Source: Salinicola acroporae
GTDB taxonomy: Bacteria > Pseudomonadota > Gammaproteobacteria > Pseudomonadales > Halomonadaceae
DNA: 64,000 nucleotides
Assembly (NCBI RefSeq): GCF_003206615.1
Contig: NZ_PZJW01000004.1
Location: forward strand, 1 to 64,000
Direction: 5' to 3'
Shown here: one piece after another, positions 1-64,000 of the stretch
Position numbering within the stretch: position 1 is the stretch's first letter
Layout of the letters: each line of letters starts with the position of its first letter
Made by a program: the position numbers and the translations under genes
The notes under the pieces: model-generated
Told to the model about the DNA's origin: nothing
Databases searched by the model: none
What the model saw: only the letters and a program-made list of their open reading frames with translations

Positions 1-126
1 GATATCGAAGGTGTCGAGGAGATCGTTGAGCATATTATTGCCCCGCTGGTCGGCCCTGAATCTGCATGGGCCAGCATAGCGTGTTGCTCGCAGGATGTTT
101 GTAAGAGATCAGCCATGAATGGCTAG
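1..126 (+). CDS. possible 3' end of an unidentified gene (partial)
   Basis: Reading frame 1 is open from the left edge for 41 codons and stops at TAG 124-126. The start lies outside the window. The peptide has an acidic, isoleucine/valine-rich beginning (DIEGVEEIVEHIIAPLVGP) and a cysteine pair near its end. No family is recognised. A 41-codon open frame in GC-rich DNA can occur by chance, so this is only a candidate tail. Confidence 0.25.
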   Translation, partial: DIEGVEEIVEHIIAPLVGPESAWASIACCSQDVCKRSAMNG

Positions 127-166
127 GGATTATCGATATTCAACGAGTCTCGAGCGGGCACTTAAC

Positions 167-348
167 TCATGAAATATCCCGCTGTCGAAGTGTCTTTGGC
201 GTCATGCCGGTGCCGCGCTTGAAGAAGTGGGTGAAGTCGGTGAGCTAGGAGAACCCCGTCGCTCGCTGACCTGGGCGATGCGGTGCTGGGTGTCGGTGAG
301 CTGGCGTTTGGCTTCGAGCAGCAGCCGGGCAGTACGGTTGCTGGGGCC
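167..348 (-). pseudogene. AraC-family regulator, C-terminal HTH remnant
   Basis: On the minus strand the region reads as the last two thirds of an AraC/XylS DNA-binding domain. First comes a helix with RLLLEAKRQLTDT and RIAQVSER, then, in another frame, LTDFTHFFKRGTGMTP followed by TLRQRDIS and TGA (167-169). The two halves are in different frames, with a shift near 254-260, and the second half also carries an in-frame TAG at 245-247. No effector domain precedes it, because the DNA upstream is the end of the MocR gene at 388. The order of helices matches the second HTH of AraC proteins, so this is a decayed fragment and not a functional gene. Confidence 0.6.
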
Positions 349-387
349 GCGAAGCCGCTAAAGCTGAACCAGGCTGCGGTCAGTGTT

Positions 388-1785
388 TCAAACCGTCTGC
401 CACAGCATCGGATCCGGATCGCCCAACGTCGCGGCGATGACCTGCAGGGCGTGCTCCAGGGCTTCGCGGCTCTCGGCGGCGCTGATGCAGACACGAATCG
501 CCTGGGGGGCGCTGACGCTACCGAGGCAGAAGCTTTCCGCCGTGCTGACGTTGACCCCTTGCGCCTGGAGCTGGCCCACCACATGGCTGGTGCGCAACTC
601 GCCCGGGAGTGCCAGCCACAGATAGAAACCGCCGCGATGCCCGCGTGGAGAGAACTCGCCCAGCCTCTCCATTGCGCGGTCGAAGCGCCACTCGAGCTCT
701 TCGCGCTGCCACTGCAATAGTGAATCGGCGTCGCCGCTCTCGATCCAGCGGCAGACCAGCGAGGCCATCAATGGCGGCGGCATCCAGCTCTGCGCCCGCA
801 GCGCTGCCGTCAATCGCCCGTGTAGCACCGGTGGCGCGCGCATGGCGCCGACGCGCAGGCCGCCGCCGAGCAGCTTGGCCACCGAGAACAGCGTGACCGT
901 GCACTCGGGGGCCAATCGATAGAGCGGTGTCACCGGTTCGTCATCGAGCTGGGGATGGATGTCATCCTCGATCAGCCAGAACTGTCGCTCCCGGGCCAGG
1001 GCGACCAGCGCGTGGCGCTGTGCCTCGCTCAGCCTCGCGGTGGTGGGGTTGTGGCAGTCCGGCATGACATAGAGCGCGCGGAACGGCTGCTGTTCGAAAG
1101 CACGCGCCAGCGCATCGATGTCGATCCCTGCCTCGTCGTGGGCGATCGCCACGCTCTTCAGCGACAGCTGCTGCAATCCGCTGATCAGGCCCGGATAGGT
1201 CAGCCGTTCCGCCGCCAGACGCTCACCGGGGGAGAGCAGGGCGCTGAGACTGAGGAAGATGCCGTGCATGCCGCCCTGGTTGATCACCAGCTCGTCCGCG
1301 GGAACCGGGCGTCCGAGTGTGGTCAGCCAGCCGGCGATGACTTCCCGCTGCCAGGTCAGGCCCGCTTCCGGCTGATAATCGATGGCCGCCCGCAACAGTT
1401 CGGGGTCGTGCTGGATCGACTGCATCGCCCGCGCCAGCGATGCCTCGCGCTGCGGGTGGGGGGGCGGCAGCGACAAACTGAGATCGACGATGCCGCTGTC
1501 CGGCGCGGCGCGACGGACATGATCGAAAGCCGGATGGGGTGCTCCGGCGCCGCGCACGTAGGTACCGCTGCCGACCCGTGCAGTGACGACACCGCGCTGT
1601 TCGGCGAGGGCGTAGGCGCGAGTCACGGTACCGACGGTGACGCCGAGGGCATCCGCCAGGCGTCGTTGCGGTGGCAGCTTGGCGCCCGCCACCAGTTCGC
1701 CGCTGGCGGTGGCGTTGGCGATGGCATCGGCCAGTTCGCGGTAGCGCGGGCCTTGCCCGGGTAGAGCAGGAATCCAAATTGTCAT
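388..1785 (-). CDS. MocR-type GntR/aminotransferase transcriptional regulator
   Basis: The 465-residue protein has the two-part MocR build. A GntR winged helix occupies about residues 12-75 (PPQRRLADALGV, then SGTYVR), and a class I aminotransferase fold runs from about 100 to the end. The expected PLP lysine is K304 in FSVAKLLGGGLRVG, and EDDIHPQL near 273 matches the PLP-ring Asp region. Members bind DNA as dimers and sense PLP or amino-acid ligands. It is transcribed divergently from alaX-lysE across 127 bp, so control of that pair (possibly amino-acid export) is likely. PdxR itself usually sits beside pdxST, which is absent, so a pyridoxal-synthesis role is not supported. Confidence 0.88.
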   Translation of the reverse strand: MTIWIPALPGQGPRYRELADAIANATASGELVAGAKLPPQRRLADALGVTVGTVTRAYALAEQRGVVTARVGSGTYVRGAGAPHPAFDHVRRAAPDSGIVDLSLSLPPPHPQREASLARAMQSIQHDPELLRAAIDYQPEAGLTWQREVIAGWLTTLGRPVPADELVINQGGMHGIFLSLSALLSPGERLAAERLTYPGLISGLQQLSLKSVAIAHDEAGIDIDALARAFEQQPFRALYVMPDCHNPTTARLSEAQRHALVALARERQFWLIEDDIHPQLDDEPVTPLYRLAPECTVTLFSVAKLLGGGLRVGAMRAPPVLHGRLTAALRAQSWMPPPLMASLVCRWIESGDADSLLQWQREELEWRFDRAMERLGEFSPRGHRGGFYLWLALPGELRTSHVVGQLQAQGVNVSTAESFCLGSVSAPQAIRVCISAAESREALEHALQVIAATLGDPDPMLWQTV

Positions 1786-1801
1786 GGTGACAAAAATCGA
1801 G

Positions 1802-1829
1802 TTGACCGGAAGATTAGGCGGTTTATGCT
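1802..1829 (+). promoter_or_regulatory. predicted sigma-70 promoter for alaX-lysE
   Basis: TTGACC (1802-1807) and TATGCT (1824-1829) are separated by 16 bp and lie 84 nt before the chosen alaX start. The block lies in the MocR/alaX divergent intergenic region, just beyond the MocR start. The call rests on consensus match only. Confidence 0.4.
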
Positions 1830-1912
1830 CGAATTGTTCGGTCTTTTGGCCGCAAAGTCAACAAATTGTACCCATTCAATTTTTGAGGAACGACCTCCTC
1901 GAGAGGTGTCCG

Positions 1913-2692
1913 ATGTCTACCGCACTGACGTTTCGCGAACTCCCTTACGCCCGCGAGAGCCTGGCGACCGTGTTGGCAACGACAGGGGCAATTGGCGAGG
2001 GTGGTGTGGTGGCGAACAGCGTGGTCATTACGGATGCGACGCTGTTCTATCCCCATGGCGGCGGCCAGCCGGGGGACCAGGGCGTGTTCATCACCGCCGA
2101 CGGCCGCACGCTGAAGGTGCTCGATACGCGCAAGGGCGACAACGGGCAGGTCCATCATCTGCTCGATCCGGCCCACGGGCTGGAGGCGGGGCAGAGTGTC
2201 ACCCAGCAGATCGACTGGGAGCGGCGCTATGCCCACATGCGCATGCATACCGCGCTGCATCTGCTCTCCGTCATCGTCCCTCACGGGGTCACCGGCGGCA
2301 GCATCGGTGCCGAGCGTGGCCGACTCGACTTCGATCTGGGCGAGGCCAGCTTCGACAAGGATGAGCTGAGCGAGCGGCTCAACGCCCTGATCGCCGCCGA
2401 CTATCCGGTCACCAGCGAGTGGATCAGCGAAGCCGAGCTCGACGCGCATCCCGAGCTCGTCAAGACGATGTCGGTGACACCACCGCGGGGCGCCGGGAAA
2501 ATTCGCATGGTGCGCATCGGCGACGTCGACTATCAGCCCTGTGGCGGCACCCACGTCGCCTCGACTGCGGAGATCGGCCCGATTCAGGTCGCCAGTATCA
2601 AGAATCGCGGCGCGCGCAACCGCCGCTTCACGCTGACCTGGGCCGGGCCGGCGATGCCGGCGCCATGCACCGCCGTCGGGGGGAGCCGGTGA
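1913..2692 (+). CDS. alanyl-tRNA editing protein (AlaX family)
   Basis: The 259-residue protein resembles the free-standing editing domain of alanyl-tRNA synthetase, which hydrolyses Ser- or Gly-mischarged tRNA-Ala in the cytosol. The zinc site is visible as HTALH (residues 112-116) and CGGTH (C210, H214). The glycine-rich FYPHGGGQPGD near residue 45 is also typical. The frame is open upstream to 1784, but the ATG at 1913 fits the family N-terminus better and is preferred. The stop codon overlaps the start of the lysE-like gene (ATGA), so the two are translationally coupled. Coupling to an amino-acid exporter fits a role in limiting misuse or build-up of a near-cognate amino acid. Confidence 0.85.
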   Translation: MSTALTFRELPYARESLATVLATTGAIGEGGVVANSVVITDATLFYPHGGGQPGDQGVFITADGRTLKVLDTRKGDNGQVHHLLDPAHGLEAGQSVTQQIDWERRYAHMRMHTALHLLSVIVPHGVTGGSIGAERGRLDFDLGEASFDKDELSERLNALIAADYPVTSEWISEAELDAHPELVKTMSVTPPRGAGKIRMVRIGDVDYQPCGGTHVASTAEIGPIQVASIKNRGARNRRFTLTWAGPAMPAPCTAVGGSR

Positions 2693-3291
2693 TGTCACTG
2701 ACCTGGTGGTTCTCGGTAGCGCTGTTTTCGATCTCGATGACCGGTACGCCTGGCCCCAACAACGTGATGCTGACGGCCTCCGGCGCGCTCTACGGCTATC
2801 GCCGCACGCTACCGCACATCTTCGGTATCATGGCCGGCTGCTTCGTGCTGTTTATGGCGGTGGCGCTGGGGCTCGGCGTGCTGTTCGAGCGTTTCCCAGT
2901 GATCCAGCAAGGGCTCAGGATCGTCGGCGCCGTTTATCTGCTCTATCTGGCGTGGAAGATCGCCAAGGCACCACCGCCGAACCTGGCGGCCAGGGAGGGC
3001 GCCAAGCCGCTGACGGCCTGGCAGGCGGCGGTATTCCAGTTCGTCAATCCCAAGGCCTGGGTGATGGGCATTGCGCTGATTGCCGGCTTCATGCCCGCCG
3101 ACGGCCCGTTGCTCGCCAATGCGCTGGTGTTGTCGGCGTTCATGGAGATCGTCGGTTTTTTCTGTATCTCGTGCTGGGCCGGGTTTGGCATGGCGCTCGG
3201 CCGGCTGCTGAAGACGCCGCGAGCCTGGCGGATCTTCAATGGCGCGATGGGGCTCGCCACGGCAGCCTGCGTGGGGTTCATCGTGACGTGA
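2692..3291 (+). CDS. LysE/RhtB-family amino-acid exporter
   Basis: The 199-residue protein has about six hydrophobic segments and the LysE/RhtB N-terminal signature TPGPNN near residue 18, followed by a conserved GYR-type loop. Its length is normal for the family, which exports amino acids such as lysine, homoserine or threonine across the inner membrane. It starts in the ATGA overlap with alaX. The substrate cannot be deduced. It converges with the nitroreductase gene, leaving 13 bp between stops. Confidence 0.85.
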   Translation: MSLTWWFSVALFSISMTGTPGPNNVMLTASGALYGYRRTLPHIFGIMAGCFVLFMAVALGLGVLFERFPVIQQGLRIVGAVYLLYLAWKIAKAPPPNLAAREGAKPLTAWQAAVFQFVNPKAWVMGIALIAGFMPADGPLLANALVLSAFMEIVGFFCISCWAGFGMALGRLLKTPRAWRIFNGAMGLATAACVGFIVT

Positions 3292-3304
3292 GGTCTGCTC
3301 GGGA

Positions 3305-4027
3305 TTAGCGCGTCGCCCAGCCCTGGCTGTGCAGGTAGTCCAGAATGAACGGTCGGGTTTCCTTGATGATCATCCGCTGGATCATCGCGCTCCAGGTCTC
3401 GGTGCGCTGCTGGCTGTCGCGCTGCTGATAGTAGCGCGTGATCTGATCGTCGTAATCGGCCAGCACGGCCGGGTCGATCTTCCGGTAGCGGTTCTCGTGG
3501 ACCAGCATCGCCTGGGGCAGGCGAGGTTTGAGATCGGGTTCGGCATCCGGCCAGCCGACGCAGAAGCCGAACAGCGGCAGCACGAACTTCGGCAGCTCCA
3601 GTAGCTCGGTCACGCTGGCGATGTTGTTGCGCAGCCCGCCGATGAACACCCCGCCCATGCCCAGTGACTCCGCCGCGATCATGGCGTTCTGGGCCATCAA
3701 CGCCGTATCCACGCAGCCCACCAGCAGTTGCTCGGCGCGACCCAGTTGTGCTTCCGGGCAGATCTGCTGGTGGCGGTTGAAGTCGGCGCAGAACACCCAG
3801 AACTCTGCCGCCTGCGCGACCCACTGCTGGCCGCCGGTCAGTTCCACCAGCTCTTCTCTCATCGCGGTATCGGTGATGCGCACGATGGACGAGCACTGCA
3901 GGAAGCTGGAAGTCGAGGCGGAGTGCGCGGCGGCGATGATCGCCTCACGCTGGTCATCGCTGATCGACTGGTCGGTGAAGGCGCGAATCGAGCGATGGCT
4001 GCGCAACAGGTCGATGGTCGGCGTCAT
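3305..4027 (-). CDS. NADPH-dependent flavin nitroreductase/oxidoreductase (NfsA/FRP type)
   Basis: The 240-residue protein begins with a motif typical of FMN nitroreductases (RSHRSIRAFTDQ). A serine-rich FMN-phosphate loop follows (HSASTSSFLQ, about 34-43), and GMGGVFIGGLRN around residue 127 is also typical. Such enzymes reduce nitroaromatics, quinones or flavins with NAD(P)H in the cytosol. The frame extends upstream, but the ATG at 4027 gives the canonical N-terminus. The neighbouring DUF924 gene is on the same strand 80 nt upstream, so cotranscription is possible. Confidence 0.82.
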   Translation of the reverse strand: MTPTIDLLRSHRSIRAFTDQSISDDQREAIIAAAHSASTSSFLQCSSIVRITDTAMREELVELTGGQQWVAQAAEFWVFCADFNRHQQICPEAQLGRAEQLLVGCVDTALMAQNAMIAAESLGMGGVFIGGLRNNIASVTELLELPKFVLPLFGFCVGWPDAEPDLKPRLPQAMLVHENRYRKIDPAVLADYDDQITRYYQQRDSQQRTETWSAMIQRMIIKETRPFILDYLHSQGWATR

Positions 4028-4107
4028 GGATTGGCTCCGGATGAGTGTCAGGGCCGCATGATCGCGCGTTTGCAGTCCGAAAATAAAGTTCGCCTGCTTA
4101 TTTTCTG

Positions 4108-4656
4108 CTAGAAGGCCGACCCCGGCTGGCGCAGGAACGCGACCTCCTCCGGCGTCGACTCCCGCCCCAGAATGGCATTGCGATGCGGATAACGGCCGAA
4201 GCGCTCGATGATCTCGCGGTGACGGTGCTCGTAGTCGAGCTGCGTCTCCATGCCGGGAACGTCGAACAGCGCGACCGCACGGGCATGGATCGCCAGCGAC
4301 TCGCTGTGCATGAACGGCATGTAGGCGAAGATGCGCTGCGCGACGGGCAGCTCGGCATCCTCCCCGCGGGCGATCAACTCCTGGGCCAGCGCCAGGGCCA
4401 GCGGGTCCTGGGCGAAGGCGCCCGGGGTGTCGCGATGAACGTTGCGCGAGAACTGGTCCTGCACGATGATCTCCGCCAGTCGGCCGGCCGGCGTCTCGCG
4501 CCACTGCCAGCATTCGCAATGCGCGGCGGCGGCCAGAGTGTCGCCGAAGCGCTCGGCGATGGTGCGGTCGAGATCGGCGTCCTTGCGGAACCACTCCTTG
4601 GGGGTCAGCGTCTCGAACCAGAAGTCGAGAACCTGGTGCGGCGTGGCGATGGTCAT
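4108..4656 (-). CDS. DUF924 family protein
   Basis: The 182-residue protein opens with LDFWFETLTPKEWF, the hallmark of DUF924. It also carries the conserved QDQFSRNVHRDTPGAF and FAYMPFMHSESL blocks and a C-terminal GRYPHRNAILGR. The family is alpha-helical with TPR-like character and has no established biochemical role. The ATG at 4656 is chosen because it sits directly before the conserved core. The gene lies between an MFS transporter and a nitroreductase on the same strand. Confidence 0.88.
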   Translation of the reverse strand: MTIATPHQVLDFWFETLTPKEWFRKDADLDRTIAERFGDTLAAAAHCECWQWRETPAGRLAEIIVQDQFSRNVHRDTPGAFAQDPLALALAQELIARGEDAELPVAQRIFAYMPFMHSESLAIHARAVALFDVPGMETQLDYEHRHREIIERFGRYPHRNAILGRESTPEEVAFLRQPGSAF

Positions 4657-4748
4657 GAAGTCGGTCTCCGGGCCGGCGGATGGTGGCATCGAGTCCGGCA
4701 GCTTATCGCACTGCGGCCCGGGGCAATAACCGGTGGGCAGCGCGAAGG

Positions 4749-5945
4749 TCAGGCTGGCACCAGCGACCGGTCGCGCCGACGGATCTGCCAGGCGAAGCCG
4801 AAGCCGACCGGCAGCACGGCGACGGCGGCGAGCGCCAGGGTCGGCGTGGTGCCGGACAGCGCGATGATCCCGCCGCCGACGGCGGTACCCAGCGACTGCC
4901 CGGTGAAGAAGGCGGTGGCGAACAGCGATACCGCCGCGCCACGCCGCTCCGGCGCCATCTGGGTGGCGGTGGTCTGCAGCGTGTTGTGGAGCATGTAGAA
5001 GCCCAGCCCGAACAGGTAGCAGCCAATGACGCCGACGCCGGGCGTCGGTTTCAGGCAGATGGCGGCCAGCGCGATCGCGATCAGCACGCAGCCCAACTGG
5101 CACAGCCCGCTCTCGCCGAGTTTCGGCACCAGCCGCCGCGCCAGCAGGGCGAAGCTCAAGCCCCCGAGGGCGAACACCGCCAGGATCAATCCGGCCTCGG
5201 TCAGCGGCAGCCCCCCGACGACATGCAGGTGACTGGCGACGAAGGCGAAACCGCAGAATACCGCGGCGCCTTCGCAGAACACCGCGACCAGCACCACCCT
5301 CGGCCAGGACTTCTGCAACACGTAGCGCAGGCTCACGCCGAGCGACTCCGGCTTGCGCCCCTGGGGCCGCTCGTGACGCCCTGCGCGGTACCACAGCAGT
5401 CCGCTGGCGGCGGCGAACAGCAAGGTGTAGACCAGAAACGGCCACTGCCACCAATCCTGTTCCGCGGCCAGCCCGCCGAACGTCTGGCCGCAGGCGAGTC
5501 CGCAGATCTGGCCGATCAGAAAACGCGCCAGCACCGCCTGGCGCTGCTCGTAGGGCACGTTGTCGCCGATCCACGCCATTGCCAGCGGAATGACCGCCGC
5601 GCACCCCACTCCCGCCAGCATGCGCGCCGCGATCAGCGTCGCCAGCGTCCCCGATAGCGCACAGAGCAGGCTGGCCACGGCGGCGAGCAGCGAGAACAGC
5701 GAGATCACGCGCAGCTTGCCGTAGCGATCACCGCTGGGGCCCAGCACCAGTTGCAGGCAGCCATAGACGATGGCGAAGGCGGTGATGGCCCAGGAGGCGG
5801 CGCTCAGGGTGGTGGTGTAGACCTCGGCGAGGCGCGGCAGCATCGGATCGAGGATTCGCTGGGTGGCGGAGGCGCAGAAGGCGGTCATCGCCAGCAGAAC
5901 GATGGTGGGCCAGGGCGTGGGCGCTACGGAGGTGGTCGCTGACAC
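4749..5945 (-). CDS. MFS transporter (YnfM/Bcr-like drug or solute exporter)
   Basis: The protein of about 398 residues has 12 predicted membrane segments. The MFS motif A-like loop GPSGDRYGKL lies after the second helix, and a repeat-like LLARRLVPKLGESGL begins the second half. No SD or ATG stands at the extreme 5' end. A GTG at 5945 is used, and a TTG at 5954 is the alternative. The family exports drugs or small metabolites by proton antiport, and the substrate here is unknown. A 12-bp palindrome lies 47 bp upstream. Confidence 0.78.
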   Translation of the reverse strand: MSATTSVAPTPWPTIVLLAMTAFCASATQRILDPMLPRLAEVYTTTLSAASWAITAFAIVYGCLQLVLGPSGDRYGKLRVISLFSLLAAVASLLCALSGTLATLIAARMLAGVGCAAVIPLAMAWIGDNVPYEQRQAVLARFLIGQICGLACGQTFGGLAAEQDWWQWPFLVYTLLFAAASGLLWYRAGRHERPQGRKPESLGVSLRYVLQKSWPRVVLVAVFCEGAAVFCGFAFVASHLHVVGGLPLTEAGLILAVFALGGLSFALLARRLVPKLGESGLCQLGCVLIAIALAAICLKPTPGVGVIGCYLFGLGFYMLHNTLQTTATQMAPERRGAAVSLFATAFFTGQSLGTAVGGGIIALSGTTPTLALAAVAVLPVGFGFAWQIRRRDRSLVPA

Positions 5946-5991
5946 GGGCGGCAAGTCCGGGTGAAGGGTGGAAGGATGGGATTCTGCGATA

Positions 5992-6003
5992 TTAGCATGC
6001 TAA
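5992..6003. promoter_or_regulatory. 12-bp palindrome upstream of the MFS gene
   Basis: TTAGCATGCTAA is a perfect dyad between the divergent MFS and RcnB-like genes. Its position suits an operator. No adjacent regulator gene accounts for it. Confidence 0.3.
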
Positions 6004-6157
6004 GTGAGATCCGCCGCAGTTTGCACGCCGGCTTTCCCCAATGGCGCCGCTGGCGCCAGGGCGATCAGCCAGAATGCACAATTCGTGAACACTGTTTTCT
6101 TATTGAGGTTTCATGCTGGACCCATCTCGTCATCGACGGCAATGATAGGAGATTTCC

Positions 6158-6523
6158 ATGAAACATCGCGTCGTCACCATCGGCGTCCTGATCGCCGCGC
6201 TGGGCACCGCCGGAATCGCCCAGGCCGATCCGGGTCATGGCCATGGAAAAGGGCATGGCCCTCAAGGCAAAGGCCCTCACGGCCACGATCATCACGATCG
6301 ACATACCAGGGGCCATGACGGCTACCGGGACCATCGCGGCTGGCACGAGGGCGGCCATCTCGCCGATCGTTACTACCGCGACGACCGCTACTGGGTACGC
6401 GACTGGCATGCGCGGCATCTGCGGGAACCGCCACGGGGACATCGCTGGTTGAACATCGACGGCGATTACGTACTTGCCGCGGTCGCCACTGGCGTGATCA
6501 CGGCGATCATTCTCAACCATTGA
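6158..6523 (+). CDS. RcnB-like periplasmic His-rich metal-homeostasis protein
   Basis: The 121-residue protein has a signal peptide (about 1-24, ending AQA). A histidine/glycine/aspartate-rich stretch follows (GHGHGKGHG and DHHDRH), then the RcnB-type module with RHLREPPRGHRWLNIDGDYVL and a hydrophobic tail. RcnB-family proteins act in the periplasm and modulate nickel/cobalt efflux in E. coli. Metal binding here is inferred from the His content. It has a good ribosome site (aggaga, 6 nt before the ATG) and stands alone, with no rcnA neighbour in the window. Confidence 0.72.
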   Translation: MKHRVVTIGVLIAALGTAGIAQADPGHGHGKGHGPQGKGPHGHDHHDRHTRGHDGYRDHRGWHEGGHLADRYYRDDRYWVRDWHARHLREPPRGHRWLNIDGDYVLAAVATGVITAIILNH

Positions 6524-6647
6524 TCCCGGCTGCCGCCCCGTTGCGGCCGCCTGATGCGTCGTCACTGGCTTTGACCAAAGCGGCAGTGTCTCTGTCCGGG
6601 CTTCTGGTAGGCTCGTCGATCCGATGGCCTGGCAAAGTCGACTTCCC

Positions 6648-7595
6648 ATGAATCTCAAGGCGCTCCGGCTGTTCCGATTGACCGTGCTGCATGGCTCGCT
6701 GTCGGCGGCGGCGCAGGCGGCCAACCTGAGCCAGCCCGCCGCCAGCCGGCTGATCGCCTCGCTGGAGGCGGAGCTCAAGCTGACGCTGTTCGAGCGTACC
6801 CACCAGAAGCTGTTGCTGACCCTGGAAGGGGAGCGCTTCTATCGAGAGGCCGAGCATATCCTCAACGGGGTCGAGGAGATTCCCACCATTGCCGGCGAGA
6901 TCCGCCAGCAGACGGTCGAGGCGTTGCGCATCATCACCTCCGCACCCATCGGCGCCACGCTGCTGCCGGCGGCGATTGCCGAACTGCGCGAGCGTTGCCG
7001 CGGGCTCAACTGCAAGATCGATATCGGCAGCCGGTTCGATGTCGAGCGCCAGGTTGGGTCGCGGCGCTACAACGTCGGCCTGCTGTCGCTGCCGGTGGAG
7101 AACGTCATCGTCGAGCTGGCGGTGGAGCCTCTGCTGCAGGCGACCACCCAGGTGCTGATGCCGGCCGACCATCCGCTGGCGGCGCTCGAACGGATACCGG
7201 TCGAGGCGCTGGTCGATTCGCCTTTCGTCACCCTCAAGCCGCAACAGATCTGGCGCCAACGACTGGATCGGCTGTTCGACGGGGTCGGGCGCAAGCCCCG
7301 GATCGCGCTGGAGGTCGGCTCGACGCAACTGGTGCCGCGCTTCGTCGAGGCCGGCTTCGGGTTGGGGCTGCTCGATCTGGCTTGTTGCGGCGCCGCCGTC
7401 GGATCGGGCGCAGGAACGGCCGGCACGGTGATGCGGCCGATCACGCCTGCCACCGAGCTGACCTACGCCTGCATCCTGCCGCCGGCGGGGCAGCGCCCCA
7501 TCGCGCGGCGCTTCATCGAGACCTTGCGCGAGACGCTCGAGGTGCGCGGCCGACAGGACCGCGCGTTTGGTGATGGTGTCACCCTGCTCTCCTGA
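6648..7595 (+). CDS. LysR-family transcriptional regulator
   Basis: The 315-residue LysR protein has an N-terminal winged helix (KALRLFRLTVLHGSLSAAA, then LSQPAASRLI) and a two-lobed effector domain from about residue 90. The ATG at 6648 is preferred over 6624 because it matches the family N-terminus. It converges with the OprD porin gene and is the nearest regulator to the porin-hydrolase-lyase-DcuC unit, so it may control that unit. That link rests on proximity alone. Confidence 0.85.
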   Translation: MNLKALRLFRLTVLHGSLSAAAQAANLSQPAASRLIASLEAELKLTLFERTHQKLLLTLEGERFYREAEHILNGVEEIPTIAGEIRQQTVEALRIITSAPIGATLLPAAIAELRERCRGLNCKIDIGSRFDVERQVGSRRYNVGLLSLPVENVIVELAVEPLLQATTQVLMPADHPLAALERIPVEALVDSPFVTLKPQQIWRQRLDRLFDGVGRKPRIALEVGSTQLVPRFVEAGFGLGLLDLACCGAAVGSGAGTAGTVMRPITPATELTYACILPPAGQRPIARRFIETLRETLEVRGRQDRAFGDGVTLLS

Positions 7596-7634
7596 GGCGG
7601 GCAAGACGGCTTGGCGGTGACGGGGTTGACCGCG

Positions 7635-8984
7635 TCAGAGCTTCAGGGTATAGCCGAGCAGGATGCGGTTCTCGTTGGCGTCGCGGGTGAAGTTGGCGCG
7701 GCGTGAGGCGTTGCGCCAGCGCAGCGACAGCCCCTCGAGCATGCCCCCCTGGACGATGTACTCGATGTCGACATCCCGCTCCCACTCCCTCGCCTCGCCG
7801 TCGAAATCGCGGACGCTGGCCTGGTCGCCGGTCGCATACCGGAGCATGAAGGTCAGCCCGGGCAGGCCGAGATCGCTGAAGTCGTAGTCGTAGCGGGCGT
7901 GCCAGACCCGTTCGCCGGTCTCGGTGAAGTTGCTGATCTGGTACTGGGAGAACAGGTAGACGTTGGTACCGCTCAGATAGGTGAACGGGGTATCGCCAAA
8001 CTGGGACTGGTAGCCGCCACTCCAGGTATGTGCGCCCAGCCGATAGCGCAGCCGCGTGCTGACGGCGCGGTTGTCCACCTTGCCGGCCTCGGCGGCGCCC
8101 TGTTCACTGGCGTCGAAATAGCGGATGTCGGCGCCCAGCCGACCCGAACCCAGACCGATGCCGTCGCTCAGCCCCACATAGTGCTGGCGATAGATGTCCT
8201 CCAGCTGCGCGTAGTGATAGCCGAGGCGGGCGCGCTTGCCGAGATGGTACTCCCCGCCGATGAACTGGAAGCGGTTACTGGAGGCCCTGCCGTAGGCGCC
8301 GCTCTTGCGGTTCAGCGCCATCGGTTCGTGCTCGGTCTCGTCGCGCTGTCGGGTGCGGTTGAGCTGGCCTGCCGTCAGCTCCAGGCCCTCGATGTCGGTG
8401 GAGGTGATCTGGGTGCCGAGGAACGACTGCGTGAACAGCCGACTGGCATTGGGGCGCAGCGACGGCAGGCGCGGCTCGAGATAGCCGTAACGCAATACGC
8501 TGTCGCCGGCGCGGATCTTGGCGGTGGCGCCGAACTTGGTGTAGTCGTCCTCGGCATGGTCATCGTCATCGATCTTCAGCAGGCCGGTGCCGGCCCGCGA
8601 CGGGCTCGAATCGAGCTTTACGCCCAGCATGCTGATGGTGTCGACGCCGAACCCGATCGGGCCCTCGGTGAAGCCGGAGTCGGCCCGGAACAGAAAGCCC
8701 TGGGCCCACTCCTCGCGCTTGTTGTTGTCCTGGTCGCCCTCGAGATAGTCGCGGGTGATGAAGTAGTTCTTGAGCTCCAGCGAGGCGGTGCTGTCCGCCA
8801 GGAAATCGGCCTGGGCCGGAGCGGCGAGGGCCAGTGCCAAAGTCCAGGTGCCCGCGAAAGTCGCTATCGATAAAGGCGTCGCTATTGCTGAAAGTGTCTT
8901 TATCGGCGTCTTTATTGACAGCGGCCGGCGCGCGCGTGCAAGTCGAGATTGCCGGGTCGTGCTGCGGTGGCGTGGCGTATTCAT
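7635..8984 (-). CDS. OprD-family outer-membrane porin
   Basis: The 449-residue precursor has a long basic N-region, a hydrophobic core (ATFAGTWTLALALAAPAQA) and a mature start at about ADFLADSTASLELKNYF, typical of OprD. Alternating aromatic and charged segments suit an 18-strand barrel, and the last strand ends LLGYTLKL. OprD porins admit amino acids, peptides or aromatic/organic acids. The ATG at 8984 follows a strong AGGAG. It is the last gene of the minus-strand set dcuC-like, lyase, hydrolase, porin, with a 151-bp gap before it that could hold its own promoter. Confidence 0.85.
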   Translation of the reverse strand: MNTPRHRSTTRQSRLARARRPLSIKTPIKTLSAIATPLSIATFAGTWTLALALAAPAQADFLADSTASLELKNYFITRDYLEGDQDNNKREEWAQGFLFRADSGFTEGPIGFGVDTISMLGVKLDSSPSRAGTGLLKIDDDDHAEDDYTKFGATAKIRAGDSVLRYGYLEPRLPSLRPNASRLFTQSFLGTQITSTDIEGLELTAGQLNRTRQRDETEHEPMALNRKSGAYGRASSNRFQFIGGEYHLGKRARLGYHYAQLEDIYRQHYVGLSDGIGLGSGRLGADIRYFDASEQGAAEAGKVDNRAVSTRLRYRLGAHTWSGGYQSQFGDTPFTYLSGTNVYLFSQYQISNFTETGERVWHARYDYDFSDLGLPGLTFMLRYATGDQASVRDFDGEAREWERDVDIEYIVQGGMLEGLSLRWRNASRRANFTRDANENRILLGYTLKL

Positions 8985-9135
8985 GCTGAACTCCTGTTCG
9001 TTTTTCGTGTTGTGGGGAGCGTCTGGCGCGGCCGCTCGCGGCTCGACGCTGGCCATCGAGCGGACGCAGGTTCCCTGTCCCGCCCGCCGAGCGAACGAGG
9101 GGCAGTGATCGGAAAAAGTGTGGTGAGGGCTAGCG

Positions 9136-10107
9136 CTAGCGTTGGGGTTGGCTGTCCGGGGGTGTCTCCGGGGTCACGACATCGAAGGCACCATCGCGCT
9201 CGAAGGCGGCGAACTGCTTGGCGGCGAAGGGCGCGATGCCAGCGTTGTCGTGGCCGACGCCGGGTACGGTCTGGAACGCCCAGTGGAAGTCGAAGCCGTA
9301 GCGGTTGGCCTTCTGCTCGGCGGTCTTGTAGTAGACCCAGGCGCGCTCGACCCGATTGTTGCCCTGGGCCATCGCCTGGTAGCTGCGACGCAGATACTTG
9401 TGCCAGGGATCGGTGTCCTTGGCGCCGACCGTCACCAGCAGGTCGAGGCCGGCGAGCTGGCGCTGGGCATCACGATCGACCGCGACCGGCGCATCCTTGA
9501 GTCCGTAGGGCCACTCGTTGTCGGTGTCGGGCAGTGTCCACCAGCCGGCTGCCGAGCAGATCGCCGCCTGGATTCGCGACTGCGGCACGAAGGTCAGCAT
9601 GCGGTGGACGAACTGACAGCCGGCACTGTGGCCGAACAGGTAGTAGCGTTGGCGCTCGGTCTGGCCGGACTGTTCGAGATCGCTGAAGAGCTCGTCGATG
9701 ACGGTGTAGGACCACGCCTCGGGTGGATTGGGCTGGCCATCTTTCGCGACCAGGTTGCCCAGGTTGTAGCCGGCGACGCCGGGATAGTCCTGCTTGGAGA
9801 AGCGCGGCACCACGATGGTGAAGCCGTATTCGTCGGCGGCCTCGATCCAGGCGTCGCGGTAGTCCTCGGCGTTGCGCTTGAGGCCGGTCAGCACGAACAC
9901 GATCGGCGTCTCGGCATCGGCCCCCTCGGGCACGTAGCTGGCCACCTCGATCCGGCGCTGGCTCTCCGGCAGGGTGAAGGTCGATTCATGGCTGCCCGTG
10001 GCCAGGGGTGGGGAGGTCTGGGGCGTCTGCGACTGTGCCAGCGGCGACAGGGCGAGGCCGCCCAGCGCGAGCAGGAGGCTGAGATAGCGTCTTGGTAGGG
10101 TTGGCAT
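9136..10107 (-). CDS. exported alpha/beta hydrolase
   Basis: The 323-residue protein has a signal peptide (about 1-26) and an alpha/beta-hydrolase fold resembling feruloyl-esterase or PHB-depolymerase-like secreted esterases. The nucleophile elbow GHSAG places Ser161. Likely triad partners are Asp231 or Asp233 (VGAKDTD) and His286 (GVGHDNAG). It probably acts in the periplasm on an ester or amide. It lies between a lyase and a porin on the same strand (83-bp gap to the lyase), suggesting that it releases the acid that the porin and DcuC carrier handle. The substrate is unknown. Confidence 0.75.
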   Translation of the reverse strand: MPTLPRRYLSLLLALGGLALSPLAQSQTPQTSPPLATGSHESTFTLPESQRRIEVASYVPEGADAETPIVFVLTGLKRNAEDYRDAWIEAADEYGFTIVVPRFSKQDYPGVAGYNLGNLVAKDGQPNPPEAWSYTVIDELFSDLEQSGQTERQRYYLFGHSAGCQFVHRMLTFVPQSRIQAAICSAAGWWTLPDTDNEWPYGLKDAPVAVDRDAQRQLAGLDLLVTVGAKDTDPWHKYLRRSYQAMAQGNNRVERAWVYYKTAEQKANRYGFDFHWAFQTVPGVGHDNAGIAPFAAKQFAAFERDGAFDVVTPETPPDSQPQR

Positions 10108-10190
10108 GATCCTTCCTCTTTTTTCTTGTCGGTTCGGCGTTGTGCCACCGATGCGCCTGGCATCGATGGGGTGGTTCTCACTCCGTGCTG

Positions 10191-11564
10191 TCAGCGCAAC
10201 GACGCGGGGACTTCCCTACGCTCCCGGTTCAGGCGTGCGGCGAGGTCGCGGGCGGAGACGGCCATCGTCAGCGCGATCTGGCGGCTCTGGCCGGTGTAGT
10301 GCTCGGGACTCAGGGCACGTTCGAGCGCGTCCCGGTCGCCATAGTGGCGGCGCACGGTGTCGTCCTCGAACAGCGCCCCGGCAAAGGTGTGCGCTCCGTC
10401 GCGACTGGCGACGATGGCGTCATGGACGAGATCGTGGGCGCGCTGGCGGCCGATCTCCTTGCTCAGTTCTAGCATGATGTGTTCGGACATCAGCGGTGCG
10501 GCGTTCGCCATCAGGATCTCGCGCATCCGCTCGGGGTGGGGGACCAGCCGGGTCAGCAGCGTGCGCTGGGTGGCGGCAACGCGATAGGCGAGCGCACCGG
10601 CCTGGTCGAGCAGCTTGTAGAGGCGGAAGTTGCACGCCGCATCGCCTTCGTGGGAGGGGCGCGCGGTCTCCAGCGCCGGTGCCACCAGGCTGCGCAGCTC
10701 GCCGGCCTCGGCCAGCAGGTTGACGGCATACTTGGGGTTGAACTTGTGCGGCATGGTGCTGCTGCCGACCACCTCCTCGCCCTGGTTTTCGCTGACCTCC
10801 TCGAATTCGTTGGCCATCAGCGTGTAGAGCTCCTGGCCCAGGCGCTCGCAGCCGGCGGCATAGAGGCCCAGCGTGGTGACGTAATCGACCAGGCCGTCGA
10901 CGGCGGCGCGGGAGTGAACCCGCGATACGCCGAGGCCGAGCCGGGCGGCCAGCGCCTGGGCCAGTGCCTGCCCCTCGTCGCCGTAGCTGTGCATGGCGCC
11001 GCTGGCGCCGCCGAAGGTGAGCACGAAGGCGCGGGACTCGACCGCCTCCAGCCGCTCGACGTTGCGCTCCAGCTCCTCGATCCAGCCGGCGACCTTGTAG
11101 CCGAAGGTGATCGGCAGGGCGTGGCGGCGGTTGGTGCGCGAGACGCAGGGCCATTCGGCGCCGCGCTCGGCGAGATCCGCCAGGCACTCGAGCTGGGCGG
11201 CGAGCTGTGCCTTGAGCCAGCGGTGCGAGCGTGCGAGCTGCAGCATCTTGCCGCTGAGGATGATGTTCTGGGTCGTGGCGCCGAGGTGGACATAGCCGCC
11301 GGCGTCGCCGTCGCAGCGCGCGGCCAGCGCCCTCACCAGCGACATCACCGGCGACATCGTGCGTTCGATATCGGCGGCCAGCGCCTCGCGGTCGAGCTGG
11401 TCGAGGGTCGCGCAACGTGCGATCTCCGCGGCAGCAGCAGCGGGGATCATGCCCCGCTCGGCCTGGGTCAGGGCCAGCGCACGCTCGACCTCCAGCCACG
11501 CCTGCCAGGTGGCGTCGCGGGAAAAGAGGTGGTCGGTCGAATCGGGAAGCTGATCAGTATTCAT
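10191..11564 (-). CDS. fumarase/aspartase-superfamily lyase (adenylosuccinate-lyase-like)
   Basis: The 457-residue protein carries the superfamily signature GSSTMPHKFNP at 267-277 and the HLGATTQN block at 93-100. These enzymes catalyse fumarate-releasing eliminations or cycloisomerisations (adenylosuccinate, argininosuccinate, carboxymuconate, N-succinyl compounds). It is unlikely to be purB, because it sits beside a DcuC carrier, an exported hydrolase and a porin. Fumarate or a related C4 acid is a plausible product. The start ATG and the length fit the family. The substrate is not determined. Confidence 0.8.
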   Translation of the reverse strand: MNTDQLPDSTDHLFSRDATWQAWLEVERALALTQAERGMIPAAAAAEIARCATLDQLDREALAADIERTMSPVMSLVRALAARCDGDAGGYVHLGATTQNIILSGKMLQLARSHRWLKAQLAAQLECLADLAERGAEWPCVSRTNRRHALPITFGYKVAGWIEELERNVERLEAVESRAFVLTFGGASGAMHSYGDEGQALAQALAARLGLGVSRVHSRAAVDGLVDYVTTLGLYAAGCERLGQELYTLMANEFEEVSENQGEEVVGSSTMPHKFNPKYAVNLLAEAGELRSLVAPALETARPSHEGDAACNFRLYKLLDQAGALAYRVAATQRTLLTRLVPHPERMREILMANAAPLMSEHIMLELSKEIGRQRAHDLVHDAIVASRDGAHTFAGALFEDDTVRRHYGDRDALERALSPEHYTGQSRQIALTMAVSARDLAARLNRERREVPASLR

Positions 11565-11640
11565 GGTCGGTTCTCGCCCAAGGTGTGCGGAGTCGGTCGA
11601 CGTCGCAGGTTCAGACCATCGGTTCGCGGAAGATCGCGGC

Positions 11641-13032
11641 TCATTTCACACCGACGAACAGTGCGGTATAGACGAACAGCACTACCAGGCCGCCGATCAG
11701 CGGAATCGCGGTGCGCTTGACGATATCGATGGGCGAGCAGCCGGCGGCCTCGCTGACCGCGATGATCACGCCCGACACCGGCGACAGCGAGCGCGCGATC
11801 CCGGCGGTGAACTGCAGCGGCAGCAGCAGTGCCACCGGGCCGGCGGCCGTGGCGGCGGCGACGTTGGGGGCCAGGCCGGCGAAGGAGAAGAACGCCGCGT
11901 TGCCGGAGCCGGTGAGAATCGCGGTCACCGCGACCAGCAGACAGGTGACCAGGGTCATGCCGAACAGGCCGAACCCCGCACCCTGGGCGGCGCCGATCAT
12001 GAAGTCGATGGCGCCGATGGCGGTGAGCCCGGCGGCGAAGAACTCGGCACAGATGATCAGCGAGATGATCGAGGAGAACATCTGGCCCATGCCCTGGAAG
12101 AAGGTCATGAAGCCCTTGAACACTGCCTGCAGCTCGCGACGCTTGCGCACCATCTCGCAGAACAGGCCCAGCACCGCGCCGATGATCATCGCCGTCACCA
12201 CGCCGATCTCGATCTGATGGATCAGCAGCTTGCTGAAGACCAGGATCAGCGTCAGCGGCAGGATCGGCAGCAGCGCGTAGAAGCCGGGCACGCGCTGGGG
12301 CTGCGTCTCGCCATCGGCGACGGCATGGGCGGTGGGGTCGGGATCGACCACGTGGCCGCTGCGGCGATCGAAGTACTTGGCGCTGAAATAGGTCAGCACG
12401 CAGATCACCGGCACGATGAACAGCGACGCCGGAATCTGGTACTGGGCGAAGTAGATCGCCACGTCCATGTTGGCGGTATGCGCCGCCAGGTTGGCGGTGC
12501 CGGAGGCCGGACCCAGGTCGAGCACCGAGGTCATGCCGATCATCGCGGCGGCGGAGGCCTTGCTGACGCCGAGGCGCACCAGCGTCGGGTAGAGCGTGAC
12601 CAGCAGCAGCATGGCCAGCCCCGCCGCGCTGGGGATGAAGATATTGAGCACCTGGCCCACCGCGTAGCCGAGTGCCAGCACCAGGTAGGGTGCACGCATC
12701 CGGGCCAGCGGCCGGGTGCCGATATTGACCATCGCCTGGGTGGCGCCGATATGGTCCATGTACTTGGCGAAGCCGCCAGCGGCCATGATGATCAGCCCCA
12801 GCCCGGCCAGGCGGTAGGACATGATCTGGTGGATGAACTCGAAGATATCGAAGCCGGCCCAGCCGCTGGTCTGGGTCTCCTTGAACAGGATCGACTGGGC
12901 GGGGAAGAACAGCGCCGTGGCGACGAACAGGGCCAGGCCGGCCAGCAGCAGCACGGTCTGCGGTTGGTATTTCTTGATGACCAGCGTGCCGGCGAAAGCC
13001 GTTACCGCCATGGCGATGAGAAACGCGACCAT
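11641..13032 (-). CDS. DcuC-family C4-dicarboxylate transporter
   Basis: The 463-residue inner-membrane protein has about 12 hydrophobic segments. Features typical of DcuC/YfcC-type carriers are visible: FIPSAAGLAMLLLV near 135, DLGPASGTANL near 170, and the C-terminal SLSPVSGVIIAVSEAAG. E. coli DcuC moves fumarate, succinate and related dicarboxylates. It is the first gene of the four-gene minus-strand unit, 76 bp before the lyase. An AT-rich stretch at 13139-13165 upstream may hold the promoter. Confidence 0.85.
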   Translation of the reverse strand: MVAFLIAMAVTAFAGTLVIKKYQPQTVLLLAGLALFVATALFFPAQSILFKETQTSGWAGFDIFEFIHQIMSYRLAGLGLIIMAAGGFAKYMDHIGATQAMVNIGTRPLARMRAPYLVLALGYAVGQVLNIFIPSAAGLAMLLLVTLYPTLVRLGVSKASAAAMIGMTSVLDLGPASGTANLAAHTANMDVAIYFAQYQIPASLFIVPVICVLTYFSAKYFDRRSGHVVDPDPTAHAVADGETQPQRVPGFYALLPILPLTLILVFSKLLIHQIEIGVVTAMIIGAVLGLFCEMVRKRRELQAVFKGFMTFFQGMGQMFSSIISLIICAEFFAAGLTAIGAIDFMIGAAQGAGFGLFGMTLVTCLLVAVTAILTGSGNAAFFSFAGLAPNVAAATAAGPVALLLPLQFTAGIARSLSPVSGVIIAVSEAAGCSPIDIVKRTAIPLIGGLVVLFVYTALFVGVK

Positions 13033-13207
13033 GATCGAATCCCTTGGTGGTTGGAGTCGACACGGTAGTCAGCGTCGGCGGTGCGAGACTATTGCGTTGT
13101 CGCTATGCCCGCATCGCGTTTTTGCATGATTCTTCAAGTTATTGATTTAATTTGTTTTTCAAGATGGTCACGAAGTGGTGACGGTGGCCGCTACGACCAA
13201 AGCACGA

Positions 13208-13239
13208 CGCCCCGCCCCCTTGGTCAAGGGGGCGGGGCG
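13208..13239. terminator. strong stem-loop downstream of ohr
   Basis: A perfect 14-bp GC-rich stem (CGCCCCGCCCCCTT and its complement) with a 4-nt loop lies just past the ohr stop and before dcuC. There is no long T-run, so termination is likely but not certain. Confidence 0.65.
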
Positions 13240-13290
13240 CAGGGATGTGAACACTGGTGTGAGGCCAGCATTGCCGCTGCCGACGCCGGC

Positions 13291-13719
13291 TCAGACCTCG
13301 ACGTTGAGCGTCACGTCGATATTGCCGCGGGTGGCGTTGGAGTAGGGGCAGACCTGATGCGCCTTCTCGACCAGCGCTTCGGCCTGCTCGCGCTCCATGC
13401 CCGGAAGCTTCACCGTCAGCGTGGCTTCGATGCCGAAGCCGTCACCCTTGGGACCGATGCCGACTTCACCCTGAATCCGGGTGTCTTCGGGCAGCCTGGC
13501 CTTCTCTTTCGAGGCGACCAGCTTGAGCGCGCCGATGAAGCACGCGGAGTAGCCAGCCGCGAACAGCTGCTCGGGGTTGGTGCCGTCGCCGCCGGCGCCG
13601 CCCAGCTCCTTGGGTGTCGACAGTTTGAGGTCGATGGCACCGTCGGCGGCGGTGGCACGGCCGTCGCGGCCGCCAGTGACGGTGGCTTCGGCGCGGTAGA
13701 GGACTTTATCGAGTGACAT
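13291..13719 (-). CDS. ohr: organic hydroperoxide resistance protein Ohr
   Basis: The 142-residue OsmC/Ohr-superfamily thiol peroxidase has both catalytic cysteines, Cys60 (GYSACF) and Cys124 (QVCPYS), and the expected length. Ohr reduces fatty-acid and other organic hydroperoxides in the cytosol, using lipoylated proteins as reductant. It starts after a clear AAGGAG. The adjacent ohrR on the same strand and a shared upstream motif indicate OhrR repression released by organic peroxide. Confidence 0.95.
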
Positions 13720-13752
13720 GGAACTTCTCCTTCGGGTTAAAGATCGCTAACA

Positions 13753-13764
13753 ATTGAATCGTGC
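13753..13764. promoter_or_regulatory. putative OhrR box upstream of ohr
   Basis: The 12-mer ATTGAATCGTGC recurs, inverted, upstream of ohrR at 14295-14306. It lies 34 bp before ohr. The AATTGAAT core resembles known OhrR operators (AATTGAATTGTA type). Confidence 0.65.
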
Positions 13765-13826
13765 GCGATCTATTTGGGTAAAGGCGATATTGGGTATATC
13801 TCGCTGCTGTCTATCGCGTCACAACC

Positions 13827-14276
13827 TTACTGGCTGTCGAGTCGCTGGCGCAGCCCGTGCAGGGCATCGCGCAGTTCGGCGGCCTCTTCGGGCGTACACT
13901 GACCCGCGCAGCCGACGGCCTGGGGGACGGCCTTGGCCCGCTCCCGCAGCGAACGGCCCTGCTCGGTCAAGGCGATCTCCACCTGGCGTTCGTCCTGACG
14001 CGAGCGCTGACGAGTGACCAGGCCGGCCGCTGCCAGGCGCTTCAGCAGTGGCGTCAGCGTCGCCGAATCCAGGTAGAGGTGTTCGCCGATCTCCGACACT
14101 GTCTGACGATCCCGCTGCCATAGCACCAGCATGGTCAGATACTGGGGGTAGGTCAGGTCGAGCTCGCGCAGCAGGCTGCGGTAGAGCTTGTTCATCGCCA
14201 GTTGGGTCGAATAGAGCGCAAAGCAGAGCTGCGATTCGAGGGCCAGGGCGTTGTCGGTGTCATCGGGTGTCGTCAT
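13827..14276 (-). CDS. ohrR: OhrR, MarR-family organic-peroxide sensor repressor
   Basis: The 149-residue MarR protein has the OhrR hallmark LCFALYS, placing the peroxidatic Cys18, and a typical winged helix (LDSATLTPLLKRL). Two C-terminal cysteines (C123 and C127) make it resemble the 2-Cys OhrR class of Xanthomonas, which forms an intersubunit disulfide on oxidation. It lies upstream of ohr on the same strand, separated by 107 bp with an operator-like site, and probably represses both genes. Confidence 0.93.
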   Translation of the reverse strand: MTTPDDTDNALALESQLCFALYSTQLAMNKLYRSLLRELDLTYPQYLTMLVLWQRDRQTVSEIGEHLYLDSATLTPLLKRLAAAGLVTRQRSRQDERQVEIALTEQGRSLRERAKAVPQAVGCAGQCTPEEAAELRDALHGLRQRLDSQ

Positions 14277-14294
14277 GCGAGCAATATAGATAGT

Positions 14295-14306
14295 GCACGA
14301 TTCAAT
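14295..14306. promoter_or_regulatory. putative OhrR box upstream of ohrR
   Basis: GCACGATTCAAT is the exact inverted copy of the 12-mer upstream of ohr. It lies 19 bp before ohrR, suggesting autoregulation. Confidence 0.6.
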
Positions 14307-14318
14307 CGCTAATTAGCT

Positions 14319-15320
14319 TTATCTATGGTCGTTCGAGAGGCCGCCTATGCGTTCACGCCACTGATCCCAGGCCGGCTGTGGCGCCAGCGATTCCTGCAGA
14401 TAGTCGAGAAAGGCACGCACCTTTCGCGTGCGCAGGCGGCGCTCGGTGGTCAGAACGTGAATATCGCGGCGACCCGGCATCACCTCGCCGCGCCACGCCT
14501 CCAGCAGTGGCACCAGCTCGCCCTGCGAGAGCGCATCGCCGATCAGCCAGGTGGGAAACAGCACCAGCCCCTGGCCCAGCAGCGCGGCGCGCAGCAGGCT
14601 TTCGGCATCGTTGCTGTAGAGGTTGCCGCTGACCTCGTGGGGCGTCGAACCGCTCTGGTCCGGCGTCTGGAAATACCAGCGCTGGCGGCCCATCTCGCCC
14701 TGGTAGAGCAGGCAGTTGTGATCGCTCAGCGACTCCGGGGTCCGGGGCGCCCCGTGCACCTCGAGATAGCTCGGTGCCGCGGCCACCACGTAGTTCATCG
14801 GTGCCAGGCGGCGTGCCACCAGCGAGGAGTCGGCCAGGTCGCCGACACGAAAGGTGATGTCCTGGCCTTCTCTTACCGGGTCGATGACCTGGTCACTCAG
14901 CTGCAGCTCGGCGGTGATACCGCCGTGGCGGCGCTGGAAGGTATGCAGCAGCGGCACGATCTGGCGCTGGCCGAAGGCGACGGGGGCGTTGATGCGCAGC
15001 ACGCCGCTGGGCTCGGCGTCGGGGTAGGCCAGCGCCTCCGTGGCGAGATCCAGCCGTTCCAGAATCTCGCGAATCTCCTCGTAGTATCGCCAGCCCGCTT
15101 CGGTGAGCGCGACGGCACGGGTGTGCCGGTAGAGCAGCGGCTGGCCGAGCGCCTCTTCCAAACCGCGAATCTGACGCGAGACCGAGGAGACCGCGCGATG
15201 AAAATGCCGGGCGGCGGCGGTGAAGCTGCCGCTGGCGGCAACGCGCTCGAAGACGCGCAGGGCGTTGAGATCCAGCGCGTTGAGATTCATCGCCTGACGC
15301 GTTTTCGGCCTGTTTGTCAT
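14319..15320 (-). CDS. LysR-family regulator (divergent from PRISE-type reductase)
   Basis: This is a LysR regulator of the CrgA/DsdC-like group: winged helix at about residues 12-70 (ALRVFERVAASGSFTAAA, then VSSVSRQIRGLE) and an effector domain with GVLRINAPVAFGQRQIVPLL. An ATG at 15320 with GAGGCG nine bases upstream is chosen, giving 333 residues. An ATG at 15290 is a possible alternative with a poorer ribosome site. It is divergent from the short-chain reductase gene at 15449, which is its likely target. Confidence 0.83.
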   Translation of the reverse strand: MTNRPKTRQAMNLNALDLNALRVFERVAASGSFTAAARHFHRAVSSVSRQIRGLEEALGQPLLYRHTRAVALTEAGWRYYEEIREILERLDLATEALAYPDAEPSGVLRINAPVAFGQRQIVPLLHTFQRRHGGITAELQLSDQVIDPVREGQDITFRVGDLADSSLVARRLAPMNYVVAAAPSYLEVHGAPRTPESLSDHNCLLYQGEMGRQRWYFQTPDQSGSTPHEVSGNLYSNDAESLLRAALLGQGLVLFPTWLIGDALSQGELVPLLEAWRGEVMPGRRDIHVLTTERRLRTRKVRAFLDYLQESLAPQPAWDQWRERIGGLSNDHR

Positions 15321-15448
15321 CGAGTTGCGCCTCATGCAATAAAGATTTGCGATGCTTTCGATTGTAGCAACGATCGGGCGATACCAGACTGTGCTCATCG
15401 ATCCGGCGCGATGCCGGATCTCCCTGACTCGAAAGGAGGTCATCGACC

Positions 15449-16522
15449 ATGCGTAAAGGGACTGCACTCGTCGTCGGCGCGACCGGCATCACCGGCGGCA
15501 ATCTGGCCAGCCATCTTGTCGCCAGCGGCTGGACCGTCTACGGCCTGTCACGTCGTGCCACCGAGCAGAGCGGCGTGATTCCTGTCGCCGCCGACCTGCT
15601 GGACAAGGCCGCTGCCGAGCAGGCGTTGGCCGGCCTACCGATCAGCCACGTCTTCTACTGCACCTGGATTCGCCGCGACAACGAGAAGGCCAATGTCGAG
15701 GCCAATAGCCAGATGATGCGCAACCTGTTCGAGGCGCTCGACAGCGACAAGCTGGATCACGCCTCGCTGGTGACGGGGACCAAGCAGTATCTGGGCTCGT
15801 TCGAAGCCTACGGCAGCGGGCGGATCGAGACGCCGTTTCGTGAATCCGAGCCGCGGGTGCCGGGAGAGAACTTCTATTATGCGCTGGAAGACGTGCTGTT
15901 CGAAGCCGCCGAGCGTCACGGCTTCGCCTGGAACGTGCATCGCCCGCATACGGTGATCGGCTATGCCCGCGGCAATGCCATGAACATGGGCACGACGCTG
16001 GCGGTCTACGCCTCGATCTGCCGCGAGACCGGGCGACCCTTCGTCTTCCCTGGCTCCCAGACGCAGTGGAACGCGCTCACCGACATGACCGATGCACTGG
16101 TACTGGCACGCCAGATGGAGTGGGCGGCGACCACGCCGGGCGCGGCCAATCAGGCGTTCAATACCGTGAACGGTGACGTATTCCGCTGGCGCCGGATGTG
16201 GCGCGAGATTGGTGAGTACTTTGGTCTCGAAGTGCACGGGCCCGAAGCCTCGGACGACCCGGCGTCAATGCAGCCGTTGGAAACGCAGATGGCCGGTGCC
16301 GAATCGACCTGGCGCGAGATTGCCGAGAAGCACGATCTGGTCGAGCCGGACGTCGCCAAGCTGGCCTCCTGGTGGCACACCGATGCCGATCTCGGCCGCG
16401 ATCAGGAGTGCGTCAATGACACCACCAAGTCTCGCGACTTCGGCTTCGATCACTTCCGCGAAACGCGAGCGGCGTTTTTCGATCTGTTCGCCCGCCTGCG
16501 TGCGGAGAAGATCATTCCTTGA
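15449..16522 (+). CDS. PRISE-type short-chain reductase (extended SDR)
   Basis: The 357-residue protein begins with a Rossmann GATGITG loop (10-16). It has the PRISE signature ENFYYALEDVLFE, in which the Tyr replaces the classical YxxxK, followed by the conserved NVHRPHTVIG. PRISE enzymes (progesterone 5-beta-reductase/iridoid synthase-like) reduce activated C=C bonds of enones with NADPH. The bacterial substrate is unknown. The ATG follows a near-perfect AAGGAGG. The divergent LysR upstream probably regulates it. Confidence 0.82.
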   Translation: MRKGTALVVGATGITGGNLASHLVASGWTVYGLSRRATEQSGVIPVAADLLDKAAAEQALAGLPISHVFYCTWIRRDNEKANVEANSQMMRNLFEALDSDKLDHASLVTGTKQYLGSFEAYGSGRIETPFRESEPRVPGENFYYALEDVLFEAAERHGFAWNVHRPHTVIGYARGNAMNMGTTLAVYASICRETGRPFVFPGSQTQWNALTDMTDALVLARQMEWAATTPGAANQAFNTVNGDVFRWRRMWREIGEYFGLEVHGPEASDDPASMQPLETQMAGAESTWREIAEKHDLVEPDVAKLASWWHTDADLGRDQECVNDTTKSRDFGFDHFRETRAAFFDLFARLRAEKIIP

Positions 16523-16611
16523 CCGATCCGGGTGATCGTTTTTTGATCGATTGCACGCCTCTGTCGACGTAAGCCTTCATCGATGGCAGGTCGTTATCGA
16601 CGACAGAAGAG

Positions 16612-16638
16612 AACCGGCGCCTTCTCGGCGCCGGTTTT
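16612..16638. terminator. bidirectional intrinsic terminator
   Basis: AACCGGCGCC and GGCGCCGGTT form a 10-bp stem with a 5-nt loop followed by TT. It lies between the convergent reductase and inositol-phosphatase-like genes and can serve the reductase gene, and in reverse the phosphatase gene. Confidence 0.8.
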
Positions 16639-16670
16639 CGTCGTCATGGCGGGTCAGAAGACACCGGTCT

Positions 16671-17510
16671 TCAGACCAGGAACGCGAACTTCTCGCGCAA
16701 CTGCTCCCAATGCCCCCGCGAACTGGCCGCCAGCACCGTGCCCTGGTGAATCGTCGGCTGGTAGGGCGTGCCATCGAGCAGTGCCGAATAACCGCCGGCC
16801 TCGGCGTGAATCATCAGCCCTGCGGCGTGATCCCACGGCATCAGCTTGCCGGTGAGCATGAAGTCGACGAAGCCGAACGCCATGGTGCGGTACTCGTGGC
16901 AGGCACAGCCAAACGCCATCATGCGCTGGAAGTCGGGGAAGGTCGCTGCCAGCTGATACTGCTGCGGCTTGGCGAACAACCGGATCGAGGTCGAGCCGAC
17001 CATCTCGTCGAACTGGTCGGTATCCGAGACCTGCAGCCGGCGCTGGGTGCCGTCGGGGCGGCCGAACCAGGCACCCTCGCCGTGGCGGGCGACGATCCAG
17101 TCATCCGCCATGGGGTCGTAGAGCAGCCCGAAGATCGTCTCGCCGAAGCTGGTGGCGGCCAGGATCACCCCGAACTGGTTGAGCCCGCGGGCGAAGTTCC
17201 AGGTGCCATCGACCGGATCGATGATCAGCGCCAGCTCGGCGCCGGCGATATCGTCGAGATTGGCGCTGCCATCGGCCACCGCCTCCTCGCCGATCACCGT
17301 CACCTCCGGCAGCAGCTCGCGAATCGCCGCCGTCATCATCCGCTCTGCCCCCTGGTCGGCATCGGTGACCAGATCGTCCGGCGCGCTCTTCGAGCGGATC
17401 GCGTCTTCGGAGAGGTTGCGAAAACGCGGCAGGATCTCGGTCTTGGCGGCGTCGCGCACGATCTCGATCAACTGCTGCTGTTGCTCGAGGCTGATGGCTC
17501 TGGCTGGCAT
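16671..17510 (-). CDS. inositol monophosphatase-family phosphatase
   Basis: The 279-residue protein has the metal-site motifs of the family: GEE (74-76), DPVDGTWNF (from Asp98, with Asp101) and WDHAAGLMIHAEAGG near residue 220. Such Mg2+-dependent enzymes hydrolyse inositol phosphates, histidinol phosphate or PAP. The last motif fits IMPase or HisN-like members, and substrate assignment is open. GGAG lies six bases before the ATG at 17510. The CynX-type MFS gene follows 83 bp upstream on the same strand. Confidence 0.85.
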   Translation of the reverse strand: MPARAISLEQQQQLIEIVRDAAKTEILPRFRNLSEDAIRSKSAPDDLVTDADQGAERMMTAAIRELLPEVTVIGEEAVADGSANLDDIAGAELALIIDPVDGTWNFARGLNQFGVILAATSFGETIFGLLYDPMADDWIVARHGEGAWFGRPDGTQRRLQVSDTDQFDEMVGSTSIRLFAKPQQYQLAATFPDFQRMMAFGCACHEYRTMAFGFVDFMLTGKLMPWDHAAGLMIHAEAGGYSALLDGTPYQPTIHQGTVLAASSRGHWEQLREKFAFLV

Positions 17511-17593
17511 GCGAATCTCCTGGGTCGTGGGTCTCGTTCCTAGGGTAACCGATTCCGCCGTCCGGGTTCGTCGGCGTGTGCCGCGTTGCGCCG

Positions 17594-18841
17594 TCAGTCC
17601 ACACCCTGGGTCGAGGCCACCTGGCGATGGCGACCGGCGCCCAGTGCCATGACCAGCGCGCCCAGCGCAATCGCGCTCACCAGGATGCCCACCACGTTCC
17701 AGCCGCCGCCCCAGTCGTGCAGCACGCCGACCAGCAACGGCCCCATTGCCGCCAGGGTATAGCCGATGCCCTGGGCCATCGCCGAGAGGCTGGCCGCGGT
17801 GGTGGCGTCCGGCGCGCGCAGCGCCAATAGGGTCAACGCCATGCTGAAGGTGCCGCCCTGGCCCAGCCCCAGGATCACGATCCACAGCCATATGCTTGCG
17901 ATCGGCGCATAGAGACAGCCCAGCAACCCGACCAGGGTCAGCGCCATCACCCCGACCAGTACCGCCCGCTGATCGCGCATGCGGCTGCCGATCCACGGCG
18001 CCAGGATCGCCGTGATCACCTGCAGCAGGATCGACACCGACAGCGCCAGCCCCGCGGTGACCGCCGTCAGCCCGCGATCCTGCAGGATCGTCGGCAGCCA
18101 GCCGAACACGATGTACGCCAGCGACGACTGCAGCCCCATGAACAGCGATACCTGCCACGCCAGCGGGTCGTGACGCAGGCGCGCACCGAGTCGGACGGGC
18201 ACGCGAACGGGCTTGGTGCCCTTGAGCTGCGGCAGCCAACACAGGGCGGCGATCACCGCCGGTAGCAGCCAGAACGCCAGCGCACCTTGCCAAGGACCGT
18301 GTGAAGCGCCGTGTGACGCGTCTTGCCACAGCCGGCCCAACGCCTGACGCAGCGGCTCGGTGGTACCCGCGGCAGCGGAAGCGCCGAGATTGAGCGCCAC
18401 GGTGTAGAGGCCGGTCATGATGCTGACGCGGCGGGGGAAGTCCCGCTTGACGATGCCCGGCAGCAACACCCCGATGATGCCGATGCAGCTCCCGGCCACC
18501 GCCGTACCCAGGAACAGACCCGCCGTGCCGACCGTTGTAACAACATAGGGCCGCGCCAGCAGCGCCAATGCCAACACCACAAGCGCGGCAAACACGCTGC
18601 GTTCCGGCCCGATCCGACGCACCAGCCGTGGCGCCAGCGGCGCCGCCAGACCCAGGAACAGCACCGGCAGGGTGGTCAGAATGCCCTGCCAGCTGGGGGA
18701 AAGCGCCAACGCCTCGGCAATGCTGCCGAGCACCGGCGACACGCTGGTCAGCGCCGGACGAAGGTTGAGCGCCACCAGCAGCAGCGCGACGAGAGTCAGC
18801 ACGCTCGGGCGGGGCATCGCGGAAGTCGACAAGAGAACCAT
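17594..18841 (-). CDS. CynX/NimT-family MFS transporter
   Basis: The protein of about 415 residues has 12 membrane segments and the CynX/NimT signature ALNLRPALTSVSPVLG near its N-terminus. The family includes cyanate and 2-nitroimidazole transporters, and the substrate here is unknown. The frame is open upstream to 18910. The ATG at 18841 is chosen, with an ATG at 18817 as alternative, and neither has an ideal ribosome site. No cyanase gene is nearby, so cyanate transport is not supported. Confidence 0.8.
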   Translation of the reverse strand: MVLLSTSAMPRPSVLTLVALLLVALNLRPALTSVSPVLGSIAEALALSPSWQGILTTLPVLFLGLAAPLAPRLVRRIGPERSVFAALVVLALALLARPYVVTTVGTAGLFLGTAVAGSCIGIIGVLLPGIVKRDFPRRVSIMTGLYTVALNLGASAAAGTTEPLRQALGRLWQDASHGASHGPWQGALAFWLLPAVIAALCWLPQLKGTKPVRVPVRLGARLRHDPLAWQVSLFMGLQSSLAYIVFGWLPTILQDRGLTAVTAGLALSVSILLQVITAILAPWIGSRMRDQRAVLVGVMALTLVGLLGCLYAPIASIWLWIVILGLGQGGTFSMALTLLALRAPDATTAASLSAMAQGIGYTLAAMGPLLVGVLHDWGGGWNVVGILVSAIALGALVMALGAGRHRQVASTQGVD

Positions 18842-19029
18842 CCTTGGAAATCGAAAGATATTGCTGCACGGCGGCAAGCCAGGGGAGCAAGGGTAGCCGA
18901 TCGCGGTCAATATCGGGGCGGTTCTACGCCAATGGTCGAGGGTGGTAGTGGTTTTAGCTGCAAGGCGGGCGGTTGGACGCCGGCCGCCATATCAGAAGGT
19001 TTGAACTAGGCACTCCAGGCCGAGCAATA

Positions 19030-19056
19030 GGTATAGAAAGTCGACTTTTCTATACC
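19030..19056. promoter_or_regulatory. 27-bp inverted repeat upstream of fic
   Basis: GGTATAGAAA and TTTCTATACC form 10-bp perfect arms around a 7-nt centre containing GTCGAC. It is the most distal of several dyads in the 390-bp region between the MFS and fic genes. It could be an operator or a recombination remnant. Confidence 0.45.
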
Positions 19057-19110
19057 GGTGGCGCCAGTCATGTCGAAATTTCGGCGTTTTCTCTATACGA
19101 CGCGCAGACG

Positions 19111-19197
19111 TGTCGATAGCATCGACATGACCGCTGCGTCATGTCGATTTTTTTAGTACCACGAACATGACCTGTCGGGTGAGTCGATAACATCGAC
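19111..19197. promoter_or_regulatory. paired palindromic operators upstream of fic
   Basis: Two dyads share the same core: TGTCGAT-AGC-ATCGACA (19111-19127) and GTCGAT-AAC-ATCGAC (19183-19197), each with a 3-nt spacer. ATGTCGA half-sites also occur at 19070 and 19140. The second dyad ends 35 bp before the fic ATG, a repressing position. The cognate regulator is not evident unless the Fic protein's own C-terminal winged helix binds here. Confidence 0.55.
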
Positions 19198-19232
19198 ACG
19201 AGCCAACTTGAATATGTCTCGAGAACTCCCAC

Positions 19233-20318
19233 ATGCCCTGGCAGCCCGACACGCCGTTCAATGACATTCCACGCTTGCCGCCAGAAGTCGGCGATATCGA
19301 GACTAGGGCCATCCTCAAAACCTGTATCGAAGCGCGCGCGGCGCTAGCCGAACTGAAACAAGCCGGCGAGCTGCTGCCGGACCAGGGGCTATTGATCAAT
19401 CTGCTCCCGATGCTAGAGGCGCAGGACAGCTCCGAAATCGAGAACATCGTCACCACGACCGACAAACTATTCCAGTTTGCCGAAGAGGATACTCTCGCCG
19501 ACCCGGCCACTAGGGAAGCGTTGCGTTATCGGACGGCGCTCCACGACGGCGTCCGCCAGATCCGATCCCGCCCGCTGACCGTCGGCACGGCAGAAATTAT
19601 TTGCACGACGCTCAAGGGCATCGAGATGAGCGTACGCAAGGTGCCGGGCACCACGCTCAGCAATCAGCGCACCGGCGAAGTCATCTATACACCTCCCGTC
19701 GGCGAGCCGCTGCTGCGTGAGCTGCTGGGGAACTGGGAGCAGTTTCTCCATGCCGAGGATGATCTTGACCCACTGATCAAAATGACAATTGCGCACTATC
19801 AGTTCGAGGCGATTCATCCGTTCCTGGACGGCAACGGCCGCACCGGGCGCATTCTCAATATTCTGTTTCTCATCGAACGCAATCTGCTGACGCTGCCCAG
19901 CCTCTATCTGAGCCGCTATATCGTTCGCTACAAAGTCGACTACTACCGCCTGCTGCTGGCCGTTTCCGCGCACGACGACTGGGAACCGTGGATTCTGTTC
20001 ATGCTGAAGGCGGTCGAACAGACGTCACGCTGGACGACGGCAAAGATCGCCGCGATTCGGCGTCTGATGGACGAGACGCGCGACCATATTCAGCAGGCGC
20101 TACCCAAGCTCTACAGTCACGAGCTGGTACAGCTGATCTTCGAGCAGCCGTATTGCCGCATCGGCAACCTCGTCGAGCGGGACATCGCCAAGCGTCAGAC
20201 GGCGTCTGTCTATCTCAAGCAGCTGGTGGAAGTCGGTGTGTTGGAAACGCGGCAGGTGGGGAAAGAGAAGCTCTTTATCAACGCGCCGCTGATGGCCCTG
20301 ATGCGGGATGACATGTAA
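19233..20318 (+). CDS. Fic-domain AMP-transferase (class II, self-inhibited)
   Basis: The 361-residue protein has a Fic/DOC N-terminal helical region (about 1-90), the complete catalytic motif HPFLDGNGRTGR at 195-206 and a C-terminal winged-helix-like segment (about 290-361). An inhibitory motif of the S-x-x-x-E-N type (S66, E70, N71) lies N-terminal to the core, which defines class II Fic proteins held inactive until the helix is displaced. Fic enzymes usually transfer AMP to protein side chains in the cytosol. It faces the type I restriction operon and carries several dyads upstream, so a defence or stress-switch role is plausible but inferred. Confidence 0.88.
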   Translation: MPWQPDTPFNDIPRLPPEVGDIETRAILKTCIEARAALAELKQAGELLPDQGLLINLLPMLEAQDSSEIENIVTTTDKLFQFAEEDTLADPATREALRYRTALHDGVRQIRSRPLTVGTAEIICTTLKGIEMSVRKVPGTTLSNQRTGEVIYTPPVGEPLLRELLGNWEQFLHAEDDLDPLIKMTIAHYQFEAIHPFLDGNGRTGRILNILFLIERNLLTLPSLYLSRYIVRYKVDYYRLLLAVSAHDDWEPWILFMLKAVEQTSRWTTAKIAAIRRLMDETRDHIQQALPKLYSHELVQLIFEQPYCRIGNLVERDIAKRQTASVYLKQLVEVGVLETRQVGKEKLFINAPLMALMRDDM

Positions 20319-20417
20319 CGATCGTTACGAGGGCGGTGTCGATGCCGATAGCGAAGTCCTGTAATTGAAAATCGAGGGGAGAGTGGTGAGGGTGGTGTAG
20401 GTGAAATAGTCGGGTTG

Positions 20418-20462
20418 CCGGCGAAGTTGAAATAACCTTGCTGTCTATTTCAACTTCACCGG
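20418..20462. terminator. large hairpin between convergent fic and hsdR
   Basis: GAAGTTGAAATA and TATTTCAACTTC form 12 perfect pairs around an 11-nt loop. CCGG/CCGG extends the stem across one mismatch. It lies between two convergent genes and probably ends both transcripts. Confidence 0.7.
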
Positions 20463-20494
20463 AAAGGGAGAATCTATTTTCCGATAGGGGTAAC

Positions 20495-23400
20495 CTAGTC
20501 TCGATTGTTTCGCGCTCGTTTAAAAACTTCTGTAGCCAGATGATCATGCGCCGCTGAGCGAAATTCCTTGTCGGTCATCAGGCGTGAAAAAATCTCTTCG
20601 TTATTCTCCATACGCTCGATAAACAACTCATCTAGCTTACGTTCCAGATAAGCTGAAAAATTTGATAGATTGTTGGCTTTGGCGGCTTCAACAATATTTT
20701 CGTTCTCCTCGGCGCTAACCGCTATCTGGTCAAAGAACAGCTGGTCTGCTTCAGTGAAGCTTGTGCCGAAACGCTCATTAAGCTTCTCCACCAGCGATGA
20801 AAGCTTGACCGGTTCTTCTCGTACACCGCCAGTGCCGACATCGGTCGGCCCTTTAAGAGGATAAGCATCACCCTGGCCAAGGTTGATAGATCCTTCTGTG
20901 ACCTGCTGCAGCCGGAAATAGCGCAGGGCCACCTCATCATCGAGATCGAATGCCTGTCCATCACCGGGCGGTGGTAGCTTGGACAATAGATTACGAGCAA
21001 AGGCATAGAACTTCTCCAGCTCGCTGTCCTGATAGGGAATGATCTGCGACAGGAAGGCATAAAGATTGCGATAGGCCGTCAACTGGCCACGGAAATCCTC
21101 CCTCTCTGCCTCTTCGTACTCGCTGAAGCGAGCGACAACCGTATCGAGCGTCGCATTCATGACGCGATGCTCTGAAACCGAGTGATCGCGCTTGCTGCGA
21201 TACCAGACCTCCGCAAAGGCATTCACATCATCAGGCGTCACAATCGCCCATGCCAATAGCTTGTGCTGCAACTCTGACAGTTTGTGAGGCTCGGCATTAT
21301 CGCCTACCGGTGTCGTCTCGTAATAAGGCTTGAAGGCCTGATAAATATCATTTTCGTCATTGGCAAAATCGAGCACGAAGGTGCGCGCCTTACCGGGTGC
21401 TATGCGGTTGAGGCGTGATAGCGTCTGTACTGCCTGAACCCCGGCCAGCCGCTTGACCACATACATGGTCTGCAGTAAAGGCTGATCGAAACCGGTTTGG
21501 TACTTGTCTGCCACCAGCAGCACACGGTAATCGTCCCGCTCGAAGGTTTCAGGCAGTTCACTTTCTGCCAAGCCGTTATTCATCGCTACTTCGGTATAAG
21601 CAGAGCCGGGATTGTCCGGATCTTCCACGCTGCCGGAAAAGGCGACCAGTGAGCGGATACCGCCGTAGCCGTTGTGCTTGATATAGTGGTCAAACGCCAG
21701 CTTGTATTTCACGGCTGCCAGACGCGAACCGGTAACGACCATAGCCTTGGCCCGCCCGGCCATTTCACTCATCACATAAAGCCGGAAGTGCTCGACAATG
21801 ACCGAGACTACCTGGTCGATATTGAAGGGATGTAGCTCCAGATACCGGCTTAAGGCCTTGGCAGCCTTTTTGCGCGGCACGTCTGGATCGTTTTCTACCT
21901 GCTTGATCAGGCCAAAGAAGCGTTTGTACGTGGTGTAGTTTTGCAGCACATCCATGATGAAGCCTTCTTCAATCGCCTGACGCATGGAGTACTCATGAAA
22001 CGGAGAAGCACCCGAAGGGCCGGGCTCATCAAACAGCGCTTTGGTCTTGAACTTTGGGGTGGCGGTAAAGGCGAAAAAGCTCAAATTCGGCTGCCGCGCC
22101 CGTTTCAGGGAGGCACGAAGAACAGCGGCTTTGGTTTCCTCCGATAGTGCATCGTCTTCCTCATCGGATAGCTGCGCGCCAATCGCTGCCTCAATGCCCT
22201 CCTTGTTCAGCATGCCCCGCAGTTCATTGGCCGTTTCGCCACTTTGTGACGAGTGAGCTTCATCCACGATCACGGCAAACCGTTTGCCCGCCGTACTGAT
22301 TTTCACGCCTTCGCCCTTCTCCTCCAGCCGGGAAAGTGCCTGAGAGATAAAGGGAAATTTCTGCAGAGTGGTGATGATGATGGGCGTGCCGCCTGACAGA
22401 GCCTGGGCAAGCTGCTGGGTATTCTCATCGATCTTTTCCACCACCCCGGCCTTGTGCTCGAACTGGTAGATGGTGTTTTGTAGCTGCTGGTCTAGCACGC
22501 GCCGATCAGTCACCACCACTACCGAATGAAAGACCTTCTGGTCGCTGGCGTCATGCAGGCTGGCCAGCCGATGTGCCAGCCAGGCAATGGAGTTGGACTT
22601 GCCGGAACCGGCCGAATGCTGCACTAGGTAGTTGTGCCCCGAGCCATGGGTTCGCGCATGGTCCACCAGCTTGCGTACCGCATCGAGCTGGTGATAGCGC
22701 GGAAAGATCATGGTTTCCTTACGCACGGTACGTGCGCCCTTGTCGGTCTTGACCTGCCGCTCCCTTACTTCCAGATGCATGAAGCGCTGTAGAATATCCA
22801 GCAGGCTGTCCTTTCTCAGCACCTCATCCCACAGATAGTGGGTTTTCCAGTTGTTCTCCACGGGTGGATTGCCTGCGCCGTGGTCATGCCCACGATTGAA
22901 AGGCAGGAATACCGTGTCCTTGCCCTTCAGGCGGGTGGTCATCCACACCTCGTCCGGGTCCACGGCAAAATGCACCAGCGCACGCTTTTTGAAGGCAAAC
23001 AGCAAGTCGCGTTCATCACGGTCCTGCATGTACTGCTTAACCGCATCGGTCGCTCGCTGGTCAGTGAGCGGGTTTTTTAGCTCGGCAGTGACTATCGGCA
23101 AGCCGTTCAGGCTCAGGGTCACATCGATAATGCAGCGGCGGTGCTGATTTTTACCCGAGCCGCCCGCCTTCTTCATCACTGAGGTAAACGCCACCTGCCG
23201 GGTCACCGTCAGCCGGTTCAGCGCGTAGGCGGCAGCCGCCTCCGGGTTCATGCCGGAATTGGGGCGAAAGTGGGCCAGCCGGAAGGTTTTGCCATAGCAC
23301 TTAAAACCATAGCGCAGCACATGCAGGGTGCCCTTGATCTCCAGCTCCTTGGCCAGGCTGTCGAGTACCGTGGCGCGGGTTTTCTCACCCAGCAGCGCTT

Positions 23401-23572
23401 CCAGTTGTCCCCATTTGGCCGGCTGGCTGTCTTGCAGGAAGCCGGCCACGTCGTCGGGGAACAGCGCAAGCGCCTCGTCGTAGTCAGTCGCGTCACGCTT
23501 TTCGTAGCCGCCCGCGTCGATCAGGCCCGCTTCTATGGCGGTTTCAAAGGCCAGTTCAGAATGGCCAGGCAT
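20495..23572 (-). CDS. hsdR: type I restriction endonuclease subunit HsdR
   Basis: The 1025-residue protein has an N-terminal PD-(D/E)xK nuclease (D150, E164, K166 in AELKNP). A superfamily 2 translocase follows with Walker A SAGSGKS (320-326) and a DEAH box (437-440, VDEAHSS), then a C-terminal helical region. It cuts DNA far from unmethylated recognition sites after ATP-driven translocation, in complex with HsdM and HsdS. Its ATG overlaps the hsdS stop by one base. All key residues are present, so it appears functional. GC content is lower than that of flanking genes, suggesting acquisition by transfer. Confidence 0.95.
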   Translation of the reverse strand: MPGHSELAFETAIEAGLIDAGGYEKRDATDYDEALALFPDDVAGFLQDSQPAKWGQLEALLGEKTRATVLDSLAKELEIKGTLHVLRYGFKCYGKTFRLAHFRPNSGMNPEAAAAYALNRLTVTRQVAFTSVMKKAGGSGKNQHRRCIIDVTLSLNGLPIVTAELKNPLTDQRATDAVKQYMQDRDERDLLFAFKKRALVHFAVDPDEVWMTTRLKGKDTVFLPFNRGHDHGAGNPPVENNWKTHYLWDEVLRKDSLLDILQRFMHLEVRERQVKTDKGARTVRKETMIFPRYHQLDAVRKLVDHARTHGSGHNYLVQHSAGSGKSNSIAWLAHRLASLHDASDQKVFHSVVVVTDRRVLDQQLQNTIYQFEHKAGVVEKIDENTQQLAQALSGGTPIIITTLQKFPFISQALSRLEEKGEGVKISTAGKRFAVIVDEAHSSQSGETANELRGMLNKEGIEAAIGAQLSDEEDDALSEETKAAVLRASLKRARQPNLSFFAFTATPKFKTKALFDEPGPSGASPFHEYSMRQAIEEGFIMDVLQNYTTYKRFFGLIKQVENDPDVPRKKAAKALSRYLELHPFNIDQVVSVIVEHFRLYVMSEMAGRAKAMVVTGSRLAAVKYKLAFDHYIKHNGYGGIRSLVAFSGSVEDPDNPGSAYTEVAMNNGLAESELPETFERDDYRVLLVADKYQTGFDQPLLQTMYVVKRLAGVQAVQTLSRLNRIAPGKARTFVLDFANDENDIYQAFKPYYETTPVGDNAEPHKLSELQHKLLAWAIVTPDDVNAFAEVWYRSKRDHSVSEHRVMNATLDTVVARFSEYEEAEREDFRGQLTAYRNLYAFLSQIIPYQDSELEKFYAFARNLLSKLPPPGDGQAFDLDDEVALRYFRLQQVTEGSINLGQGDAYPLKGPTDVGTGGVREEPVKLSSLVEKLNERFGTSFTEADQLFFDQIAVSAEENENIVEAAKANNLSNFSAYLERKLDELFIERMENNEEIFSRLMTDKEFRSAAHDHLATEVFKRARNNRD

Positions 23573-24903
23573 CAGGCAACCTCCAGTTGGCCGGTTACAG
23601 CGGCAGTTATCAGGGCGGAGCGGTATTCTTCTAGTTGTCGTATCGATTTCATTATGGATGTCGAAACAGTGTCGTGAGCTCTATCCGCGCTCACGCAAGC
23701 ATTCCAGATGTTTGACGCCTCATTTGTAGGAGGAATTGGGACCCAAACATCCTTAAGCTGCCGGCTATCTATACCGCTTATCGTTACTTGTTTAGTAATT
23801 GATAGAAAAAAGGCCCGGCAAACGGCAGATTGGAAATAGTAGGATAGAAAGCCCGAAATCTGATCTGCGCAAAATGGCCTAATTCTAATCATCGAGCTTT
23901 CAAACAAGTACGCTTCTGGAAGACTATTGATTCTGACCGATTTCCCTGAGCCTTCGAATACCAACGATCTGCGCGCAATCAGGAAATCGCCCGCTTTGAG
24001 CCCGTACTTGTCAATTTCAGCATCGGACGCCAAGACTCTGTCTTTTGTGCCACCATCAAAAGTAACGCCCCTGAAAGCTTCTCCCATTTGAACAAAAGGC
24101 ACTCCTTCGGGCGAAAACTGATCTTTCGGTTTGTAGGCGCCATTTATGGTTCCGCCGTCCAGCAAAAATCGCAAGCGCTTAACCTCCCAATGCGCCGGAA
24201 TATCCCCCAGCCAGTCGATGCCGGAGGGTTTCATGGGAGCATCGGAGTTCAGGCCTTTGGTGACGGAGCGGGTGATCAGGGCCTGGCGCTTTTCGGCCAG
24301 CCGTTCCAGCAGCACGCGCTTTTTTTCGATCAGGTTGTCGATGCGGGCGGTTTTTTCATCCAGAAACTGCGCGATACGGCGTTGAGTTTCGAGGGGCGGA
24401 AGGGCAACATATGAATTTTTCAATGGGTATTGGCCCAACCCATAGCGCGTTACTCCGTTTGCTCCTAGTTTGAACTGGTCGTTTAGAGGGTCAGAGCGGC
24501 AAAGCCACGCGAGAAATGCTCCGTCGAGTTCGACACCTGGCTCAAGCACTGATAGGTGGTAGCCGCACAAAACATCCGGCATATCTTGGGCGACCAGCGC
24601 GGGAATGCCGATATCATCCCACCCTTCACTATCTTTGGTGATAATCACCTGATCGCGTTTCAGCTGAAACTTTACGATCTCTCCTTCGGTCGCTGACCCA
24701 TTCATGAATTCTAGGTCTGGAGTTATTCGGTCGTTGTAGTAAACATCGGTGTAGTTACACAACTGCACCGGCTGCTCGTCATCCGAAATAGTTTTGTCTA
24801 CATTGCTATTACGCACATCGGCGAAGAACTTCAGTTTCTCGAGTCGCCAACCATTGGGCAGCTTTCCGTATGCATCCTGAATTTTTTCCGGAGCGTTTGT
24901 CAT
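23572..24903 (-). CDS. hsdS: type I restriction specificity subunit HsdS
   Basis: The 443-residue HsdS has two target-recognition domains, each followed by a conserved helical repeat. The first repeat is clear (ETQRRIAQFLDEKTARID, about 183-200). The second recognition domain begins near GIDWLGDIPAHWEVKRL (about 228), and the protein ends in a shorter terminal helix. It determines the bipartite recognition sequence, which cannot be read from the protein. It is AT-richer than its neighbours, as is usual for recognition domains. It overlaps hsdM by 4 bp and hsdR by 1 bp, so the three are one operon. Confidence 0.93.
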   Translation of the reverse strand: MTNAPEKIQDAYGKLPNGWRLEKLKFFADVRNSNVDKTISDDEQPVQLCNYTDVYYNDRITPDLEFMNGSATEGEIVKFQLKRDQVIITKDSEGWDDIGIPALVAQDMPDVLCGYHLSVLEPGVELDGAFLAWLCRSDPLNDQFKLGANGVTRYGLGQYPLKNSYVALPPLETQRRIAQFLDEKTARIDNLIEKKRVLLERLAEKRQALITRSVTKGLNSDAPMKPSGIDWLGDIPAHWEVKRLRFLLDGGTINGAYKPKDQFSPEGVPFVQMGEAFRGVTFDGGTKDRVLASDAEIDKYGLKAGDFLIARRSLVFEGSGKSVRINSLPEAYLFESSMIRIRPFCADQISGFLSYYFQSAVCRAFFLSITKQVTISGIDSRQLKDVWVPIPPTNEASNIWNACVSADRAHDTVSTSIMKSIRQLEEYRSALITAAVTGQLEVA

Positions 24904-27077
24904 CCCACCAATCCCTTCAACAGCCCGGCAATATCACCTTCCAGCGCGTTGATCTCCGTCTCGATCTCATCCAGCGGCCGCGGTTGCTTGTAGACGTAGA
25001 AATGGCGATTGATGGGTATTTCATAGCCCACCTTGGTCTTGCTGTAGTCCACCCAGGCATCGGGCACATGAGGCAACACCTCGTCCGCCATGTAGGCATC
25101 GATGTCCTCGCGGAAAGTAGCTATCAACTCGTCGTTAGGCTTGTCTGGTCCCATCCGCATGGGCAGTGGCAGTTCGGTGCCTTCTGGCAAGGGGATGTTT
25201 TCAGTGTCGCGCAGTTCGCTGTCAGGTTCGGGGCGGCCCTTGTTGTCGCGGCAGATTTCGGCGCTCTGATCGCGCTCGCCCAGGGCGTTGAAGATCGCCT
25301 TTTTGACCGGCGCGGGAAGCTTCAGGCCGGCGGCCTTGGCAGCGGCGCTCAAATTAGCATCGAAGACGGCGCGGTCGTTGTATTTTCCATTGTCGGCCAA
25401 ATCGGTCAGAAGAGCGCGAATGACGTTCTGCAGTTGCTGGCCTTCTGCGATTTCTTTGGCGGCAGCCGCTTCGTTCTTGCGTTTTTTTGAGTTCGCCAGG
25501 TTGGCAAAGGCGGTCTGCTCATCCAGCAGCGCAATGCGCTCGGGCGTGGCCTCAAAGTTCATGCGCAGGGGGCGTTCCACCATTACCTTGAGGAAGCCGA
25601 ACTCGCGGTTCTCGAAAGTGCGTGAGACGACGCGGGTTTCGGTGTCGCCGTTGATTTGAACCTCGGCGGTCTCGCCATCCTGGTAGTTGCCATACAGGCG
25701 GGTCAGGTCGCGGATCTGCTCTTCGGTGATCTCGTTGCGCTTGTTGTTGAGACTTTTCTTCATCTTCTGAAAGAAGCGGGTGCCGTCGATAAGCTGCACC
25801 TTGCCGCGCCGCTCCGGGGCCTTGCGGTTAGTCACCAGCCAGACATAGGTGAAGATGCCGGTGTTGTAGAACAGCTGATCGGGCAGCGCGACGATGGCGT
25901 CAAGCCAGTCGTTCTCGATGATCCAGCGGCGGATATTCGACGGCCCGGAACCGGCATCACCGGAAAACAGCGGCGAGCCATTGAAGACGATGGCGATCTT
26001 GGAGCCGACGGCATCCTCATCCCCTTCCTTGTAGGGGTACATCTTGGCGATCATGTGTTGTAGGAATAGCAGAGAGCCATCGTTAATGGCCGGCACCCCG
26101 GCGCCGAAACGCCCGGCAAAGCCCATCTCCTTGTGTTCCTTATCGACAACGCTTTTCTGGTCTTTCCATTCCACGCCAAAAGGCGGATTGGCCAGCAGGT
26201 AGTGGAACTGCTTGCCCTCAAAACCATCGCGGGTCTTGCCGTCGCCCAGGGTGTCGCCCAGCACGATGCTGCTGGTGTCTTCATCCTTGATGAGCATATC
26301 TGAGCAGCAGATGGCCCAGGATTCGTCGTTGTACTCCTGACCGAACAGGGCCAGATTGGCCTGATCGTTCTGATCGAGAATGAATTTCTCGGATTCCGAC
26401 AACATGCCGCCGGTACCGCAGGCCGGGTCGTAAATGGTGCGGTAGATGCCCGGCGTATAGACATCCTGCTCGCCGGTGTAGACCAGATTCGCCATCAGAC
26501 GAATGACCTCACGTGGCGTGAAGTGATCCCCTGCTTCCTCATTGGCCTGTTCGTTGAAGCGCATGACCAGGTGCTCGAACAAATACCCCATCTGCAGATT
26601 GTCGATGCGCTTCGGATGTAGATCGACTTCTGCCATCGCCTTGACGATGGTGAAAAGTCGGTTGCTGGCATCGAGCTTCTCGATCTGATCGGTGAACTTG
26701 AAGCGCTCGAAAATGGCTCGTGCCGTAGGCGAGAAACCGTTGATGTAGGCCACCAGGTTGGGCGCGATATTGTCCGGATCGCCCAGCAGCCTCTCAAAGG
26801 TAAAGGGACTGGTGTTGTAGAGCGGATGATTGCGATCCGGGTCTGCCGCCTTGCCAAGCATTCTCTCCATGGCACTTTCCGGCATCCCTTGGGCGGTCAG
26901 CTTTTCATACTGATCGAGAACCTTGTCTTTCGTCGGTGCCAATACACAGTCGAGCCGTCGTAGTACGACAATGGGAAGCATGACCAGCCGATACTGTGGC
27001 GGGCGATAGGGGCCGCGCAGGCGGTTGGCAATTTCCCAGATGTGGTTTTTGAGTTGTTCATGCACTTGCAGGTTCAT
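24900..27077 (-). CDS. hsdM: type I restriction DNA methyltransferase HsdM
   Basis: The 725-residue N6-adenine methyltransferase has an N-terminal HsdM helical domain. The SAM loop DPACGTGGM is at 217-225 and the catalytic NPPFG at 297-301. A long C-terminal extension makes it larger than classical HsdM. It methylates the recognition site and forms the complex with HsdS and HsdR. The ATG at 27077 is chosen because the longer frame starts with TTG at 27122. AAGGA lies about 10 bases upstream. It is the first gene of the operon. Confidence 0.95.
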   Translation of the reverse strand: MNLQVHEQLKNHIWEIANRLRGPYRPPQYRLVMLPIVVLRRLDCVLAPTKDKVLDQYEKLTAQGMPESAMERMLGKAADPDRNHPLYNTSPFTFERLLGDPDNIAPNLVAYINGFSPTARAIFERFKFTDQIEKLDASNRLFTIVKAMAEVDLHPKRIDNLQMGYLFEHLVMRFNEQANEEAGDHFTPREVIRLMANLVYTGEQDVYTPGIYRTIYDPACGTGGMLSESEKFILDQNDQANLALFGQEYNDESWAICCSDMLIKDEDTSSIVLGDTLGDGKTRDGFEGKQFHYLLANPPFGVEWKDQKSVVDKEHKEMGFAGRFGAGVPAINDGSLLFLQHMIAKMYPYKEGDEDAVGSKIAIVFNGSPLFSGDAGSGPSNIRRWIIENDWLDAIVALPDQLFYNTGIFTYVWLVTNRKAPERRGKVQLIDGTRFFQKMKKSLNNKRNEITEEQIRDLTRLYGNYQDGETAEVQINGDTETRVVSRTFENREFGFLKVMVERPLRMNFEATPERIALLDEQTAFANLANSKKRKNEAAAAKEIAEGQQLQNVIRALLTDLADNGKYNDRAVFDANLSAAAKAAGLKLPAPVKKAIFNALGERDQSAEICRDNKGRPEPDSELRDTENIPLPEGTELPLPMRMGPDKPNDELIATFREDIDAYMADEVLPHVPDAWVDYSKTKVGYEIPINRHFYVYKQPRPLDEIETEINALEGDIAGLLKGLVG

Positions 27078-27507
27078 TTGAAAAGCATCCTTGGCGCCAT
27101 GCTGAGTGTGGTTAATAGGCAATTTGAATTGCCTGGCCAGGCAGCCAACCTTTCCCGTAGAAGGTTTCTACGGAGGCGAGCGCATGTTTAGTAAGGTATT
27201 GGCCCAGTAAGCACGACGCGATGTTAAATTATTAATTACCAGACAGCGAAAAACCTCGACGCACTCACCGAGGTTTAGACGCGGCCCGGGCACTCCCAAT
27301 CCACTTGTCTTGAAGTCTCGGCATCGGCAGCCGATCCGTCAACGCCGTTGGTCATCCTCCTCCGGCACTGCCCCATACCTTCCCGGTATGCACCACCACG
27401 TAACGGCATTGGGCAGGCGACCCGGCGCGGCGTTACCTTACGCCCAGCGGCGCCGGCACCCCGGCGCCCAGGCCGTTCGAACCCTTTGACTGAAGACGAT
27501 ACCCACC
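27078..27507. other. intergenic region between hsdM and aspA, with hairpins
   Basis: This is a 430-bp divergent promoter region. It holds an AT-rich patch (27221-27240), a hairpin at 27251-27276 (AAACCTCG/CGAGGTTT, 8 bp) whose minus-strand form is followed by TTTTT, and a GC-rich hairpin at 27449-27468 (GGCGCCGG/CCGGCGCC) 40 bp before aspA. No coding region or tRNA was found. It also marks the right edge of the defence patch. Confidence 0.5.
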
Positions 27508-28959
<1,452 letters not shown>

Positions 28960-28991
28960 CGTCGAAGTCGTTGGACTTTGGCGTAGACCGA

Positions 28992-29013
28992 GGCGGTGCC
29001 CCGGGGCACCGCC
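28992..29013 (+). terminator. aspA stem-loop terminator
   Basis: GGCGGTGCCCCGGGGCACCGCC is a perfect 22-nt palindrome 33 bp after the aspA stop, followed by the T-containing tccttgtt. A short loop is needed for folding. Confidence 0.65.
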
Positions 29014-30256
29014 TCCTTGTTGACTCGATCTAGCAAGGCGACTTTTCAACGCGACCCGAATGGCAAGCCTTTGACGGCGATCAAATCGTCGACATAGCAG
29101 GTACGGCTATCCGACGAGGGGCTAGACTCACCCCGGTGTCGACCCCAAACCGCCCCGCTTTCTTTGCCGTGAGGACCGGGGGACCTTTCTTCCGCACCGC
29201 CTCGGTGGCGCGATCGGGTCGATAATGAACCGGGACAGGAAACCGTCCTAATGAGTGCGATTTTTGTTTCAAGGTGTAACTCGGCGTCGCTTTTCGGCTG
29301 TAATATTCATTCTTCTTATGAATTAAATTAATGCTGGATTCTGTTCTTCAAGTTTATAAAATCTCCGGCGTTTCAGGGATTGAGCGGTGTCCACAGGTGG
29401 CGAGCATTCGGGACGGTAAGAAGGGATGCTTATGATGGTCGTCGTGGATGGGTCCGGCTGGCGACAGCCGGCATTACCGTTTTCGATGTCTCGATGCCGA
29501 TCAGCAGAAATGCAGTTCTGGACGCTTTTCTTCACCTGCACCCTGGCCGTTCAGCGGTTTTTGGGTTTGGCACCGTTATATGACGCTTATTGCCAGTTCT
29601 TTCACCACAGTCATTCTGATTTCAGGATGAAGTCTCGTCCGTGCAACGCGGTCGTGGGACGCCAAGGGAGCTTGGAGTCGATTCTCGGGGTGGATCGGGA
29701 CCTGGAGGGGCCAGCCGGCGGCGACCCATGATTACATTAAGTTACCTATCTGTATTTTGGCTTACCACAGATCATTTTACCTAATCATGCTTTGGGGTAT
29801 TCTGCGTCTGTCCACCGGATGGACACTCGCAAGGACCTGGGACAGGGATCTGTCTGACGCCATGGACGTACGGATCGCGAGGGCCGTATAAGAGAGCATC
29901 TTTGGCACTGCTACTGAGGGCCCTCGCGCTTGCGCTTTGGCCCTCTTTTAATTCCCGCCTTCCAGCCTGCCGCCGGTACTTCATTTCCTCTTGTCGTGGA
30001 GGTCGATGGCCGATGTGCGTCGCGCCAATGCCAGGCGGCGCTGGGGCTGGTCGCTCCGATTCTGACGCGTGCCGTCCCCCCATCTTCTGATATTGCGGTA
30101 CTCGTATACGATGACAGATTGGGGTCGAAGTCTTCGGGAACCTTGAGTTGACCTCTCATGAAGCCGAATCGATCTGCTGCCTGGTGTCCGGATGATCGAT
30201 GGCCTTGCCGATTGACTCGCCTGCACTGTGGCCAATGCGGTTAGTGTCGGGGGATG
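29014..30256. other. 1.2-kb stretch without a convincing gene
   Basis: Short frames of 60-100 codons exist on both strands, but none shows a recognisable family, ribosome site or codon pattern. Base composition is uneven, with AT-rich patches at 29260-29350 and 29725-29790, unlike the flanking genes. The clearest structure is the nested hairpin set at 29876-29949. The stretch may be remnant DNA or may encode a small RNA. Confidence 0.5.
29876..29949 (+). promoter_or_regulatory. attenuator-like nested hairpins
   Basis: Segment 1 (CGCGAGGGCC, 29876-29885) can pair with segment 2 (GGCCCTCGCG, 29919-29928). The start of segment 2 (GAGGGCC, 29916-29922) can instead pair with segment 3 (GGCCCTC, 29939-29945), which is followed directly by TTTT, an intrinsic terminator. 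The two folds exclude each other. A 34-codon frame (29787-29891) with three Trp codons ends inside segment 1. No plus-strand gene follows closely, so a small RNA 3' end is as likely as attenuation. Confidence 0.35.
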
Positions 30257-30973
30257 TCAGAAAGCGGCCTTGCCGATCGAGGCGCCGCCGTCGATGAAGA
30301 GTGTCTGTCCGGTAATGAAGCTGGCCTCTTCCGAGAGGAAGAACTCGATGCCGGCGGCGATCTCTTCGGGCTTGCCAAAACGGCCCATGGGCACACCGGA
30401 AAGATAGCGCCGTTCCCCCTCGCTGCCAGGTGGATTGTTGACGCGGAAGAGTTCGGTTTCGGTCGGGCCAGGGGCGATGGCATTGACGGTGATACCGGTG
30501 TCGGCGAGTTCGAGTGCCCACGAGCGGCTGAAACTGACGAGGCCGGCCTTCGCTGCGGCGTAGGCGGTGCGATCGGTGATCCCGAGAATCGTCAGGCTCG
30601 AGATGTTGACGATCCGCCCCCAGCCTTGCCGGCGCATGGCCGGCAGCGTCGCCTGGACCACCTGCACGGCGGCGTGCAGGTTCACGGAAAACACCGCGTC
30701 CATGTCGTCATGCCGGATCTCGCCCAGCCGTTGCGGACGCACCAGGCCGACGTTGTTGATCACGCCATCGAATGCATGACGTTCGGTCAGGCCATCGAGC
30801 GCTCGTGCCGTCTGTGACCGATCCGCGAGATCGGTGGTGACGAGTTCGCCGGGGAACTCGGCATCGCTGCGCGCCAGCCCCACGACGTGGTGCCCGGCCG
30901 AGACGAGCCGTCGGGATAGCGCGAGCCCGATACCTTTGGTCGCGCCGGTGATGAGAAACGTGCGTGGGTTCAT
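30257..30973 (-). CDS. short-chain dehydrogenase/reductase (FabG-like)
   Basis: The 238-residue classical SDR has the cofactor loop TGATKGIG (9-16), the NNVG motif near 74, and catalytic Ser125, Tyr138 and Lys142 (YAAAK). It uses NAD(P)H to interconvert an alcohol and a carbonyl. The substrate is not indicated. It is the third gene of a minus-strand unit with an AhpD-like and a peroxiredoxin-like gene (54-bp gap), so a role in clearing carbonyls formed under oxidative stress is a reasonable inference. Confidence 0.85.
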   Translation of the reverse strand: MNPRTFLITGATKGIGLALSRRLVSAGHHVVGLARSDAEFPGELVTTDLADRSQTARALDGLTERHAFDGVINNVGLVRPQRLGEIRHDDMDAVFSVNLHAAVQVVQATLPAMRRQGWGRIVNISSLTILGITDRTAYAAAKAGLVSFSRSWALELADTGITVNAIAPGPTETELFRVNNPPGSEGERRYLSGVPMGRFGKPEEIAAGIEFFLSEEASFITGQTLFIDGGASIGKAAF

Positions 30974-31027
30974 GACGAACTCCCTTGATAACGGCCCTTG
31001 CCAGGGCCGTCATGTCAGTTGGTGGTA

Positions 31028-31702
31028 TCAGGTACTGGTGGCCTGGTTTGCTTCCAGCACGGCGATCAATGCCTCGGGCTCGGGCCGCTGGGTATAGTCC
31101 GGGTTCACGTCCGCGTAGAGGATGGTCCCATCCTGTCCGATCAGATAGCGTGCCGGCATCGGCAGGGACCAGCTCGGATCGTCGTTGAATGTCGGCAGGT
31201 CGTTTTTCAGCGTCTTGTAAAGGTCGACCAGATCGGGAGGAAGCGAGAAGCGCAGGCCGAAGGCGGCGCCAATGTCGCCCCGGGTATCCGACAGGATCGG
31301 AAACGTCAGCCGGTTCTGCCGCGCTGACTTGCGGCTATTGGGGGCCGTCTGGGGCGAGATGGCGACGAGCGAGGCGCCCAGGCGCTCGAATGCCGGCTTG
31401 GCGGCCTCGAGTGCCTGCAGCTCCATGTTGCAGTAGGGGCACCATACCCCGCGGTAGAAGCTCACGATCAGCGGCCCGTACTCCAGCAGGTTCTCCGATC
31501 TGACGACCCTGCCTTGCGGGTCCTTGAGTTCGAACGAGGGGGCCTTGTCGCCGACCTGCCTGGCGTTTTCGGCAGCGCCGGATTCGATCAGGGCGGCGGT
31601 CGCGCGATGCATCGTCTCGATCATCGCCGGTGACATGTTGTAGGGCGGGTTACCGGCTTCGAAGTCCGCCTTGAAAGCGTCCAGTCTGGCTTGAAGTGAC
31701 AT
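31028..31702 (-). CDS. peroxiredoxin-like thioredoxin-fold protein (AhpC/TSA family)
   Basis: The 224-residue protein has a helical N-terminal extension (about 1-45), then a thioredoxin fold with GVWCPYC giving Cys88 and Cys91. This CxxC arrangement marks the peroxiredoxin-like subgroup rather than classical 2-Cys AhpC. It likely reduces peroxides or disulfides in the cytosol. The upstream gene encodes an AhpD-like protein, whose CxxC could supply electrons, as in the AhpC/AhpD pair. That link is inferred from adjacency. Confidence 0.83.
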   Translation of the reverse strand: MSLQARLDAFKADFEAGNPPYNMSPAMIETMHRATAALIESGAAENARQVGDKAPSFELKDPQGRVVRSENLLEYGPLIVSFYRGVWCPYCNMELQALEAAKPAFERLGASLVAISPQTAPNSRKSARQNRLTFPILSDTRGDIGAAFGLRFSLPPDLVDLYKTLKNDLPTFNDDPSWSLPMPARYLIGQDGTILYADVNPDYTQRPEPEALIAVLEANQATST

Positions 31703-31778
31703 GAGGTTTCCCTGGGTAGTGCGGCGCGTTGCCGTCAGGCTGCGTTGTCGTCAGGCCGCGTTGCAGATGGCGTCGAGC

Positions 31779-32345
31779 TCAGGCGCCGGCGGTGCCGGGC
31801 TTGGTCCACTCGTTGCCTTTCATGAAGTCGTCGAGCGGGGTATGGGCGATATGGTTCGTGTAGTTGCTCATCACCTTGGTCGCGACACCGAGAATCACTT
31901 CGAACACATTGCGACGGGTATAACCGGCGGCGAGGAAGGCCTCGGTATCGTCATCGGAGATCCAGCCGCGATGGCGTACCACCAGCGTGGTGAACCGGTG
32001 CAGGGCTTCGAGTCTGGCGTCCGGCAGGGCGGTGCCGGCGCGCAGCGCTTCGATGACCGCGGGGTCCATTTTCTGCATCTTGGCCAGGGTGCTGTGGCCG
32101 GCCATGCAGTAATGGCATTCGTTCTCGAAGTTCGAACTCATGTAGACGACCTGCTGTTCGTGGGGCGTGAGCGTCGTCTTGCCGAACAGGTCCCACAGGG
32201 TGGAGTAGCCCGCCAGCAGTTCCGGCGATTCGGCCATGTTGCCCTGCAGGTTCGGGACGAAGCCGAAAGCGGCTTTGGTGGCAACCAACCCTGGCCGGGA
32301 AGCTTCCGGAGCGGTATCGGCGGTATGCGTGGTAAACGTCGTCAT
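31779..32345 (-). CDS. AhpD-like carboxymuconolactone-decarboxylase-family protein
   Basis: The 188-residue protein carries the AhpD active-site pattern ECHYCMAGH (Cys77, Cys80, His84) in a CMD fold. Such proteins act as alkyl-hydroperoxidases or thiol relays. It is the first gene of a three-gene unit with the peroxiredoxin-like and SDR genes (76 and 54 bp gaps) and is divergent from a LysR gene at 32564. The CxxC excludes a plain CMD decarboxylase role. Confidence 0.85.
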   Translation of the reverse strand: MTTFTTHTADTAPEASRPGLVATKAAFGFVPNLQGNMAESPELLAGYSTLWDLFGKTTLTPHEQQVVYMSSNFENECHYCMAGHSTLAKMQKMDPAVIEALRAGTALPDARLEALHRFTTLVVRHRGWISDDDTEAFLAAGYTRRNVFEVILGVATKVMSNYTNHIAHTPLDDFMKGNEWTKPGTAGA

Positions 32346-32563
32346 GGGGATTCCTCGCTGTCGTGGCAGGCATATGGGATGCGACAGGTGCAGATTCGAG
32401 GATTTGGCCGGTGCCAGGTAGACAGGGGGTTGGACTATCGTTTATTCCTTTCAGGAATAGGCCGCTTGTTTCGTCAGGGCCGTTCTCCTGCATTGCCACG
32501 AGCCGGATATCTCTTTGACCGGGCATCGAACGGCATGGCCTTGCGCACTTCTGGGGCATGATC

Positions 32564-33466
32564 ATGAATCGCTTTACCGCGATGGAAACCTTCGTGAAGG
32601 TCTACGAGTCGGGCTCGTTCTCCAGCGCCGCCCGTCTGCTGCATGTGGGACAGCCGGCAGTCTCGAAGGCCGTGGCGCAGCTGGAGGCGCGACTCGGGGT
32701 GCGATTGTTGTTGCGCTCGACCCAGGGGCTGACGCCGACCCAGGCCGGGCATGACTTCTACGAGCATGCCAGGCTCGCGCTGGAGCAGGCCGACGAAGCG
32801 GAACGCGTCGCCCGGGGAGACAAGGCCGCCATAACCGGCCGGGTCAGGGTCTGCATGGCGGTCACGTTCGCGCGCCTGCACGTGATTCCCCGGTTGCCGC
32901 TCTTCTTTGCCCGGCATCCGGAGATCGAAGTCGATGTCGTGCTCCATGACGGCAATATCGATCTGATCGAGAACGGGATCGACCTCGCCTTGCGGATGGG
33001 CGAACTGGCGGACTCCTCGCTGACGGTGCGCAAGATCAGCCAGTGCCCTCGCTGGGCAGTGGGAACGCCCGGCTATTTCGACAGTGCCGGGACTCCCGAA
33101 GACCCCTCCGCGCTCACCGAACACGATGTCGTGATCCACGACCTTTCCGGTCGTGACCACCCGTGGACGTTCGAACGCGATGGCCAGCGTATGAGCGTTT
33201 CCGTGAGTGGGCGGCTGAGAACGAATGCCGCCGAAGGCGTGCGCGAAGGCGTCCTGGCCGGGATGGGGATGGCCATTGCCTCCGAGTGGATGTTTGCGCC
33301 GGAATTGGCGGCAGGCACGGTCATCCCCGTGCTGACCGACTGGCGTCTGCCCTCGATCGACCTGTGGGCCGTGTTCCCCAGCGGCCGTCAGAGCAACGCC
33401 CGCACGCGAGCGTTCGTCGATTTCATCGAAACCGAGTTTGCCGACGCCCGTTCCGATCCGCGGTGA
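32564..33466 (+). CDS. LysR-family regulator of the redox operon
   Basis: The 300-residue LysR has the winged helix FVKVYESGSFSSAARLL, then VGQPAVSKAVAQLE. The effector domain carries the GRVRVCMAVTFARLHVIPRL start typical of the CrgA group. An ATG at 32564 with GGGG eight bases upstream is preferred to 32558. It is divergent from the AhpD-peroxiredoxin-SDR unit across 218 bp and is its probable regulator. No conserved cysteine pair like that of OxyR is evident, so peroxide sensing is not implied. Confidence 0.85.
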   Translation: MNRFTAMETFVKVYESGSFSSAARLLHVGQPAVSKAVAQLEARLGVRLLLRSTQGLTPTQAGHDFYEHARLALEQADEAERVARGDKAAITGRVRVCMAVTFARLHVIPRLPLFFARHPEIEVDVVLHDGNIDLIENGIDLALRMGELADSSLTVRKISQCPRWAVGTPGYFDSAGTPEDPSALTEHDVVIHDLSGRDHPWTFERDGQRMSVSVSGRLRTNAAEGVREGVLAGMGMAIASEWMFAPELAAGTVIPVLTDWRLPSIDLWAVFPSGRQSNARTRAFVDFIETEFADARSDPR

Positions 33467-33523
33467 AGGTGAACGGGCCTCGGCGAACTTGCGTCGGGGA
33501 GTGGCCGTGGCGCGCGGCCTCGC

Positions 33524-33736
33524 TCAGGCCGTCGCTTCGAGCTTCTCTGCCCGGCGGGTGGAAAAGCTCAACGCTGCGTCCATCGGCGCGAAGCTGATAT
33601 GGAGCTTGGAGACCTGACCGTGTGCGTTCCAGTGAGCCACGACTACGCATTGGGCGGGGCGTCGTGGAGTCTTTCGTCCATCTGTCCTCGTTGCCGTCCG
33701 CGCCAGCGTGTCGCCGCTCCTCGGGCAGTCAGCCAT
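33524..33736 (-). pseudogene. possible NTF2/SnoaL-like C-terminal fragment
   Basis: The 70-codon frame starts inside the end of acuI. Its second half (VVAHWNAHGQVSKLHISF) resembles the last strands of SnoaL-like NTF2-fold proteins, while the first 30 residues look random. A normal member has about 120-140 residues, so this would be a truncated remnant. The resemblance is short and could be chance. Confidence 0.25.
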
Positions 33737-34718
33737 TGACGTCCACTACGAGCCGGCCGCGCACCGTTCCTGCCAGGAGGTGTTCGGCCGCCTCCAGCGT
33801 CTCGCTCAAGCGGATGTCTCGTGAGATTTCGTCGAGCAGGGCGGGTTCGATGTCCTCGGCGAGTCGTGCCCAGGCGTGCCGGCGCTCCTCGGCGGGGCGG
33901 GTGACGCTGTTGATGCCGAGCAGGCTGACGCCACGCAGAATGAAGGGGGCCACGGTCGCGGGGAAATCCATGCCCTGGGCGAGGCCGCAGGCGGCGACCA
34001 GGCCGTCGGGGCAGGTTCGGGCGCAGACGTTGGCCAGGGTATGGCTGCCCACCGAGTCGATGGCGGCAAACCACCGCGCCTTGGCCAGGGGCTTTCCGGG
34101 GCCTGACAGTGCGCTGCGATCGATGATCTCGGCGGCGCCCAGCCGCTCGAGAAAGGCCGACTCCTGAGGGCGGCCGGTCGCCGCGACGACGCGGTAGCCG
34201 CGTGCCGCCAGCAGGGCGATGGCGTAGCTGCCGACGCCCCCGTTGGCGCCGGTCACCAGTACCTCGCCGCGATCCGGCGTCAGGCCGTGGCGCTCCAGCG
34301 CCAGCAGGCTCAACATGGCGGTGTAGCCGGCGGTGCCGATGGCCATCGCTTGATGTGTGTTCAGCGAGCGCGGCAGCCGGGTGAGCCAGTCGCCATTGAC
34401 CCGAGCGCACTGGGCCAGGCCGCCCCAGTGCTCTTCGCCAATGCCCCAGCCGTTGAGCAGGATACGATCACCCGGCACCCAGTCGGGGTGTTCACTCTGC
34501 TCGACGACACCGGCAAGGTCGATGCCCGGCACCATGGGGAAACGGCGCACGACCGCTCCCTTGCCGGTGATCGCCAGCGCGTCCTTGTAGTTGAGCGTGC
34601 TCCATTCGACGCGCACCCGAACATCGCCCGGGGGCAGTGATTCGGGATCGAGCTGCGTCAGCACGGCGCGGCTCCGCTGATCGGCTTCGGTCTGCTGCAC
34701 GACAATGGCGTTGAACAC
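33729..34718 (-). CDS. acuI: acrylyl-CoA reductase-like quinone oxidoreductase (AcuI/YhdH family)
   Basis: The 329-residue zinc-independent MDR-family protein has the AcuI/YhdH features LNYKDALAITGKGAVVRRFPMVPGID in shortened, scattered form near residue 45, the nucleotide loop TGANGGVGSYA (about 150) and GLVAACGLAQG. AcuI reduces acrylyl-CoA to propionyl-CoA with NADPH, protecting against acrylate formed from DMSP or 3-hydroxypropionate. The start is a GTG at 34718 with AGGAGG five bases upstream. No ATG is available. The next gene upstream is a TetR regulator like AcuR, supporting the assignment. No DMSP lyase lies in the window. Confidence 0.82.
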   Translation of the reverse strand: MFNAIVVQQTEADQRSRAVLTQLDPESLPPGDVRVRVEWSTLNYKDALAITGKGAVVRRFPMVPGIDLAGVVEQSEHPDWVPGDRILLNGWGIGEEHWGGLAQCARVNGDWLTRLPRSLNTHQAMAIGTAGYTAMLSLLALERHGLTPDRGEVLVTGANGGVGSYAIALLAARGYRVVAATGRPQESAFLERLGAAEIIDRSALSGPGKPLAKARWFAAIDSVGSHTLANVCARTCPDGLVAACGLAQGMDFPATVAPFILRGVSLLGINSVTRPAEERRHAWARLAEDIEPALLDEISRDIRLSETLEAAEHLLAGTVRGRLVVDVNG

Positions 34719-34780
34719 GTGAACCTCCTGAGCATTGAACGATGATTCGGAGAGGGCGTTTGACTGTGGTGAGCTCGAGC

Positions 34781-35416
34781 TCAACGGGGCAATCGAGCGA
34801 AGAACTCCTGGCTGAAGAGCGCCAGGGGTGTCGGCCCGCACTGCAGACGGGCTCGCTGAACGGCGCCTTCCCAACCGATCCAGAAGAAAGCGGCGAGGGT
34901 GTCGCAATCCGTATCGGCGGCCAGTGCGCCCTGCGTCTGAGCCAGTCGTAGACAGTCGGCGACTCGACGTTGCCAGTCCTGGAGGATGGCTTCCAGCCGC
35001 GCATCGAACCCTGCGGGCAACAGCGTGACTTCCTGGCCCAGATTGCCCACCAGGCAGCCTCGCCGGTAGTGGTAGCGCGCCATGCCCTCCTGGGCGTCCT
35101 GGGTGAACCGGCGGAGTCGTTCGAGGGGCGGCAACTCGGAAGAGAGCAACCGGCGGTCGAGCTTGCGCGCGAAATAATCGGCATATCGTGACAGCACGGC
35201 GTGACCGAACGCTTCCTTGCTGTCGAAGTAGTGGTAGAACGATCCCTTTGGCACGCCGACCCGTTTCAGCACACCATCGATCCCGGTCGAGACGAATCCC
35301 TGCTCGGTAAGCACTTCGACGCCACACCGAATCAGGGCGTCCCGGGTGTCTGGGTTGGCGCGCGCTACCTTCGGTGGGCGGCCACGGCGTTTGCTGGGGG
35401 GTGTTGGCGTCTCCAT
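34781..35416 (-). CDS. TetR-family repressor (AcuR-like)
   Basis: The 211-residue TetR protein has a basic N-terminal tail (KRRGRPPK), an HTH at about 20-65 (GIDGVLKRVGVPKGSFYHYFDSK) and an all-alpha ligand domain. Size, N-terminal tail and position next to acuI match AcuR, the acrylate-responsive repressor known from Rhodobacter. A dyad AGAC-CGATC-GTCT lies 13 bp upstream and may be its own operator. The gene is 62 bp upstream of acuI on the same strand, so both are likely cotranscribed. Confidence 0.82.
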   Translation of the reverse strand: METPTPPSKRRGRPPKVARANPDTRDALIRCGVEVLTEQGFVSTGIDGVLKRVGVPKGSFYHYFDSKEAFGHAVLSRYADYFARKLDRRLLSSELPPLERLRRFTQDAQEGMARYHYRRGCLVGNLGQEVTLLPAGFDARLEAILQDWQRRVADCLRLAQTQGALAADTDCDTLAAFFWIGWEGAVQRARLQCGPTPLALFSQEFFARLPR

Positions 35417-35428
35417 GGCGTCCAATTT

Positions 35429-35441
35429 AGACCGATCGTCT
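35429..35441. promoter_or_regulatory. putative TetR operator upstream of the acuR-like gene
   Basis: AGAC and GTCT arms flank CGATC, placed directly upstream of the repressor start. Position and dyad fit autoregulation. Confidence 0.45.
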
Positions 35442-35658
35442 CTCAATATCAAAGCCAGATCGTCGTCGACATCCGGCGCCTCGCCACAGCTTCCTTGTGC
35501 CGGCACATCGAGACATGCCGTTCTCGTCGTGGATTCCTTTCGCACCGAGGCCGGTAGCGTGAAACGGATCGCTGGGCGCTTGAACGACGGGCTGCCCGAG
35601 ACCCGGTCCGGGTAGACCGTGGTAACCATCCACCATCGGGCGTTGGAGAGAGTGTTTT

Positions 35659-36798
35659 CTAGTTTGGATGCAGCACGGGCGCAGAACTCGTTTCGCCGGA
35701 CGAGCGTAAGCCCAGCAGACCGAGGTCGCGATAGATCTCGTTTTTCATGATCTGAACCGCGCCTTCCAGACTCCTTTCGCCCCCGATGGTGGAGGCGTAG
35801 AGAAAGGGACGTCCGATGAAGACGAAGTCGGCACCCAGCGCCAGGGCTTTGACGACATCCGTGCCACGCCGGATGCCGCCGTCGACCATGATGGCCATGT
35901 GGCCGGCCTCGGCTTTGGCCTGCGGCAGCGCTCGGATCGCGGAGATGGCGTGATCGAGCTGTCGGCCGCCATGATTGGACAGCACGACGCCGTCGCAACC
36001 GATGTCCCGGGCCACCGCGACATCGAGATGGGAGAGCACTCCCTTCACGACCAGCTTGCCTTTCCACTGGTCTCGAATTCGACAGACGTGGTCCCAGTTA
36101 AGGTGATCCTTGCGACCGAAATCCCGCGCTGCCTGGCGAGAGACAATGGGCGCGCCGCGCTGGGCGTAGGAGTTCTCGAAATGTGGCATACCCTGGCGCC
36201 GGAGCGTCGGCAGGAAAGTCGTAAATAACCAGCGGGGCTTGATACCGAAATCCCAGAACATTCGGGGCGTGAAGCGCAGCGGGGTGGAGAAGCCGGCACG
36301 CAGGTTATTCTCCCGGTTGGCCAGTACGGCCGTATCCGCGGTCAGGACCAAGGTCCGGTAGCCCGCCTCGGCGACTCGCTGCACCAGCGCCTCGATCCGA
36401 TCCTCTTCCCCGGGCACGTAGGCCTGAAACCAGGCCCGGGGGTTGGTTTCGATGACCTCTTCCAGGCAGGTGAGAGACGAACCGCTCAGTACGTAGGGGA
36501 TGCCTTCGCGGTCAGCAACTCGCGCGGCGACGTTGTCGCCGTCAAACGCCATCAGTGCGCTGATGCCCATCGGCGCAATGCCGAATGGCGCCGCCCACTC
36601 TTCCCCCAGCAGCCGTTGCCGCAGGGTCCGGCCCTCCACGCCGCGAAGCACCCTTGGCACCAGCTTCAGCTCGTCGAGCGCGGCGCGGTTGTCTTCGCGT
36701 GCCGCGGAAGTCTCCGACGCACCCGCGACATATTGGAATAGCGGGCGCGGAAGGCGACGTCGGGCCGCGATTTCATAATCGTCGAGATTGAGAATCAT
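35659..36798 (-). CDS. FMN-dependent alpha-hydroxyacid oxidase/dehydrogenase
   Basis: The 379-residue member of the lactate dehydrogenase (LldD)/glycolate oxidase family has the catalytic His and Arg in SNHGGRQLD, FMN-contact Lys in VVKGVL, and the phosphate-binding GGIRRGTDVVKALALGADFVFIGRP. It oxidises L-2-hydroxyacids (lactate, mandelate, glycolate type) to 2-oxoacids, feeding the respiratory chain or oxygen. ATG 36798 is used although the frame is open further. It is the last gene of the unit dctP-dctQ-dctM-SMP30, so its substrate is probably a hydroxyacid imported by that TRAP system. Confidence 0.87.
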   Translation of the reverse strand: MILNLDDYEIAARRRLPRPLFQYVAGASETSAAREDNRAALDELKLVPRVLRGVEGRTLRQRLLGEEWAAPFGIAPMGISALMAFDGDNVAARVADREGIPYVLSGSSLTCLEEVIETNPRAWFQAYVPGEEDRIEALVQRVAEAGYRTLVLTADTAVLANRENNLRAGFSTPLRFTPRMFWDFGIKPRWLFTTFLPTLRRQGMPHFENSYAQRGAPIVSRQAARDFGRKDHLNWDHVCRIRDQWKGKLVVKGVLSHLDVAVARDIGCDGVVLSNHGGRQLDHAISAIRALPQAKAEAGHMAIMVDGGIRRGTDVVKALALGADFVFIGRPFLYASTIGGERSLEGAVQIMKNEIYRDLGLLGLRSSGETSSAPVLHPN

Positions 36799-36853
36799 CG
36801 CTTTGGGATTGACCTGTATTGATAAGCCACGAGTATGAGAGAAGCCGGTGACA

Positions 36854-37789
36854 CTATTGCCCCCAGCCTGAAGCCATGGGAAGGCCAGCAACTGGTAGCT
36901 CGGCGCACAGAATCGAACCGGAATCCGATTCCGTGATGTAGAGCGTTCGGCCTTCGGGGCCACCAAAGGCACAGTTGGTAGTGCCTAGCCCTTTCGGGGA
37001 TTTCACGACCGCGATAGGCACGCCGAGCTCGTCATGCACCCAAACCAGCCCCATCCCCGTTTGACAGACTACGACGCCGTTATCACGCGTCAGCGCGAGG
37101 CCATCAGGTCCGGCGCGCCCGCCTGAAAACTGGAGGAAAAGTCCGGCTCTCGTCACGCGCTGACTTTGGGAAACCGGGAGACGCCATACCGCATTCGCCC
37201 GGGTCACGGCGACGTAGAGCGTATGACCCGAGGTATCCAGCACCAGGCCGTTCGGGCTGGGAACGTTGTCGATCAGACAATCCAGTCGGCCGCTATCGGG
37301 GTCCCAGCGATAAACGCGGCCACTGGGATCCTGAAGCCCGGTCTGCCCCTGGTCGGTAAAATAAAGGGTACCGTCGGGGCCGATATGGAGATCGTTGCAG
37401 CCCTTGAAACTTTCAGAGTCGGCATCCCCCAGCGCCGTGGTCACCTTGCTCGTTGCTGGATCGAGCGACATGATGCCGTTTTTGGCATCGGCGATGAAAA
37501 TGCGCCCTCCGGCATCGATCTTCAGGCCGTTGGGATAGCCGTCGTATTGGGTGACAAGTTCAATATCACCCCTAGGTGAGGCACGAAAGATACGTCCGAA
37601 GGGAATATCGACGAACCAGAGATTGCCTTCCAGATCGAAAGACGGGCCCTCCAGAAAGCTGTCGACAGGAGCGCCTCGGCGTTTTTTGTCCGCCCAGTGA
37701 GAACGTTGTCCGGTGTTACGCAAAGACGGTGGTAGCGTGGTAAAAACCTCGGCTTCGATCAGCACGGGATCGGGGTGCGGAAATGCCAT
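36854..37789 (-). CDS. SMP-30/gluconolactonase-family lactonase
   Basis: The 311-residue six-bladed beta-propeller of the SMP-30/LRE family has metal-ligand positions recognisable as Glu in FLEGPSF, Asn in SPNGLVLD and Asp in GPDGLALT. The substrate-loop motif GCNDLHIGPDG is also present. Members hydrolyse sugar or organic-acid lactones. It begins three bases after the dctM stop, so it belongs to the TRAP operon and probably opens a lactone form of the imported acid before oxidation by the FMN enzyme downstream. Confidence 0.86.
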   Translation of the reverse strand: MAFPHPDPVLIEAEVFTTLPPSLRNTGQRSHWADKKRRGAPVDSFLEGPSFDLEGNLWFVDIPFGRIFRASPRGDIELVTQYDGYPNGLKIDAGGRIFIADAKNGIMSLDPATSKVTTALGDADSESFKGCNDLHIGPDGTLYFTDQGQTGLQDPSGRVYRWDPDSGRLDCLIDNVPSPNGLVLDTSGHTLYVAVTRANAVWRLPVSQSQRVTRAGLFLQFSGGRAGPDGLALTRDNGVVVCQTGMGLVWVHDELGVPIAVVKSPKGLGTTNCAFGGPEGRTLYITESDSGSILCAELPVAGLPMASGWGQ

Positions 37790-37792
37790 GGA

Positions 37793-39088
37793 TCAACCTC
37801 CGGTGGTTAGATTGGGTAGCCACAGTGCGATATCGGGGAACCCGATCAGCAGTACGAGAAACGCCAGGATGATGGCGAAGAAGGGCAGCACGCCCATGAC
37901 GACGTCCTCGACCCGGGTTTTCGAATCCGAACTGGCCACCACGAAGAGAATGACCCCGAGTGGCGGCGTCAACTGGCCCAGCTCGACCAGGATCACCACG
38001 AAAACGCCGAACCAGACCGGGTCGACGCCCATCGCCATGAGGGTGGGGAATATCACCGGCACGATGATGGCGATCATGCCGAGCCCTTCCATGAAGCAGC
38101 CCAGAATGGCGAACACCACCATCAGGATCAGCAGCAGCGAGACCTGGGACAGACCCGCGTCGGCGACACGATCGACCAACGCCTCTCCCACGCCGGAGAG
38201 CGCGGTGGCATAGGCAAACAGCATGGAGATGAAGACGATGAACAGGACGTTGCCGCTCATCGTCAGCGTGCGTGACAACGCGGACTTCAGCATCGCGACG
38301 TTGAGTTTGCCGTAGAGTGCGGAGATCAGCGTTGCGCCGATGACGCCCAGCGCGCCGGCTTCGGTCGGCGTGGCGACACCGGCATAGATGCTTCCCAGCA
38401 CGAAGGCGATCAGCAGCGTGAAAGGAAAGACGTCGGAGGCGGCCCGCAGGTAATCCTGGAACTGGCGCTGCTGGGTATCCTTGGGAACGAGATTCGGCTT
38501 CGCCAGTGCGCGCGCGATGATCAGCAGGCTGTAGCAAGCGCCGAGCAGGATACCGGGCACCAGGCCCGCCGCGAACAGCTTGGCGATCGACGTCTCGGTG
38601 AAGGTGGCGTAGATGATCATGGTGATCGACGGCGGAATCAGGATCCCCAGCGTGCCACCTGCCGCGAGAGAGCCGGCGACCAGGCGTCGGTCGTAACCGC
38701 GTGCGGTCAGTGCCGGCAGGGCGACGGTGGACATGGCCGCGGCCGTCGGTGCGCTGCCCCCGGCCACGGCGGCGAAGATACCGCTGCCGACGATATTGGT
38801 GTGCAGCAAGCCGCCGGGCAGGCGCTTCATGAATGGGGCGATACCGTTGTAGAGGCGCCCACTCAGGCCGCTGGCCAGCAGGATTTCCGCCATCAGAATG
38901 AACAGGGGGATCGCCGCCAGGGTGAAACTGTTGGCGGCGCCCCAGCTCACCAGCCCGAGCGCCTTCCACCCGGCGGCACCTTTCATCAGCCAGAGATAGA
39001 TCAGCGAGGCAGCGCCAACGGCAAACTGAACCCACAACCCGCCGACGATCAGAATCAGTAGCACGCCAAAGGCGATGAGTGCATCCAT
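37793..39088 (-). CDS. dctM: TRAP transporter large permease DctM
   Basis: The 431-residue DctM subunit has about 12 membrane segments. Family blocks are visible: GSGIFAAVAGGSAPTAAAM (about 100), TLGILIPPS (about 145) and the C-terminal GQLTPPLGVILFV. It forms the sodium-driven channel of the tripartite ATP-independent periplasmic importer. Its ATG overlaps the dctQ stop by one base. Substrate is set by DctP and is an organic acid by context. Confidence 0.93.
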   Translation of the reverse strand: MDALIAFGVLLILIVGGLWVQFAVGAASLIYLWLMKGAAGWKALGLVSWGAANSFTLAAIPLFILMAEILLASGLSGRLYNGIAPFMKRLPGGLLHTNIVGSGIFAAVAGGSAPTAAAMSTVALPALTARGYDRRLVAGSLAAGGTLGILIPPSITMIIYATFTETSIAKLFAAGLVPGILLGACYSLLIIARALAKPNLVPKDTQQRQFQDYLRAASDVFPFTLLIAFVLGSIYAGVATPTEAGALGVIGATLISALYGKLNVAMLKSALSRTLTMSGNVLFIVFISMLFAYATALSGVGEALVDRVADAGLSQVSLLLILMVVFAILGCFMEGLGMIAIIVPVIFPTLMAMGVDPVWFGVFVVILVELGQLTPPLGVILFVVASSDSKTRVEDVVMGVLPFFAIILAFLVLLIGFPDIALWLPNLTTGG

Positions 39089-39642
39089 CAGTCACGCCCC
39101 CCGTTGCGCAAGGCGACCAGCCCGCGCTCGATGATGAAGACGGCAACGAAGAGGAGCCCGACTGGCATTACCAGTTGGGGGATCCAGAGTGGCGTCATCA
39201 GGAAGGTGGGCGCCACGTTGCCGCGCTGGTAGGAACTCATCACCAGTTGGGCGGTGTACCAGATCAACACGCTGCAAACGGCAAACGAGAGCGCCAGATA
39301 GAACAGGTTCAGCCCGTGGCGCAGGGCGCGCGGAAGCGCGTCGAACAGAAAACCGACCTGGAACAGACTGTTCTTCCTCACGGCCAGGCTCGCGCCGAGC
39401 AGTGTCAGCCCGACGACGAGATAGCCGGCAAGTTCTTCGACGATTCTCAGCGAATAGCTGAAGAAGAAGCGCGAAACGATCTCCGCGGCGACCAGCAAGA
39501 CGAGTGCAACCAGCGCGACGCCCGCCATCGTTCGGATGACAGACGCCACGATGTCGAAAAAGGCGCCGGCCGATGCCGGGCCGGGCGGTGTCCGAGAAGA
39601 GGGCGCTTGCGAAGAGATTTCGTGCGAATGGGCCTCGCTCAT
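39088..39642 (-). CDS. dctQ: TRAP transporter small permease DctQ
   Basis: The 184-residue protein has four predicted membrane helices and the DctQ-type segment NSLFQVGFLFDALPRALR. It bridges DctM and the periplasmic binding protein. ATG 39642 with GGAG eight bases upstream is preferred. A GTG at 39663 overlapping the dctP stop is the alternative. It lies between dctP and dctM. Confidence 0.88.
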   Translation of the reverse strand: MSEAHSHEISSQAPSSRTPPGPASAGAFFDIVASVIRTMAGVALVALVLLVAAEIVSRFFFSYSLRIVEELAGYLVVGLTLLGASLAVRKNSLFQVGFLFDALPRALRHGLNLFYLALSFAVCSVLIWYTAQLVMSSYQRGNVAPTFLMTPLWIPQLVMPVGLLFVAVFIIERGLVALRNGGRD

Positions 39643-39659
39643 CGTCATGACTCCCGGGT

Positions 39660-40646
39660 TCACTTACCGAGTGCTTCCAACACCTCGGCCAGTACCTTCT
39701 CATGGTCAGGCCCCGCTTTTTTGGCCCACTCGTGCCACCAGGGCACCATGGCCTCCTGCGCCCGGCGGATATCCGCGGGATCGGCCTCGACGATCGTCAT
39801 GCCCGCTTGCGCCTGACTCTGCTTCTGGACCTTTTCGTCCGCGATGAAATCCCGAGTGATCTGACGGGTCTCTTCATCGACGATCTTGTCGAGGGTGTTT
39901 CGAGTCGCCGGGTCGAGGTCTTCATGAGACGAGGTGTTGGCGATGATGGCGCTGAATGTGTAGTTGACCGGCAGGCGGTAGTTGTAGGGCAGAAACTCGT
40001 GCCAGTTCTTCGCCCCGCCGGCGCTGGCGGTCAGGGCACCATCGATGACGCCGCGCTCCAGCGCCGTCGGGACTTCCGAACCGGAGAGCGTGATCGGCGA
40101 CCCGCCGAAAGCCTCGACGAAGGCGCCCTGCTCCGGCGAGGTGACGCGGATCTTGTGGCCCGAGAGATCGTCGAGTGAATCGACCTCGAAGCTCGTGAAG
40201 ATGACCTGTTGCGGATAGCGGTAGCTGCCGAGATACGTGACGCCCTGTTGCGCGAACCCCTCTTTCAAGTAGGGCATCATCACGGCGTAGGCCTTGTTCC
40301 ACTCTTCATCGTCGTTGATGAGCAGCGGCAGGCTGAGAATGCGGGCAATGGGCACGTTGCCGGAGGAGTAGAGATCCGCGGCGAAGTCGACGATGCCATC
40401 TCCGGTGGCCTGGGTGATGTCGCTGGAGGCGATCTGCAGCGTCTTCCCCAGATGGAGGGTAATCGACAGATCATCGTCGGTCTCCTTCTCGACACGGTCC
40501 GCGATTCGTTCCATGCCTTTGACGGCAGCCGTGGTGGAAACGGAGGAGTAGGTGTATCCGGTCCAATTGGTGGCGTGGGCCGTGCCGGCTGCCGTGAGCC
40601 CCAGCAGTATCAAGCTCGACAGCAGGCGATTCTTGAGAGATTTCAT
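39660..40646 (-). CDS. dctP: TRAP transporter substrate-binding protein DctP
   Basis: The 328-residue precursor has a signal peptide (1-25, cleavage after AHA) and the DctP fold. The conserved SGHKIRVTSPEQGAFVEAFG holds the Arg (near 170) that binds a substrate carboxylate, and GSEVPTALERGVIDGALT follows. It binds an organic acid in the periplasm and delivers it to DctQM. First gene of dctPQM-SMP30-hydroxyacid oxidase. A dyad AAACTTTGGTCT lies 254 bp upstream. Confidence 0.92.
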   Translation of the reverse strand: MKSLKNRLLSSLILLGLTAAGTAHATNWTGYTYSSVSTTAAVKGMERIADRVEKETDDDLSITLHLGKTLQIASSDITQATGDGIVDFAADLYSSGNVPIARILSLPLLINDDEEWNKAYAVMMPYLKEGFAQQGVTYLGSYRYPQQVIFTSFEVDSLDDLSGHKIRVTSPEQGAFVEAFGGSPITLSGSEVPTALERGVIDGALTASAGGAKNWHEFLPYNYRLPVNYTFSAIIANTSSHEDLDPATRNTLDKIVDEETRQITRDFIADEKVQKQSQAQAGMTIVEADPADIRRAQEAMVPWWHEWAKKAGPDHEKVLAEVLEALGK

Positions 40647-41035
40647 GAGTTGTCCTTCCTAGGGGCGGCCGGCGCTCGTTGAGGGAAAGCCCGATGGCGA
40701 ATTTTCAGCGGCGATCAGGAAACAGGTTTTCGCCGCGAGCGTGATCGAGGCGAATTTCAGGGAGAGATGACTCGCTTTGAACGCCTTCACTTTTCCAAAG
40801 TGAACATGAAATTCTGATGGCACTAAAGCGCGTTTTTCTGGTTGTCGTGATTAGTTATTTTTCACTTAAACCGCTGCTTATAAATAAGAAAAGTCTATAA
40901 AACTTTGGTCTCGAGACGAGAGTCGACAGGGCCGATGGAAACCGTGATGCCTGCAGGCCCGAGACGAAATGTCCGGGATATCGTTTTCGGATCGAGTGTC
41001 ATTCCAGGCTGCCGAAGACGATCCGAGCGGCGACG
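40647..41035. other. dctP leader and promoter region
   Basis: The 390 bp between dctP and the MITE contain AT-rich DNA at 40840-40905, the AAACTTTGGTCT site (40900-40911) and the overlapping palindrome GTCTCGAGAC (40908-40917). No gene is seen. This is the likely promoter region of the TRAP operon. Confidence 0.5.
40900..40911. promoter_or_regulatory. AGACTTTGGTCT-like site before dctP
   Basis: AAACTTTGGTCT differs by one base from the perfect dyad at 53394-53405. TTGGTCTCGA within it recurs at 45193-45202 upstream of the first tctC. Confidence 0.45.
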
Positions 41036-41181
41036 CTAGGTGCTGTCTGAAAAGTCGACGAGCGAAGGCCAGGCAAGGCAAAAATCGGCGAAAACGCGGA
41101 GTTTACGGGTTGTAAATGAGCATTTTGAGCCGATTTTTAACGCCGCATGGGCGAGCACAGTACTTTTCAGGCAGTGCCTAG
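41036..41181. mobile_element. 138-bp MITE-like element with CTAG target duplication
   Basis: The element (41040-41177) is bounded by imperfect terminal inverted repeats GTGCTGTCTGAAAAGT and GCACTGCCTGAAAAGT (13 of 16 identical). Direct CTAG repeats flank it (41036-41039 and 41178-41181), as for IS5-type insertion targets. Inside, AAAAATCGGC and GCCGATTTTT form a further inverted repeat. It has no coding capacity. The right CTAG contains the stop codon (TAG on the minus strand) of the amidohydrolase gene, so the element inserted at the gene end without changing the protein. Confidence 0.7.
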
Positions 41182-41981
41182 AATCGATAAAGAGCGGCAG
41201 GATTACTCGAAAAGCAGGCTTCGAATTGAGCGCTGGTCAATTCGCGCTCGAGAAATCCGATCATGGCCGAAGAGCTGGGCAGCGGTGGCGCCGTCATCAC
41301 ATGGGGCCAGTCGCTGCCCCAGAGACACCGTTCGGGGTAGCGCCCTGCCAGGTGATGTATCAGTTGGGCGAGATCGTCGTAGCGATCCGGGGACTGGCTG
41401 ACCCGTGTCGGTGCCAGCTTGACCCAGACGCGGCCGGTGTCGAGCAGGCGGCTCAGGCCGGCGAGATGCTCGATGTCGTGTGGCGATACATGACCCAAGT
41501 GGTCGAGTACCAGGGGCTGGTCTGCCGGCAAACTGGCCATCAGTGCCTGCAGCCTGCCATAACGTGCAGGCTCGGTATTGAGCTCGACGTGCCAATCCAT
41601 GGTCGCCGCCCGTCGAGCGAGCACCGGCAGCCGGTCGAGATCGTTCCGACCCAGGCGGGTCCTGTCCTGCACGCGGATAGCGCGCACGCCGGCGGCGTCA
41701 AGATCGTCGAGACCCTCGGTCTGCTCGTCGATGACCGCCACCCCCCTCAGCTCGATACCGGCCTGGGCACGCAGCGTCTCGACCAGATAGCGATTATCCG
41801 TACCATCGATGGAGGCCTGTATCAGCACCGCCCGGCCGATTCCCCGCACCATGCCCTCGGCGCGGAACGCCTCGATGCCCTTGCCGGGAGGCTGGTAGGT
41901 CGAGGAGGCGTAGGACTTGTCCCGGTCGAAGACATGAATATGGCAGTCGCATCGAAGCGGCGTCGACGAGTGGTTCGGCAT
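41178..41981 (-). CDS. amidohydrolase-family lactonase (LigI/PDC-hydrolase-like)
   Basis: The 267-residue TIM-barrel amidohydrolase has HIH (H14, H16), LDHLGH (H161) and WGSDWPH (D224). Together these are the signature of the group containing 2-pyrone-4,6-dicarboxylate hydrolase, sulfomuconolactonase and galactarolactone isomerase. It probably opens a lactone carrying carboxylates. It starts 3 bp after tctA, so it belongs to the tctCBA operon and likely acts on the acid imported by that system. Its stop lies in the target repeat of the MITE. Confidence 0.83.
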   Translation of the reverse strand: MPNHSSTPLRCDCHIHVFDRDKSYASSTYQPPGKGIEAFRAEGMVRGIGRAVLIQASIDGTDNRYLVETLRAQAGIELRGVAVIDEQTEGLDDLDAAGVRAIRVQDRTRLGRNDLDRLPVLARRAATMDWHVELNTEPARYGRLQALMASLPADQPLVLDHLGHVSPHDIEHLAGLSRLLDTGRVWVKLAPTRVSQSPDRYDDLAQLIHHLAGRYPERCLWGSDWPHVMTAPPLPSSSAMIGFLERELTSAQFEACFSSNPAALYRF

Positions 41982-41984
41982 GGG

Positions 41985-43466
41985 TCAGTTTCCTTGGCGT
42001 CGATGGCGAAGACGCTGTAACGAGGCGCCCAGCGCACAGAGCGCCGTGACACCCAGCAGCCCCAGGGCGATTGGCGAGTTCAGGAAGATATCGACGCTGC
42101 CACCGCTGGTCAGTAGTGCCTGCCGCAGGCTCTCCTCGAGAGGGGGGCCGAGGATCAGTCCGATCAGCAGCGGCGGCAGCGGGAAACCGCAGCGACGGAA
42201 CAGGAAGCCGATCACACCGGCGCCGAGCATGACGCCAACGTCGAATAGCGAGTTGTTGACGGAAAATGCACCGAAGATGGCCAGAATCGCGATGGCCGGA
42301 AACAGGTGGCGAGGCTGGAGCTTGATCACGTGGACGGCGCCCTTGAACATCATCAGGCCGAACAGGACGCAGGGGATCGACAGCAGGACCAGTGCCTCGA
42401 AGATCGCGTAGACCTCGACGCCGTGGTGCTGGAACAGGAACGGCCCAGGCGTCAGCCCCTGCAGCATGAAGGCACCAAGGATGACGGCCGTGACCGCGTC
42501 TCCGGGAATGCCCAGAGAGAGCATCGGCACCAGCGCCCCGCCAGTGACGGCATTGTTGGCCGCCTCGGGAGCCGCGACCCCCTCTGGCTCGCCCTGCCCG
42601 AAGGTTTCCTTGTGTCTCGAGCGCGAACGCGCGAAGCCGTAGCTGACGAAGGCGGGTACCGTCGAGCCGATCCCGGGCAGGATGCCGACGAAGGTACCAA
42701 TGAGCGATGAAATGAGCAGCGTCACCCGCATCCGCCACATCGCCAATAGCCCGACATGGCCGGAAACGCTGCCTACCTCGGCCGACGGGCGCGACTGTCG
42801 ATGGCCGCCGAAGGCTTGCAACAGCACTTCCGACATCGCGAACAGGCCGATCAGGACCGGTATCAGCTGCAATCCATCCTCGGCGGCGAAACTGCCGAAG
42901 GTGAACCGGGGCAGACCCTCGATCGGATCCAGTCCCACGATGCCGGCGGTGATACCGACGAGCGTCATGAGTGCCGAATCGAGGATGGAGCCGCCGCCGA
43001 ACAGCACGATGATGGCGAGCGCGAAGAGCATCAGCGCCGCCATCTGGGCGGGGCCGAAATCGAGGGCGAGGGAAGCCAGCGGTTGTGCCAGGAGCATCAG
43101 CACGAGACAGCTGAAGACATTGCCGAAGACACTGGCATAGAGCGCGATGCGCAGCGCCTCGCCCGCCTTGCCCTGACGCGCCATCGCATGGCCATCCAGT
43201 GCGGTTGCCGCCGACGACGGGGTGCCCGGTACGTTGAGCAGTATCGCCGAGATGGAGCCACCGAAGATCGCTCCCTGGTAGACCCCGAGGAGCAGGATGA
43301 GGGCGGGAATCGGCGACATCGTGAACGTCACCGGAATCAGCAACGCGATGGCCATGGTGGGCCCCAGTCCGGGGATCGCGCCGATCACGATTCCCGCGAT
43401 GACGCCGACCACGGCGGCGATCACCACCCATACATCGAGCAGTGCGTAGAAAGCGTCCAGCAGCAT
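41985..43466 (-). CDS. tctA: tripartite tricarboxylate transporter permease TctA
   Basis: The 493-residue TctA permease has about 12 membrane segments. Family blocks are GAIPGLGPTMAIALLIP near the start, YGGSISAILLNVPGTP-type sequence near 85, and the repeat GILPGIGSTVPAF in the second half. It forms the sodium or proton-driven channel for carboxylates delivered by TctC. It is third in the order tctC-tctB-tctA-amidohydrolase on the minus strand. Confidence 0.93.
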   Translation of the reverse strand: MLLDAFYALLDVWVVIAAVVGVIAGIVIGAIPGLGPTMAIALLIPVTFTMSPIPALILLLGVYQGAIFGGSISAILLNVPGTPSSAATALDGHAMARQGKAGEALRIALYASVFGNVFSCLVLMLLAQPLASLALDFGPAQMAALMLFALAIIVLFGGGSILDSALMTLVGITAGIVGLDPIEGLPRFTFGSFAAEDGLQLIPVLIGLFAMSEVLLQAFGGHRQSRPSAEVGSVSGHVGLLAMWRMRVTLLISSLIGTFVGILPGIGSTVPAFVSYGFARSRSRHKETFGQGEPEGVAAPEAANNAVTGGALVPMLSLGIPGDAVTAVILGAFMLQGLTPGPFLFQHHGVEVYAIFEALVLLSIPCVLFGLMMFKGAVHVIKLQPRHLFPAIAILAIFGAFSVNNSLFDVGVMLGAGVIGFLFRRCGFPLPPLLIGLILGPPLEESLRQALLTSGGSVDIFLNSPIALGLLGVTALCALGASLQRLRHRRQGN

Positions 43467-43493
43467 GACGGGTTCTCTTCGAGTGGCCTGAAT

Positions 43494-43970
43494 TCAGGGG
43501 AGCGGGAGGTTCAAGAGCTGACGGGCAGATAGCGTGACGAGCGCGGCGACAACCAGCGGCAGGACCACGCTCAGCAACAGCCGCCGCTCGCCCAGCAGCC
43601 AGGAGATCAGGATGCCGACCACCGCGGCGCTGGCGAGAAAGCCGACCAGGTTCATCGCCGCGATGGCGACGCCAATCAGCACGACCGCGAAAAGCGTCCG
43701 ACTCCAGTCTCTGGTCGAACCCAGGGCGGTTTCCACAGCGTGGCGGTGGCGCCATAGCCGCAAGCCGGCCATCAGTGCCAGCAGCGAAAGGACCAGCCGA
43801 GGAAAGAAGCGGGAATCCGGGCCGCTGTCGCCGAAATCGAAGACAGTGACCTGGGAAGAGAGCGTGAACAGCCCAACCAGGGCGACGAGCAGCAGCCCTG
43901 ACGTGATCAGCGTCTGCAGCCCGACGTGGCGATCGGCGTTCTCCTGAGATGACTCGATGCCGGGCTTCAT
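43494..43970 (-). CDS. tctB: TctB-family small transporter subunit
   Basis: The 158-residue protein has four predicted membrane helices and the TctB-like GPDSRFFPRLVL segment after the first helix. Its ATG overlaps the tctC stop by 4 bp. Sequence conservation in TctB is low, so position in the operon supports the call strongly. Confidence 0.82.
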   Translation of the reverse strand: MKPGIESSQENADRHVGLQTLITSGLLLVALVGLFTLSSQVTVFDFGDSGPDSRFFPRLVLSLLALMAGLRLWRHRHAVETALGSTRDWSRTLFAVVLIGVAIAAMNLVGFLASAAVVGILISWLLGERRLLLSVVLPLVVAALVTLSARQLLNLPLP

Positions 43971-44944
43971 TTTTTCAGCTCGCTGGCCAGTTCGCGGTAG
44001 TCGGTCAGGTTTTTCTCGATGACCGCTTCCAGGGCCTCGCCGGACATCAGCCGTACTGGCTGGTTCAGCTTCTTCATGACCTGGGCGAAGGCATCCGATG
44101 ATGCAGCCTGGGTGAAGGCGTCGCGGAGCGTGTCGATGCGGTCGGCTGGCGTTTCCCGCGGTGCCATCAGCGCGACGATGGAGGGAAACTCGATATCGTG
44201 ACCACTCTGCGCGAGTGTCGGAATCGAGGGGAAATCCGGATCCCGCTCGTCATCCAGCACCGCCAGCAGCCGGAGCCGCCCATCGTTGACCAGGTCGCAA
44301 TAGGCGGGGACCAGTGCGATGTCGACATGATGACCGAGCAGCGCCGCCGTGGCGCTGGAGGCGCCGTCGAACGGGACATGTTGGAGATCGGCGTGGGTCT
44401 CCCGCGATAGCGCGGTGAAAGAGAGATGAGCCCCGCCCAGCGCACCGGCGGTGGCGTAGGTCAGTCGCGTGCCGTTACGCGCCGCCTCGAGCAGCTCGTC
44501 CAGGGTTCGATAAGGGCTGTCGGCGTTGATCAGCACCCCGTGGTAGGGGCCTGAGTAGTTCAATAGCGGCAGGAAGTCCTGGATCGGATCGTATCCCACG
44601 TCACGCAGCGCCGGTGTCACGAACGCGGGAGACGAGGTCGTCGCGATGAGGGTGTAGCCGTCCGGATCGGCTCGAGCGACGGAGCGCATGGCGTTGATGC
44701 CGCCGCCGCCTGGATGGTTCTCCACGACCACGGGCTGACCCAGTATCGGCTCCACGAGCTTGGCCAGTTGACGCGCCGAGATGTCCGTCGTGCCGCCAGC
44801 ACCGTAAGGCACCACCAGCGTGACGGGGCGCGAGGGAAAAGGCTCGGCCCAGGCCGTCGTCGTGACGAGCAGCAGCGCCGTGGCGAGGGCAATGGTAATG
44901 CGATGAAAGAGCAAGGCATCAAACCCCTGTTGATGGTACGACAC
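43967..44944 (-). CDS. tctC: TctC-family periplasmic carboxylate-binding protein
   Basis: The protein of about 325 residues has a signal peptide ending TAWA, then FPSRPVTLVVPYGAGGTTD and VVVENHPGGGGINA. These are the two loops that hold the carboxylate through water and backbone contacts in Bug/TctC proteins. The start shown is GTG 44944. A TTG at 44914 preceded by AGGGG would give a more typical signal peptide. First gene of tctCBA-amidohydrolase. AGACTTTGGTCT-like and hairpin elements lie upstream. Confidence 0.9.
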   Translation of the reverse strand: MSYHQQGFDALLFHRITIALATALLLVTTTAWAEPFPSRPVTLVVPYGAGGTTDISARQLAKLVEPILGQPVVVENHPGGGGINAMRSVARADPDGYTLIATTSSPAFVTPALRDVGYDPIQDFLPLLNYSGPYHGVLINADSPYRTLDELLEAARNGTRLTYATAGALGGAHLSFTALSRETHADLQHVPFDGASSATAALLGHHVDIALVPAYCDLVNDGRLRLLAVLDDERDPDFPSIPTLAQSGHDIEFPSIVALMAPRETPADRIDTLRDAFTQAASSDAFAQVMKKLNQPVRLMSGEALEAVIEKNLTDYRELASELKK

Positions 44945-45341
44945 CGTCGGCCTCAGAGCCTGAGATGCGCGATGAAACGAACGAATGGCCCCGCTGCTGT
45001 ATCAACAGCTGATGCGCTGAAACCTTAACGAGAGCGAGCCATTTCTAGCGGATTCGGCGCATTTTCGATAGGGGTTTCGAAGACGGTTAGTCTTGAATTC
45101 GACAAGGGATGTTAGCCAATATGGCAGGGTTGAAGCATTAGACCTTAGTTTTAAATAAAAATATTTATTTTATCAATATCAGTGGTTTGTAATTGGTCTC
45201 GACATGCCGAAGCCGGCCTTGTTTCATGAGGGATAGGCCGGCATATTTCAGCTTTCGTAGAACTTTTTCAGCGCTTATAAGCGCCGGCTGAAAGCGATAT
45301 TTGTTGTCGATGACAGCCGGGGAATTCCGGTGTCCATGGTC
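44945..45341. other. tctC promoter region and hairpins downstream of the RraA-like gene
   Basis: This 397-bp intergenic region has an AT-rich segment (45145-45180), a weak AGACCTTAGTTT site (45140-45151) and TTGGTCTCGA (45193-45202). It also has a hairpin at 45212-45242 (GCCGGCCT/AGGCCGGC) and the perfect palindrome GCGCTTATAAGCGC at 45271-45284, nested in TTTCAGC/GCTGAAA arms. The last two probably end the upstream RraA-like transcript. No gene is seen. Confidence 0.5.
45212..45284 (-). terminator. tandem stem-loops after the RraA-like gene
   Basis: On the minus strand the TTTCAGC...GCTGAAA stem (about 45267-45296) is followed by aag. The 8-bp GCCGGCCT stem comes next. Neither has a long T-run. 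Placement 50-130 bp past the stop suits termination. Confidence 0.4.
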
Positions 45342-46016
45342 TCAGACCATTTCACATCCCGCTGTTTTCAACGCGGTATCGACCCAAGATCGATCGTTTT
45401 CACCGGCATGAATGGCGGCCATCTGCTTCTCTTCGGCCGCCTGCTTGGCTTTGGCTGCCTCCAGTACCGTTTCGGCATCGTCGTAAGGCACGGCAAGCAT
45501 GCCATCACTGTCGCCAATGATCAGGTCGCCGGGTTCAATGACCATGCCGCCCAGGTTGATCGGTGTATTGATCTCTCCGGGTCCGTTCTTGTACGGGCCA
45601 CGATGCGTGACACCGGCGGCGAAGGTCGGCAGGTTGGTCTCACGGAAGCCGTCGAGGTCGCGAAGCGCACCGTTGAGAACGAACCCGGCGACTCCTTTCT
45701 TGACCGCATAAGCCAGCATCAGCTCACCCATGAGCGCATTGGTGGTATCGCCGCCAGCATCGCAGACGATGACGTCGCCGGGCTCGGCCATGTCGATGGC
45801 CTTGTGCAGCATCAGGTTGTCGCCCGGACGCGTACGGACGGTGAGCGCCACGCCGGCCAGGTTGCCGTCGCGGTGCATGGGACGCAGGTTGGAGCCACCA
45901 GCGAAGACGCGCGACATGCTGTCGCTGACCACGGCGACAGGCAGTTCTGCAAAGGCCTTGACGAGGCGCTGGTCGACACTGCGCTTACGCTGAAGAATTC
46001 TGTTTCCGACTGGCAT
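45342..46016 (-). CDS. RraA-family aldolase (HMG/CHA aldolase-like)
   Basis: The 224-residue RraA-fold protein has the active-site GELM (97-100) and NGALRDLDG (Arg119, Asp120). These match the GE...RD pattern of 4-hydroxy-4-methyl-2-oxoglutarate/4-carboxy-4-hydroxy-2-oxoadipate aldolases. Such enzymes split the substrate into pyruvate plus pyruvate or oxaloacetate with a divalent metal. True RraA (RNase E inhibitor) is shorter and occurs beside menA, which is absent here. The 56-bp gap to the D-hydroxyacid dehydrogenase gene indicates an operon. Confidence 0.82.
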   Translation of the reverse strand: MPVGNRILQRKRSVDQRLVKAFAELPVAVVSDSMSRVFAGGSNLRPMHRDGNLAGVALTVRTRPGDNLMLHKAIDMAEPGDVIVCDAGGDTTNALMGELMLAYAVKKGVAGFVLNGALRDLDGFRETNLPTFAAGVTHRGPYKNGPGEINTPINLGGMVIEPGDLIIGDSDGMLAVPYDDAETVLEAAKAKQAAEEKQMAAIHAGENDRSWVDTALKTAGCEMV

Positions 46017-46072
46017 GGTATGACTCCATTGTGAAAAAGCGCCAACGAGATGGCGTTACTGGTAGAAATCGC

Positions 46073-47065
46073 TCAGGAGAAGATCGACTCTGGCAATTCA
46101 TTGGCCAGGCGCGCTTTGGGTAGCGCCTTTCCGGCAAGAAAATCGACAATGCCACCGACTGCCAATACGCCGACCCGGGTACCGCCTTCTTCCGTGACGC
46201 CCGCGACATGGGGGGTCAGGATGACCCGGTCGGAGTTAGCCAGTGGGCTGGTGCCCACGGGGGGTTCCTGCTCGAAGGTATCCAGGCCGGCGCCTGCGAT
46301 GTGACCGCTCTCGAGCGCAGCCAGCAGTGCCTTTTCATCGATCAGGCCGCCCCGGGAGGTATTGACGATGTAGCTGTTGGGCGGCATCAACGCGAGCGTT
46401 TCGGCATTGAGCAGGTGCGCGTTATCTTTGGTCAGCGGGCAGTGCAGGCTGACGATGTCGGATTGACCGAGAAGATCCTCGATTCGGTCGGCTCGGCGCG
46501 CACCGAGGGCTTCGATAGCCTCGGCTGGGGCATAGGGGTCGTAGACGCTGATTTCCAACCCCATTTCCTTCACGATTTTTGCGACGGCGGCGGCAATGGC
46601 GCCCGCACCGACCAGTCCCAGACGCATGCCGGAAAGCTCGCGGCCCAGAAACTCGGCTTTTTCCCAACGGCCTGCCCGCATGCCGGTGTCCAGCGGCCGC
46701 AGGCGTTTGACGATGGCGAAGATCAGGGCGACCGCATGCTCCGCGACGGAGATGGCGTTGCCTCCGGCGGCACGGATGACCTGCACTCCCTGCTGGGTCG
46801 CGGCATCGATATCGATGTTGTCGACGCCCGCGCCGTGCTTGGAGACGATCTTGAGCGATTGTCCGGCCGCCATGGCCTCGGCTCCGAGCTGGCCCATGCG
46901 CGAGACGATGCCGACGGGATCGTGACGCTGGATGTACTCGACGAGTACCTCGGTCGTCGGATAGGGCGGGGTGTGGAAGATGGCGTATCCGGCGTCCTCG
47001 GCAAGTTGCCTTGCCTGGTCTGCCAAGTAGGGACCGGTGACGAGAATGGCGGGTTGCTTATCCAA
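46073..47065 (-). CDS. D-2-hydroxyacid dehydrogenase (SerA-like)
   Basis: The 330-residue NAD(P)-dependent D-2-hydroxyacid dehydrogenase has a Rossmann loop GLVGAGAIA (about 150-158) and the catalytic triad Arg238 (NTSRGG), Glu267 and His286 (TPHVAG). It lacks the regulatory ACT domain of biosynthetic SerA, so serine synthesis is unlikely. It interconverts a 2-oxoacid and a D-2-hydroxyacid. The start appears to be TTG at 47065. It is divergent from a LysR gene and followed by the RraA-like aldolase. Confidence 0.85.
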   Translation of the reverse strand: MDKQPAILVTGPYLADQARQLAEDAGYAIFHTPPYPTTEVLVEYIQRHDPVGIVSRMGQLGAEAMAAGQSLKIVSKHGAGVDNIDIDAATQQGVQVIRAAGGNAISVAEHAVALIFAIVKRLRPLDTGMRAGRWEKAEFLGRELSGMRLGLVGAGAIAAAVAKIVKEMGLEISVYDPYAPAEAIEALGARRADRIEDLLGQSDIVSLHCPLTKDNAHLLNAETLALMPPNSYIVNTSRGGLIDEKALLAALESGHIAGAGLDTFEQEPPVGTSPLANSDRVILTPHVAGVTEEGGTRVGVLAVGGIVDFLAGKALPKARLANELPESIFS

Positions 47066-47186
47066 TGGCGTGTCTCTCTTTGTCTTATCCGACTTGTCTT
47101 GTCCGGCGGCCCGTCGCGTAGCAGGAGCCGCAAATCGATGAAACGGTCAAACCAGAATACAGGTAGTTTTTTTGTATAAAAGCGAC

Positions 47187-47201
47187 TAATATTTTATATT
47201 A
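47187..47201. promoter_or_regulatory. LysR-type operator candidate
   Basis: TAATAT-TTT-ATATTA is a perfect dyad of the T-N11-A style, centred in the divergent region 30 bp before the LysR start. It fits autoregulation and control of the dehydrogenase-aldolase pair. Confidence 0.5.
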
Positions 47202-47230
47202 AGTGAAGTAAATCTTAATAAAGAGATGGT

Positions 47231-48112
47231 ATGGATACTCGTCAGTTACGCACGCTGATGGCTATTGCCGAGTACGGCACCTTCGCGCGGGCCGCGCGCG
47301 AAGTGAATCTGACGCCATCGGCCGTGAGCCAGCAGATCCTCGCGCTCGAACAGGAGCTGGATACACCGCTGTTCAACCGCGAGACGCGACCCCCGAGCCT
47401 CAACCTGCATGGATTGAAGCTTCTGGAGACGGCCAAGAAAATTCTGGGACTGGTCGAGGAGACTCGGATTTCGTTGAAAGGCAGCCGGATCTCCAGCTCG
47501 CTTAGCATCGGGTCGGTTCGAACCAGCACGATCGGCCTGTTGCCACGCGCGATCGTGGCCCTGCGTCAGACCTATCCCGAGCTTCATGTCGACCTGCGCG
47601 TCGGCATGTCATCGGCGCTCCTGAGAGACATCAATGCCGGACGGCTCGATCTGGCGGTGGTTGCGGAACCGGCAAATGCTCCTCGCAATCTCTCATGGTC
47701 GCCTTTCTTGCGTGAGCCGCTAGTCGTCATCGCGCCGCCGGGAACGCCGACGATGGCAGCGGAGGAGCTGCTGGAAAGTTTGCCTTTCGTGCATTTCACC
47801 AGTGACGTCTCCCTAGCAGTGCTCATCGATAACGAGCTGACCCATCAAGGTATCAAGGTCAAGCACATCGCCGAGATCGATACCATCCCCGCCATCGTCG
47901 AGTGTGTGGCGGCCGGGCTGGGTGCCTCCGTGGTGCCGGACATCGCCGTTCGCGAGAACGGCCGTGACATGTTGAAGCTCCCCTTCGGAAAGCCCCAGAT
48001 CTATCGCCAGATCGGTACCGTGCAGCGCGCCAACTCGGCCAAGTCCGAACTGTTGATCGCCATGCACAACAAGCTCGCTGAGCTTTCCGGGGAGTTCGGC
48101 GTCTTTCTTTGA
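47231..48112 (+). CDS. LysR-family regulator of the dehydrogenase-aldolase genes
   Basis: The 293-residue LysR has a winged helix MDTRQLRTLMAIAEYGTFARAA, then LTPSAVSQQILALE. Its effector domain is similar to the group that responds to aromatic or carboxylic acids. GAGATGG precedes the ATG. It is divergent from the D-hydroxyacid dehydrogenase gene over 165 bp and converges with the tctC of the second tct operon. It is the only regulator gene inside the 35-53 kb island, so it may control more than its neighbour. Confidence 0.87.
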   Translation: MDTRQLRTLMAIAEYGTFARAAREVNLTPSAVSQQILALEQELDTPLFNRETRPPSLNLHGLKLLETAKKILGLVEETRISLKGSRISSSLSIGSVRTSTIGLLPRAIVALRQTYPELHVDLRVGMSSALLRDINAGRLDLAVVAEPANAPRNLSWSPFLREPLVVIAPPGTPTMAAEELLESLPFVHFTSDVSLAVLIDNELTHQGIKVKHIAEIDTIPAIVECVAAGLGASVVPDIAVRENGRDMLKLPFGKPQIYRQIGTVQRANSAKSELLIAMHNKLAELSGEFGVFL

Positions 48113-48150
48113 TCGTCTTGATCGTTTCAAGCCGCGCCAGATGCCGTGAT

Positions 48151-49095
48151 TCACTTCCACGGCTGATGCTTCCACAAGTCCCCCGCGATATCGGACTGCC
48201 TCTCGGCCAATTCGCGGTAGTCTTCCCCCACGACGATATCCAGCGAGTTGCCCTGAGCCGTCAGTTCCTGACGAAGATCCTGATTGTCGGCCAGGTGCCT
48301 GAAGGCCGCTTCGAGGCGAGACTCGAGCGCATCGGGCAACCCCTTGGGCGCGACGAACCCGCGATAGGAACCCATCTCGACGTCGTATCCCTGCTCCTTG
48401 GCGGTCGGCACGTCCGGCGCGTAGGCCGAACGCTGGTCATCCAGCACGGCGAGAACTCGCAAATCGTCCTCGAAACCTACCGTCTGGCTCAGCGCCATGG
48501 TCCCGACTTCCACATGGCCGCCCATCAGCGTCGTCCTCGCCATGGAGGCACCCTCGAAGGGAATCAGGTTGAAGTCGACGCCGGCAGCCGCTTCCATCAA
48601 TAGCGCGCTGAAGTGATCGTTGCCGCCCAGTGATGCCAGCGCCACGCTCAGGCTCCTGGGCTTGGCCTTGGCGGCCTCGATCAGCTCGTCGAGGCTGCGA
48701 TAGGGCGAATTTCGACTGACGACGATGGTGTTGGGGTCGTGGACCACGTTGGCGATGTAATCGAAACTGTCGGCGTCATAAGCAGCATGGCGATCGAAGG
48801 TCAACGCCAGTGCTGCCGGCAGGTTGAACGTGCCCAGGGTGTAGCCGTCGGGCTTGGCCTTAGCGACGCTGGTGAAGCCGATCTGGCCGCCGGCACCGGG
48901 TTGGTTCTTGACCACGACGCTCGCATCGTCGCCCAATTCCTTCTCCAGGTACTTGCCCACCACGCGGGCCAGCACATCAGTGCCTCCGCCCGCCGAGTAG
49001 CCTACGATCACCGCGATCGGCTTGTCGGGGTAATCGGCGAAGGCCGTGGCGCTCAGTGCGGAGAGCAAGATCGTGGCCAGCGTTTTCTTGAACAT
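48151..49095 (-). CDS. TctC-family binding protein, second copy in the operon
   Basis: The 314-residue precursor has a signal peptide (1-19, ending AFA) and the TctC loops VIVGYSAGGGTDVLARV and VVVKNQPGAGGQIGF. It is paralogous to the protein at 52312-53268: both share YDADSF, the NDHF/DDHF motif and the ending QPWK, but they differ widely elsewhere. It is the last gene of the tctC-tctB-tctA-amidohydrolase-tctC unit, 66 bp after the amidohydrolase. One permease served by two binding proteins suggests two related ligands. ATG 49095 follows AGGAAAGAG. Confidence 0.88.
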   Translation of the reverse strand: MFKKTLATILLSALSATAFADYPDKPIAVIVGYSAGGGTDVLARVVGKYLEKELGDDASVVVKNQPGAGGQIGFTSVAKAKPDGYTLGTFNLPAALALTFDRHAAYDADSFDYIANVVHDPNTIVVSRNSPYRSLDELIEAAKAKPRSLSVALASLGGNDHFSALLMEAAAGVDFNLIPFEGASMARTTLMGGHVEVGTMALSQTVGFEDDLRVLAVLDDQRSAYAPDVPTAKEQGYDVEMGSYRGFVAPKGLPDALESRLEAAFRHLADNQDLRQELTAQGNSLDIVVGEDYRELAERQSDIAGDLWKHQPWK

Positions 49096-49161
49096 TGTCT
49101 CTTTCCTCATAGTCGTCGGGTTATTGCGGGCGAGGTGGCGTCGCAAGGCCCTGGTCGCGGT

Positions 49162-50172
49162 TCACTGCCAGCCAGGGTCGAGGCCATAGGTCTCGACGGC
49201 CGTGCGCCAGAACAGGCGATCTCGATCCTCCTGCCCCAGGGGTTGGGTCAGCCGTTTGAAGGCGTTCCATAGCGCGATGTAGGAGTACATGCCCTTGTCC
49301 ACGGGGAAATTGCTTTCGAACATGGCGCGATGCGAGCCGAAGGCCTCGAGGCAGGTCTCCACATAGGGCAACCAATCCGAGGCGAGCTGCGCGGAAGTCG
49401 GCGGTTCGGGGTTCAGGTGATAGGCGTTGCCGAAAACCGCCAGGCCGAACCCGCCGATCTTGATGCGGGTATTGGGCAGCGCCGCCAGACGCTGGATTCC
49501 CTGCCGCCATGCCGCGAAATCGGCGGGGGTTCTATCGCGGAACGGTCCCACCCCCAGCGGGCCGCCGCAGTGATCGATCACCACGGTGAGGTCTGGCATG
49601 GCGCGGGCCAGCGCTTCTACCTCTTGGAGCTGGGTTTGATAGACCCAGACATCCAGCGTGAGTCCCGCCCGGGCCACTTGCACGGCGCCTTCGTGGAAGG
49701 CCTTGGCACGCAGCAGGCCATCCGGTGCTGGCCGGGGGCTGGAGCGTACGACCGGATCGGGATGGTAGGCGGTGGTGTTGCGAATGCCGCGCACGCTACC
49801 GGGCGCAATGTCGCACAGCGCCTCGAGCGTGCCCCGAACCTGGCTGCCGGCCAGCAGGTCGGCGAAGGCGACGATGCCGAGAGGGTAATTCGGGGCGCCA
49901 GCGCTCCACTCGAGCACCGTCTCGACTTCGCCGAGCGGTTTGAGGGCCTCGGGCCCCGCATCGCGATACCCGGTGCGGCACTGGACGTAGAGGCTCGCGC
50001 GGACGTCGTGACCCAGGGCGATATCCGCCAGGAACTCATCGGTGCGGTAGCGGCTCTCTTCCCGGTCCCAGAGATGGTGATGCGCATCGAGGATCTTCTG
50101 GTCGGGCATCAGGATCGGTTCCCGGTGGCGGGCCAACCACGACTCCCGGATCGTCGCGTGCGGCGTTTTCAT
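49162..50172 (-). CDS. amidohydrolase-family protein (COG3618-type lactonase)
   Basis: The 336-residue TIM-barrel amidohydrolase has an N-terminal LDAHHHLWD metal motif (H31-H33) and VIDHCGGP. At the usual Asp position it has FESNFPVDK, in which Asn replaces Asp, a variant normal in this COG3618 subgroup. Members hydrolyse sugar-acid or aromatic-derived lactones. It differs clearly from the amidohydrolase at 41178, which keeps GSDWP. Its ATG overlaps the tctA stop by 4 bp, so it is an integral part of the transporter operon. Confidence 0.84.
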   Translation of the reverse strand: MKTPHATIRESWLARHREPILMPDQKILDAHHHLWDREESRYRTDEFLADIALGHDVRASLYVQCRTGYRDAGPEALKPLGEVETVLEWSAGAPNYPLGIVAFADLLAGSQVRGTLEALCDIAPGSVRGIRNTTAYHPDPVVRSSPRPAPDGLLRAKAFHEGAVQVARAGLTLDVWVYQTQLQEVEALARAMPDLTVVIDHCGGPLGVGPFRDRTPADFAAWRQGIQRLAALPNTRIKIGGFGLAVFGNAYHLNPEPPTSAQLASDWLPYVETCLEAFGSHRAMFESNFPVDKGMYSYIALWNAFKRLTQPLGQEDRDRLFWRTAVETYGLDPGWQ

Positions 50173-51680
50173 GCCGCTACCTTCTTGCTGGCCTTTCTGG
50201 CGCGCAGGCGTCGCGAGATGATTGGCGAGACGATGACCAGCAGCACCATGGCGATGAGCACCTTGGCGGTGGGGCTCGACGCCAGAATGCTCCAGTCGCC
50301 ACCGCCGATCCTCAGCGCCAGGCGCAGGTTCTGCTCCGCGAAGCCGCCGAGGATCAGGCCCAGTACCACCGGCGGCAGCGGGAACTTCAGCTTGTCCATG
50401 AAGTAGCCAATGAGGCCGAAGCCCAGCATCAGATAGACATCGAACATGCGATTGTTGATCGAGTAGACGCCGATGAAGACCAGGGCAATGATGATGGCGC
50501 CGAGTAGCGGCCGTGGCAGGCGCAGTACCTGAGCGAAGCTGTTCGTCGCCAGGGCGCCGCCCAGGAAGATCAGCAGGATGGCAGCGAACAGGAACTGCCA
50601 CATGAAGCCGAAGACGATCTCGGGATTGTCACGGAAAAGCATCGGCCCCGGCTGGAGGCCATGGATCAGCAATCCGCCCAGCATGACAGCGGCGACGGCG
50701 GTGCCCGGAATGCCCAGTGTCAGGGCCGGGATCAGCGCGGCAGCGGTGTCGGCATTGTTCGACGTTTCAGACGCCGCGACACCTTCAGGCTCGCCCTTGC
50801 CCCAGTCTTCCGGATTCTTGGAGGCACGCCGCGCTTCGTTGTAGCTGAGGAAGGCGGCCATCGATCCGCCGGCCCCCGGCAGGATGCCGACGAAGACCCC
50901 GATCACCGACGAGCGCAGCCAGGTCTTCCAATACTTCAACATGCTGGGTATCGCTTTCCAGATGCTGGTCGTATTGAGGCGCCCGGTGTTCTGGGTGTCG
51001 AAGTCACGAACTTCTTCGAGCAGTCCGATCGCCGGTGGCAGTGCGTAGAGACCCACCAGCAGAACGACGATGTTGATGCCATCCAGCAGCTCGAGATGGC
51101 CGAAGGTGTAACGCTCGTAGCCAGTGATCGTATCGACGCCGATCAGGGAGACGAACACACCGAAAGCGGCGCTGATCAGCCCTTTGATGATGTCGCCGCC
51201 GAGCAGGAACACGATCGCCGACATGCCGAACACGGCGACCCAGAAGATCTCGGTCGGCCCGAACAGGAGCGTCACCTTGGCCAGCGGCGGCGCCAGCAGC
51301 ATCAGAACCAGCGCCGAGGCGATACCGCCCAGTGCCGAGGAGACTACCGCCACCTGCAGGGCATAGCCGCCGCGCCCTTGTTGCGCCATCGGGTAGCCGT
51401 CGAAGCTCGTGGCGACGGCCGCCGGAGTGCCGGGGATGCGCAACAGTACGGCAGGAATCGATCCGCCATACATGGCACCGTTGTAGATGCCGGCCATCAT
51501 GCCGAGCGCGACTAGCGGGTCCATGCCGAAGGTGAACGGAATGAGCACCGAAATCGCCATGGTGGCGCTGAGGCCTGGCAAGGCGCCGACACAGATGCCG
51601 GCGATCACGCCGATCACGACTGCAAAGATGTTGCCTAGGGACAGCACTGCCGGCAGTGCGTCGATGAGATTGCCGTACAT
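50169..51680 (-). CDS. tctA: tripartite tricarboxylate transporter permease TctA (second set)
   Basis: The 503-residue TctA permease has about 12 membrane helices, the GALPGLSATMAISVLIPFTFG block near 33-53, GGSIPAVLLRIPGTPAA near 73, and GILPGAGGSMAAFLSYNEARR in the second half. It is clearly a paralog of the permease at 41985. Downstream overlap with the amidohydrolase and a 12-bp gap to tctB show tight operon structure. A basic C-terminal tail (RRLRARKASKK) faces the cytosol. Confidence 0.93.
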   Translation of the reverse strand: MYGNLIDALPAVLSLGNIFAVVIGVIAGICVGALPGLSATMAISVLIPFTFGMDPLVALGMMAGIYNGAMYGGSIPAVLLRIPGTPAAVATSFDGYPMAQQGRGGYALQVAVVSSALGGIASALVLMLLAPPLAKVTLLFGPTEIFWVAVFGMSAIVFLLGGDIIKGLISAAFGVFVSLIGVDTITGYERYTFGHLELLDGINIVVLLVGLYALPPAIGLLEEVRDFDTQNTGRLNTTSIWKAIPSMLKYWKTWLRSSVIGVFVGILPGAGGSMAAFLSYNEARRASKNPEDWGKGEPEGVAASETSNNADTAAALIPALTLGIPGTAVAAVMLGGLLIHGLQPGPMLFRDNPEIVFGFMWQFLFAAILLIFLGGALATNSFAQVLRLPRPLLGAIIIALVFIGVYSINNRMFDVYLMLGFGLIGYFMDKLKFPLPPVVLGLILGGFAEQNLRLALRIGGGDWSILASSPTAKVLIAMVLLVIVSPIISRRLRARKASKKVAA

Positions 51681-51692
51681 GGGATGCCCTCG

Positions 51693-52190
51693 CTAGCGGA
51701 GAAAGAATTCGATGGGGAGTTCTTGGCCCATCAACAGCACGAAGATGATCGCGATGCCGCCGGTGAAGATCAGATCGGCGAGTAGCAATCCCTTCAGGCT
51801 GCGATAACCGAAACACCAGGCCACCACGGGTATCATCACGGCGGTCGTGGTATAGAAACCGAGCAGGGCGACGCCCACGACGTAGAGGACGATGGACGCT
51901 GCGATTCCAAGGAAACGGCGGGCGTTATCGAAGACCTGTATGGGCACGTAGGTCTCGCCTTGCCGCTTGAGGCGGATCAAGCAGCGAGCGATCAAGAAGA
52001 TGCCGAGTAAAACGAGTAGCGACAGCATCGAGACCGGTAGTAACGCCGTCATCGCCGGCATCCCGGCGGTCCGCAGGAGCAGGGCGCCAGCTGCCAGGAC
52101 GATGACGATGCCGGCGATCAGGTCCGGATCGAGGCGGCGCGAACGAGGGGACGATGGGGCGTTGGACTCGTGATTCATGGTCTGTCTCAT
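51693..52190 (-). CDS. tctB: TctB-family small transporter subunit (second set)
   Basis: The protein of about 165 residues has four membrane helices after a 20-residue polar N-terminus. The ATG at 52190 is used. An ATG at 52178 is equally possible, and neither has a strong ribosome site. It is called from its position between tctC and tctA and its membrane pattern, since TctB is poorly conserved. Confidence 0.8.
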   Translation of the reverse strand: MRQTMNHESNAPSSPRSRRLDPDLIAGIVIVLAAGALLLRTAGMPAMTALLPVSMLSLLVLLGIFLIARCLIRLKRQGETYVPIQVFDNARRFLGIAASIVLYVVGVALLGFYTTTAVMIPVVAWCFGYRSLKGLLLADLIFTGGIAIIFVLLMGQELPIEFFLR

Positions 52191-52311
52191 CAATGGAGGG
52201 ACGAGGGGCCGACGTGCCTCGCCGTTGGCGCGAGCCGACTACTACGACTCTCTCGGGGCGAGAGTCGCAGGGTTCATTACTGAGGTGTCGGATAGCGCGG
52301 GCGAGTGACGC

Positions 52312-53268
52312 TTACTTCCAGGGCTGGGTTTCCCAGATCTGCTTGGCGAGCTCCAGCTGTTCGGCGTTGAGCGCCTCGAAGTCGTCACCCAGTGCAAGTT
52401 CGGTGGGATTGCCCGACTTGCGCATCGCGGTCTGAAAGTCCGGGTCGTCGTAGGTCTGCTGGAATGCGGCGAGCAGCTTTGACTCGACATCGTCGGGCAG
52501 GCCGGCCGGCGCGACGAAGCCGCGCAGGGAGCCATTGACCAGGTCGTAACCCTGCTCCTGGAAGGTCGGGATATCCTCGGCCATGTTGGAGCGCTCTTTC
52601 GAGGCAATCCCCAGAACGTTCAACTCGTCGCGAAAATTGACCACTTCGGAGACGTTGATGATACCCATCGTCACGTGGCCCCCCATCAGCGCGCTGCGTG
52701 CCGGCGCCGAGCCCGAGAAGGGCACGGTGATGTAGTCGGCGCCCGTCGCGCTGGAGAGCTTCTGCAGGAAGAAATGATCGTCGCCGCCGAGGCTGGACAT
52801 CGCGACCGTCACCGCGCCCGAGCGTGCCTTGGCAGCCTCGACGAGCTTGTCCATGGTGTCGATGTCACTACTTTTTGGCGTCACGATCACATTGGGATCG
52901 TTAACGATGTTGGCGAGATAGGTGAAGCTGTCAGCGTCGTAATCCGCATTGCGGTCGAGCGTTCGTGCCATCGCCCCCGGCAGATTGTAGGTGCCGATCG
53001 TATAGCCATCCGGATCGGCTTCGGCCACGGCCGTGATGCCGATCTGTCCGCTGGCACCGGGCATGTTCTTGACGACCACGGACACGCCGTTACCCAGGTA
53101 CTTCTCCAGATAAGGGGCGATATTTCTGGCCATGACGTCGGTGCCGCCACCCGCGGCAAAGCCGACGATCATGTCGATTTTCTTTTCAGGATATTCTGCC
53201 AGTGCGCTCGTGGTAGTGATGCATGAAACGATAAGCGCTGCCGCGACCGAAAGCGATTTGAATCCCAT
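52312..53268 (-). CDS. tctC: TctC-family periplasmic binding protein (first gene of second set)
   Basis: The 318-residue precursor has a signal peptide (1-24, ending ALA), then MIVGFAAGGGTDVMARN and VVVKNMPGASGQIGI, the carboxylate-holding loops. It heads the operon tctC-tctB-tctA-amidohydrolase-tctC. A perfect AGAC-TTTG-GTCT dyad lies 126 bp upstream. The 121-bp gap to tctB may allow higher expression of the binding protein. Confidence 0.92.
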   Translation of the reverse strand: MGFKSLSVAAALIVSCITTTSALAEYPEKKIDMIVGFAAGGGTDVMARNIAPYLEKYLGNGVSVVVKNMPGASGQIGITAVAEADPDGYTIGTYNLPGAMARTLDRNADYDADSFTYLANIVNDPNVIVTPKSSDIDTMDKLVEAAKARSGAVTVAMSSLGGDDHFFLQKLSSATGADYITVPFSGSAPARSALMGGHVTMGIINVSEVVNFRDELNVLGIASKERSNMAEDIPTFQEQGYDLVNGSLRGFVAPAGLPDDVESKLLAAFQQTYDDPDFQTAMRKSGNPTELALGDDFEALNAEQLELAKQIWETQPWK

Positions 53269-53805
53269 TCTTGTGCCCTCAAGACTCTCAATTCGTCCGG
53301 CCAGTTAAGGGCACATCAAAGGGGGGCTAAAGCGAATATTTTTATTGGGCGTGGTTAATTTTTTTTCACACGGAGGATTAGGGTCGTAAATTAAGACTTT
53401 GGTCTAAATTTTTGCAGATTTTCTTAACTGATGTCCGGAGTTGTGTCAATCAGACTAATGATGTGGCGAGTTCGTCCGCTACGCGGGGTGTCGAGAGTGC
53501 CAGATGCTTCGAATATCTAAATTGTCAGGTTGACGACATGTCGTCTGGCAGGCGGGGTGTGATCCGGGGCCAGACAGTTCGTGTTCTCTCGGGATGTCGA
53601 TAGTTCAGGGCCGACGGGTAATGCCCCTGCGCTTTTATCGAGCACATTGTGGCAGCATGTCAGAGGCGGTGAGAATATAAACAGCACAAGGTTTTTTTGA
53701 GTGGCCACTATATGGCTCCCCTGCTGGAGGATTGACTCGACCCGCTGTGGAAGTCTCTCACACGCCTTTTTATACAATGTTGCCTCGTACCATTGCGGTG
53801 AATGC
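53269..53805. other. intergenic region between tctC and yicC
   Basis: The 537 bp include the tctC promoter region (AT-rich 53330-53420, with the dyad at 53394-53405), a hairpin with GTCTGGC (53543-53549) and GCCAGAC (53569-53575), and a T-run followed by AGTGGCCACT (53700-53709). Frames of 60-86 codons show no family features. Confidence 0.5.
53394..53405. promoter_or_regulatory. AGACTTTGGTCT dyad before tctC
   Basis: AGAC and GTCT arms flank TTTG. Near-identical 12-mers stand before dctP, poxB and the Old Yellow Enzyme gene in this window. Confidence 0.5.
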
Positions 53806-54669
53806 TCACTCCAGGTTCTGAATCTGCTCGCGCATCTGCTCGATCAGCACCTTCAGTTCCACCGCGCAGCGAGTGGTATCGGCAACGATGGCCTTGGAGG
53901 AGAGGGTGTTGGCTTCGCGATTGAGTTCCTGCATCAGAAAGTCGAGGCGCCGTCCGACCGGCCCTTTCTGTTTCAACTGGCGTTCCACTTCGGTGACGTG
54001 GGTTTCCAGTCGGTCGAGCTCTTCGGCGACGTCTGCCTTGTGGGCCAGCATCACCATTTCCGCTTCCAGCCGCTGCGGGTCGAGTTCGGTCTTGGCGGTT
54101 TCCAGCCGCTCCAGTAGCTGCGCGCGCTGACGCTCGAGAATCGCCGGCAGGTGCTCGCGCACGGTCGCCACCTGTTCGCGGATGCCGTTCAGGCGCTCGC
54201 GAATCAGTTCCGCCAGGCGCTCTCCCTCGCGGACGCGGCCGGCATCCAGGTCCTTGAGCGCGGCGTCGAACAGCTCGAGCCCGGCGGCTTTGACCTGAGC
54301 GATATCCAGGCGCTGGGTGGCCATCACGCCGGGGTGGGCGAGCAGCTCAAGCGCGTTGGGCATCGGCGCTTCCGGAAGCTGGGCGCGAACCTGCTCCAGC
54401 GCGTGGGAGAGTGCGGCGAGCTGATCGGCGTTGATCCCGGGGGCGGCGCTATCCTCGACGGGATCGAAACGCAGCGAGCACTCCACCTTGCCGCGGGCGA
54501 GGCGCTGGCGCATGGCGTCGCGAAAGTGCGGTTCGAGATCGCGCAGCGCGTCGGGAAGGCGAAAATGCGGTTCCAGATAGCGCTGATTCACCGAGCGCAG
54601 TTCTAGCTGCAGGCTGCCCCAGTCGGCATCACGGGTCTGGCGTGAGAAGGCGGTCATGCTGTGGGGCAT
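53806..54669 (-). CDS. yicC: YicC-family endoribonuclease
   Basis: The 287-residue protein begins MPHSMTAFSR and carries SVNQRYLEPHFRLP near residue 27, both hallmarks of YicC. It ends with the conserved KAIVADTTRCAVELKVLIEQMREQIQN-type C-terminus. E. coli YicC is an endoribonuclease that takes part in RNA turnover. ATG 54669 with AAGGAA upstream is chosen. It is divergent from rph, a common arrangement. Confidence 0.93.
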   Translation of the reverse strand: MPHSMTAFSRQTRDADWGSLQLELRSVNQRYLEPHFRLPDALRDLEPHFRDAMRQRLARGKVECSLRFDPVEDSAAPGINADQLAALSHALEQVRAQLPEAPMPNALELLAHPGVMATQRLDIAQVKAAGLELFDAALKDLDAGRVREGERLAELIRERLNGIREQVATVREHLPAILERQRAQLLERLETAKTELDPQRLEAEMVMLAHKADVAEELDRLETHVTEVERQLKQKGPVGRRLDFLMQELNREANTLSSKAIVADTTRCAVELKVLIEQMREQIQNLE

Positions 54670-54842
54670 GGGAATTCCTTGAATCGTCGAGCTGATCGCT
54701 CGAGTGTAACCCATCCGTGAAGCCGTTGGCCGCCGCTCGCCAGCGGTGAATGTGCAGCCGAGCCGTGTAGAATGGCCAGCCTGCTGTGAAGCGTCGAAGG
54801 CATGGCGCTTCTGTCATTGATGTTTTGGATCGAGAGGCTTTC

Positions 54843-55565
54843 ATGCGCCCGAGTGGACGACAACCCGATCAGCCCCGCGAGGTCACGCTGACCCGCGGTT
54901 TTACCCGTCACGCCGAAGGCTCGGTGCTGGTGAGCTTCGGGGATACCCAGGTGCTGTGCAACGCCAGCGTCGAAGCCGGTGTGCCACGCTGGTTGCGTGG
55001 CAAGAACCAGGGCTGGGTGACCGCCGAGTACGGCATGCTGCCGCGGGCGACGCATACCCGCGGTGGCCGCGAGGCGGCGCGAGGCAAGCAGGGTGGGCGT
55101 ACGCTGGAAATCCAGCGCCTGATCGGCCGCAGCTTGCGCGCGGCGGTGGACCTGAAGAAGCTCGGCGAGTTCACCATCACGGTCGACTGCGACGTGCTGC
55201 AGGCCGATGGCGGCACCCGTACCGCCTCGATCACCGGGGCCTGCGTGGCGCTGATCGAGGCGCTGCAGTACATGCAGCGCAAGAAGATGATCAAGACCGA
55301 TCCGTTCCGTCAGCTGGTCAGCTCGATCTCGGTGGGCGTCTACAAGGGCACCCCGGTGCTCGATCTGGACTATCCGGAAGACAGCGCCGCCGATACCGAC
55401 ATGAACGTGGTGATGACCGAAGACGGCAAGCTGATCGAGGTGCAGGGTACGGCGGAGGCCGAAGCGTTTTCCCGCGCCGAGCTCAACAACATGCTCGACC
55501 TGGCCGAGAGCGGCTGCCAGGCCCTGTTTGCCAAGCAGCATGAAGCGCTGGGGATTCGCCGCTGA
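54843..55565 (+). CDS. rph: ribonuclease PH
   Basis: The 240-residue RNase PH has the N-terminal [14 protein letters not shown]. Phosphate-site arginines lie in [22 protein letters not shown], and [19 protein letters not shown] contains the metal-binding Asp. It trims tRNA 3' ends phosphorolytically. The start at 54843 follows GAGAGG, although the frame is open to 54786. Full length, with no sign of the frameshift known in E. coli K-12. Confidence 0.96.
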
Positions 55566-55577
55566 TTCGATGCCGTG

Positions 55578-55600
55578 ATGGTGGCCGCGTGGGCCGCCAT
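55578..55600 (+). terminator. possible rph terminator
   Basis: ATGGTGGCC and GGCCGCCAT pair (one G-U) around a 5-nt loop 12 bp after the rph stop. There is no T-run. Confidence 0.4.
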
Positions 55601-55741
55601 CCTGGGTTCTCTCCTACTGCCTCCGATTCTCTCGTCTCTATTTTGCGGTTCTCTCCCTTAGGGGTTTCGACTTCCGGCTTACGGACTGGTTTCCGTCGCT
55701 CGGCGGGCTCGGGCCCGGCGGCAGGGCTCGGTATTTCTACT

Positions 55742-55753
55742 AGACTAAAGTCT
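55742..55753. promoter_or_regulatory. AGACTAAAGTCT dyad before poxB
   Basis: A perfect dyad, extended to TAGACTAAAGTCTA (55741-55754), lies 108 bp before poxB. Its reverse complement AGACTTTAGTCT differs by one base from the site before tctC. Confidence 0.5.
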
Positions 55754-55860
55754 AAGCGCTTGGGCCTCGGCTTTGAGGCCTCAGTGGCTGTTCTCTTCAG
55801 TCATCGGGGCTGCCCGGCATCTGATCTCGCCGGGAGTCCAGTCAACCCAGGGAGACACTC

Positions 55861-57597
55861 GTGGCCGAACCGAATATTGCGGATCTCATCATCGAGACGC
55901 TGGACCGCGCCGGCGTGCGCAACATCTGGGGGCTGCCGGGCGACTCGCTCAATGGCCTGACCGAGAGCCTGCGACGCCAGGACCGGATTCTCTGGCGCGG
56001 CGTGCGTCACGAGGAGGTGGCGGCACTCGCGGCCAGCGCCGAGGCCGATGCCACCAAGCGTCTGTCGGTCTGCGCCGGCTCCTGCGGCCCGGGCAATCTG
56101 CATCTGATCAACGGTCTGTACGAGGCCCAACGCGCCAACGTGCCGATGCTGGCGATCGCCGCGCAGATCCCGTCCAGCGAGATCGGCCTGGGCTATTTCC
56201 AGGAGACGCATCCCGAAAACCTGTTCCGCGAGTGCAGCGACTACTGCGAGCTGGTGTCGTCGCCGGCGCAGATGCCGCGGGTGCTGGAGACCGCCATGAA
56301 CGTGGCGATCACCCAGCGCAGCGTGGCGGTGATCGTGATACCGGGAGACATCGCGCTGCAGCCGGCACCGGTCAAGGCCTCGAGCTGGTCCGATCCGGTG
56401 CGCGCCGTGCCGGTGCCGCCCGCGCCTGCGCTCGATGAGTTGGCCGAATTGATCAATGGCCAGGAGCGTGTGGCGATTCTCGGCGGCCACGGCTGCGACG
56501 GCTATCACGATCAGGTCGTCGCCCTGGCCGAACGGCTGAAGGCACCGGTCGTCCATGCGCTGCGCGGCAAGCAGTCGCTGGAGTATGACAATCCCTATGA
56601 CGTCGGCATGACCGGGCTGATCGGTTTCAGCTCCGGCTATCACGCGCTCAAGGATTGCGACTTCCTGCTGATGCTGGGAACCAACTTTCCCTATCGTGAC
56701 TTCTTCCCCGAGCACGGCAGGATCGTCCAGATCGACGAGCGTGGCCCCCACCTGGGCCGGCGCAGCCCGTTGCTGAAGGGACTGGTGGGCGATATCGGCG
56801 CGACCCTCGAGGCGCTGCTGCCGCGTCTGACCGAGAAGACCGATCGGGATTTCCTCGACGATGCCCAGAAGGACTACCGCAAGGCGCGCAAGGGGCTCGA
56901 CGATCTCGCCACCCCGCGAGGCAGCGGCGAGCCACTGCATCCGCAATATCTGACCGCGCGAGTGAGCGAGCTGGCCACTGGCGATGCCGTGTTCACCTGC
57001 GACGTCGGCACGCCGACGGTGTGGGCGGCGCGCTATCTGGCCATGAACGGCCAGCGAAGGCTGACCGGCTCGTTCATGCACGGTTCGATGGCCACCGCGG
57101 TACCCCAGGCGATGGGTTGGCAGGCGACCTTCCCCGAGCGCCAGGTGGTGGCGCTGGCCGGCGATGGTGGTGTCAGTATGCTGATGGGGGATCTGATCAC
57201 GCTGGTCGAGCATCAACTGCCGGTGAAGATCGTGGTCTACAACAACCACACGCTGGGCTTCGTGGCGATGGAGATGAAAGCGGCGGGCTTCGTCGACGAA
57301 GTCACCAACCTGCCGGCGGCGGATTTCGCCAAGGTCGCCGAGTCGCTGGGCATGTTCAGCGTCCGTGTCGAATCCTCCGACGCCATCGACGATGCGTTGC
57401 GCGAGGCGTTCGCGCATGATGGCCCGGCGCTGGTCGACGTGCGCACCGCCAAGCAGGAGCTGTCGATTCCGCCGCGTATCCAGGCCGAGCAGGCCAAGGG
57501 CTTCAGCCTCTACACCATGCGCGCGGTGATGAGCGGTCGCGGCGACGAAGTGGTCGATCTGGCCAAGACCAACTGGCCGTGGCGGCGCAAGAAGTAG
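55861..57597 (+). CDS. poxB: thiamine-diphosphate pyruvate dehydrogenase/oxidase (PoxB-like)
   Basis: The 578-residue protein has the three ThDP-enzyme domains. The N-terminal part carries the catalytic Glu in [15 protein letters not shown] central FAD/nucleotide-like domain follows, then a C-terminal ThDP domain with [29 protein letters not shown]. Family size and sequence fit PoxB, which oxidises pyruvate to acetate and CO2 and passes electrons to ubiquinone at the membrane. The start is GTG 55861 with GGGAG upstream. The dyad upstream and stationary-phase use of PoxB suggest carbon-overflow control. Confidence 0.87.
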
Positions 57598-57658
57598 ACG
57601 ACGACCGCGATGACGTCGTCGACCGGCCCTCTCGCCGGTGGGTGACGGTGATCTCCGA

Positions 57659-58267
57659 TCAGCTCGGGCTGGTGGAAGGGGCGAGCGCCAATAGCCCCGA
57701 GGCCAACTGGCGGAAAGCGTCGGTGGCCCTGTCCAGCACGTCGGCATCGTCGCTGGCGGCGACCCAGAGCGCGGCGTTGAGCGCCGCGCCATTGATCAGC
57801 CGGGCGGCGGCTTCCACGTCCACCGGCTTGACGACTCCTTCCCTGCTCAACGCCTCCAGCGTCGTCATCGTCGCCAGCAGGCAGCGGTTCTGGCTCGGCC
57901 ACTGGGAGGGATCGCCCAGCACCGCCGGGCCATCCAGCAGCACGATGCGCTGGATCTCCGGATCGCGCGCCAGCTCGATGTAGGCGCCGCCCTCCGCCAG
58001 CAGTCCCTCCCAGGCGTTCGCATGGCGCTGCCCGATCTCATGGGCGCGGGCGGCCATCTCGCTATCGAGCCGGTCGACCACGGCGGCGAGCAGACCCCGC
58101 TTGTCACCGAAATGATGATAGAGCGCGCCTCGGGTCAAGCCGGCACGGGCGGTGAGCTCGTCCATCGAGGCACCGGCGTAGCCCTTCTCGGCGAAGGCCG
58201 CTCGCGCGGCATCGATCAACTTGGCGCGGGTCTCTTCCAGCATCTCGGCGCGACGGCGTCGGGCCAT
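57659..58267 (-). CDS. TetR-family repressor
   Basis: The 202-residue protein has an HTH in about residues 15-60 (SMDELTARAGLTRGALYHHFGDK) and a ligand domain of the TetR_C type with a GPAVLGDPSQWPSQNR segment. CAGGAG precedes the ATG at 58267. It is divergent from the Rid-family gene, with three evenly spaced operators in the 175-bp gap. It converges with poxB. Confidence 0.9.
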   Translation of the reverse strand: MARRRRAEMLEETRAKLIDAARAAFAEKGYAGASMDELTARAGLTRGALYHHFGDKRGLLAAVVDRLDSEMAARAHEIGQRHANAWEGLLAEGGAYIELARDPEIQRIVLLDGPAVLGDPSQWPSQNRCLLATMTTLEALSREGVVKPVDVEAAARLINGAALNAALWVAASDDADVLDRATDAFRQLASGLLALAPSTSPS

Positions 58268-58330
58268 GGTGTCTCCTGTCTTCAAAGCGGAATTCACGCC
58301 GCGGAGAGTATCGCAGCGCAAAAATAAATG

Positions 58331-58395
58331 ACATACGCCGCGTATATTGATTTGACATACGCTTCGTATGTGTCATTAATATACGCTCCGTATGT
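58331..58395. promoter_or_regulatory. three tandem TetR operators at 24-bp spacing
   Basis: Sites at 58331-58347, 58355-58371 and 58379-58395 follow AYATACG-NNN-CGTATRT (17 bp). Their starts are exactly 24 bp apart. They fill the divergent promoter region between the TetR and Rid genes, so several dimers could cover both promoters. Confidence 0.85.
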
Positions 58396-58442
58396 CAATA
58401 TCCTGACGCCCCGCGTGTCACGCTCTCCCAAGGAGTCAAACC

Positions 58443-58859
58443 ATGTTGCAAGCTCAGCCTACGCAGTCACCGCAGCCGGTCTTTCCGGCCAACCGTAGCG
58501 CGCTCTATGAGAAGCACGGCTACTCGGCCGCGATTCGCTCCGGCGACCTGCTGTTCGTTTCCGGCCAGGTCGGCAGCCGGGAGGACGGCTCGCCGGAGCC
58601 CGATTTCGAACGCCAGGTCGCGCTCGCCTTCGACAATCTAAAAGCGGTGCTGGCCGCCGCCGGTTGCGGGCTGGAGGATCTCGTCGACGTCACGACCTTC
58701 CATACCGATCCGGAGCATCAGTTCGAGACGGTGCTGGCGACCAAGTCGCGTCACTTCCCGGCGCCGCCCTATCCCAACTGGACCGCCGTGGGCGTGAACT
58801 GGCTGGCCGGATTCGATTTCGAGATCAAGGTGGTGGCACGAATCCCCAGCGACGGCTGA
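58443..58859 (+). CDS. Rid-family protein lacking the canonical arginine (YjgH-like)
   Basis: The 138-residue protein of the RidA/YER057c/UK114 fold has SGDLLFVSGQVG, the NLKAVLAAAGCGLEDLVDVTTF helix-strand unit and a C-terminal EIKVVA strand. The arginine needed for imine hydrolysis in RidA (E. coli Arg105, PARSCVEV) is replaced here by YPNWTAVGV, so it belongs to a non-RidA subgroup and probably does not deaminate 2-aminoacrylate. It is probably controlled by the divergent TetR through three operators. A strong terminator follows. Confidence 0.83.
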   Translation: MLQAQPTQSPQPVFPANRSALYEKHGYSAAIRSGDLLFVSGQVGSREDGSPEPDFERQVALAFDNLKAVLAAAGCGLEDLVDVTTFHTDPEHQFETVLATKSRHFPAPPYPNWTAVGVNWLAGFDFEIKVVARIPSDG

Positions 58860-58880
58860 TGCCGGCGGTCTCGCCATCAA

Positions 58881-58906
58881 AAACGCCCCGCGATGGCGGG
58901 GCGTTT
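58881..58906. terminator. bidirectional intrinsic terminator
   Basis: AAACGCCCCGC and GCGGGGCGTTT form an 11-bp stem with a 4-nt loop. It is flanked by A's on the left and T's on the right and lies between the convergent Rid and Old Yellow Enzyme genes. Confidence 0.9.
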
Positions 58907-58963
58907 TCATCTCAGCGGCAAGATCCTGCCAGCGAGGCGCCGGGATTACGGCGGGTCAGGCGA

Positions 58964-60097
58964 TCAGGATTTTTCCTCGATCATCTTTTCGCGCGCCAGA
59001 CGTGCCTGCTCTTCCTCGTAGGTGGGAAAGTCGACATAGCCTCGGGCATCGCCGCCGTAGAAGGTATCCGGGTCGAACTCGGCAAGCGGCCAGTCGTGCT
59101 GCAGGCGCTCGACCAGGTCCGGGTTGGAGGTGAAGTGGCGACCGAATACCGGCAGATCGATGACACCTTCATCGACCAGCTTCTGCGCTTCCGCTTTGTC
59201 GAGATTGCCGGCGAACAGCAGCGTGCCGCGATAGGCGTCGCGGAACTGACGCAGGAACTCCCGCGGCAGGCCATCCTGCCCCTGGGCGCCCTGGTCCATC
59301 AGGTGGACGTAGGCCAGGCCGCGCTTGCTCAGCTCGGCGGCGAGATAGAGATAGGTCCCCTCGATATCGTCATAGCTCGGCATATCGAACAGGGTGCCGT
59401 AAGGCGTCAGGCGCACGCCGACACGATGCGCGCCGATCAGCGCGATCGAGGCGTCGATCGCCTCGAGCAGCAGCCGGCAACGGTTCTCGCGCGAACCGCC
59501 GTAGTCGTCGGTGCGGTCGTTGAGGCCGGCGTTGATGAACTGCTCGAGCAGGTAGCCGTTGGCCCCGTGCAGTTCGACGCCGTCGAAGCCGGCATTACGC
59601 GCGTTCAGCGCCGCCTGGGCGAAGTCGTCGACGAGCCGGCGGCACTCTTCGGTGGTGGCCGCGCGCGGCGTCGTCGCCGCCAGCATGTCGGGCTGACCGT
59701 CTTCGTTGTAGCCGAACGCCATGCCGCCTTGCTTGGCAGAGCTGCTGATCGGTGCGGCGCCGTTGAGTTGGATCGAGGTGTGCGAGACACGGCCGACGTG
59801 CCAGGTCTGGCAGAAGATGACCCCACCGCGCTCGTGAACGGCCTGGGTCGCTTTCTTCCAGCCGGCGATCTGGTCCGGCCCGTAGATGCCCGGATTGAAC
59901 AGGTAACCCTGGCCCTCGCGGGAGATCGGGCTGCCCTCGGAGATGATCAGCCCGGCACTGGCGCGCTGGCGGTAGTAGAGGGCGCCCATCTCGTCGGGAA
60001 TGTCGCCCTTGGCGCGGGCCCGGGTCATCGGGGCCATGACAATGCGATTGTTGAGGCGCGTACCGGCAAGATCGAACGGTTCGAATAGCGATGTCAT
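58964..60097 (-). CDS. Old Yellow Enzyme family alkene reductase (NemA-like)
   Basis: The 377-residue FMN enzyme has N-terminal NRIVMAPMTRARA, QTWHVGR and the active-site block ELHGANGYLLEQF (His177, Asn180, Tyr182). It reduces activated C=C bonds (N-ethylmaleimide, enones, quinones) with NADPH in the cytosol. Unlike in E. coli, no nemR gene is adjacent. An AGACTTTGGTCC site lies 85 bp upstream on the minus strand and may be its control element. Confidence 0.92.
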   Translation of the reverse strand: MTSLFEPFDLAGTRLNNRIVMAPMTRARAKGDIPDEMGALYYRQRASAGLIISEGSPISREGQGYLFNPGIYGPDQIAGWKKATQAVHERGGVIFCQTWHVGRVSHTSIQLNGAAPISSSAKQGGMAFGYNEDGQPDMLAATTPRAATTEECRRLVDDFAQAALNARNAGFDGVELHGANGYLLEQFINAGLNDRTDDYGGSRENRCRLLLEAIDASIALIGAHRVGVRLTPYGTLFDMPSYDDIEGTYLYLAAELSKRGLAYVHLMDQGAQGQDGLPREFLRQFRDAYRGTLLFAGNLDKAEAQKLVDEGVIDLPVFGRHFTSNPDLVERLQHDWPLAEFDPDTFYGGDARGYVDFPTYEEEQARLAREKMIEEKS

Positions 60098-60181
60098 ATC
60101 GTGAACTCCTTGTTATGCCGACGTTCGGCCGCGGTAATGGCCGGCCAAACGCAGAGCGAGCCCGAAAGGGCTCGCTCGAAT

Positions 60182-60193
60182 GGACCAAAGTCT
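60182..60193. promoter_or_regulatory. AGACTTTGGTCC site before the Old Yellow Enzyme gene
   Basis: Read on the minus strand this differs by one base from the dyad at 53394-53405. It lies 85-96 bp upstream of the start. Confidence 0.45.
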
Positions 60194-60281
60194 AGGAAAC
60201 GATTAGCTGGCCAATAATGAAACCTGACGACCGCGTCGATAGAGGGAATCTATCGCGGGCCGGGCCGAATCGCCGGTCGAT

Positions 60282-61049
60282 TCACACCACCGAGGTCATG
60301 CCGCCATCGACGAACACGTTCTGCCCGGAGACGAAGTTGGACGCCCCGGAGCAGAGGTAGACCAGCGTGCCGACCAGCTCCTCGACCTGGCCCCAGCGCT
60401 GGGCCGGCGTGCGCTTCTCGATCCAGGCGTTGAAATCGGCGTCCTGCCACAAGGCCTGGTTCATGTCGGTCTGGAAGTAGCCGGGGGATAGGCAGTTGAC
60501 CTGGATGCCGTAGCGCGCCAGGTCCGCCGCCATGCCCTGGGTCAGCAGCGCCACGCCGCCCTTGGAGGCGGCGTAGGGCACGATGGTTTCGCGGGCCAGC
60601 TTCGACTGCACCGAGCCGACATTGACGATCTTGCCGCTGCCGCGCTCGGACATCGCCGGACTCAGCGCCCTGGAGACGTAGAAGGCGCTGGAGAGGTTCG
60701 TCGCCAGCACGGCGTCCCAGTCGGCGGGGTCGAAGTCGTTGAAGGGCGCCCGTTTCTGCAGGCCGGCGTTGTTGACCAGGATGTCCGGTACGCCGAGTCG
60801 TTCGATCAGCGCGGCAGTGGCGGCTTTCACGGCCTCGGCATCGGTGACGTCGAAGGCCACGGCGTCGACCTGGGCCCCGGTCTCTGCCGCCAGCGTCCGC
60901 GCGGCCTCGTCGGCGGCTTCCTGGCGACGTCCGTGAAGGATGACACGAGCGCCGCGCTCGGCCAGCCCGCGGGCCAGTGCGTTGCCCAGGCCGCGGGTCG
61001 AGCCGGTGACCAGCGCCAGCCGGTCGCGAATGTCGAAAAGGTCTTTCAT
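60282..61049 (-). CDS. SDR family oxidoreductase, gluconate 5-dehydrogenase-like
   Basis: The 255-residue classical SDR has TGSTRGLG (15-22), NNAG (93-96) and catalytic Ser146, Tyr159 and Lys163 (YAASK). Its sequence style and position right after gntP fit IdnO/gluconate 5-dehydrogenase, which interconverts gluconate and 5-ketogluconate with NADP(H). ATG 61049 follows AAGGAG. The 43-bp gap to gntP indicates an operon. Confidence 0.8.
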   Translation of the reverse strand: MKDLFDIRDRLALVTGSTRGLGNALARGLAERGARVILHGRRQEAADEAARTLAAETGAQVDAVAFDVTDAEAVKAATAALIERLGVPDILVNNAGLQKRAPFNDFDPADWDAVLATNLSSAFYVSRALSPAMSERGSGKIVNVGSVQSKLARETIVPYAASKGGVALLTQGMAADLARYGIQVNCLSPGYFQTDMNQALWQDADFNAWIEKRTPAQRWGQVEELVGTLVYLCSGASNFVSGQNVFVDGGMTSVV

Positions 61050-61092
61050 CGGTACTCCTTGCGGCCAAGAACGGATCTGGCGGGTCAATGGC

Positions 61093-62472
61093 TTAGAAAA
61101 TCAGATAGACGATGCCGGCAAGCAGGAAGCCCACCACCGACTCCAGCGCCTGCTGCACGGTCCAGGTCATCAGCGTGGTCTTGACGTCCATGCCCAGTAG
61201 CCGCCCCACCAGCCAGAAGCCGGAGTCGTTGACGTGGCCGGCGAACACCGAGCCGGCGGCAGTAGCGAGGGTGATCGCGACGATCTGCATGGCCGAGAAG
61301 TCGCCGCTGGCGACGGCGGGTGCCATCAGCCCGGCGGCGGTGACCAGCGCCACCGTGGCCGAGCCCTGGGCCAGGCGCATCACCACCGCGACCAGATAGG
61401 CGGCGACGATCACCGGCATGCCCAGATCGCTCATCGAATCGGACAACGCATCGCCGATGCCGGACGCCTGCAGCACGCCGCCGAACATGCCGCCGGCGCC
61501 GGTGATCAGGATCACCGAGCAGATCGGCCCCAGCGAGGAGTCGACGATCTTCTCCAGCGCGCTGCCGCCTTCGCCGCGGCGGCTGCCCAGCACGTAGATC
61601 GCCACCAGCACCGAGATCAGCAGTGCGATCGGCGTTTCGCCCAGCGAGGAGAGGATCTGGAACCAGGTGGCGTCGCTGTCGGCCACGCCGGCGGCGCGGG
61701 CGAAATCGAGCCCGGTGTTGAGAAAGATCAGCGCCAGCGGCAACAGCAGCAGCGCGATGACCGTACCCACGCTGGGCGGGTTCTCGATGGTGTCGTTGTC
61801 CTGGCCGCCGAACAGGCTGACTTCCAGCTTGAAGTCGAAACGGCTGGCGGCGAAACGCCCCCACAGGTAACCCGAGAGGTACCACATCGGGAACGCGATC
61901 AGGATCCCCACCAGCAACACCAGGCCCAGGTTGGCACCGTAGAGCTCGGTGGCGGTGACCGGCCCGGGGTGGGGCGGCACGAACACGTGCATCACCGAAA
62001 ACGCCGCCGCCGCCGGCAGGGCGTAGAGTAGCACCGGGCCGCCGAGGCGCTTGGCCACCGCGAAGATGATCGGCAGCATCACGATCAGCCCTGCGTCGAA
62101 GAAGATCGGGAAGCCCATGATCAGCGAGGCGATACCCAGCGCGAACGGGGCGCGCGACTCGCCGAACAGCGACACCATCCGTTCGGCCAGCACCTGGGCG
62201 CCGCCGGAGTGCTCCACCAGCTTGCCGAGCATGGCGCCGAAACCGACCAGCAGCGCCACCGAGCCCAGCGTGCCGGCGAAGCTGTCGGTCATGGTATCGA
62301 CGATGGCACCGGCCGGGATGCCGGTGGCAAAGGCGGTCAGCAGGCTGACCAACACCAGGGTGGGAAAGGCGTGTAGATGAAAGCGGATGATCAATACCAG
62401 TAGCAGGGCGATCGCGGCGGCGGCGATGCCGAGCAACGGCCCTGCGGTCAGGGTTTGCGTCCAGTCGTCCAT
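61093..62472 (-). CDS. gntP: GntP-family gluconate:H+ symporter
   Basis: The 459-residue inner-membrane protein has about 12-14 hydrophobic segments and GntP family blocks GFGAMLGKLVEHSGGAQVLA (about 78-97), GFPIFFDAGLIVMLPI (about 120) and the C-terminal HVNDSGFWLVGRLLGMD. It imports gluconate or related sugar acids. ATG 62472 follows GGGAGAG. It is the first gene of the gntP-SDR unit. Confidence 0.92.
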   Translation of the reverse strand: MDDWTQTLTAGPLLGIAAAAIALLLVLIIRFHLHAFPTLVLVSLLTAFATGIPAGAIVDTMTDSFAGTLGSVALLVGFGAMLGKLVEHSGGAQVLAERMVSLFGESRAPFALGIASLIMGFPIFFDAGLIVMLPIIFAVAKRLGGPVLLYALPAAAAFSVMHVFVPPHPGPVTATELYGANLGLVLLVGILIAFPMWYLSGYLWGRFAASRFDFKLEVSLFGGQDNDTIENPPSVGTVIALLLLPLALIFLNTGLDFARAAGVADSDATWFQILSSLGETPIALLISVLVAIYVLGSRRGEGGSALEKIVDSSLGPICSVILITGAGGMFGGVLQASGIGDALSDSMSDLGMPVIVAAYLVAVVMRLAQGSATVALVTAAGLMAPAVASGDFSAMQIVAITLATAAGSVFAGHVNDSGFWLVGRLLGMDVKTTLMTWTVQQALESVVGFLLAGIVYLIF

Positions 62473-62534
62473 GAAGCTCTCCCGGAAGGGGTGGTTACCG
62501 TCCCACGGTTGCATGAAGTCATATGTCTAAAAAT

Positions 62535-62552
62535 ACGACATTGGTTTGTCGT
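62535..62552. promoter_or_regulatory. operator candidate upstream of gntP
   Basis: ACGACA and TGTCGT arms flank TTGGTT, 63-80 bp before the gntP start. It suits a dimeric repressor, but no regulator gene is adjacent. Confidence 0.45.
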
Positions 62553-62712
62553 TCTCACCCTCCTGCTCGCTCGACGGCGCCGGAGGGTGGTCGTCTCGGT
62601 ATCGGTAACGTGGTGTTTTTACTACGTCGGAGGCCGACAGGCTCGATAATTTGAACACTCCTCAGGTGCGATCAACACTTGAATGGTCACCCTCATCGTC
62701 GGACAGCCAACC

Positions 62713-63732
62713 ATGTATCGCCAATATTTTTATTTTCTGACGGCTGCGTTGATCGCGGCCACTCTCGTCATCGGCATTTTCTGGTCCCCGCTACTGTGGC
62801 TGCTGCTTCTCTGGATACCGCTGGCACTCATCGGCTGGCGGGACCTGCGCTCGCCGCACAACGTGCTGTACAACTATCCGTTGATCGGTCATCTGCGCTA
62901 TATGCTCGAGTTCGTGCGCCCGGAACTCCGTCAATATTTCTTCGAATCCGAGACCAGCGGCCGGCCGTTTTCGCGCGAGCAACGTAACCTGATCAATGCG
63001 CGCGCCGACGGTACCGGGGATACCTCGCCCTTCGGTACCATCCGGGATGTCGACGCGCCCGGCTACAACCTCTCCTCTACCATTCCATCCAGCCCGGCAA
63101 GGTGCCGGAAGAGGCCCGCTGGATCACCATTGGTGGGCCCCAATGCACCCGGCCCTATCGTTCGTCGCGGCTCAACATCTCGGCAATGAGCTTCGGCTCG
63201 CTCTCGGGCAACGCCATCGAGGCGATGAATCTGGGCGCCAAGCAGGGCGGCTTTGCCCACGACACCGGCGAGGGCGCGATCAGTCCCTACCACGAGAAGC
63301 ATGGCGGCGATCTGATCTGGGAGCTGGGCACGGCCTACTTCGGCTGCCGCCATGACAATGGCCGCTTCGACGCCGAGACGTTCCGGGAGCTGCATCCAGG
63401 CGCGTCGCTGCCATACCAACAAGTGCCCGACCGGCGTGGCGACCCAGGACCCCAAGCGCTCCCGGGCGATCAACGTGCCGGAAAAGGCCGAGCGGGTGGC
63501 TCGCTATCATCAGGCCACGCTGGATGGCTTCGCCGCGCTCACCGGTGCCATGGGGCTCTCGCACTTCGACGAGCTGACCCCTGACCACATTCGGCATCGC
63601 AGCAGTTACGCGCCGGCTCGCGGCTACGGTGAATTCGAAATGCCGGCGCTGGAGGCCGGCCAGTTGCTCGGCGACGATGTGCCCGAGGTGTGGCAAGCCG
63701 AATGGCGGGCTGCCGGCGTGGATCGGTTCTAA
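62713..63732 (+). pseudogene. FMN-binding glutamate-synthase-like protein, broken
   Basis: The first part (from ATG 62713) has two membrane helices and the NYPLIGHLRYMLEFVRPELRQ segment typical of the membrane-anchored GltB-domain family. A frameshift near 63070-63078 (an 8-nt run where the family needs 6) moves the frame to YHSIQPGKVPEEARW and SAMSFGSLSGNAI. Near 63395 the sequence jumps directly to CIQARRCHTNKCPTGVATQ in another frame, so about 190 internal residues, including the FMN-binding barrel core, are missing. The remaining C-terminus runs to TAA at 63730-63732. This is a dead gene with two independent lesions. Confidence 0.85.
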
Positions 63733-63796
63733 ACTCGTCTTGCCGTCGACCGACGCATGCTAGGCTCGACGGCACCCTGATGGTCTGGAGAACGCC

Positions 63797-64000
63797 ATGC
63801 TTCGCTTCCCCCCTTATCGTTATCGCTCGGCCGATCCGGATATCGCCGGTTCGCCGGGCGAGGATCCGTATCGCTGGCTGGAAGCGGTCGACAGCCCAGA
63901 GGCGCTGGCCTGGGTCGAGGCGCAGAACCAGCGGACACTGGCACGCTTCGAGGACGCCGAGTTCGACGCCTTGCAGACGGGATTGCGCCAGATTCTCGAC
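63797..64000 (+). CDS. S9-family prolyl oligopeptidase, N-terminal part (partial)
   Basis: The frame is open from ATG 63797, with GGAG seven bases upstream, to the window edge (68 codons). The N-terminal sequence DPYRWLEAVDSPEALAWVEAQN is the typical start of prolyl-oligopeptidase/oligopeptidase B-like S9A enzymes. The catalytic domain lies outside the window, so activity cannot be judged. Confidence 0.8.
   Translation, partial: MLRFPPYRYRSADPDIAGSPGEDPYRWLEAVDSPEALAWVEAQNQRTLARFEDAEFDALQTGLRQILD

Follow-up and report, generated by a model that had tools for sequence, protein, structure and literature searches.

The closest characterised system to the one described here is DitR-mfsBC of Stenotrophomonas maltophilia. 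According to the available part of PMC9342713, DitR represses mfsBC via three footprinted boxes and leaves the DNA when diamide oxidises its Cys92 and Cys127. The boxes (IIa, IIb and I) have the form CATAC-N5-GTATG and are each read as the site of one homodimer; the first two are 23 bp apart, and the third lies 31 bp further on by the printed coordinates, assuming the same strand for Box I. The DNase footprint places the middle box between the -35 and -10 elements and the third over +1. In a second system, EthR2 (Rv0078) of Mycobacterium tuberculosis, two dimers staggered by 7 bp bind, apparently cooperatively, to one 21-bp operator, which spans both start sites, and both divergent genes are repressed (available part of PMC6016246).

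The YjgH/Rid7 subfamily has been described in PMC4433059 and PMC5619798. As far as the available text of PMC4433059 goes, replacement of the catalytic Arg of RidA by Trp is a feature of Rid4 and Rid7, the Salmonella Rid7 has no imine hydrolase activity, and Rid4 to Rid7 are without known function. In the part of the open-access literature covered, outside which most subscription papers lie, we found no paper on TetR control of Rid7/YjgH. Here we analysed a window of 64,000 nucleotides from Salinicola acroporae (contig NZ_PZJW01000004.1, positions 1 to 64,000), in which three 17-bp sites separate a tetR-family gene from a divergent rid7 gene.

Results

We scanned the window with the 17-bp motif AYATACG-N3-CGTATRT and found three copies with 0 mismatches (S1, S2 and S3; Table 1), with start-to-start steps of 24 bp from S1 to S2 and 24 bp from S2 to S3, as the preliminary description had claimed; its placement of the array between a TetR gene and a Rid-like gene was also correct. 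With up to three mismatches allowed, the window yielded no additional site; this setting is not significant by itself (3 sites found, with a shuffle mean of 2.25). The core YATACGN3CGTATR occurs 3 times in the window versus 0 times across 100 dinucleotide-preserving shuffles. A motif scan for other targets had been proposed; in the whole genome (4,372,580 bases) S1 to S3 turned out to be the sole 0-mismatch copies, so that no further target with a perfect site was found. Near-matches with two mismatches occur at 5 other places in the genome, versus 6 for the reversed control, which is no excess, and the single near-match that was looked at lies within a 208-aa ORF.

Table 1. Features of the divergent tetR-rid7 region, in window coordinates
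Feature	Position	Strand	Basis
tetR-family repressor gene, P0001, 202 aa	57659..58267	-	ATG at 58267; TetR_N + TetR_C_41
Cys129 codon, sole Cys of P0001	57881..57883	-	2hyt alignment to DitR Cys127
Putative operator site S1, tetR-proximal, ACATACGCCGCGTATAT	58331..58347		motif scan of window and genome, relatives' loci
Inferred rid7 -35 element TTGACA, overlaps S2 left edge	58352..58357	+	conservation across arrays
Putative operator site S2, middle, ACATACGCTTCGTATGT	58355..58371		motif scan of window and genome, relatives' loci
Possible rid7 -10 region, S2-S3 linker	58375..58382	+	weak consensus, spacer 17-19, sequence
Putative operator site S3, rid7-proximal, ATATACGCTCCGTATGT	58379..58395		motif scan of window and genome, relatives' loci
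Probable rid7 ribosome-binding site AAGGAG	58430..58435	+	sequence
rid7/yjgH gene, P0002, 138 aa	58443..58859	+	similarity to E. coli YjgH

P0001 matches PF00440 (2.3e-17), the TetR_N helix-turn-helix, and PF21351 (1.9e-37), and its first solved relative is 2hyt (8.4e-49), followed by Rv0078/EthR2 (about 1e-20). P0002 shares 76% identity with E. coli YjgH across 123 aa, its top solved match is 1pf5 (YjgH; 3.7e-63), and alignment with E. coli RidA (NWT versus ARS) places a Trp at the position of the catalytic Arg. Because of these three features we assign it to Rid7, in the naming of PMC4433059. The small protein that had been described as of unclear function thus has a name, although it belongs to a subfamily without known activity. 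Immediately 3' of rid7, and convergent with it, lies an Old-yellow-enzyme gene (N-ethylmaleimide reductase-like; 58964-60097, minus strand), which has no perfect operator site nearby.

E. coli yjgH differs from the present locus in its neighbours, bdcA and bdcR. The latter encodes, like the tetR described here, a TetR-family protein, and we considered BdcR as a counterpart of P0001; it was ruled out, as the alignment covers no more than 48 residues, in the DNA-binding part, with 38% identity. No ATACG-N3-CGTAT site was present in the E. coli intergenic stretches inspected.

We then surveyed 102 loci of alpha- and gammaproteobacteria, with TetR proteins 62-100% identical to P0001, made up of 20 loci from the family search (a P0001 homologue in 20 of 151 genomes), 2 of the plasmid matches and the best 80 of 587 genome-contig loci. 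These 80 were chosen by TetR similarity, so the counts hold for close relatives, and two pairs of loci share the same DNA (L019 and L052, L023 and L067), leaving 100 distinct upstream sequences. Rid7 is divergent from TetR at 101 of the 102 loci, the exception being L055, and at least two sites (up to two mismatches) are present at 100, at least three at 78; 80 of the 102 are the best 80 of 587. Three sites occur at 76 loci, four at 2, two at 22, one at 1 and none at 1, while dinucleotide shuffles of the same upstream regions (20 rounds) gave 0.05 loci with at least two sites and 0 with three. Given that both the divergent Rid7 and the paired sites are kept at nearly every surveyed locus, the array is, by this comparison, a conserved operator. 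The preliminary view that such arrays are uncommon for TetR regulators needs qualifying, since members of this TetR branch as a rule have three sites, and DitR is a published three-box precedent.

Two loci have an unusual layout. At L013 (G007) the start codons of TetR and Rid7 abut (CATG), with zero operator sites, and at L022 (G150) the intergenic stretch is 218 bp long, with an apparent second tetR leader and first codons between gene and array. We also compared the neighbouring genes at 82 loci, with flanks of 3 kb or 2.5 kb; ORF calling was crude and recovered TetR at 71 of these loci and Rid7 at 52. After the TetR-Rid7 pair, the next largest gene cluster occurred at 4 loci only, so that guilt by association extends no further than the pair. 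A class-wide search found P0001 homologues in 4 of 369 genomes at 1e-25, the window's included (8 candidates scored per genome); the TetR system is therefore patchy in gammaproteobacteria.

We compared P0001 with DitR (smlt0547) through 2hyt and the published DitR numbering. In this alignment Cys129 of P0001 corresponds to Cys127 of DitR and Gly93 to Cys92; both correspondences assume that the chain index and the native residue numbers are offset by one. P0001 is like DitR in that its gene is divergent from the target, in the conserved cysteine at the Cys127 position, and in three boxes of the CATAC-N5-GTATG type, of which the first pair is 24 bp apart (23 in DitR) and the middle one lies at the promoter spacer. 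It is unlike DitR in that the second redox cysteine, Cys92, is absent and the divergent target is Rid7, not an MFS operon. As it does not have both cysteines, P0001 is, judged by these alignments, a sister of DitR and not DitR itself, and because Cys92 is missing the DitR mechanism cannot be transferred to it as a whole.

Cys129 is kept in 102 of 102 surveyed TetRs (80 of them from the best 80 of 587) and is the only cysteine in 82; among the TetRs of the pattern loci described below the position is Cys in 21 of 22, and Ala in L129. It is possible, though somewhat doubtful in our view, that release is caused by a small molecule in the ligand pocket, such as a metabolite that Rid7 handles, and that Cys129 is structural. 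Rv0078/EthR2, the next solved relative after 2hyt, is a ligand target in the part of the literature available, and one alone of DitR's two redox cysteines is retained. The invariance of Cys129, however, argues against a structural role, as does the requirement for its equivalent in DitR sensing (available part of PMC9342713).

P0001 also falls, by sequence, in the same TetR branch as EthR2/Rv0078-Rv0077c, which is likewise a divergent pair. Their layouts differ: three separate 17-bp sites here versus one 21-bp operator, and another target gene. We consider it unlikely that two dimers occupy opposite faces of each 17-bp site in the EthR2 manner, with up to six dimers on the array. The staggered Rv0078 dimers on one operator (available part of PMC6016246) are a precedent, and the flanks are partly palindromic, with TTGACATACG at S2 and CGTATaTcAA at S3; yet the match of P0001 to Rv0078 (about 1e-20) is far weaker than that to 2hyt (8e-49), and the DitR boxes have been interpreted, in the available part of PMC9342713, as binding a single homodimer each.

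To obtain spacing statistics, near-copies were removed from 77 three-site arrays, which left 63. S1 and S2 are 23 or 24 bp apart in 60 of these (range 22-26), and a 23-bp S1-S2 distance also occurs in most three-site arrays of the MFS type. The S2-S3 distance is 21-34 bp across the 63 arrays, and 24 bp in 7. Since S1-S2 is fixed while S2-S3 is loose, the dimers bound at S1 and S2 would seem to be in contact, and the tight S1-S2 spacing likewise suggests cooperative or stacked binding at the array. Of the 22 loci with two sites, 16 have them 26-30 bp apart and 4 have them 48-51 bp apart, while distances of 23 and 45 bp occur once each; we read 26-30 bp as S2 and S3 having been kept, and 48-51 bp as S2 having become degenerate.

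The preliminary description attached importance to the exact 24-bp period. An exact 24/24 spacing is found at the seven closest loci (L005-L011, the window being one of them) and at L064. It is quite unlikely that this period is functional, with evenly spaced dimers forming a filament along the promoter: these loci and the tight S1-S2 distance fit such a model, but across those arrays the S2-S3 distance varies between 21 and 34 bp (Levene p about 2e-7, with rows uncorrected for kinship), so that equal spacing is not needed; only the S1-S2 distance is tight.

The left edge of S2 overlaps a TTGACA facing rid7. This hexamer is present at the same edge in 60 of the 63 non-redundant arrays, and 96 of the 100 distinct sequences have it somewhere inside the array. 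All four loci at which S2 is degenerate retain it, so it is not simply operator sequence. The linkers between S2 and S3 resemble a -10 element modestly better than expected across the family (3.43 matches versus 3.12 shuffled, sd 0.10); a sigma-70 consensus scan of the window called no promoter at the array, the window's own -10 being poor. With the -10 in this linker, S3 would overlie the start site. We also considered a leftward tetR promoter starting from S3 (TTGATA) and set it aside, as its -10 support was weak (3.33 versus 3.12, sd 0.09).

We searched for the sites without reference to the genes. Of 398 genomes from the phylum, 23 contain two copies of ATACG-N3-CGTAT within 6-26 bp of each other; the reversed control gave 0. 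At 23 of the 23 first pattern loci a P0001 homologue (47-100% identity) adjoins the sites, which rules out a global or unrelated regulator as their reader. Rid7 lies opposite TetR at 12 of these loci and not at 11; further pattern places in G318, G412 and G421 are upstream of Rid7. The divergent ORF is an MFS transporter at 12 of 14 scanned loci that are not of the Rid7 type, the misses being L129 (a 97-aa ORF) and L055. One TetR/MFS region, L110 (G341; 1501-1588), has four operator sites in a row instead of three. We built a tree of 58 rows, taking one in three of the 112 Rid7-type rows together with 12 of the MFS type and 8 others. In this tree, in which support is low at several joins and long branches were flagged, neither the Rid7 type nor the MFS type forms one clade.

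A converse search for Rid7, blind to TetR and to the sites, located it at 50 places, spread over 48 of the 398 genomes, and we inspected the best 30 of these places. TetR is adjacent and sites are present at 16 of these 30, two or three sites without an adjacent TetR at 5, and neither TetR nor array at 9 (L139, L141, L145-L148, L156, L162 and L163). As these nine loci lack it, and so does E. coli yjgH in the stretches inspected, Rid7 can work without the switch.

In the five genomes that have sites before Rid7 but no adjacent TetR, the pair is split: the TetR gene is remote from Rid7 and lies beside an MFS transporter gene, and 26 of 26 perfect sites are either at this TetR/MFS locus or upstream of Rid7 (reversed control, 1); hence the sites follow Rid7. 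G476 has one perfect site 79 bp upstream of Rid7, three at TetR and one elsewhere, the last being a lone operator core (G476:C1:573406-573420) remote from both loci. G526, G237 and G241, which include L147 and L163, have a TetR homologue and Rid7 with no perfect site at Rid7, and in G203 and G270 Rid7 was absent at 1e-30. That the array serves tetR autoregulation alone, rid7 being an unregulated neighbour, is very unlikely: the nine array-free loci among the best 30 of 50, and two loci of the wider family that are not beside Rid7, would suit it, but five genomes carry two or three sites (up to two mismatches) before Rid7 with no TetR gene adjoining, G476 has its perfect site before Rid7, and S2 overlaps the conserved TTGACA that faces rid7.

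Discussion

Sequence comparison directly shows the three sites and how they are conserved, their link to TetR and Rid7 (also in trans), the overlap with the -35 element and the conserved cysteine; from these results we infer how binding, repression, cooperativity and induction may work. We consider it likely that the three sites are operators of a DitR-like sister TetR that represses rid7 and probably tetR, with release probably through Cys129 or a reactive small molecule. The original suggestion that they are operators of the TetR over the divergent promoter is supported, at the level of sequence, by their conservation with the gene pair, their persistence at Rid7 in trans and their match to the DitR boxes.

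In the mechanism we propose, a TetR dimer at S2 would cover the -35 element and spacer of rid7, a dimer at S3 would cover its start site, and a dimer at S1 would sit upstream of the rid7 promoter, over the tetR start region. The dimers at S1 and S2 would touch, as the two sites are almost always 23-24 bp apart whichever gene is the target, and the three dimers would jointly repress rid7 and, probably, tetR. An oxidant or electrophile modifying the single conserved Cys129, or the binding of a reactive small molecule, would probably release the repressor from the DNA, and Rid7 would be induced.

We tentatively suggest that one DitR-like repressor reads triple operators at an MFS exporter and at Rid7, acting in trans in rhizobial genomes and in cis elsewhere. 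This would make Rid7 a part of a thiol/electrophile stress regulon, in which it would clear or buffer reactive compounds of the kind that the exporter expels. If true, this would be the first physiological setting for the functionless Rid7 subfamily; Rid4 to Rid7 were termed mysterious in 2015 (available part of PMC4433059). The geometry of the array, with one spacing tight and one loose, would in addition offer a simple test case for cooperativity between TetR dimers. A dedicated repressor with a single conserved cysteine, kin to a diamide sensor and with a regulon that appears to be shared with an MFS transporter, points to a condition under which the job of Rid7 may be sought. The useful lead is thus the tie of Rid7 to what is probably a thiol-sensing repressor, and to a regulon that in some genomes it would share with an MFS transporter.
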